Positions 1 through 34,360 of a DNA stretch of 34,360 nucleotides are shown in pieces (the stretch's first letter is position 1; each line of letters begins with the position of its first letter). The stretch covers positions 1 to 34,360 of the forward strand of contig MNUT01000014.1 of NCBI GenBank assembly GCA_001871165.1, given 5' to 3'. The notes below the pieces were generated by a model. That model saw only the letters and a list, made by a program, of their open reading frames with translations. It ran no database searches and was not told the origin of the DNA. Both the position numbers and the translations under genes were made by a program. This DNA is from Candidatus Falkowbacteria bacterium CG1_02_37_21. GTDB lineage: Bacteria > Patescibacteriota > Patescibacteriia > Patescibacteriales > UBA12465.

Positions 1-1927
1 CCTTATTACGGACCACCGAATCATTGGTAATACCGATAGAATTATCAGTATTAGCCGGTTTAACTATCAATGGGTAACGCAAATCTTCCCGAATATCATC
101 ATCTAGAGAATAAACATAGTCCCATTCCGGCGTAGGAATTTTATGATAAGCTAATAGTTTTTTGACTCTAATTTTATCAATACATAAACCGAGCGTAAAA
201 GGATTAGAACCGGTATAAGGAATTTGCAAAGTATCTAAAATAGCAGCCACATGAGGTTCTAATAAACTAGAATTATTAATTCTTTCACAAACATTAACGA
301 CTAAGTCCACTTCACTAACTCGCAAATCATTAAAAGCTTGTGGCAAGTCATTAAAATCAAAAAAGCTAACTTTATAACCTCGCTCTTTTAAATTCCTTTC
401 AATATCCTTACCAATCACGGTTAAATCTTTCTCTACTACAGTTTCCTGATTAGTGAGATTTTCCTCATATAAATTACAAGCAATGCCAATATGCAAATTG
501 CGCTGATTAGAAATTGCCATGCGTCTAATTTTTTCAATCTTACTCCGTCGCTTTAACATGTCAGTATTAAGAGCGGAGACAGAAAAAGGCGAGCGACGCG
601 CCGTCTTACCAATAGAAGAAGCGGGATGAAAACGAGCAATTTCATAACCGACTTCCTGCTCAATTATTTCTAAATTATCCCGAGCGTCTAAAGCATTAAA
701 ACCAGTCACTAATACCCAACCCAGATATTCATAACCATCCGGCGGCGCCAAAACCGAATCACCAATTTTTTTATCAAATTGAAATTCTTGTACATAAGCT
801 CGTCTCTTCAAATCTTCCGGAATGTCCAGGTTAACTAAAATGCCCGAATAGTCGGCGCAAAAAGTTTTCGCGGCTAAATATTCAAAAGGCCCGTCGGGGA
901 ATTCAAACTTCGGGATATAAATACCACAAGAAATCTTAAGTAAATTTTCTATTAAATCCACATGCCAAGCCCCTTTAACACTGGGTAATATTTCATCACC
1001 ACCGACCCGTAAATTTATTTCTAGAGGTATAGGACCGCACGTGGTTGACTTTGCCTCAAAATGGACACAGGCGTTTAAAATTCCTAACTTTTCTAAAGTC
1101 TCATCCGCCATCGCCAAGAGTTCCGCCTGATTCTTAATCGGTAAACTGGAAGGAGTCATGCGTGTCGTTTCAATAAAGAAAGGCTCCTTAGTTTGACCAT
1201 TATCACTAATGGCACAGAATTTTATCTTCCCATTCTGAACTAAAATGTCCATGTCCACTTCATCACCGTCAATATATTCTTCCACAAAAACATCTAAACC
1301 ATCATTAAGGGCCGATTCTATTTTAGGCGAAACTTCTTTCTTTAAATAATTATAACTGGCGCGTAATTCTGCTTCATTATTAACTTTAACCACAAAAGCA
1401 CTGGCTGCTCCAAAAGCCGGCTTCATTACCACGGGAAAATTCAAAAGTTTTATAACATCATCTAAGTCGCGACTGTTTTTTAATTCATAATATTTAACAA
1501 AGGGTAAACCATTAGCTTCACAAAAAGCTCGAAAAGATAATTTATTACGCACCTGACTAGTCACCTTAAAAGGCACACCGATTAGTTTATAACGATCAAC
1601 AATCTTAGAGGTCAACAAAACATCATCCTCTAAAAAAGTAATAACGCCATCTAATTTTAGATTGGCGTTATCTTTAAAAAAATTATCTAAAACCGCTAAG
1701 GCTTCAATATAATTTAGAGTATTAGCGGTTACGCAATAATCAACATAAGACTGGAAGGTGTTAGCCTCTTGGCTTAAAACAATAACTTTTAGACCCAAGC
1801 TCTTTACTCGTTTAATAAAGGTCCTCTTGGAGTGTAAGGGGTCATTAGCACCGGAGGAATTAACAATAAGAAGTGTCTTGCCGCTCAGAGACCCATGGCT
1901 GGGATCGGGATTGCCGCTACCACTCAT
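1..1927 (-). CDS. Tandem ATP-grasp protein: N-terminal carboxylate-amine ligase-like ATP-grasp plus C-terminal D-Ala-D-Ala ligase-like ATP-grasp; truncated by window start
   Basis: Not in the ORF track because the stop lies outside the window. Translating minus from ATG at 1927 gives an open frame to base 1 (MSGSGNPDPSHGSLSGKTLLIVNSSGANDPLHSKRTF...FPVVMKPAFGAASAFVVKV...VEEYIDGDEVDMDILV...PLEINLRVGGDEI...) followed by a second ATP-grasp start (NLHIGIACNLYEE...PYTGSNPFTLGLCIDKIRVKKLLAYHKIPTPEWDYV...YPLIVKPANTDNSIGI). Frame checked at both ends. Confidence 0.85.
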   Translation of the reverse strand, partial: MSGSGNPDPSHGSLSGKTLLIVNSSGANDPLHSKRTFIKRVKSLGLKVIVLSQEANTFQSYVDYCVTANTLNYIEALAVLDNFFKDNANLKLDGVITFLEDDVLLTSKIVDRYKLIGVPFKVTSQVRNKLSFRAFCEANGLPFVKYYELKNSRDLDDVIKLLNFPVVMKPAFGAASAFVVKVNNEAELRASYNYLKKEVSPKIESALNDGLDVFVEEYIDGDEVDMDILVQNGKIKFCAISDNGQTKEPFFIETTRMTPSSLPIKNQAELLAMADETLEKLGILNACVHFEAKSTTCGPIPLEINLRVGGDEILPSVKGAWHVDLIENLLKISCGIYIPKFEFPDGPFEYLAAKTFCADYSGILVNLDIPEDLKRRAYVQEFQFDKKIGDSVLAPPDGYEYLGWVLVTGFNALDARDNLEIIEQEVGYEIARFHPASSIGKTARRSPFSVSALNTDMLKRRSKIEKIRRMAISNQRNLHIGIACNLYEENLTNQETVVEKDLTVIGKDIERNLKERGYKVSFFDFNDLPQAFNDLRVSEVDLVVNVCERINNSSLLEPHVAAILDTLQIPYTGSNPFTLGLCIDKIRVKKLLAYHKIPTPEWDYVYSLDDDIREDLRYPLIVKPANTDNSIGITNDSVVRNK

Positions 1928-1975
1928 ATAAATTGTAGAAAGTGATTAAAATTTAATATTATTTAAAACACCATT

Positions 1976-2003
1976 ATTATAACATGTCATTTAAAAACTA
2001 CAA
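1976..2003 (-). promoter_or_regulatory. Sigma70-like promoter for the tandem ATP-grasp gene (TTGTAG-N16-TATAAT)
   Basis: Minus strand: TTGTAG (2003..1998), 16-nt spacer, TATAAT (1981..1976), about 48 nt upstream of ATG 1927; overlaps the stop codon of the upstream alkD-like gene. Confidence 0.45.
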
Positions 2004-2720
2004 TAAAGAGTGATGTAAATAACCCTGTCGCTGGGCGGTCGTCAATCTCTCAATAGCGTAACGCAAAGTAGTGCGTGGCAAATGATTAATGTTATCATCT
2101 AAAAATTTAAGCAGAGCTTTTTCGCTCACTCGCTTCCCCGCCTCTCTTAGCATCCAACCGACAGCCTTATGAATTAAATCATGCTTATCTTTTAATAATT
2201 TCTTGGCGACAGAAAAAGTAATATTATAATCACTGTCCAAAATAAAAGCATAAGTAGACACCATAGCTATACGCTTTTCCCAAAGATTTTTTGAAGCAGC
2301 TATTTTTAAAAGTAGGGCTGATCCGCGCTTACTCCGCACTAAATAATCACCTAAAATCTTAGGAGCTGATAAATCTACCAAGTCCCAATTATTGATGCGC
2401 TTACTACGGGACAGATAAAAATCCACCACCAATTTTCTCTCTTTTAAGGTTAGGGCCTTTTGATATTTTTGTACTAAAATCAGAAGCGCGACTAAACGAA
2501 ATTCATGAATAATGTCAGCTAAGAGCTCTTTAAGCTCCGGGTAGCTCAAATCTGTATACTGAGAGGCTATTTGTCGTTGGAGTGGCACTCGTAGGCCTAA
2601 AAACACATCACCAGCCCCATATTGACCGGGGTCAGTTTTAAAAAAACGTTGTAAAATCACAGCCTGCGACTTATCGGCGTTTTTTCTCAATTCTTTTTTT
2701 AATTGCTCTAGCCTGGACAT
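1998..2720 (-). CDS. DNA alkylation repair protein, AlkD-like HEAT-repeat family
   Basis: 240-aa ORF; helical protein with AlkD-family patterns (FFKTDPGQYGAGDVFLGLRVPLQRQIA..., NNWDLVDLSAPKILGDYL, HDLIHKAVGWMLREAGKR, MPRTTLRYAIERL-like C-terminus). Confidence 0.85.
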   Translation of the reverse strand: MSRLEQLKKELRKNADKSQAVILQRFFKTDPGQYGAGDVFLGLRVPLQRQIASQYTDLSYPELKELLADIIHEFRLVALLILVQKYQKALTLKERKLVVDFYLSRSKRINNWDLVDLSAPKILGDYLVRSKRGSALLLKIAASKNLWEKRIAMVSTYAFILDSDYNITFSVAKKLLKDKHDLIHKAVGWMLREAGKRVSEKALLKFLDDNINHLPRTTLRYAIERLTTAQRQGYLHHSLL

Positions 2721-2734
2721 GGTAATTTTTAGAA

Positions 2735-3205
2735 TTAATAATGATAATTTTTATTATTCAAAATTGTCACCGCCCGATAAATTTGCTCTAAAATCACAAC
2801 GCGCGCCAGTTCATGCGGAAAAGTTAGAGGTGATAAAGAAATTTGCGGATAACGACGATAAAGCTCGTCACTAAAACCTAAAGTTCCTCCTAAGACTAAA
2901 ATTAAAGGCTGAGTTTTTTCCAGCCAAAGAGCAAAATCCGGAGAGTTAAACATTTTTCCCCGTTCCGCCAACAGATAAACCTGAGCCGAATTTTTTTTGA
3001 CAGAACTTGATTCCAAATATTCTACAATTCTCTTGGCTTCTAACTCTTTAGATTGTATCTTATTATTTTCAGAAAATGGCGTAGCCGCTAATTCTTTTAT
3101 TCGTAAACGCACATAAGGAGACAAGCGTTTACTATACTCCGCCAGAGCTTCCTGCCAATACTTTTCTTTAACCTTGCCAATAATCAACAGAGTAATATCC
3201 AACAT
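2735..3205 (-). CDS. rlmH: 23S rRNA (pseudouridine1915-N3)-methyltransferase RlmH
   Basis: 156 aa; ITLLIIGKVKEKYW, LVLGGTLGFSDELYRR, LSPLTFPHELARVVILEQIYRAVTILNNKNYHY are typical SPOUT-family RlmH motifs. Confidence 0.95.
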   Translation of the reverse strand: MLDITLLIIGKVKEKYWQEALAEYSKRLSPYVRLRIKELAATPFSENNKIQSKELEAKRIVEYLESSSVKKNSAQVYLLAERGKMFNSPDFALWLEKTQPLILVLGGTLGFSDELYRRYPQISLSPLTFPHELARVVILEQIYRAVTILNNKNYHY

Positions 3206-3221
3206 ATAATTTACAAATCTA

Positions 3222-4118
3222 CTACTTCCCTGTCTCTAGCCAATCACTTATAACTTTTTTTAGCCCTTTAAATTGTCCGACAAAACTATGAGGGGCTTTT
3301 TTAATAATTTTTACTTGCGCTGACTGCTCGGCTAAAGCCTGACTAAACCAACTAGCAATTTCCGACATCGGTCGGTCACTATATTCATCCGCTTCGGCTA
3401 AGACTACTAAGACCGGTTTCTTATTCTTTAATAATACCAAGGGACGACGCCCGGAAGCATAAGTAAATATTTCCTCTTTCCCTTGCGGTGAATAAAGACT
3501 AAACCAACGTTGCGCGTCAATAACTGTTGGCCAAAAACCTGCCGGCATTAATTCATGTTTTTGACCATTCTTAAGCATCTGCTGAGCTTTATTTAAAGCT
3601 TTGTTATAAGATTTTCTATCATTATAAGCATAGGCATCGGCATAGTCACTCATCGGCGCCAAGAGAATAATCCCCTTAACCGGCGACTTAGGCCTCTTTG
3701 ATGAATAATAGATGCTCTTCTGACAACCGGTAGAATGACCAATTAAATAAATATTTTTTGCTCCGGCCGCCTGAGCCGAGAGCACTGCCCCATCTATATC
3801 GTCAACACAGTCAGAAAATACTTCGTGCGCCATACCGGCTTTAAACCAATCATAGCCCGATGATTTTCTAGGATTAACTTTCTTCAACATGTTTATCGTG
3901 CCGTTACCCCGATTACTAAAAGTTAAAACTGCCGTATTTTTCTTATCAACCAAGGTCTCTAAAAATTCAATGCGCGAAAAAAGATTGCCCCCTAAACCAT
4001 GCACAAAAACAAAAACATTTTTTGCTTTCTTATCTCCTAAAAATATAGAACGTAGCACCAACTTTTTAGGGGTAACAATATTAAAAATATCCATCTTAAT
4101 ATTTTTCATAAGCGCCAA
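3222..4118 (-). CDS. Alpha/beta hydrolase family protein
   Basis: 298 aa; VFVHGLGGN oxyanion region, nucleophile elbow GHSTGC, late D (ADEYSDRP) and H (APHSF). Confidence 0.8.
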   Translation of the reverse strand: MALMKNIKMDIFNIVTPKKLVLRSIFLGDKKAKNVFVFVHGLGGNLFSRIEFLETLVDKKNTAVLTFSNRGNGTINMLKKVNPRKSSGYDWFKAGMAHEVFSDCVDDIDGAVLSAQAAGAKNIYLIGHSTGCQKSIYYSSKRPKSPVKGIILLAPMSDYADAYAYNDRKSYNKALNKAQQMLKNGQKHELMPAGFWPTVIDAQRWFSLYSPQGKEEIFTYASGRRPLVLLKNKKPVLVVLAEADEYSDRPMSEIASWFSQALAEQSAQVKIIKKAPHSFVGQFKGLKKVISDWLETGK

Positions 4119-4136
4119 ATAATTTTATTACTGATA

Positions 4137-5030
4137 TTACCAACCACCACTGGCCCCACCGCCGCCGGAAGACCCGCCGCCAAAACCACCAAAACCGCCG
4201 CCCGATCCGCCTCGCCCGCCGAAACCTCCCGGACCGCCTAAAAACCAAATACCACCGCCTTTTTTCAAGGGCTTAGGAGCCGGAAAAACCCTTGAGACTA
4301 AATAGTCAAAGATAAAACCACACACAGCCAAAACTGGTGTCAAAATAGAAACCAGAGAAGAAAAGAATATTAAAGAAACTATCAGGCCAATAACCGCACC
4401 CAAAACACCGCCCTCCCACCAGCTTTTACTTCTTGCCAAATATCTATATAAGGCCGATAAAAGATAAAGGGACATAATCATAATCCACACAATACTATCA
4501 AAACTCCAATTACCCAAACCACCCCCCGCGCTAGCGTCAGCACTATATTCACCTTGCGTGGCCAATATAATTTGGTTAGTAGCGGCGTCTATACCACTAT
4601 AATAATCATTAGCCTGAAACGCGGGTCGTAAAGTTTTAGTAATAATCTGATTGGCGGTGGCGTCCGGTAAAGCCCCTTCCAGACCATAACCGGTTTCAAT
4701 CCTCATTTTCTTATCATTAATAGCAATTAACAATAAAACTCCGTTGTCTTGCTTCTCCGTACCTATCTTCCAGTCCGCAAAAAGTTTATTGGCATAATTT
4801 TCAATACTGTCCCCTTCTAAACTACTAATAATAACCACCGCTACTTCATTAGTAGAACTGGCGGTAAATTGTGTTAATTTATTTTCCAAACTACTCTTCT
4901 GCTCAGAACTTAAAACACCGGCATAATCATTAACAAAAGCGACCGGTTGCCCCGGGTTATTATAGGCCCGGGCAGGCAAACCGGCCGTGAATAAGGCCAA
5001 AAATACAATTAAAACAATCCGACCTAACAT
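4137..5030 (-). CDS. TPM domain (YgcG-like) membrane protein with Gly-rich C-terminus
   Basis: 297 aa; signal peptide, VNDYAGVLSSEQKSSLENKL, TNEVAVVIISSLEGDSIENYANKLFADWKIG, IETGYGLEGALPDA; C-terminal GGFGGFGGGSSGGGGASGGW; adjacent to lemA. Confidence 0.9.
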   Translation of the reverse strand: MLGRIVLIVFLALFTAGLPARAYNNPGQPVAFVNDYAGVLSSEQKSSLENKLTQFTASSTNEVAVVIISSLEGDSIENYANKLFADWKIGTEKQDNGVLLLIAINDKKMRIETGYGLEGALPDATANQIITKTLRPAFQANDYYSGIDAATNQIILATQGEYSADASAGGGLGNWSFDSIVWIMIMSLYLLSALYRYLARSKSWWEGGVLGAVIGLIVSLIFFSSLVSILTPVLAVCGFIFDYLVSRVFPAPKPLKKGGGIWFLGGPGGFGGRGGSGGGFGGFGGGSSGGGGASGGW

Positions 5031-5036
5031 CTTTTC

Positions 5037-5600
5037 TTAATTAATATTCAAATCAACGGCAGGAGCATTCTCTACTCCGGCAGCAACTTCAAAATAACTT
5101 TTTTCTGTATAGCCAAAGATGCCAGCTACCATATTCATAGGAATACGCTTAATCATCACATTATAAGACTTAACTTCATCGTTAAAACGACTACGCTCAA
5201 CACTAATACGATTTTCCGTTCCTTCCAGTTGAGCCATTAAAGTTTGCACGGTATCTATAGATTTAAGCTCAGGATAATTTTCCATGATTGCGAGTAAACG
5301 CCCCAAGCCACTTTCTACTTGCGTCGCGGCCGCCGCTTTTTCGCTAACGGTCTGAGCGCCAGTATAATTAGAACGTGCTGCGGCTAACTCTTCAAATATC
5401 GTTTGCTCCTGACTCATAGCGCCTTTCACGGCGTTTACTAAATTGGGAATCAAATCAAAACGTCTTTGATACTGCGTTTCCACTTGCGCCCATTTGTTAT
5501 CAACTGATTCACTGGCTGTGACTAAGCTGTTATAAGAGCTTAAAAACCACAAAGCAAGCAAAACCACCACCCCGACTATGATCCAAATTGTTTTTTTCAT
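5037..5600 (-). CDS. lemA: LemA family protein
   Basis: 187 aa; N-terminal TM, YNSLVTASESVDNKWAQVETQYQRRFDLIPNLVNAVKG, LGRLLAIMENYPELKS, FGYTEKSYFEV. Confidence 0.95.
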   Translation of the reverse strand: MKKTIWIIVGVVVLLALWFLSSYNSLVTASESVDNKWAQVETQYQRRFDLIPNLVNAVKGAMSQEQTIFEELAAARSNYTGAQTVSEKAAAATQVESGLGRLLAIMENYPELKSIDTVQTLMAQLEGTENRISVERSRFNDEVKSYNVMIKRIPMNMVAGIFGYTEKSYFEVAAGVENAPAVDLNIN

Positions 5601-5646
5601 AAAAATAATTTTAATATTTAATATTTATTTTCTCAGTTATTATAAC

Positions 5647-5675
5647 ATAAAACTGACCATTAAAGCCAGTTTTAT
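5647..5675 (-). terminator. Hairpin downstream of typA, likely intrinsic terminator
   Basis: Perfect 9-bp inverted repeat ATAAAACTG...CAGTTTTAT (5647-5655 / 5667-5675) in the typA-lemA gap; U-run short. Confidence 0.5.
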
Positions 5676-5714
5676 AATCATCAACTAATTATTAATTCAA
5701 TCAACTAAGAAGTG

Positions 5715-7499
5715 CTATCGTTTTGCTCTAACTCTTTCATTTTCCGTTAAAAATTGCTTACGCAAACGAATATTCTGAGGAGTAATTTCCAAATATTCAT
5801 CTTCGTTCATGATACTTAAAGCTCTTTCCAGGGTTAATTCCAAGGGGGGAATTAAAATAATAGCTTCATCCGTACCAGAAGCGCGCACATTAGATAATTG
5901 CTTACCCTTAATAGGATTAACCACTAAATCATTACCTTTGGCTGAGTTACCAATAACCATACCTTCATATACCGTGGTATTAGGAGAAATATATAGCTCA
6001 CCTCTATCTTGTAAATTCCACAACGAGAAAGCTAAAGACTTACCGGTGACCATGGAAACCATAGATCCCAGTTTATTTTTTTCAATCGTACCGGCATAAG
6101 GTTTAAAACCTAGAAAATGAGCACAGAGAATTCCTTCGCCCCGAGTATCTACCACAAATTCATTGCGATAACCAAGCAGACCACGTGTCGGAATTTCAAA
6201 CAATAAACGAGACTGACCATTATGCGTTTTTAAATCAGTCATTCGGCCCTTGCGCTTGGAAATTTTTTCAATTATTACTCCGGCCATAGCCTCGGGAATA
6301 TCTACAGTAATTTCTTCAAAAGGCTCTAACTTCTGACCATTCTCTTCCTTAATAATGGCTTGCGGCTGGGAAACTTGCAGTTCATAATTTTCTCGACGTA
6401 AATTTTCCAAAAGAATGGCAATATGAAGTTCACCTCGGCCATAAACTCTGTAAAAATTCATGTCAGAAAAATCTATTTTTAATCCAACATTAACTTCCAA
6501 TTCTTTCTCTAAGCGCTCTTTTATTTGACGATTAGTGACGAATTTCCCTTCCTTCCCGGCAAAGGGAGAATTATTCACCAAAAATCCCAAAGAAATTGTC
6601 GGTTCATCTATTTTAATAGCCGGTAAAGGTTCCTGATTAACGGCGGCGGCAATAGTCTCTCCGATATAAATATCAGGTAGACCGGCCACCATCACAATAT
6701 CACCCGCTACCGCTTCTGTTACTTCCTTACGAGATACTCCAGAAAAAGTAAAAAGTTTATTAGTTTTACCGGAACGAGTATCACCTTTTAAATTTTCAAT
6801 AAAAATATTTTGACCGGCCTTAATTTTTCCTTCATATATGCGACAAATAGCCAAACGACCCAAAAAATTATCGTAAGCGAGATTAAAAGGTTGGGCTAAT
6901 AATTGTTTAGTCTCTAATTCTGGATTGGAAGCAACAGCCACATGTTCTAAGATTAAGTCTAAGAGCGGATCAAGATTAGTTGATTCATCCGTTAAATTCT
7001 TCTTGGCAATTCCCTGCTTAGAAATAGCATAGATAACAGGAAAATCAAGTTGCTCATCACTAGCACCCAAATCTAAAAATAACTCATAAACCATTTCTCC
7101 CACCTCTTCCGGGCGAGCGGCTGGTTTATCAATTTTATTAATTACCACAATTGGCTTAAGTCCGAGTTCTAGAGATTTTTTTAAGACGAATTTGGTTTGC
7201 GGCATCGGCCCTTCCTGAGCATCAACCAACAACAAGACGCAATCAATGGAACGCAAAATACGCTCTACTTCAGAACTAAAGTCAGCGTGACCGGGCGTAT
7301 CCACAATATTAATTTTAGTATCACGATAAAAAACCGAGGTATTCTTAGAATAAATTGTAATGCCCCGTTCTTTTTCCAGGTCATTACTATCCATGCTAAT
7401 ATCACTATCAGTCATGCCGGTCTGACGCATTAAAGCATCGGTTAAAGTTGTTTTACCATGATCAACGTGAGCGATAATGGCGATATTCCGAATTTCCAT
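5715..7499 (-). CDS. typA: Translational GTPase TypA/BipA
   Basis: MEIRNIAIIAHVDHGKTTLTDALMRQTG, DTPGHADF, NKIDKPAARP, LLGYRNEFVVDTRGEGILCAHFLGFKPYAG. The track ORF extends to 7577; ATG at 7499 is the homology-consistent start (about 594 aa). Confidence 0.95.
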   Translation of the reverse strand: MEIRNIAIIAHVDHGKTTLTDALMRQTGMTDSDISMDSNDLEKERGITIYSKNTSVFYRDTKINIVDTPGHADFSSEVERILRSIDCVLLLVDAQEGPMPQTKFVLKKSLELGLKPIVVINKIDKPAARPEEVGEMVYELFLDLGASDEQLDFPVIYAISKQGIAKKNLTDESTNLDPLLDLILEHVAVASNPELETKQLLAQPFNLAYDNFLGRLAICRIYEGKIKAGQNIFIENLKGDTRSGKTNKLFTFSGVSRKEVTEAVAGDIVMVAGLPDIYIGETIAAAVNQEPLPAIKIDEPTISLGFLVNNSPFAGKEGKFVTNRQIKERLEKELEVNVGLKIDFSDMNFYRVYGRGELHIAILLENLRRENYELQVSQPQAIIKEENGQKLEPFEEITVDIPEAMAGVIIEKISKRKGRMTDLKTHNGQSRLLFEIPTRGLLGYRNEFVVDTRGEGILCAHFLGFKPYAGTIEKNKLGSMVSMVTGKSLAFSLWNLQDRGELYISPNTTVYEGMVIGNSAKGNDLVVNPIKGKQLSNVRASGTDEAIILIPPLELTLERALSIMNEDEYLEITPQNIRLRKQFLTENERVRAKR

Positions 7500-7548
7500 A
7501 AGATAAAAATAAAGATAAAAATGAATCCGACAAAATGCCAGAAATAAA

Positions 7549-7574
7549 AAAATTACGTATCCGACGTAATTTTT
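7549..7574 (-). terminator. Intrinsic terminator downstream of rlmN
   Basis: Inverted repeat AAATTACG-TATCCGA-CGTAATTT; minus strand stem is followed by TTTTTTT. Confidence 0.65.
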
Positions 7575-7628
7575 CATTAAGTCCTTATCATATTAATCAT
7601 TTTTTTAAAAATAGTCAAGACGTTGCCC

Positions 7629-8696
7629 TTATTTACTCCTTTTTCCTCTTAACTGCCCGCAAGCTGCGTCAATATCGGAACCAAAACTTAAACGCACGGT
7701 AGCCGCCACACCATTATCATCCAGAACTTGTTTAAAATCATCTATCCGTTCCCTGTCTGAAGACTGAAATTTACCACCGGCTTCATTATAAGGAATAAGA
7801 TTAACTAAATATAAAGGCTGAGACATTAAATTTGCTAATTCATAAGCATCTTCTTCGCTGTCATTCACGCCTTTTATCATTAAATACTCAAACATCACGC
7901 GACGACCAGTCTTAGTAATATAATTATCAACCGCTTTAAAAATATCTTTCAGGCTATATTTATTAGCCACTGGCATAATCTGACGACGCTTATCATCAGT
8001 GGTGGCATGTAAGGAAATAGCCAAATTAATTTGTATCTTCTCGCCCGCCAAACGTTTAATACCTTCAGTAATACCAGCCGTAGAAACCGACATTCGTCGT
8101 GCTCCAATATTTAAAGTTTCCGGATTGTTTAAGGATTTAACCGCCTTGATAAACTCTGCATAATTTAAAAACGGCTCACCCATGCCCATGAAAACAATAT
8201 TATCTATTTTTTCTGTCTTATCGACCAAACCCTTAGCTTCCAACTTTAAATAACGCGCCCAAAAAAGTACTTGCATTACTATCTCTTCTGCTTTTAAATT
8301 ACGACGAAAACCGGCTTGTCCGGTAGCGCAAAATGAACAACGCAAAGGACAACCGGCCTGAGAAGAAACACAAACGGTATTGCGTCCTATTTTTTCAGCA
8401 GTAGAACGAACCGAAGCCGAGCTTTTCCCTTTTTGACGAATTAAAACAGTTTCAATTTCTTGGCCATCCTCTAAAGTTATTATGGCTTTATCACTAGAAT
8501 TTCCCGAGGAACTTTGCAAAATTTCCGCGTCAATTTCTAAGGGACATTCTTCTTGTAATCTGTCCCGTAAAGTTTTAGGCAAATTAGAAGCTTCATCCCA
8601 ATTAGAAATATAATCTTGCCAAAGAAATTTATTAACCTGAGCGTAACGATATTTAGGTTCGTTGGCCAGGACTTTTGATAAATTAGATAAATTCAT
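7629..8696 (-). CDS. rlmN: 23S rRNA (adenine2503-C2)-methyltransferase RlmN, radical SAM
   Basis: 355 aa; CPLRCSFCATGQAGFRRNLKAEEI radical SAM motif, MGMGEPFLNY, SLHATTDDKRRQIMPVANKY, RLSFGSDIDAACGQLRG. Confidence 0.95.
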   Translation of the reverse strand: MNLSNLSKVLANEPKYRYAQVNKFLWQDYISNWDEASNLPKTLRDRLQEECPLEIDAEILQSSSGNSSDKAIITLEDGQEIETVLIRQKGKSSASVRSTAEKIGRNTVCVSSQAGCPLRCSFCATGQAGFRRNLKAEEIVMQVLFWARYLKLEAKGLVDKTEKIDNIVFMGMGEPFLNYAEFIKAVKSLNNPETLNIGARRMSVSTAGITEGIKRLAGEKIQINLAISLHATTDDKRRQIMPVANKYSLKDIFKAVDNYITKTGRRVMFEYLMIKGVNDSEEDAYELANLMSQPLYLVNLIPYNEAGGKFQSSDRERIDDFKQVLDDNGVAATVRLSFGSDIDAACGQLRGKRSK

Positions 8697-8697
8697 A

Positions 8698-9807
8698 TTA
8701 TTTCTTTTTTAAGACTATCTTAATTATCTCCGCCCGCGCCGAGGTACGCATCGGCGGACCCCAAGTTCCGGCGCCACCATTAACAATTAAATTAAAATTT
8801 CCCTCTTGGAAAAACCCGTAACCATAACCATGGTGCGCCCACTTAGTTAAAAAGTTATAGGGAAACATTTGCCCGTCATGAGTATGGCCGGATAATTGTA
8901 GATCAATTCCCACCTTTTTAGCAAGCGGGATATTACGCGGAGCGTGAAAAAGCAGAATGCTAGCCCGACCGGCACTATAACCAGTTTGTTTTAAGATTGC
9001 CTCCTCTAAATCAAAATCATTATCAAAAGAATAATTAATGCCAATAATTTGCAAATTATCAACCACGACCATCTTATTATCTAAAATTGTTACCGGGTTA
9101 TCCGCTAATAATTCTTTAACGCGGTTAAAACCGAGATATAAATCATGATTACCATAACTATAGTATATACCGCGTGGTGCTATAAGTTGTTTAAAAGGAT
9201 GATTTAACCAAGAAAACTCAGCCTCCATGCCGTCAAATAAATCTCCGGTAATAAAAACTGCCTCTGGCTTTAAAGCATTGGTTTGATTAATTAAACGAGC
9301 AAAAAACTTTTGACGATAAACAGCCCCCAAATGAACATCGGAAATTTGTACCACAACCTTGTCCCACCAGGCTTCCGGTAAATCTTTAATGAATACTTCA
9401 TGCTCACGCACTGTCGGTACTAAAGCGTTATAAATTCCGAAGATTGATAAGGCTAAAGCACCGCCAAAAAATATAATATTTAATAACCAAGGCGCCGCAT
9501 AAAAATTAAAATATGGACCGACAACCTTAAGAACAATCACGACAAAAATAGACAAGCAGAGGTTGGCAAATAAACCCAACCAAAAAACAGACATAACATA
9601 GTAAGAACGAAGAAACCAATTATCTCGTCTGTGAATTAAATAAGCAGAGGCAAAAATACTAAAAAAAAGTACAGTCATCACAATTCCGAGCGCTAATTGA
9701 CCACCGGCGGAAGTAATGTAAAAAAATCTTAAACTGACATACCATAGTAAGGCATGCCCGAATAAAAAACTAAGCAGAATAAAGGCGAACGAGATAAGCT
9801 GCATCAT
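8698..9807 (-). CDS. Membrane-anchored metallophosphoesterase
   Basis: 369 aa; several N-terminal TM segments, then QISDVHLG, ITGDLFDG, YGNHD, LSGHTHDGQMFP motifs. Confidence 0.9.
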   Translation of the reverse strand: MMQLISFAFILLSFLFGHALLWYVSLRFFYITSAGGQLALGIVMTVLFFSIFASAYLIHRRDNWFLRSYYVMSVFWLGLFANLCLSIFVVIVLKVVGPYFNFYAAPWLLNIIFFGGALALSIFGIYNALVPTVREHEVFIKDLPEAWWDKVVVQISDVHLGAVYRQKFFARLINQTNALKPEAVFITGDLFDGMEAEFSWLNHPFKQLIAPRGIYYSYGNHDLYLGFNRVKELLADNPVTILDNKMVVVDNLQIIGINYSFDNDFDLEEAILKQTGYSAGRASILLFHAPRNIPLAKKVGIDLQLSGHTHDGQMFPYNFLTKWAHHGYGYGFFQEGNFNLIVNGGAGTWGPPMRTSARAEIIKIVLKKK

Positions 9808-9832
9808 ATAAAACCGGAACTTAAAAAAACAA

Positions 9833-10864
9833 TTAACTTATTAAATCTGACTTGTAAATATAATTCTCGGAACGATTCATCACTTTCCTTAAAATCTTTA
9901 CCGCCGCCACCGGATAGTCGCCCACCGCCGTTTCGTCCGAAAGCATAACCATATCAGCGCCGTCAAAAACGGCGTTAGAAATATCCGACACCTCCGCTCG
10001 CGTCGGATGAGGATTTTTAATCATAGAAGTCATGACCTGGGTAGCAATAATCGCCGGTTTACCCTGCCAATGAGCATGACGAACTAAATTTTTCTGGATA
10101 ATCGGCAAATCTTCAATCGGCACTTCAATACCCAGGTCACCACGCGCTACCATAATAATATCAGACGCCTCAATAATCTTATCAATATTTTTTAACGCCA
10201 AGGCTCTTTCTATTTTAGAAACTATTTTTACCTTGCTCTTCGCTCCCAATAAATTACGCAAATGAATAACATCATCATCATTCTGCACAAAGGATAAGGC
10301 CACATAATCCATCCCCTCCCGTAAGCCAAATTTAACATCTTTAATATCTTTAGGAGTTAAACCACCCTTCTTGATATGTGTATAAGGGACATTAATACCT
10401 TTGCGGGATAGTAAACGTCCACCAATTACAACCTGAGCGGTAATAATTTTATTTTTTACTTCTTTAACTAATAATTCTATCATCCCGTTGCCAAAAAATA
10501 GGGGGTGGTCTTTTTCAATGTCTAAATATAAATCCGCATTATCAATGGGAATAACACCACCAGGCTGATAAGCTTTACGAGAATAAGAAAATTGATACAC
10601 TTCTTTTTCCTTAAATAACAGTCCTTCTGTTGGTAAAACTCCAACTCTAATACGCGGCCCCTGCAAATCTAACATTAAAGCAACGTGTCGCTCATGATGA
10701 TGTCTATTAAAACTCTTAATTACTTTCGTAATTTTTTTATACTGATCGTAAGTGGCATGCGAAAAATTTACTCTCACTACATCCACTCCCGCTTCTAAAA
10801 TAGCGAGTAACTGCTCCGGTGCCTCCGTTTTCGGTCCTATTGTAGCAATAATCTTAGTTGTCAT
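9833..10864 (-). CDS. pyk: Pyruvate kinase (catalytic barrel and B domain only)
   Basis: 343 aa; TKIIATIGPKTE, VVRVNFSHA, MLDLQGPRIRVG, VSKIERALALKNIDKIIEASDIIMVARGDLGIEV, PTRAEVSDISNAVFDGADMVMLSDETAVGDYPV; ends right after the barrel. Confidence 0.92.
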   Translation of the reverse strand: MTTKIIATIGPKTEAPEQLLAILEAGVDVVRVNFSHATYDQYKKITKVIKSFNRHHHERHVALMLDLQGPRIRVGVLPTEGLLFKEKEVYQFSYSRKAYQPGGVIPIDNADLYLDIEKDHPLFFGNGMIELLVKEVKNKIITAQVVIGGRLLSRKGINVPYTHIKKGGLTPKDIKDVKFGLREGMDYVALSFVQNDDDVIHLRNLLGAKSKVKIVSKIERALALKNIDKIIEASDIIMVARGDLGIEVPIEDLPIIQKNLVRHAHWQGKPAIIATQVMTSMIKNPHPTRAEVSDISNAVFDGADMVMLSDETAVGDYPVAAVKILRKVMNRSENYIYKSDLIS

Positions 10865-10892
10865 AAGTAAATAAATTCAAAATTATTTATTA

Positions 10893-10921
10893 ATTATAAA
10901 GGAAAAACTGGCTTTAGACAA
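10893..10921 (-). promoter_or_regulatory. Sigma70-like promoter for pyk (TTGTCT-N17-TATAAT)
   Basis: Minus strand TTGTCT (10921..10916), 17-nt spacer, TATAAT (10898..10893), about 28 nt upstream of the pyk ATG. Confidence 0.6.
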
Positions 10922-11054
10922 GATTTAGAAAAAATAAGCTTAAATACTAATAATACTGATATTGACGCATCATAAAATTTATGAGACGATTAATTTAATT
11001 CAACGAACTAATTAATAGTACATTTCACAATATCCATAACCTATAGGAGGAAAT

Positions 11055-11579
11055 ATGGAAAAAGATATTTATATAGTTGTTCATGGCGAAGTTCAATCAC
11101 TTAAGATGGATCCCATCTTAAGCCAGAACGGAATTATGAATCTGGAAGCAATGCCAAAAACATTACTACCCGAAGTTCCCTCAAATGTAATATCGGGTAT
11201 TGGAACCCGTTATGGAGAAACGGCGGAGTTGCTTGATCTGGATATTACCGCTTACAATCCACTATGCGGTACAATATTTTACTTAGAGTCCATTTCCCCT
11301 GATTCAATATATAGCTTAGAATACGAAGGAAAAAAGTTAATGGTTCCAAGAACAGAGGCATTCCTACAATCTCTACCAAATGAGACCGTACTAATAGCAG
11401 ACAAAATATTTCTGCTAGGAATACTAGAAATAAAGCCAGAAAATATTAAAGATGGTAACGTTTTTAAAATCACTTTATCATCTCTATCATCAGCCCTCTT
11501 TGGTGTTGAAAATACTCAATATGATATCTCGAATGTAGAGCTAATTTTCAGTCCAATAACAACGACAGCACCATGGTAA
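11055..11579 (+). CDS. Divergent histidine-phosphatase-like protein, probably catalytically degenerate
   Basis: 174 aa, preceded by AGGAGG 5 nt before ATG and followed by a terminator. Layout resembles the phosphoglycerate mutase/histidine phosphatase fold: IYIVVHGE (normally RHGE), DPILSQNGIMNLEAM, VISGIGTRYGETAELL, ETVLIADKIFLLGI (catalytic His position lost). Confidence 0.8.
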   Translation: MEKDIYIVVHGEVQSLKMDPILSQNGIMNLEAMPKTLLPEVPSNVISGIGTRYGETAELLDLDITAYNPLCGTIFYLESISPDSIYSLEYEGKKLMVPRTEAFLQSLPNETVLIADKIFLLGILEIKPENIKDGNVFKITLSSLSSALFGVENTQYDISNVELIFSPITTTAPW

Positions 11580-11588
11580 CGTTTTCAC

Positions 11589-11624
11589 AAAGCTGTTTTC
11601 TTATCCCAAGAAAGCAGCTTTTTT
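11589..11624 (+). terminator. Intrinsic terminator after the plus-strand gene
   Basis: AAAGCTGTTTTCTT-ATCCC-AAGAAAGCAGCTTTTTT hairpin with terminal T run, about 10 nt after the TAA. Confidence 0.85.
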
Positions 11625-11628
11625 AATA

Positions 11629-12750
11629 CTATTTTTTAGTACCACGTAAACTGGCCAGCAACTTCTGATAAAATTCCAAATTATTTAAACTGGCTAACTT
11701 ATGACCCAAGGGTTCCCTCATCCGGAACAGATGATGTAAATAAGCCCGCGAATGTTTTTTTAACTCCGTTAAGCGACTCCCTTGATTAATAGCCAAAAAA
11801 TCTTTAGCAAAACGAGAGTTATTAATATTAACATGGCTATAATTTAATTTCTGACCGCTAATTAAAGCTTTATCAGAAACAAATAATTTACCGTGCCGAC
11901 CTTCACGTGTCGGAATAACACAGTCAAACATATCCCAGCCCATCTGAGCGCAACGAAAAATATCTTCCGGCGTACCAATACCTAAAGCAAAGCGTAAGGC
12001 GTTAACAGGAATAAAATTTGCCGTGCGACTTAGAGCCTCTTCTAAAAAATTACCGTCTTTATCTACCGGTCGCGCCCCAAAACCGTAACCGTCAAAACCA
12101 ATAGCGACTAATTCCTTAGTGCAACGCTCACGTAAATCTATTTCCGCGCCACCCTGAATAACCGCGAATAAAAGTGGTCGCTGACGACCGGATAACTTTC
12201 TTTTTTTTATTTGTTTATTATATTCTTGCTTGCAGCGCTTAGCCCAAGCAATAGTTCTGTCTACCGCTTTTTCCAAATCAGGACGAGAAAAATCGTTCGG
12301 GGGACAATCATCCAAACAAACCATCATATCCACGCCTAAATCAAACTGAATTTGAATAGATTTCTCCGGGCTTAATTCGTGACGAGAACCGTCTAACGGT
12401 GACTTAAACACAACCTTATCATCGCCAATCTTCCCCATTTTTTTATTCTTGTGAATCAAGGAAAAAACCTGAAAACCACCGGAATCCGACAATAAGGGGC
12501 CGGACCAATTCATAAACTTATGGACCCCACCAGCCCGCTTAATGACTGCTAAACCGGGTTGTAAATATAAATGAAAAGTATTAACCACTAAAGCTTCGGT
12601 GCCGGTGCGTGTTACCGCCTCATTGTCCGTTAACTTCACAAAGCCCCTAGTAGCATCCGGCATGAAAAAAGGCGTAGCTAATGAACCGGACTTTATTTTT
12701 AATAAGCCGTGCCTAAGTCCCGCCTTGCTGGTTTTAATAACTTTAAACAT
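11629..12750 (-). CDS. tgt: Queuine tRNA-ribosyltransferase family protein (Tgt), atypical
   Basis: 373 aa; [119 protein letters not shown]. Confidence 0.92.
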   Translation of the reverse strand: [373 protein letters not shown]

Positions 12751-12795
12751 AAATAATTTATCTGAATGTCGCCGATAATTCTAACCGATAACTTC

Positions 12796-14784
12796 TTAAC
12801 GAACTACGCCTGAGTTACTTAAGTTAGCAATATCATCGTCTTCCAACTTTGTGGTTTTAGAAGTAATTTTTTTAGTAATAGTTCCCTTCGTTTCCGTATC
12901 CAAAGCGCTCACAATAGAGCCAGGTGATAATATCAGAATCTTATTACGATCGTTATCGCTTGGTATAATACTAATACCGAATTCGGCATCAACTCGGTAA
13001 ACTGAAACCGGCAAACGACCAATTTCCCAAATTACCTGACGACTAGCTTCATCATAATATAAACTACCGACATTAGTCATATTATTGTTATTCCAAGATA
13101 CATAGGATGGCAACGTAAAGACCACGCGCGTCTCGCTTAACTCATGCAAATTATTTTTCACGGTCCAGTAGACTTTAAAACTGGTCTGCACGCCAACTTC
13201 CGGCGGCAAAGGACCGGAGCCAACCGGAATATTATCGCTATTAAAATAACGAATTTCTTCCTGCAAAGACAAGTCACTATTTAAACGACTAGTCACAGTA
13301 TTACTGATATTATCATGGCTCTTAGCGACCTGATTATTAATACCATATTGTCCGTAAGAAACAAGCGTTAAATCCTTAGCAATGTCACTATCTTGAAAAG
13401 AGCGTAACTTCAAACTGAAGTCAATTGCCCCTTCCGCTCCAGGCTTAATCTCCGCTAAGGCCGGAATTTCATTTTTAGTCCAAATAATACTATTACTCTG
13501 CACATCGCCTTTATTAACATCCGCTAAAGACTCCCAATTTAACATCTCTCCCTTCAACACAGCCATAATCACCACATCTTTAAAAGTATTTATACCATGG
13601 TTAACATAAGTTAAAGAATAATTTAAGGACTGCCCGGAATTTAAATCACCGTCATTTTTAGAATCATTCAGTAACATGGTTAGATTCAAATCACTATTCA
13701 CTAACTCTGGCTTTAAACTTTTTTCCCAAAAAGTATAAGATTGACCATCTTCTAGTTTCTTTTCCAAACGAACTTTAATTTCCAAATTATCAGCTTTTTG
13801 CTTAACCCGATAAGTTAAAGGAATTTCTTGGCGGCCCATTTCTTGACTTAAACCGCTCACCTGCCAACTAGCGCCACCAATCTTAGTAACCGTTAATTTT
13901 TTAGTGGAAGTAGCTGAGGCGTCGACACTTGTATCGGACGTTACTACGGACGCACTGGCGTCAGCAGGCACAGAAAAACTGATATTAAAATCACCCAAAC
14001 GATTATCTTCAATATTATAGATAACTAAACCCATGTCATTATCTTGATTGATAAAGGCCGTCGCGGAATAATTTAAATCAACCTGAAAACCCGGACCACT
14101 TAAGATTGTGGAAGCGGATGATTCTTTTTTGAATTCGCTAGTCAAACCACTGGGTAAATAACTTAAACGAGAAAAAATTACCGCTACCGAATCAGGTGGC
14201 GCAATCAAACGACCGGTAACAGTCAAGGTAGCACTGGCACCAGGCGCCATATCTGACAAATTCCAACCATAATTACCGCTAGTGGCCGCTGGAGAGGCAG
14301 AAGTTATAATAAAACTATCAGGATACTGTAATTCCAAGTGTACCTGAGACAAAGAATACTTCGTCGGATTATAATAAGTAATTTCATAAGAAAACTCTTC
14401 TCCGGCTAAAATTTTATCTGGGGCCTTCACTTGAAGTTCTAAGCCGTTAACATTGTTAGTACCACTCCAACCGTACCAATATAATAAATATCCCGCACCA
14501 ACTACAATCAATAACAGAACCAGGCGACGCAATAAGCGACCAAAAAATCCGAGACGTTTTTTAACATTCATTTTTTGAACATTAATTTTTGCACCATTCT
14601 TACCGCTATAAATCTCTGCCAAATTAGAATCAACCTCTTGTTCATGTACTTCCCTTTTCATAACTCGTTCAAAAACCGCCACCTCCGTCTCACTAGGCAC
14701 CGGTCTTTCCACGAATGAAGATAAACTAGAGTCAACAGCGCGACCGACGCGCAAGACTCTTTTGATTTTTTTTATTTTAGACAT
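12796..14784 (-). CDS. Single-pass membrane protein with DUF11-like/Ig-like extracellular repeats
   Basis: 662 aa; cytosolic N-terminus, TM (LVLLLIVVGAGYLLYWYGW), then repeats such as LAGEEFSYEITYYNPTKYSLSQVHLELQYPDSF and LNSGQSLNYSLTYVNHGINTFKDVVIMAVL. Confidence 0.7.
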   Translation of the reverse strand: MSKIKKIKRVLRVGRAVDSSLSSFVERPVPSETEVAVFERVMKREVHEQEVDSNLAEIYSGKNGAKINVQKMNVKKRLGFFGRLLRRLVLLLIVVGAGYLLYWYGWSGTNNVNGLELQVKAPDKILAGEEFSYEITYYNPTKYSLSQVHLELQYPDSFIITSASPAATSGNYGWNLSDMAPGASATLTVTGRLIAPPDSVAVIFSRLSYLPSGLTSEFKKESSASTILSGPGFQVDLNYSATAFINQDNDMGLVIYNIEDNRLGDFNISFSVPADASASVVTSDTSVDASATSTKKLTVTKIGGASWQVSGLSQEMGRQEIPLTYRVKQKADNLEIKVRLEKKLEDGQSYTFWEKSLKPELVNSDLNLTMLLNDSKNDGDLNSGQSLNYSLTYVNHGINTFKDVVIMAVLKGEMLNWESLADVNKGDVQSNSIIWTKNEIPALAEIKPGAEGAIDFSLKLRSFQDSDIAKDLTLVSYGQYGINNQVAKSHDNISNTVTSRLNSDLSLQEEIRYFNSDNIPVGSGPLPPEVGVQTSFKVYWTVKNNLHELSETRVVFTLPSYVSWNNNNMTNVGSLYYDEASRQVIWEIGRLPVSVYRVDAEFGISIIPSDNDRNKILILSPGSIVSALDTETKGTITKKITSKTTKLEDDDIANLSNSGVVR

Positions 14785-14793
14785 ATATTTATA

Positions 14794-17346
14794 TTAACGG
14801 CTTTGATTTTTTTGTACTAAAATTGACCAATAGCGATCTCGTGATAACGAACTATTAACATCCCAACCCGTAGCGGAACCACTTAGATCCATCGGGTAAC
14901 GCCAAAATATCGTATCCGCCTCGGGTAAAATTAAACGACTAGAAAAATTATCGGCAGATGCGCCCGGTTGTTTTTGGACCAAAAGCGAATAAGGAAATAA
15001 TTTAACAGCCTTGGGATTCAGCCAAGAATTAAGACGTTTTAACCAACTATCAGAGCTAATTGAGTCAAAAAAATTAAAAGGTAGGCGATAAGTTATACTA
15101 ACCGTCGCCGTTTCTCCCGGATCTAACATTAACCAGTTAGCAAAAACCGTCTTATTATTTTCTTGATATATTTTAGTGCCGCTACTAACATCAACTTTAG
15201 CCGCATTTTCTGCCACTAGGCGCGGACTCAGTGACATGCCGGTGTCAGGACGATTTTGTAAATATTTAGCATCCGGAACACGCCAGCCGGAACTTGATAA
15301 AAGTTCACTGCCAGCCGGAACATAAACACGCAACCAATCAACATTGCGCACTCCGGTTAAAACAGTACCCTTAACACCAGGATGCCGACGCGTAATTTTT
15401 ACAGTATTAATAATAGTGCCATCCGCCGCTACCTCGCTTAAAAGCTCTACGTCCTCTTGTATTAAACGATCAGTTTTTTGGCCGGCAATATTAGTATTAA
15501 CAACCAATAAGTAATCTTTGTCAGTATTAGCCACCACCCCGGCCCAATTACGATCACTGGCCGCCGACTGCAAAACCGGATCATTAAAATACATCAAAAT
15601 CTGTTTACCGGCCAAATTATTATCAAGCAATGCAATAATATTCACTAAATTATCCGGTGTTAATTTCTGGGGCAGAATTTCTAAAATTTTAACTAATAAA
15701 TCGCCAATGATTTTTTTTGGTTTATTATCGGGGTTAACATCTAAATTTTGTTGCAAAGGCAAATCAGTCATGACTACAGCCGAGCTGGTTGGCAAACCGG
15801 CCACCGCCACCGGATTTTCTATGACTAAATTAGACTGTTCGGTGATCATCTGTACGGTTTGCCAAAAATTATCAGAGTCAATAGTTAGGCCATACTCCAA
15901 GTTTAAATCAATCGGTCCGGTTATTTTTAACAAATCTTCAATAACAGTCGGGGTCACACTAATAACACCATCCACACTCGGACCATCACTCTTACTATAA
16001 AACCACATTAAATTCTGCGCCGTAGTGGGCCAGTCTGGCCACCAATTAGCATCCCAAAAATGCCAGAGTGTATTGACTAACCAAAGAGGCTCCGGAGCCG
16101 CTACACGCACTTTCAAGCCTCCCTCCGTATCATAAGCTCCACCACCCGGCACTTCTAAATTACGTATTTTTCCGTCTCGCAAATCAATTAAAGCATAACT
16201 ACCCAGAAAACCACCACTCGCCCGTAATTCAGCATTATTTTGAAAAACTACCAGATAACGCTTATCGCTACTTAGACCCAGCACTTCTTTTAATTTTTGT
16301 GCCGTTAAAACCAAACCCGATAAATTATCCGACAAAGCAGTGCTTTGATTTTTTAAAGTTAAAAATTTATTGTGATAAGCCTTCGGCAAATTATTCAAAT
16401 TAATATCATCCAAACATTTTTTTAAAGATGTGGCATCGGCACCCGCTTGCTGCCCATACACTAAAAAATTATCCAAAGAACCAGAAAAATCTTCCTGCTG
16501 ACCATTGAACAAACTGTCGGCAGCCAGAACTAAATTACTTCCCAAAGACGAAGCGAGTGTACCGGCTTGCAAAAATTTCTTGCTTTCGGCCGCTAATTTA
16601 AATTTAGGATTATCGGATAAAGTGGCTAAAGATAAAATAGAACTGTTTATTGCGCTTAAATCCTCTTGCGCCGCTAAAAAATTGGCACCAGCGGCTTGAA
16701 ATTCTGAATCGGCATTTTTAAAATTACGCTGCGAAGCCGAGTTAGCGGCCGTCAACAAATTATTTAGTGCTAACTCCGAACGATTACTAATCTTAGCCGC
16801 CAATGTAGATAAATTTCCCAAAGGCCAATAGAGCGCCAATTGAAAAGGTAAAATAATACACAATAAAATTAAAACAAAAGCCCAAACAGAAGACTTATAA
16901 AACTTATTTGTCCGGGAATTATTGGCATGAACAACCCGAGCACTAAACAAATTTTCTTGACCGCGAACAAAACCAAGCCAGGGATGTTTGCGGCGACGAG
17001 GTGATTTTATTTTCTTGGAAAAAATTCCTGAGAGACTAAACCAGCTAAATTTATTAACCTTTTTCTTAGCTTTAGCACGAGGCAACAAATTTTGGGCTGT
17101 CATTAAAAGTTGTTTAGGGGGTCGTATTGATACTTTAAAAACGCCAGTCGACTTCTTAAAAAAATTTTTAACAATATAGGCCAGCTTAAGCTGAACCAAT
17201 TTTAAATCTGGTCGCCACATTTTTTGCCGAGATTTAATATCTTTAACAATTACTTTTTCTTGTCGCCTTAAATCCACGACAAAATTAGAGAAACGCTCTC
17301 GTTCCGCTTCCACTAATCCAAATTTTTCATTCTTTATATTAGACAT
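14794..17346 (-). CDS. DUF4012 domain-containing membrane protein
   Basis: 850 aa; N-terminal basic region and TM (AFVLILLCIILPFQLALYWPLG), KRYLVVFQNNAELRASGGFLGSYALIDLRDGKI typical of DUF4012. Confidence 0.85.
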   Translation of the reverse strand: MSNIKNEKFGLVEAERERFSNFVVDLRRQEKVIVKDIKSRQKMWRPDLKLVQLKLAYIVKNFFKKSTGVFKVSIRPPKQLLMTAQNLLPRAKAKKKVNKFSWFSLSGIFSKKIKSPRRRKHPWLGFVRGQENLFSARVVHANNSRTNKFYKSSVWAFVLILLCIILPFQLALYWPLGNLSTLAAKISNRSELALNNLLTAANSASQRNFKNADSEFQAAGANFLAAQEDLSAINSSILSLATLSDNPKFKLAAESKKFLQAGTLASSLGSNLVLAADSLFNGQQEDFSGSLDNFLVYGQQAGADATSLKKCLDDINLNNLPKAYHNKFLTLKNQSTALSDNLSGLVLTAQKLKEVLGLSSDKRYLVVFQNNAELRASGGFLGSYALIDLRDGKIRNLEVPGGGAYDTEGGLKVRVAAPEPLWLVNTLWHFWDANWWPDWPTTAQNLMWFYSKSDGPSVDGVISVTPTVIEDLLKITGPIDLNLEYGLTIDSDNFWQTVQMITEQSNLVIENPVAVAGLPTSSAVVMTDLPLQQNLDVNPDNKPKKIIGDLLVKILEILPQKLTPDNLVNIIALLDNNLAGKQILMYFNDPVLQSAASDRNWAGVVANTDKDYLLVVNTNIAGQKTDRLIQEDVELLSEVAADGTIINTVKITRRHPGVKGTVLTGVRNVDWLRVYVPAGSELLSSSGWRVPDAKYLQNRPDTGMSLSPRLVAENAAKVDVSSGTKIYQENNKTVFANWLMLDPGETATVSITYRLPFNFFDSISSDSWLKRLNSWLNPKAVKLFPYSLLVQKQPGASADNFSSRLILPEADTIFWRYPMDLSGSATGWDVNSSLSRDRYWSILVQKNQSR

Positions 17347-18526
17347 TTTTTTTCAAAATTTCTTGATATACCTGAAGTGTTTCATTGGCACATTGCCACC
17401 AATTATATTTTTTTACTTGCTCACGTCCTTTAGCAATTAAATTATCTCGCTGTTCTGGATTATCCAAAACTAAACGAACTTTAGCAATCATGTCAGCTTG
17501 ATCATCAGGATTAAAATACAGGGCGGCCGAGCCTAGAACTTCCGGTAAAGAAGCTCGGTCGGAGCTAACTACGGGACAGCTTCTAGCCATAGCCTCTAAG
17601 GGCGGCAGACCAAAACCTTCATACCAAGAAGGAAAGATATAAAGACTCGCTTCCACATATAAAATTTCTAATTTCGCATCAGGCACATAGCCCGGAAAAA
17701 TAACGGCACAATTACGATTTCCTTGCTGCCAAAGGTTCAGAGCCGCCGCCGTTTGACGCAATCGTTCATAAAAATAATCCATTTTACCAACCATAACTAA
17801 ATGTAATTCCGGCCGTTCTAAATGCAAAACACTAAACATTTTTAGTAAGGCCTCCAAATTCTTATGGGGATAAGCATTGCCGACATACAACAAGAACTGT
17901 CGCGGAATATTATATTGAGTCAAGATTTCTTCGCTATCTAATTTAGCGACAAATAAGGAGTCACGACCTTTAGCAAGATTAGCCGCTCCTTCGTAAGTAA
18001 CAATTATTTTTTGTGGTTTAATGCCAAATTTTTTAATAATGTCCGTCTTAGTAAATTCCGACACCGTAATTATTTTTTGAGCGCGAAGTAAGGCAATAAA
18101 AATCACTAGACGATAAGCAAAATTCTTTAAATAATAAAAAAGATAATTACGAGTCGTAGCGCGCACGGTCGGGAAATGAGTTAAAATTAAATCATGTACC
18201 GTTAAAACAAATTTAACCGGAGTAAAAAGTGGCACATTAAAATGAAGAAAATGCACCAAGTCCAAATTAGCACGCCAAAGACGATAGGGCATCACAATCT
18301 GCTCTGACCAAGAATACCAAGCACATGATAATTTAACTTTAGTGACTTGCGGACTATCAATTATGAATTCATCAAAATTATCCGGACTAAGGAATATAAT
18401 ATAATGAAAAGGGGCACCTTGCTCCTCTCCAATAATCTTTATAATATTATCTACCACCTCTTGCGTATAACGACCCAAACCCTTGCCGGCTGGACCGTAG
18501 AAGCGGGCATCAATTCCAATCCGCAT
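17339..18526 (-). CDS. Glycosyltransferase family 4 (GT-B) protein
   Basis: 395 aa; MRIGIDARFYGPAGKGLGRYTQEVV, HDLI, ITVSEFTKTDIIKKFGI, LYVGNAYPHKNLEALLKMF, FPSWYEGFGLPPLEAMARSCPVVSSDRASLPEVLGSAALYFNPDD. Confidence 0.95.
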   Translation of the reverse strand: MRIGIDARFYGPAGKGLGRYTQEVVDNIIKIIGEEQGAPFHYIIFLSPDNFDEFIIDSPQVTKVKLSCAWYSWSEQIVMPYRLWRANLDLVHFLHFNVPLFTPVKFVLTVHDLILTHFPTVRATTRNYLFYYLKNFAYRLVIFIALLRAQKIITVSEFTKTDIIKKFGIKPQKIIVTYEGAANLAKGRDSLFVAKLDSEEILTQYNIPRQFLLYVGNAYPHKNLEALLKMFSVLHLERPELHLVMVGKMDYFYERLRQTAAALNLWQQGNRNCAVIFPGYVPDAKLEILYVEASLYIFPSWYEGFGLPPLEAMARSCPVVSSDRASLPEVLGSAALYFNPDDQADMIAKVRLVLDNPEQRDNLIAKGREQVKKYNWWQCANETLQVYQEILKKNV

Positions 18527-18529
18527 AAT

Positions 18530-20008
18530 TTATATAAAAGGCAAATTAGCCGGCGGCGCGCTTTGGGGAGTATCTAAATTCTCCGCAAATGTTTCTTCCG
18601 GTCTTAATATTTCTTCTAGATCTTTATTATGACTAGACTTATCCTCTGTCACGTCATGGTTATTATTCTTCCCAAAAATATCCGACGACTGTTCAATATT
18701 AAACTCGGCTAAAGGTAAAGCGGCTGGTGCATCGGCTTTACGTCCCGGCGCTTTTTGCATCATCGCCGCCTTAACGTTAGCTTCCACCGGGAAATGCCAC
18801 ATTGTTGCTAGTTCCTCCACATTATATAAACCAGGGAGACGACCGCGACCATCAGAACGCAGTTTATAAGCTTGAAAAATTTTACGTTTTTTTGATTCAA
18901 CGCGTTGATTAGTAAAAAAGTATTGTGCTTTAGTCATGGTAAAGTCTAAATCTGGCTTCATGTTATTAAGATCTAGAGAAGCAAACTGTTTCATATAACC
19001 CACCATACCATTAGCCACCTTCGCATTATTTTTTACTTCCCTCTTCGCGATATAAACCATTCTAAATTTAGCTTCAAAACCAATTTTAGAAGCTTTTATC
19101 TGTATTCCTTCCACCTTTCTTTTCTCATCCGGAGTTAAATCCATCATAGTCTTGGGTTTATCCTCCTTCTTATCCTTGGCCTCAATATCACCCCAAATAG
19201 AATAAACCACTTCACTTAGTTCTCCCATCCACTCCACAATTTTAGAGCCCAAGCCTGCCTTATACTTGACTTTACGACCAAAAATTTTATTAATTTCTTT
19301 TTCCGATTCTTTTACCCAGTCAAAACCGGTAGGGATAAGAATAGTCTGAAACCAAAAATATTCACCTTGACGCAAAGAACCGCAAAGGTCCATTAAACTG
19401 GCCATAGGATCTTTAAACTGCGTCTCGCTCGGCCCCATGGTATGCTCAAATTCTTGATAACATTTTATAGGATAAACCGATGATTCTTTTTGATGAAATT
19501 CGGTACCCCAAATATCATATTCTTCATCCGGTAAATTTTCTGGCAGATTCTCAATATAATCATCAACCTCAGAGATTTCCGCGTCCGGATACTGAGAATA
19601 GACCGAGGACTCCACTAAATTACGAAATTCTACCGGCGTCCAAATCAAAAACTGAGTATAACCTTCCAAGCTCACAATCTCGCAACTAAAAGCCTTTTGA
19701 TATTTGCCTTCAAACCATTTTTCAAAAAAATTGACACTACCGTGCGCTCCGGACAAATAAGTAAACATATTCTCTACCGCCTTAGGGGACTGCTCATTAC
19801 CACGCGGAATATCAATCGCTAACAGCACGCTTTTATGAGTATTATTCCATTGATTACGTAACCAAAAAAGATAAACGTCTCTAACGCCAATTAAAAATAT
19901 GGCAGCCAAAATTAACCAGCCGATGTTATAAAAAAAGACCCAAAACATCTCATCGGCTGGTAAGGCAAAAAATTGATTAAAGACGGCAGTATTAATAACA
20001 ATATCCAT
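18530..20008 (-). CDS. Conserved membrane-anchored hypothetical protein (resembles the DUF8128-type proteins of CPR bacteria)
   Basis: 492 aa; one N-terminal TM followed by a large soluble domain (HKSVLLAIDIPRGNEQSPKAVENMFTYLSGAHG..., WFQTILIPTGFDWVKESEKEINKIFG..., FRMVYIAKREV). Family name from memory, not searched. Confidence 0.6.
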   Translation of the reverse strand: MDIVINTAVFNQFFALPADEMFWVFFYNIGWLILAAIFLIGVRDVYLFWLRNQWNNTHKSVLLAIDIPRGNEQSPKAVENMFTYLSGAHGSVNFFEKWFEGKYQKAFSCEIVSLEGYTQFLIWTPVEFRNLVESSVYSQYPDAEISEVDDYIENLPENLPDEEYDIWGTEFHQKESSVYPIKCYQEFEHTMGPSETQFKDPMASLMDLCGSLRQGEYFWFQTILIPTGFDWVKESEKEINKIFGRKVKYKAGLGSKIVEWMGELSEVVYSIWGDIEAKDKKEDKPKTMMDLTPDEKRKVEGIQIKASKIGFEAKFRMVYIAKREVKNNAKVANGMVGYMKQFASLDLNNMKPDLDFTMTKAQYFFTNQRVESKKRKIFQAYKLRSDGRGRLPGLYNVEELATMWHFPVEANVKAAMMQKAPGRKADAPAALPLAEFNIEQSSDIFGKNNNHDVTEDKSSHNKDLEEILRPEETFAENLDTPQSAPPANLPFI

Positions 20009-20040
20009 ATAAAATATAAGTCTATTTTAACACAAAAAAC

Positions 20041-20077
20041 CGAAAAAATAAAATCCGACGCGCTTAACGTCGGATTT
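20041..20077 (-). terminator. Intrinsic terminator downstream of the sigma4/HARE gene
   Basis: 10-bp perfect stem AAATCCGACG...CGTCGGATTT; on the minus strand followed by TTATTTTTT. Confidence 0.8.
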
Positions 20078-20128
20078 CTGATAATTTTATTTTAAGTGGG
20101 ACTAAAATCTCACATTAACACTAATATT

Positions 20129-21169
20129 TTACTTGGCCCATTCCTTTAAACCGTAGGTACCGCGACCAACTAAATTATAACGCTCATCCAAAATCAATTC
20201 ATTATGAACCGTAGCAGCATTAGCCTCTTTGCGATCAAATTTCATTTCATTAATTTTTTTGGCAATATCGGTAAAGTGAAGCGGTTCGCCCGAATGTTTA
20301 AGGATTAAGTAGATTTTATCATTAACGGTTTTAGGTTTTACTTCCCCCCAATGAGACATCCCCCATTCACCATATTTATTTTGTTCTAAGGTTTTAATAG
20401 CCTGAATCAAAGAATAAAGGGTTTTATTGCCATTAATTATTTCCGCTTTATCAGCAAATAATTGGCTTTTAAAAATTGAACTGATATCAGCCAAAGAATC
20501 AGCGGCCATCTTAGGTGTATTTTTTAAATAAGAACCTAGCTGTTTTAACATTAATAAAATTTCATCGGTAGAGAGGGTCTTACTAGTACTCTGTAGCTTC
20601 TTTAATAAATCTGAAGCTAACTCCTCCAAGTGACTGACATCACCATTCTTTTTCTTCACGGAAGAACTAAAATTCTCAGAGTCTTCTACTAACTCTAAAT
20701 GATCATCTAATAATTTAGAAATCAAGAAATCAAAATGGTTACGATAAATTTTACGACGAGTCTCATAGTCGGGATGATTATGGTCCAACGAACTATTAAT
20801 TTCTAAACAAATGACAGTTAAAATATCTAAAAGATAATTGCGACCCATCAAACCACCATGATCCGCTAATAGACCATGTACCACGTCTTTTAAGGTCTGT
20901 ACTGAGCTCTCTAGTTTATCCAATTTTTTTATTTTTTTAATGCTAGCTGATTCAATCTGACGAACTCTTTCTCTGGTTAACTGATGCAAATTACCAATTT
21001 TTTCCAGAGTTTCTCCCTTGTCGCCTTTAAGTCCAAAACGACGAGTCAGAATATCTTTCTCTCTATCCAAAAGATCCACAAACAAGGATTCCACAATCGT
21101 AATGGCATCTAAACGAGCCAATTCTTCTGATTTTCGTTCCTTAATTATATCTTCTAATGTATTATCCAT
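20129..21169 (-). CDS. Sigma-70 region 4-like HTH protein with C-terminal HARE-HTH (RNAP delta-like) domain
   Basis: 346 aa; LLDREKDILTRRFGLKGDKGETLEKIGNLHQLTRERVRQIESASIKKIKKL = sigma70 region 4; C-terminus DKIYLILKHSGEPLHFTDIAKKINEMKF...ATVHNELILDERYNLVGRGTYGLKEW = HARE-HTH. Confidence 0.88.
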   Translation of the reverse strand: MDNTLEDIIKERKSEELARLDAITIVESLFVDLLDREKDILTRRFGLKGDKGETLEKIGNLHQLTRERVRQIESASIKKIKKLDKLESSVQTLKDVVHGLLADHGGLMGRNYLLDILTVICLEINSSLDHNHPDYETRRKIYRNHFDFLISKLLDDHLELVEDSENFSSSVKKKNGDVSHLEELASDLLKKLQSTSKTLSTDEILLMLKQLGSYLKNTPKMAADSLADISSIFKSQLFADKAEIINGNKTLYSLIQAIKTLEQNKYGEWGMSHWGEVKPKTVNDKIYLILKHSGEPLHFTDIAKKINEMKFDRKEANAATVHNELILDERYNLVGRGTYGLKEWAK

Positions 21170-21336
21170 ATTAACTTGAAATAAACCCTAGACTTAGCCA
21201 TTGAGTAATTTTTTGACTAATAAATTTAACAAACGAGAGAAAAATATACTTCTTCTTCCCTCGTTAATCTTGAATATTTTAGATATTAAAAACAAAATTT
21301 AAGACATCCTCAACTTATCACATTATTTTATATTAG

Positions 21337-22386
21337 TCAACACTTTACGATAGTTTTACGATAGCGAAAAATATAAATATATTCTTTTAAGAGAAACTGC
21401 TCTAATATTAAAGAAAAAATAAAAAGCAAGCCTATACGAAAGGCAATAAAGACCCTGTTGACAATGTTTTCATTTTTCCAGTTTTTAATAAACAAATAGT
21501 GTTGATTACGAAAAGACCAAACTCTAATTTGTCGACTTTTGTTTCGACGATTAGACATAAAGGTGCCTAAACCAAGTTTAGCTGAAGACGCGGTGCGGTC
21601 ATGATAAATAATAGAGTCAGAAACTGTCATTGACTGATAACCGGCCTTAGTCAGGCGATAAGCCAAGTCGCAATCTTCTTTATACATAAAAAAATTCTCA
21701 TCAAAATATTGCCGTTCCCTCTCTACTCCAGGGCTCATTGCTTCTAAGCCATTAGGAACAAAAGAAATATCCGACAAAGCCTTAGTACGAAATAATCCGG
21801 CCGCCCCGCTTGGTCCCAGAATCGTTAATTTTTTTAAACTGCCCCGAGTCGCGTCTACAAACTGCTCTACATTTTCACCTTGCCCTAAATCAAAAAATTG
21901 TAAACCCGGCTTTATAGCTATTCCCAAGGTATCTATAATATCAGTTTTTTTCTTTCCCCCCGCAAAGTCCCAACGCAAAATTGTCGGCGCCGTAGCAGCT
22001 AATCCAGAATCATTTTCTAAAGACGCCAAAAGACTAGAGATAGAATCCGGCTCTAAAAGCGTATCGGGATTAATAACTAAAAAATATTCCGCCTCGGTAG
22101 TTAAGGCAGAACGAATTAAAATATTATAAGCGCGACTAAAACCTAAATTTTTTTCCTGCGTTAAATACTGGATAGGACTATGCGGACTAAAACCCAGTTC
22201 CCCGCGATTAAAACTTTCAATAATTTGCTGATTTTGCTTGTCGCCCGATTCGCTATTATCAAAGACAGTAATTTGATGCTGAGAAGGCGACAAAAAATTT
22301 AAAGCCAACTCTAAACTAGCTAAAAAATCCGGCAAATAACGGGCGGTTAATTTCGAATAAGTTAAAAAACCAATAGCTAACTTCAT
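21337..22386 (-). CDS. Glycosyltransferase family 2 protein
   Basis: 349 aa; ITVFDNSESGD, LTQEKNLGFSRAYNILI, YFLVINPDTLLEPDSI, GPSGAAGLFRTKAL, FDENFFMYKEDCDLAYRLTKAGY; C-terminal hydrophobic segment. Confidence 0.92.
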   Translation of the reverse strand: MKLAIGFLTYSKLTARYLPDFLASLELALNFLSPSQHQITVFDNSESGDKQNQQIIESFNRGELGFSPHSPIQYLTQEKNLGFSRAYNILIRSALTTEAEYFLVINPDTLLEPDSISSLLASLENDSGLAATAPTILRWDFAGGKKKTDIIDTLGIAIKPGLQFFDLGQGENVEQFVDATRGSLKKLTILGPSGAAGLFRTKALSDISFVPNGLEAMSPGVERERQYFDENFFMYKEDCDLAYRLTKAGYQSMTVSDSIIYHDRTASSAKLGLGTFMSNRRNKSRQIRVWSFRNQHYLFIKNWKNENIVNRVFIAFRIGLLFIFSLILEQFLLKEYIYIFRYRKTIVKC

Positions 22387-22388
22387 AT

Positions 22389-23114
22389 TTAAATAACCAT
22401 CTTGGGCGCTATCTTTTCTTTAGCCAGTGTCTGCGCCTTGAATAAACTGTCAAATGTCCCCGCATCCAACCATTCGCCCTTAACTAGCGCCACTGATAAC
22501 TCATCTTTCTCTAAATACCAATTATTAACATCGGTAATTTCTAGTTCACCACGCGCACTTGGTTTCATATTTTTCACAATATCTTTAACGCGTTTATCAT
22601 AAACATACAAACCTGTTACAGCATAATCACTCAAATATTCTTGCGGTTTTTCTACAATCTTTTCTGCCTTTAGCTTATCATCAAACTTCACGACACCAAA
22701 ACGTTCCGGATCTGAGACTTGCTTAGCAAAAATCTTAGCGCCGCCTTTAAAGCTCTTAATTTCTTCGGCAAAATAATCCTCAAAGATATTATCACCTAAA
22801 ATCATAGCGACATCATCATTATCAATAAAGTGTTCCCCGATAAGAAAAGCCTGGGCAATGCCCTCGGGATGATCTTGAATTTCATAAGTAAAAGTAACCC
22901 CAAACTCCTTCCCGGAACCGAGCAAATTAAGGTAATCACCCGCCCTTTCCGGCGCTACGATAATCAAAATTTCCTTGATACCGGCCTGGATCAAAGTATT
23001 TAAGGGATAATAAATCATCGGCCGATGATAAACCGATAATAATTGTTTGCTGGTAATTTTTGTTAAGGGGCGCAAACGAGTGCCTGAGCCACCTGATAAA
23101 ATTATTCCTTTCAT
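22389..23114 (-). CDS. rmlA: Glucose-1-phosphate thymidylyltransferase-like nucleotidyltransferase (short form)
   Basis: 241 aa; MKGIILSGGSGTRLRPLTKITSKQLLSVYHRPMIYYPLNTLIQAGIKEILII, MILGDNIFED, GLYVYDKRV, ARGELEITDVNNWYL, GEWLDAGTFDSL. Confidence 0.9.
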   Translation of the reverse strand: MKGIILSGGSGTRLRPLTKITSKQLLSVYHRPMIYYPLNTLIQAGIKEILIIVAPERAGDYLNLLGSGKEFGVTFTYEIQDHPEGIAQAFLIGEHFIDNDDVAMILGDNIFEDYFAEEIKSFKGGAKIFAKQVSDPERFGVVKFDDKLKAEKIVEKPQEYLSDYAVTGLYVYDKRVKDIVKNMKPSARGELEITDVNNWYLEKDELSVALVKGEWLDAGTFDSLFKAQTLAKEKIAPKMVI

Positions 23115-23162
23115 ATAAATTGCTAAGCCACTGGAATGCAGCTGGTATTAATAAATGATTAT

Positions 23163-24020
23163 TTATTTTCTCAAATATTCTTGCAAGGCCTCTTCCCATG
23201 ATCGCATTTTTTTGACTTTAGTATTTTTTAAAATAGAAAATTTGGGACGACGGGCCGCTCGCAAGAGATTTTCACTACGCACAGCTCTAATCGGGGCAGT
23301 AATTTTTTTTAAACGAAAGAGTTCTTTCACAGCGTCATACCAAGTTACCGGGCCCTGATTAACCAAATGATAAACACCATAGGGTTTTTCTAGTTCCCAT
23401 AATTGTCGTGTAGCTAGGGATAAATCCGGAGTATAGGTAAAGCAACTTAGCTCCTCATTAACAACCGTAAGCTCTTTTTTATTCTGAACCAAATCAAGCA
23501 TGATGTCAAAAAAACTGGGCTTAGCTTGCGGACTGGAACCACGCGGTCCAAACAGCTTAGAGGTTCTAATTAAATAATATTTTAAACCTGACTCAACGCG
23601 ACGTAAGATCTCTTGTTCGCCCTGGAACTTACTTTCTCCGTATTTATTAACCGGATTAGGCGTGTCCTCTTCCGTGAAGAATGTTTTATCCTCTGTTCCG
23701 GAAAAGACATAATCCGTAGAATAATGAATGAGGACAGCTTTCTGTTCAACGGCAATATCAGCCAATAAACCAGGGAAATAGGCATTTAATTTCATGGCTA
23801 ACTCATACTCTTCCTTGTTTTCGCATTGATCAACGGCATTATAAGCGGCGGCATTAATAATAATATTTGGCGCTATTTCCCGTACCTTGCTAATTAAAAC
23901 CTTAAAGTCTAAAAAATCTAAATCTTCCCTGTCTAAAGACACGACTTCATAATTCCCCGTTAACGATTTAGTTAATTGGGTGCCAAGATTACCTTGACCG
24001 CCGAGAATAAGAATTATCAT
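23163..24020 (-). CDS. rmlD: dTDP-4-dehydrorhamnose reductase-like SDR (RmlD family)
   Basis: 285 aa; LILGGQGNLGTQL, NIIINAAAYNAVDQCENKEEYELAMKLNA, HYSTDYVFSGTEDKTFFTEEDTPNPVNKYGESKFQGEQEI, YHLVNQGPVTWYDAVKELF. Confidence 0.92.
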   Translation of the reverse strand: MIILILGGQGNLGTQLTKSLTGNYEVVSLDREDLDFLDFKVLISKVREIAPNIIINAAAYNAVDQCENKEEYELAMKLNAYFPGLLADIAVEQKAVLIHYSTDYVFSGTEDKTFFTEEDTPNPVNKYGESKFQGEQEILRRVESGLKYYLIRTSKLFGPRGSSPQAKPSFFDIMLDLVQNKKELTVVNEELSCFTYTPDLSLATRQLWELEKPYGVYHLVNQGPVTWYDAVKELFRLKKITAPIRAVRSENLLRAARRPKFSILKNTKVKKMRSWEEALQEYLRK

Positions 24021-24064
24021 ATAATATTAGTATAGCAAATTTTAGAAATAAAAAAGAATATTAT

Positions 24065-24095
24065 AAAAAGACTGCCAAAAAACAGTCTTTTTTAT
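24065..24095 (-). terminator. Bidirectional-looking intrinsic terminator downstream of murF
   Basis: AAAAAGACTG-CCAAAAAA-CAGTCTTTTTT; T run on both strands. Confidence 0.75.
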
Positions 24096-24122
24096 TGAAA
24101 TAAACTATTAATAATTTAGATC

Positions 24123-25412
24123 TTATTTATCTGCCCACTCCACCCCTTGACGAACTAAAAGCTCTTCCGCTCGTTCCGGTTCGGCCATAATCTCCTTCAC
24201 TACTTTTTCTAAACGAACCCCCTGTGAGCCCTTAACTAATATAACATCACCAGCTTTTATCCTGTTCTGTAAAAATTGGCCGGCTTCAGCCGCTTTATCA
24301 AAATAAAAAATATAATCATCGGCTAAACCAGCCTCGGTAGCACCACGAATAATATCGCGAGAACGTTCCCCGACAGCAATCAAATGACTAACACCATTTT
24401 TAACAATTGCTTCACCTAAGCGACGATGCCCTTCTTCAGTATAAGAACCAATCTCCAACATATCACCCAAAACGGCATATTTAGTAGCGTTATCCTCCAC
24501 TTGAATTTTCCCTAAAATTTTTACAGCCGCTATGGCTGACTCCGGCGAAGAGTTATAAGTGTCATCAATAATAAAACTATGTTTCACGCCAGCGAGAATA
24601 TTCATGCGCCCCTTAGGCAAATAGAAATTACGTAAGGCATTAGCAACGTCAACCAAGTTCATATCAAAATAAATAGCCACGGCAGCCGCAGCTAAAGCCG
24701 CATAAATAGAAGTCTCAGATAAAACATGATCCATAAAGACCGGCACGATAGATCCACGATAATTCATCTTAAAATTAATTCCGGCTAACTCGTAATTCCC
24801 TTTATTAAAATTATAAACTATATCTTGGGCTCTTAAATCCGCCCCCTCTTGCAGGCCATAAGTCAAAACCTTAGCCTGACTAGCCGAAACCATGCTTCGA
24901 CTTAATTCATTATCATAATTCAAAATCGCTAAGCCTTGACTATTCACACTCTCAATTAAAATTTGCTTCTCTTTTTTAATATTCGCCACCGCACCAAAAT
25001 ATTCCAAATGCGAATAGCTAACACCCGTCACCAGACCCACGGTAGGCGAAACAATAGAAGTAAGATAAATCATATCGCCGGGACGATCTACTCCCATTTC
25101 TAAAATTAAGACCTGCGGATAATTTTTATCCTTAATTAAAATCAAAAACAAGGCCCGCCAAAAAATTAAAAACCAAACCCATAAATTACGTCCTGCCGAA
25201 GTAGCGCCAATGATCGTTAAAGGTAAACCAATTTCATTATTATAATTCTTTTGGCTCATTCTTACCGAATGCGAATCTTCTAGCACTTTATAGATCGCTT
25301 CCTTAGCACTAGTTTTACCTAAAGAACCGGTTACACCAATAATAGTCGGGTGATATCTTTTAAGTATCAAACGAGCCAAAAATTTTAATTTTTCTCCAAG
25401 AATTTTTCTCAT
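24123..25412 (-). CDS. murF: Mur ligase family protein, MurF-like
   Basis: 429 aa; IIGVTGSLGKTSAKEAIYKVL P-loop, NYNNEIGLPLTIIG, LEMGVDRPGDMIYLTSIVSPTVGLVTGVSYSHLEYFG, IIDDTYNSSPESAIAAVKIL, YAVLGDMLEIGSYTEEGHRRLG, VKGSQGVRLEKVVKEIM. Confidence 0.9.
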   Translation of the reverse strand: MRKILGEKLKFLARLILKRYHPTIIGVTGSLGKTSAKEAIYKVLEDSHSVRMSQKNYNNEIGLPLTIIGATSAGRNLWVWFLIFWRALFLILIKDKNYPQVLILEMGVDRPGDMIYLTSIVSPTVGLVTGVSYSHLEYFGAVANIKKEKQILIESVNSQGLAILNYDNELSRSMVSASQAKVLTYGLQEGADLRAQDIVYNFNKGNYELAGINFKMNYRGSIVPVFMDHVLSETSIYAALAAAAVAIYFDMNLVDVANALRNFYLPKGRMNILAGVKHSFIIDDTYNSSPESAIAAVKILGKIQVEDNATKYAVLGDMLEIGSYTEEGHRRLGEAIVKNGVSHLIAVGERSRDIIRGATEAGLADDYIFYFDKAAEAGQFLQNRIKAGDVILVKGSQGVRLEKVVKEIMAEPERAEELLVRQGVEWADK

Positions 25413-25429
25413 AATTACCTAGACTTTTA

Positions 25430-27373
25430 TTATTTACGTGTTTTTGGTACCTGGTAGTATTTAAGCATATAGTCAGCAATCTCCGTCCATAACGGTAAAG
25501 CCGAACCCTCAGCATATGTTACGTCTTTAGGGGCATCAATCTTCGTTAACATCACAAAAGCCGGATCCTCAATAGGGGCAATACCAATAAAAGTATGGAT
25601 GTAGTCGTTAGCACTATAGCCGCCACGATTGGCTACTTGCGCCGTACCAGTCTTGCCACCGATATAATAACCATCAATATAAGCTTTCTGGGCATGACCG
25701 CTTTCTACCACATTAACTAGCATGGCTGACATTGTGGCGGCAGTTTTACTGCTTATTACCGGACGCACGGCTTTAGGCAATACAGTTTCCCTTTGATCGT
25801 CCCGAATAATCGCTTCCACTACATAAGGCTTCATTAAAACACCGTGATTAGCAATAGCTTGATAAGGCATAATCATCTGTAGCGGTGTGGCGGCAATTCC
25901 CTGACCAAAAGAAGCGGTAGCCGCGTCAATTTCCTTGACGTTGGAACCCAATAAATTATTAATGTTACCGCTACTCTCAGCACCGAGTTCAATACCGGTC
26001 TTCTCGCCAAAACCATAATTCTTCACATAATCGGCGAAGGTTTTAGTCCCTGCTTGATGCATAGCAAAAATAGCACCGGTGTTAAGAGAATATTCCAAAA
26101 CAGTATTCATATCTACCACACCATGCGGTCCGTGCGTAGAAAAATCAGCATTGCGAATCGGCTTGTTCCAACCCTTAATCATCATCTCGCCGGGATCAGT
26201 ATAAGTGGTAGAAGGTAATATTTTATCTTTATCAATAGCAATAGATAAGGTGACTGTTTTAAAAACCGAACCAGGCTCATATTGATATAATATCGCCGGA
26301 TTATTATAAACACTAATATCCTCAACTTCACTATAATTATTAGGATCAAAGGTCGGCTCGGAACACATAGCAATAATAGCCCCAGTCTGCGGATTCATAA
26401 CAATAACCGAGCCACCAGTAGCGTCATGTTTTTTCACCGCTTCTTTTAATTTTTGACAAGCAACAAATTCCACATTCCGATCAATAGTTAAGACTAAGTC
26501 CGAACCATCCACCGGTTTAACATACTCCCTATTATTAACGATGATAGTCTTACCGCCAGCGCTTTTCTCTGATTTCAAGGAGCCATACTGCCCAAACAAT
26601 TCATCATTAAAGAATTCTTCCAAACCATACTTTCCCGCGCCATCTCCGTTAGCATAACTAACAAAACCTAAAATATGGGAACCAATTTCATTATCGGGGT
26701 AATAACGATAACTTGTCATATTAAAATCAAAACCGGGAATTTTAATTATAGCTTCTGTCCCCGTCGCACCTTTGCGAACAACTTGATAATTTTTTAATTC
26801 CAAATCATCTGCCGTCACGGGCGTTGAAGTAGTAGAGGTTAAAAGAGAATAAAGTTTCAATAAATGTTCGGTATCCACTTTTTTATTATTTAAAGAATCA
26901 TACAAACTATCCGGCTTATCCAAATGTTTAACATAAGCGGAAACAATTTCTTCAACAGTACTAGAAGCAATAACGGGACTAGAACTAGCTTGAGTTTTTA
27001 ATTCTTCCTCTAAACGCGGCCTATCAAAAAATTCATATAACTTTTCTGCTAGCCAACGCGGATCAAGCACATCCTTGGGAATTGCATACAAAACGGCAAA
27101 ATCTTTACTGGTCGCTTCCGGATATAGTTTCTCCTGCCCGTTGACATTTTCTGTAAAATATATTTTACCGCGAACCGGTTTTAACTGACTGGAAACTTGC
27201 TGCTGGCTGGCGGCCATTGCCGTATATAAATCAACCTGCTTAATCTGCAGGCTGAATAGTTTATAAATTAAAGCTCCGGACAATAAAAAAACAAAAGCCG
27301 CAACCACTTGCCAGCGACCGCCGCTTATTTTATTTATCCCCGGACTATTTTTCTTTAAAGAATTACACCACAT
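25430..27373 (-). CDS. Penicillin-binding protein, class B transpeptidase (FtsI/Pbp2-like)
   Basis: 647 aa; N-terminal TM, LKPVRGKIYF, transpeptidase motifs YEPGSVFKTVT (SxxK), EYSLNTG (SxN), GGKTGTAQV (KTG). Confidence 0.92.
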   Translation of the reverse strand: MWCNSLKKNSPGINKISGGRWQVVAAFVFLLSGALIYKLFSLQIKQVDLYTAMAASQQQVSSQLKPVRGKIYFTENVNGQEKLYPEATSKDFAVLYAIPKDVLDPRWLAEKLYEFFDRPRLEEELKTQASSSPVIASSTVEEIVSAYVKHLDKPDSLYDSLNNKKVDTEHLLKLYSLLTSTTSTPVTADDLELKNYQVVRKGATGTEAIIKIPGFDFNMTSYRYYPDNEIGSHILGFVSYANGDGAGKYGLEEFFNDELFGQYGSLKSEKSAGGKTIIVNNREYVKPVDGSDLVLTIDRNVEFVACQKLKEAVKKHDATGGSVIVMNPQTGAIIAMCSEPTFDPNNYSEVEDISVYNNPAILYQYEPGSVFKTVTLSIAIDKDKILPSTTYTDPGEMMIKGWNKPIRNADFSTHGPHGVVDMNTVLEYSLNTGAIFAMHQAGTKTFADYVKNYGFGEKTGIELGAESSGNINNLLGSNVKEIDAATASFGQGIAATPLQMIMPYQAIANHGVLMKPYVVEAIIRDDQRETVLPKAVRPVISSKTAATMSAMLVNVVESGHAQKAYIDGYYIGGKTGTAQVANRGGYSANDYIHTFIGIAPIEDPAFVMLTKIDAPKDVTYAEGSALPLWTEIADYMLKYYQVPKTRK

Positions 27374-27419
27374 AAAATCAAGTCAGCCAAAGCTCATCGT
27401 CGTCTTTAACGATACCGGC

Positions 27420-27761
27420 TTATTTCCTAGCCATGGCCAAATTACTAGCTGCCAAATATTCTACATTACCAATCGCCACCATATTTAATTCCGGTGTTCT
27501 AGCAGTTAAAGCATTATAAGACTGGGCCTGATTAACCGCTTCTTCTTTATCCAGATTATTACTCTGTAATTCCGCTACTTGTGTTTTTAAATTTCGTAAA
27601 ACAAAACCCTGAACCGTTAAGTGATTAATATTTACCAAATAAAATGAGCCCATTATCATAATCACGGCCAGCAAAGCGAAATTCACATACTTTAAATTTA
27701 AATTACGACGACTATCCGCCATATTTATTTTAATACTGTGACCGTTTACGATTTTAGTCAT
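27420..27761 (-). CDS. FtsL-like/septum-formation-initiator-like small membrane protein
   Basis: 113 aa (start may be M14); one TM (VNFALLAVIMIMGSFYLVNI) followed by a coiled-coil-like stretch; lies between rsmH and the PBP gene as ftsL does in dcw clusters. Confidence 0.6.
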   Translation of the reverse strand: MTKIVNGHSIKINMADSRRNLNLKYVNFALLAVIMIMGSFYLVNINHLTVQGFVLRNLKTQVAELQSNNLDKEEAVNQAQSYNALTARTPELNMVAIGNVEYLAASNLAMARK

Positions 27762-27830
27762 AGAATTTGATCTTACCCCAGTTCTAAGCGAACAAAAGGT
27801 ACTGCGCTACTAATTTAAAAATTATCTAAT

Positions 27831-28733
27831 TTAAACTTCTCGTTCTTCTCTTCTTAGCTCAGCGGCACGTAACTTAGCACTACGAGAACGAGGATTGGCA
27901 ATTATTTCTTCTTCCTGGGGAATAAGGGGACGTTTAGTTAGAATTAAGAGTTCCGGTGTATTTTTAAAAAATCTTTTTACAATTCTATCTTCACCGCTAT
28001 GAAAAGATACGAGAACTAAACGACCACCTGGCTTCAGAAGCGAAACCGCCTCGGGTAACGCAGCGATCAAAGCATCCAGTTCTCCATTAGTTTCCATCCG
28101 TAAAGCCTGAAAAATTTTGGTGGCGGGATGAATACGAGTCCGAAAGCGAAATGGTACAGCCTGCTCAATAATGGCAACTAATTCCGCCGTGGTCTTTATT
28201 CTCTTTTCATGACGGGCAGCGACAATAGCCTTAGCGATGTAATAAGACTGGCGCTCTTCTCCATATTCTCGGAAAATTCTGGTTAACTCCAAAAGAGAAT
28301 AATTATTGACAATATCTTCCGTGGCTACTGTACTATCTAGACCAAAGGCCATATTAAGCGGACGATCACCCTGAAAAGAAAAACCGCGTTCCTCGTCAGC
28401 CAACTGAGCTGAAGATAAACCTAAATCAAAGACAATACCATCAAACTTCTTCGCATCAGAAACATTATCCGCTACAATATCTTTTAAATTTTTAAAATTC
28501 CCCTCCGCAACAATAATATTTTTTAACTTTTTTGTTTTTATCTTGGCTCGCGTATTATTCAGAGCTAATTCATCCTGATCTATCGCTAAAATTTTACCGC
28601 TTGCACCAACCTTATCAGCTAAAGCGAAGGTATAACCACCACCCCCTAAAGTACAGTCAATAAAGTGACCACCGGTTTTAGGCTGCAAATATTCCAGGGC
28701 TTCCGGCATCAAAACTGGAATATGCTCATACAT
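27831..28733 (-). CDS. rsmH: 16S rRNA (cytosine1402-N4)-methyltransferase RsmH (MraW)
   Basis: 300 aa; HIPVLMPEALEYLQPKTGGHFIDCTLGGGGYTFALAD, IVFDLGLSSAQLADEERGFSFQGDRPLNM, ATKIFQALRMETNGELDAL, GGRLVLVSFHSGEDRIVKRFF. Confidence 0.96.
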   Translation of the reverse strand: MYEHIPVLMPEALEYLQPKTGGHFIDCTLGGGGYTFALADKVGASGKILAIDQDELALNNTRAKIKTKKLKNIIVAEGNFKNLKDIVADNVSDAKKFDGIVFDLGLSSAQLADEERGFSFQGDRPLNMAFGLDSTVATEDIVNNYSLLELTRIFREYGEERQSYYIAKAIVAARHEKRIKTTAELVAIIEQAVPFRFRTRIHPATKIFQALRMETNGELDALIAALPEAVSLLKPGGRLVLVSFHSGEDRIVKRFFKNTPELLILTKRPLIPQEEEIIANPRSRSAKLRAAELRREEREV

Positions 28734-28736
28734 ATG

Positions 28737-29168
28737 TTAAATTCCTAAGTCTCCCATTTCCTCAGCAATCGCATTACTATTTTTTTCCGTCTCACTCTTA
28801 TATTTATTCCAAGCGGCGGCATCCCAAATCTCCAAATGATTATATAATCCTGCTACAATTATTTTTTTCTTTAAACCAGAGAACTGCCTAAGGTATTCCG
28901 GTAAAGTTATACGTCCCTGATTATCAAATTCCACATCCATCGCTCCGGCTAAAAGATGACGAGTAAAAGCTCGCGCCTTAGCCTGATTAATAGGTAGGGC
29001 CGCAAAGCGAGTAGCAATTTTTTTAAACTGTTCTTGAGAATACAAAAATAAACAGTTATCCAAACCCTTAGTAACAACTGCTCCCTTTTTTAAAATGACG
29101 CGAAACTTAGCGGGAATGGCTAAGCGTCCTTTATCATCAAGATTGTGACTGTATTCTCCAATGAACAT
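28737..29168 (-). CDS. mraZ: Transcriptional regulator MraZ
   Basis: MFIGEYSHNLDDKGRLAIPAKFR...VEFDNQGRITLPEYLRQFSGLKKKIIVAGLYNHLEIWDAAAWNKY. The track ORF start at 29228 falls in the leader; ATG at 29168 fits the family. Confidence 0.95.
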   Translation of the reverse strand: MFIGEYSHNLDDKGRLAIPAKFRVILKKGAVVTKGLDNCLFLYSQEQFKKIATRFAALPINQAKARAFTRHLLAGAMDVEFDNQGRITLPEYLRQFSGLKKKIIVAGLYNHLEIWDAAAWNKYKSETEKNSNAIAEEMGDLGI

Positions 29169-29209
29169 AATATTAAAATATATAGGAAGAGAAGACGACG
29201 ACAAGCAAA

Positions 29210-29238
29210 CTTCACCACCTCTCCCCACATTTCACCTT
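29210..29238 (-). promoter_or_regulatory. Putative MraZ-box operator (three ~10-bp spaced repeats)
   Basis: Minus strand AAGGTGAAATGTGGGGAGAGGTGGTGAAG: AGGTG-N5-TGGGG-N5-TGGTG, 10-bp period, in the mraZ leader. Confidence 0.65.
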
Positions 29239-29247
29239 ATGAGTATT

Positions 29248-29276
29248 ATTATACACCACCAGTCCCCTCGGGTCAA
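29248..29276 (-). promoter_or_regulatory. Sigma70-like promoter of the mraZ/dcw cluster (TTGACC-N17-TATAAT)
   Basis: Minus strand TTGACC (29276..29271), 17-nt spacer, TATAAT (29253..29248). Confidence 0.75.
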
Positions 29277-29300
29277 CATTATAATTTAAACTAAGATAAG

Positions 29301-29343
29301 CGAAAAAACAAAATAAAAGACCACTTTTCAACAAGTGGCCTTT
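29301..29343 (-). terminator. Intrinsic terminator downstream of tsaB
   Basis: Minus strand AAAGGCCACTTGTTGAAAAGTGGTCTTTTATTTTGTTTTTT: stem then T-rich tail. Confidence 0.75.
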
Positions 29344-29419
29344 GACATAAAAAATATTTTAGCAAAATTAAGATAAAGTTTTCAACAGTTACTGCACAGA
29401 TGATGCAAACTAAAAATAA

Positions 29420-29800
29420 CTATAATTTGAATTTTTTAGGCTTACCAATATCCGGATCACGATCATAAAATGGCTCCACCAAAGAATAAGAAGCAAATTT
29501 TTTACGGTGGGAACCCGACTCTTCCGCCTCCACAGGAATATTTAAAGCATAAGCTAAAGCGTTGGCCGTAATTACACCGATACGCAAAGAAGTAAAACTA
29601 CCGCCGCGATTAGCAACGACAATTTTTGTTATATCATTTAATTTTAATCTTTTTCTTTTTAATAAAGAATCAATAGCCGGCACCAATTTCTCTCCCTGCT
29701 GTCGCGGCGCTTGAATAATTTTCTGTGCTACTAACTCAGTACCATCATTAAGAGCAATCGTCATTTGATCGGCAGAAACTGTATTAATATAAAGAGTCAT
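29420..29800 (-). CDS. tsaB: TsaB-like tRNA threonylcarbamoyladenosine biosynthesis protein, short form
   Basis: 126 aa; LYINTVSADQMTIAL, KIVVANRGGSFTSLRIGVITANALAYALNIPV matches the N-terminal half of TsaB (GPGSFTGLRIG region). Confidence 0.8.
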   Translation of the reverse strand: MTLYINTVSADQMTIALNDGTELVAQKIIQAPRQQGEKLVPAIDSLLKRKRLKLNDITKIVVANRGGSFTSLRIGVITANALAYALNIPVEAEESGSHRKKFASYSLVEPFYDRDPDIGKPKKFKL

Positions 29801-29812
29801 GATAAGGGTAAA

Positions 29813-31222
29813 CTAAATCTTTTTTGTTAAGCGATAAGTCTCGGCACTATCTTCCATAATATAGCCACGACTGTCTATCTCCTGCCGAAGACGATCCGCT
29901 TCAGCCCAATCCTTCGCTTCGCGCGCCTTCTGACGATCTAACACTAATTCTTTTACTTCCGCAGGAAGTTCCTCTAACTTTATATCAGCAGCCACAAAAT
30001 TTTTAGCTTTATCTAGGTCCAAGCCTAAAACTTTATCAAAATCTAAAATGGTAGCCAATTTATCTGCCGCGCTCAACTTTGCTTTCATCACCATAGACAC
30101 TAAAGCCAAGGCTTTAGGTAAATTAAGATCATCATTAATAACCGTCAAAAATTCCTGCCTTAATTTATTATCAAGCACTCCTACTTCATTACCTAGACTT
30201 GCTACCTGACTGAATAAACTATTTAAGCCCAGTGCCGCCTGCTTTAAGCCCGCTTCGCTATACTCCATCGGCTTACGATAATGAATTTGCAGGGCGGCGA
30301 AACGATAAGCGAGCGGATTAATTCCCTTCTGAATTAAAACATTATTAAGAGTTAAAAAATTATCGGCACTCTTAGCCATTCTTTTGCCACCGCTAATATT
30401 TAAGAAGGCGCCATGTAACCAATAATTAAAAAACTTATGACCAGTCGCAGCCTCTGACTGAGCAATTTCATTAGTATGGTGAATATTAATATGATCAACA
30501 CCGCCGCAATGAATATCTAATTGCTTATCTAAAAATTTCATGCTCATCGCCGAACATTCAATATGCCAACCGGGAAAACCTATTCCCCAAGGCGAATCCC
30601 ATTCCATCTGCCTCTTTGCGTCAACGGGAGAAAATTTCCACAAAGCAAAATCCGTAGGGTTTTTCTTTTCCGGATTTTTTTCAATACGCGCCCCCTCCTT
30701 TAAATCGGCTAAAGGCAAATGACTAAGTTTATTATAATCCGGCACCAAACTGGTATCAAAATACAGACCATCGCTAGTCTTATAAACAAAGCCCTTCTCT
30801 TCCAAAGTTTGGATGAGCTTAATCTGTTCGGGAATATTATCGGTCGCCTTACACCAGACACTTGGCTCTAAAATATTTAAAGCAATTAAATCTTTTTTGA
30901 AAGAGTCGGCATAAAAAGCCGCAATATCCCAAGCACTTTTCCCTTCCCGCGTTGCCCCTTTTTCCATTTTATCTTCGCCCATATCCATATCACCCACTAA
31001 ATGACCGACATCCGTAATATTCATGACTTGTTTAACTTTGTAATCGTTAAACTCCAGAATACGTCGCAAAAAATCCTCAAACAAATAAGCTCGCAGATTA
31101 CCGATATGAGCGTAATTGTAAACTGTCGGACCACAAGTATATAAACCAACCGAGCCCTTAACAATTGGCTTGAATTCTTCTTTTTGGCGGCTAAGAGTGT
31201 TGTATAAAAATAAAGGGGCCAT
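29813..31222 (-). CDS. cysS: Cysteinyl-tRNA synthetase
   Basis: LYTCGPTVYNYAHIGNLRAYLFEDFLRRIL, TDVGH, FPGWHIECSAMSMKFLDKQLDIHCGGVDHINIHHTNEIAQSEAATG, GKRMAKSADNF. Track ORF 31348 overlaps the upstream gene; ATG at 31222 (MAPLFLYNTLSRQ) removes the overlap. Confidence 0.95.
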   Translation of the reverse strand: MAPLFLYNTLSRQKEEFKPIVKGSVGLYTCGPTVYNYAHIGNLRAYLFEDFLRRILEFNDYKVKQVMNITDVGHLVGDMDMGEDKMEKGATREGKSAWDIAAFYADSFKKDLIALNILEPSVWCKATDNIPEQIKLIQTLEEKGFVYKTSDGLYFDTSLVPDYNKLSHLPLADLKEGARIEKNPEKKNPTDFALWKFSPVDAKRQMEWDSPWGIGFPGWHIECSAMSMKFLDKQLDIHCGGVDHINIHHTNEIAQSEAATGHKFFNYWLHGAFLNISGGKRMAKSADNFLTLNNVLIQKGINPLAYRFAALQIHYRKPMEYSEAGLKQAALGLNSLFSQVASLGNEVGVLDNKLRQEFLTVINDDLNLPKALALVSMVMKAKLSAADKLATILDFDKVLGLDLDKAKNFVAADIKLEELPAEVKELVLDRQKAREAKDWAEADRLRQEIDSRGYIMEDSAETYRLTKKI

Positions 31223-31241
31223 AGATTTAAATTTGCATAAA

Positions 31242-32783
31242 TTACTGAGATAATAATCCTGCACCGTTAGGGTTGTAACCGCCTTGGACTTCTTGACCAT
31301 CGCTAAATCCGTCGCCATCAGTATCGGCATTATTCGGATCAGTACCATAATCCAATTCTTGTTGATTAGTCAAACCGTCTTGATCGGAGTCTTGGTCTAA
31401 GTCTTGGTCTAAGTCGTTATTTAACTCCTGCAAAGTAGACGAAGAAATATTTTCAGGTAGAAATAAATAAGAATCATCTGGCATCAAGTCAAATGACGTT
31501 TCTGTAGAAGAAGAACCAATTGACTCCGGTGTTTGCAATCCAAGCATAAATTCACTAATTATTTCCTCAATACTTTGGATTGGAGATGGTATTTCTACTT
31601 TAAACGGCTGATTTAAGTTACTAAGCAATAAGCTAAAATTAACCGTACCAGATGTTTTTAAATTATCGCCCTCTTTAACAGTATAAGCTAAAGAAATCTT
31701 ATAAGGTAAAAAGTCGTCTTTTCCAATCCAGATTTCTCCCGTTGGAGATTCCAGCGAAGAAAACTCTTTATCAAAATTGTTTATTTCTTCTTCTGTTAAG
31801 GTTTTATCGTTGGTGATTTTAGCACTAGCAATCAGAAAATTCTTTAAAGCTTCTTTATCAATTATAAATTTATAATGATACATGTCTAAGCCGGAAATTT
31901 TTTCACTGGGCATGTTCTCCGTTATTTGAAGAAGTTCGGCTTTCTGAGCGGCCAGTTTTATGGCGACTATTTGTTCGGGAGTTAAATTAACTTCTGGCAC
32001 CTTAAGCTCCATCAAACCAAACTGATTGTTCGAAGAAGCAGGATTAATTTCTATCCACTTATTCTCCAAAAAACTAATATCAAAAAATCCTAAACTAGGA
32101 AGATCGGTCATCTGTAAATAAAACATTTTATTAACCGCTCTGGCTTCTAGGCCAAGATTTAAATCACCAATAGGAGTATTGCTCGCTTTTAAATTAAGCG
32201 CTAAGGAATTTTGAATATTATTAGAATCGTGGAAATCACCTGAACCAGAATAATTAACTATAAAATTAGCATTTTTTTTATCAGTATCAGTTGAGGCCGG
32301 GGCTGGTTCTAATGTTTGGCCCAATAAAATAGAATCCGTGCTGCTGGGAACTAAATTTTTCAAATCAAAGTTTAATTGTGTCTCCCCAGAATATTGCCCC
32401 GATTTAACTGTGGCTAAATTACCTAGCATCTTTTTAATCACTATATCCGGCGTAGGAAAATAACTAAAATAAGCCATAACGCCACCACCTATTATTAACA
32501 AGCCTAAAATTACTCCACAGACAATATACACTATTTTCTTACGAGATCTAAAACTGGAGGCTGATAGCTTTGAGTCTTCATTGTGATTAATAACGCTTTC
32601 CTCGACTAAAGGTTGACTACTCGAAATAGGGGCTTGTTTGGTTTTAAGCAATGAGTTAAGAGCTTCGTCAACATCTTGTTTTTGCCAACCCGCAGCCTTA
32701 AGCTCCCCCTCAATCTCCGCTCTATTTGAATTAGGCTGTTTAAGCTGCTGCTGGATGTAATCAAGTAATTGTTGATTAATCAT
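31242..32783 (-). CDS. Single-pass surface protein with small N-terminal helical domain and C-terminal DxDxDG calcium-binding-type repeats
   Basis: 513 aa; N-term INQQLLDYIQQQLKQPNSNRAEIEGELKAAGWQKQDVDEALNSLL, TM (IVYIVCGVILGLLIIGGGVMAYF), C-term DQDSDQDGLTNQQELDYGTDPNNADTDGDGFSDGQEVQGGYNPNG. Confidence 0.8.
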   Translation of the reverse strand: MINQQLLDYIQQQLKQPNSNRAEIEGELKAAGWQKQDVDEALNSLLKTKQAPISSSQPLVEESVINHNEDSKLSASSFRSRKKIVYIVCGVILGLLIIGGGVMAYFSYFPTPDIVIKKMLGNLATVKSGQYSGETQLNFDLKNLVPSSTDSILLGQTLEPAPASTDTDKKNANFIVNYSGSGDFHDSNNIQNSLALNLKASNTPIGDLNLGLEARAVNKMFYLQMTDLPSLGFFDISFLENKWIEINPASSNNQFGLMELKVPEVNLTPEQIVAIKLAAQKAELLQITENMPSEKISGLDMYHYKFIIDKEALKNFLIASAKITNDKTLTEEEINNFDKEFSSLESPTGEIWIGKDDFLPYKISLAYTVKEGDNLKTSGTVNFSLLLSNLNQPFKVEIPSPIQSIEEIISEFMLGLQTPESIGSSSTETSFDLMPDDSYLFLPENISSSTLQELNNDLDQDLDQDSDQDGLTNQQELDYGTDPNNADTDGDGFSDGQEVQGGYNPNGAGLLSQ

Positions 32784-32796
32784 ATTTTTAAAATTG

Positions 32797-32822
32797 AAAA
32801 TCCTTAAAAATAATAGGATTTT
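32797..32822 (-). terminator. AT-rich hairpin downstream of the 59-aa ORF, possible terminator
   Basis: 8-bp inverted repeat AAAATCCT...AGGATTTT. Confidence 0.45.
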
Positions 32823-32829
32823 TATATAT

Positions 32830-33009
32830 TTAAATATCTTCTAAAGTAAGATCTTTTTTGTGTTTCGGTTTTTTAAATTTGAGTTGATTATGAACACGTT
32901 CTTTAACAGACAATATTTTTTTAGTCTCCCAAGCAGTATGAGACAAACCCCGAACGATGGCCTGGTCTAAGTCCTTCTTTTTTAATTTTATAGTTTGTTT
33001 TTTCACCAT
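32830..33009 (-). CDS. Small basic hypothetical protein (59 aa), missing from the ORF track
   Basis: Minus-strand ATG at 33009 to TAA at 32830: MVKKQTIKLKKKDLDQAIVRGLSHTAWETKKILSVKERVHNQLKFKKPKHKKDLTLEDI. Fills an otherwise empty gap and precedes a hairpin; no clear Shine-Dalgarno. Confidence 0.5.
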   Translation of the reverse strand: MVKKQTIKLKKKDLDQAIVRGLSHTAWETKKILSVKERVHNQLKFKKPKHKKDLTLEDI

Positions 33010-33027
33010 AATCTGACTAACAAAATA

Positions 33028-33621
33028 TTAAAATTTAAATTCTCCTTCACTTATTATTTCATCAAGCGCTTTTCTCTGAGAAGGAACATCTCTAACTTGA
33101 TTTTTTTCCGATAAATTTTTCTTATCACCAGTATAACCGAGAGCAATCATGGCTTCTACTTTATAATCATCCGGAATTTTTAAATCCTCTCTCGCTTTCT
33201 CATAATCAAAACCAGCCATAGCATGAGCCACTAGTCCTCGACTAGTAGCCTCTAGAGCTAAATTTTCCCAGGCCGCACCCGCATCAAAACTAGCTGTCTC
33301 ATTCAGGCTCCCTCTGTCAGAAACTTGTTTAGAAATCAAAACTACTAAAACTCCTGCCCGATCCACCCATTCTTGATTGCCGACGTTTAAAAGAGTAAAC
33401 AATTTAATCCAAGATGAAGTGTCTCTAAAAGCATAAATAAAAAGCCAGGGTTGCTGGTTAGCACTAGATGGAGCCCATTTAGCGGCCTCTAACACGGAAC
33501 TTAGATCTTCCATGGTTAGAGCTCGACCATCAAAAGCCCGACTTGACCAGCGCGACAAGATTAAAGGATTAATTTCATGTTCGGCAGAACGAAAATTTTT
33601 AATATCAAATATTTCTGACAT
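33028..33621 (-). CDS. Nitroreductase family protein
   Basis: 197 aa; INPLILSRWSSRAFDGRALTMEDLSSVLEAAKWAPSSANQQPWLFIYA, AGAAWENLALEATSRGLVAHAMAGFD, VEAMIALGYTGD. Confidence 0.92.
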   Translation of the reverse strand: MSEIFDIKNFRSAEHEINPLILSRWSSRAFDGRALTMEDLSSVLEAAKWAPSSANQQPWLFIYAFRDTSSWIKLFTLLNVGNQEWVDRAGVLVVLISKQVSDRGSLNETASFDAGAAWENLALEATSRGLVAHAMAGFDYEKAREDLKIPDDYKVEAMIALGYTGDKKNLSEKNQVRDVPSQRKALDEIISEGEFKF

Positions 33622-33632
33622 AATTAAGATAT

Positions 33633-33986
33633 CTAACTATTATTTTTATCATCAACTATTAAATAATTAGTCAGCCAAGAGCCGATCCACAACCAGATAG
33701 ACAGCCAAATAGCAGCGCCTAAACCGGACACATCAAAGCCTTTCACGATACTGGAGACTAAGAGCACTAACAAGCCATTAATAATTAAAGTAAACAGCCC
33801 TAAAGTAAGAATATTAATAGGTAAAGTAAGTAATATTATTAAGGGACGAATAACAGCATTAATAATACCCAAGAACAAGGCGGTCATTAAAGCGGCCCAC
33901 CAACCGGACACGGCTACACCACTAAAAATAAAGGGGGCGCTCAGTAAAAATAAGGCATTAATAACTAAACGAATGATAATTTTCAT
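33633..33986 (-). CDS. Phage-holin superfamily IV-type small membrane protein (4 TM)
   Basis: 117 aa; LVINALFLLSAPFIFSGVAVSGWWAALMTALFLGIINAVIRPLIILLTLPINILTLGLFTLIINGLLVLLVSSIVKGFDVSG. Confidence 0.85.
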   Translation of the reverse strand: MKIIIRLVINALFLLSAPFIFSGVAVSGWWAALMTALFLGIINAVIRPLIILLTLPINILTLGLFTLIINGLLVLLVSSIVKGFDVSGLGAAIWLSIWLWIGSWLTNYLIVDDKNNS

Positions 33987-34050
33987 ATAAATAAATTAGT
34001 TAATTATATAGCTATTTTATCATATTTTACTCAAAAAAGCACTTTATGAA

Positions 34051-34076
34051 CAAAAAGGCGACTAAAATAGCCGCTT
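34051..34076 (-). terminator. Imperfect hairpin and T run after tRNA-Val
   Basis: Minus strand AAAGCGGCTATTTTAGTCGCCTTTTTG immediately after the tRNA CCA. Confidence 0.5.
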
Positions 34077-34079
34077 TCT

Positions 34080-34156
34080 TGGTGGTCGTTAGTGGATTTG
34101 AACCACTGACCTCTGCGATGTGAACGCAGCGCTCTAACCAACTGAGCCAAACGACC
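34080..34156 (-). tRNA. tRNA-Val (anticodon CAC), CCA encoded
   Basis: Minus strand GGTCGTTTGGCTCAGTTGGTTAGAGCGCTGCGTTCACATCGCAGAGGTCAGTGGTTCAAATCCACTAACGACC-A-CCA; anticodon stem CTGCG/CGCAG with loop TTCACAT, T-loop TTCAAAT, acceptor GGTCGTT/AACGACC. Confidence 0.95.
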
Positions 34157-34267
34157 AAAGTGTTTTTTATTATAACAGATTAAAAGTAATTTTTAAATCT
34201 AAAGTTTGTGTCACCTATAAATCATTGATACAATAGATATAGTATTCTATTGAAAGAATGTGTCTGT

Positions 34268-34295
34268 ATTGTACCAAGCTCGTACCTTTTTTCAA
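34268..34295 (-). promoter_or_regulatory. Candidate sigma70 promoter upstream of tRNA-Val (TTGAAA-N16-TACAAT)
   Basis: Minus strand TTGAAA (34295..34290), 16-nt spacer, TACAAT (34273..34268). Confidence 0.4.
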
Positions 34296-34360
34296 AACAA
34301 ATGATGTGGCACGCGCGGAGCGTGTGGTGGCTTGAAACTAAATCGTACGCTCCACGATGA

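Follow-up and report, generated by a model that had tools for sequence, protein, structure and literature searches.

A protein that carries an L-amino-acid-ligase-like (Lal-like) ATP-grasp module and a D-alanine–D-alanine-ligase-like (Ddl-like) ATP-grasp module in one chain was identified at the end of a contig of Candidatus Falkowbacteria bacterium CG1_02_37_21 (MNUT01000014.1, positions 1 to 34,360; this whole 34,360-nucleotide stretch is referred to as the window). From its folds, residues, selection, fusion and gene linkage, this protein is probably a bifunctional ligase around which NRPS-free oligopeptide clusters of Patescibacteria are built.

The reading frame comprises 642 codons with zero internal stops and is truncated by the left end of the contig (Table 1), in an assembly of 0.70 Mb distributed over 32 contigs. 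The missing ~180 C-module residues, beyond base 1, had no match elsewhere in this assembly. The first-pass annotation had described two different ATP-grasp modules in this chain, and Pfam, HMMER and Foldseek all recovered them, one amino-acid-ligase-like and the other Ddl-like; the five motifs on which that description was based share one frame (residues 167, 215, 302, 570 and 618). Each half gave an ATP-grasp fold of its own when AlphaFold models were compared by Foldseek, 3vot-like for the N half and Ddl-like for the C half. The frame had also been taken for the longest unannotated one in the window; it is not the longest frame there, as ORFs of 850, 662 and 647 aa are present.

Table 1. Coordinates of the tandem gene, its modules, its neighbours and the c5 genes.
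Feature	Position	Strand	Remarks
Tandem ATP-grasp protein gene	2..1927	-	ATG at 1927; C-terminal ~180 aa past the contig end
N module, residues 16-445	593..1882	-	L-amino-acid-ligase-type ATP-grasp + LAL_C2; Pfam, HMMER, Foldseek
Linker, residues 446-477	497..592	-	Low-confidence in the AlphaFold model
C module, residues 478-642 (full length about 810)	2..496	-	First half of a Ddl-like ATP-grasp
Asp311 codon	995..997	-	Invariant in the family; aligned with the BacD specificity residue Trp332
DNA alkylation repair gene	1998..2720	-	Upstream; order kept in L018, L029 and other relatives; no functional tie
RlmH (SPOUT methyltransferase) gene	2735..3205	-	Conserved synteny marker
c5 loci	L026:6678-8051, L052, L053, L056, L067, L095-L102		

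In the window protein, Pfam placed ATP-grasp_4 at residues 163-310 and LAL_C2 at residues 356-426, the latter with a score of 39.4 bits against a cut-off of 29.4 bits, which identifies a Lal-type C-terminal domain. The N half matched BL00235 (3vot, TM 0.87), RizA and BacD by Foldseek, and by HMMER as well. A check of the ATP and Mg residues, as had been advised, found the N-module set (K129, K169, E291, E303, N305 and R307) present in the window protein, together with E217 and D311, and the C-module set kept in most relatives. Among 25 aligned relatives Lys129, Lys169, Glu291, Glu303, Arg307 and Asp311 were invariant, and N305 was found in 22. The AlphaFold model, built from a 26-row alignment, had a mean pLDDT of 83.7, with a low-confidence linker around residues 435-470. 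In the HMMER alignment Asp311 falls on BacD Trp332, a residue reported to be critical in substrate recognition (PMC6920838); since the acidic residue at position 311 is invariant, a positively charged donor is tentatively suggested.

For the C module, Pfam detected Dala_Dala_lig_C at residues 609-801 of a full-length relative (P0001, from L021), and Foldseek matched the C half to many Ddl structures (TM 0.85-0.88). The part encoded in the window has D584, K585, K590, K623, S630 and G632, and the ATP-site residues Lys590, Lys623, Glu664, Glu769 and Asn771 are preserved in most members. The Ddl fold and ATP-binding residues thus characterize the C module except at three loci (L056, L061 and L062; 3/25 aligned relatives), where its catalytic residues were lost and the N module is intact. 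The C modules encoded at L056:2009-4408, L061:2714-5050 and L062:8058-10364 are without K623 and/or E769 and others, and have apparently decayed to a non-catalytic domain. Because these lineages keep an intact N module, the N activity is predicted to be the constant one across the tandem family. The di- or tripeptide or tailoring role first proposed for the protein is still the best reading, whereas the two consecutive condensations that went with it would not be universal, given the three lineages with a decayed C module. As to specificity, DdlB Ser150, Tyr216 and Ser281/Leu282 are the D-Ala recognition residues; in the tandem family the positions of Ser150 (mostly Asn629 here) and Ser281/Leu282 are altered, and that of Tyr216 is variable. 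Since the ATP-site residues are kept but these positions are changed or variable, the C module would be Ddl-like in its working, and D-Ala-D-Ala is not expected as its product.

Complete relatives of about 770-830 aa were detected, including one in CP066698.1, a single-contig Falkowbacteria record titled 'chromosome'. Relatives from the same genus were found in nine genomes (71-78% identity), and a tenth, from a sister genus (64% identity), is split across two contigs. The tandem protein was present in 16 of the 39 family genomes and in 17 of the 380 phylum genomes, each at its own threshold, and class-level matches at E below 1e-60 were obtained in 21/286 genomes, the phylum and class counts including a few single-module genes. 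Each module is also found by itself in the class genomes, as a lone N or a lone C module. For close pairs, dN/dS was 0.014-0.059 in both modules; both are under strong purifying selection. The tandem gene is real and conserved.

A GNAT (Acetyltransf_6) gene lies directly downstream of the tandem gene in Falkowbacteria, usually a few bases away. Within the family, the GNAT profile matched 9 of the 11 tandem genomes, with the gene immediately beside the tandem one, versus 1/28 others, the latter a single weak match (Fisher p about 2e-6). The two tandem genomes that lack it are the window's own and G036, where a SET gene takes its place. A search of this profile against the PDB gave no meaningful match. 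SET-domain genes were located at seven loci (L019, L020, L024, L026, L052, L095 and L100), and at five others (L023, L027, L048, L050 and L054) the tandem gene has housekeeping neighbours only. No GNAT or other partner gene was found in the window's assembly, and the window has none because the contig ends there; the earlier remark that there was no peptide-natural-product neighbourhood therefore holds within the window, whereas in relatives the gene has partner enzymes clustered around it. Elsewhere in the window, DUF11, DUF4012, glycosyltransferase, nucleotidyltransferase and RmlD genes (12796-24020, minus strand) form a probable surface polysaccharide cluster.

Richer clusters were recovered in the class, outside the window. 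One recurrent partner, named c5, is a protein of about 455 aa without any Pfam match; sequence searches of plasmids and the PDB gave no useful match, and its fold was therefore taken from AlphaFold, which returned a QatC/QueC-like PP-loop fold. It occurs in 11 of the 286 genomes of the class, and each time a tandem gene or a lone C module lies in the same cluster (p = 1.6e-14). A decarboxylase, a single ATP-grasp, the tandem gene and c5 occur together at L096 and L099; L100 has the decarboxylase, ATP-grasp, c5, a dipeptide epimerase and the tandem gene, and at L097 the set is extended by a DegT-like gene, another c5 and an LPG-synthase-C/GNAT-like gene. An epimerase, a methyltransferase and c5 are found at L056, and a KamA-like gene with a second tandem gene at L026. 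The dipeptide epimerase of L056, L097 and L100 had 3rit, a dipeptide epimerase, as its best PDB match. The decarboxylase (fold-III PLP) and the third ATP-grasp recur in 8-10 loci, and SET or class I methyltransferases join several clusters. At least two ATP-grasp ligases were clustered with amino-acid- or peptide-modifying enzymes at L051, L056, L058-L060 and L095-L100. MurL is an ATP-dependent, AMP-forming epimerase that acts on the last residue of a peptide (PMC5808125). The c5 protein, known by the PP-loop fold that it shares with QueC/QatC, is a possible MurL-like C-terminal epimerase.

These neighbourhoods also bear on other readings. Tailoring of the cell envelope, in which the tandem ligase and the GNAT would build or extend peptidoglycan or a surface peptide (e.g. 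a cross-bridge) and the epimerase and decarboxylase would alter it, would fit the Ddl-like C module, the Acetyltransf_6 group of the GNAT, the LPG-synthase-C/GNAT-like gene at L097 and the resemblance of the partners to DAP-decarboxylase and L-Ala-D/L-Glu-epimerase. We consider it unlikely, given the patchy occurrence in the family and phylum, the Ddl substrate residues that are not kept, and the fact that cell-wall genes are not recurrent neighbours, apart from additional Ddl-like genes close to L095 and L098. Tagging of a protein or a short ribosomal peptide, to which the ligase would add amino acids while the GNAT and SET enzymes modified the same target, is less probable still: SET and GNAT enzymes are frequently protein modifiers and SET genes adjoin the tandem gene at the seven loci named above, but no recurrent small precursor ORF or acceptor protein was found among the neighbours in a search of ORFs of at least 70 aa, and dipeptide epimerase, decarboxylase and KamA-like enzymes are better suited to small-molecule chemistry.

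That the tandem protein is the organism's own D-Ala-D-Ala ligase with an appended domain is very improbable. Ddl models were the top NCBIfam matches for the C module, and no standalone Ddl was found in the window's genome (G000). Against this, TIGR01205 scored 161.6 bits with the whole protein and 121-128 bits with each tandem C module, below its curated cut-off of 245.65, and six tandem-bearing genomes own a separate Ddl above that cut-off; the DdlB substrate residues are also not kept. With a separate true Ddl and low scores, a cell-wall Ddl identity was rejected for most carriers. The product of L048:13657-16056 (799 aa) is a different Ddl fusion, in which a Ddl-type N-terminus is followed by about 450 more residues. 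Finally, the position of the window's gene at a contig end would be compatible with an assembly artefact, chimaera or chance fusion, which was excluded because full-length, uninterrupted ORFs of 770-830 aa, without a stop or frameshift between the modules, recur under purifying selection in dozens of independent genomes, the single-contig chromosome CP066698.1 included.

Regarding the origin of the fusion, distances between N modules and between C modules showed no correlation over all pairs, and a weak one when decayed C modules were left out. A supported N-tree grouping of L052, L024 and L026 was rejected by the C-module data (p 0.0013), in a post-hoc test with long branches. A single shared history of both modules fails on the distances and on this rejected grouping; within the limits set by the long branches and the post-hoc choice, the N and C modules do not appear to have had one common history throughout. 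At L057:8881-11307 identity to most of the family is only about 31-36% in the N module, whereas the C module is 66-70% identical to many members, a possible case of module exchange or of N-module diversification. On a Sinorhizobium terangae plasmid (L068:7776-10163), separate Lal-like and Ddl-like genes adjoin each other downstream of an NRPS/PKS gene, and this pair is likely a picture of the pre-fusion state.

Under the preferred reading, a bifunctional ligase at the core of NRPS-free oligopeptide clusters, the product, the substrates and the order of the reactions would be as follows. The N module would convert an amino acid and ATP into an acyl phosphate and join it to an amine, yielding a dipeptide, with the invariant Asp at the BacD Trp332 position in its donor pocket. 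The C module, a Ddl scaffold not specific for D-Ala, would carry out a second ATP-dependent condensation, with the dipeptide or another, separately supplied residue as its substrate; in some lineages it would be a decayed, non-catalytic domain. In the window's own genus, GNAT and/or SET enzymes would modify the product; in other lineages a PP-loop carboxylate-adenylating enzyme, a dipeptide epimerase, a third ATP-grasp, a fold-III decarboxylase and a methyltransferase would act on it, with a change of chirality, removal of a carboxylate, methylation or acylation as the outcome. The product could be protein- or envelope-attached instead of free. More tentatively, the fused Lal-Ddl proteins might define an undescribed class of NRPS-free pathway widespread in Patescibacteria, in which c5, as a new PP-loop enzyme family, would act on the C-terminal carboxylate of the product, by epimerisation or a third coupling, giving small D-residue or decarboxylated peptides with a role between episymbiont and host.

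The genomes of Patescibacteria are described as streamlined, and their biosynthetic capacity as limited. The conserved, selected, multi-lineage clusters of several ATP-grasp modules and partners suggest that dedicated small peptides are made by some of these bacteria. Since the fused ligase is a single soluble protein from known genomes, its product is directly testable, and the reaction of c5, for which Pfam has no match, could be identified by supplying c5 with the ligase product.

The N module shares with the L-amino acid ligases (BL00235, BacD/YwfE and RizA) the fold (TM 0.70-0.87), the ATP-grasp_4 and LAL_C2 domains and the catalytic Lys/Glu/Arg set; in contrast, identity is just 16-23%, the tandem protein has Asp311 for BacD Trp332, and its N module is fused to a second ligase. 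With the D-alanine–D-alanine ligases the C module shares the fold (TM about 0.85) and, in most members, the ATP/Mg residues, whereas it scores below the curated cut-offs, does not keep the substrate residues, has decayed in some lineages and often coexists with a separate Ddl. Carbamoyl phosphate synthetase, which also has two ATP-grasp modules per chain, appears among the Foldseek matches; this identity was ruled out by the poor superposition (11-14% identity, rmsd above 20 A) and by sequence matches to the Lal and Ddl families. In phosphonoalamide biosynthesis, PnaC and PnaB are two separate ATP-grasp ligases that act in series (PMC11867202). The likeness lies in two such ligases in series, giving a tripeptide without an NRPS, the tandem's own product being predicted from its genes; PnaB and PnaC, however, are separate proteins of a phosphonate pathway, whereas the tandem is one fused protein with other partners. 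No prior description of a fused Lal-Ddl protein was found in the literature searched, the coverage of which was partial. L-amino acid ligases, Ddl and serial ATP-grasp pairs are thus known; what appears to be new, as seen in genes, is the Lal-Ddl fusion in one protein with other partners, for which a peptide product is predicted.
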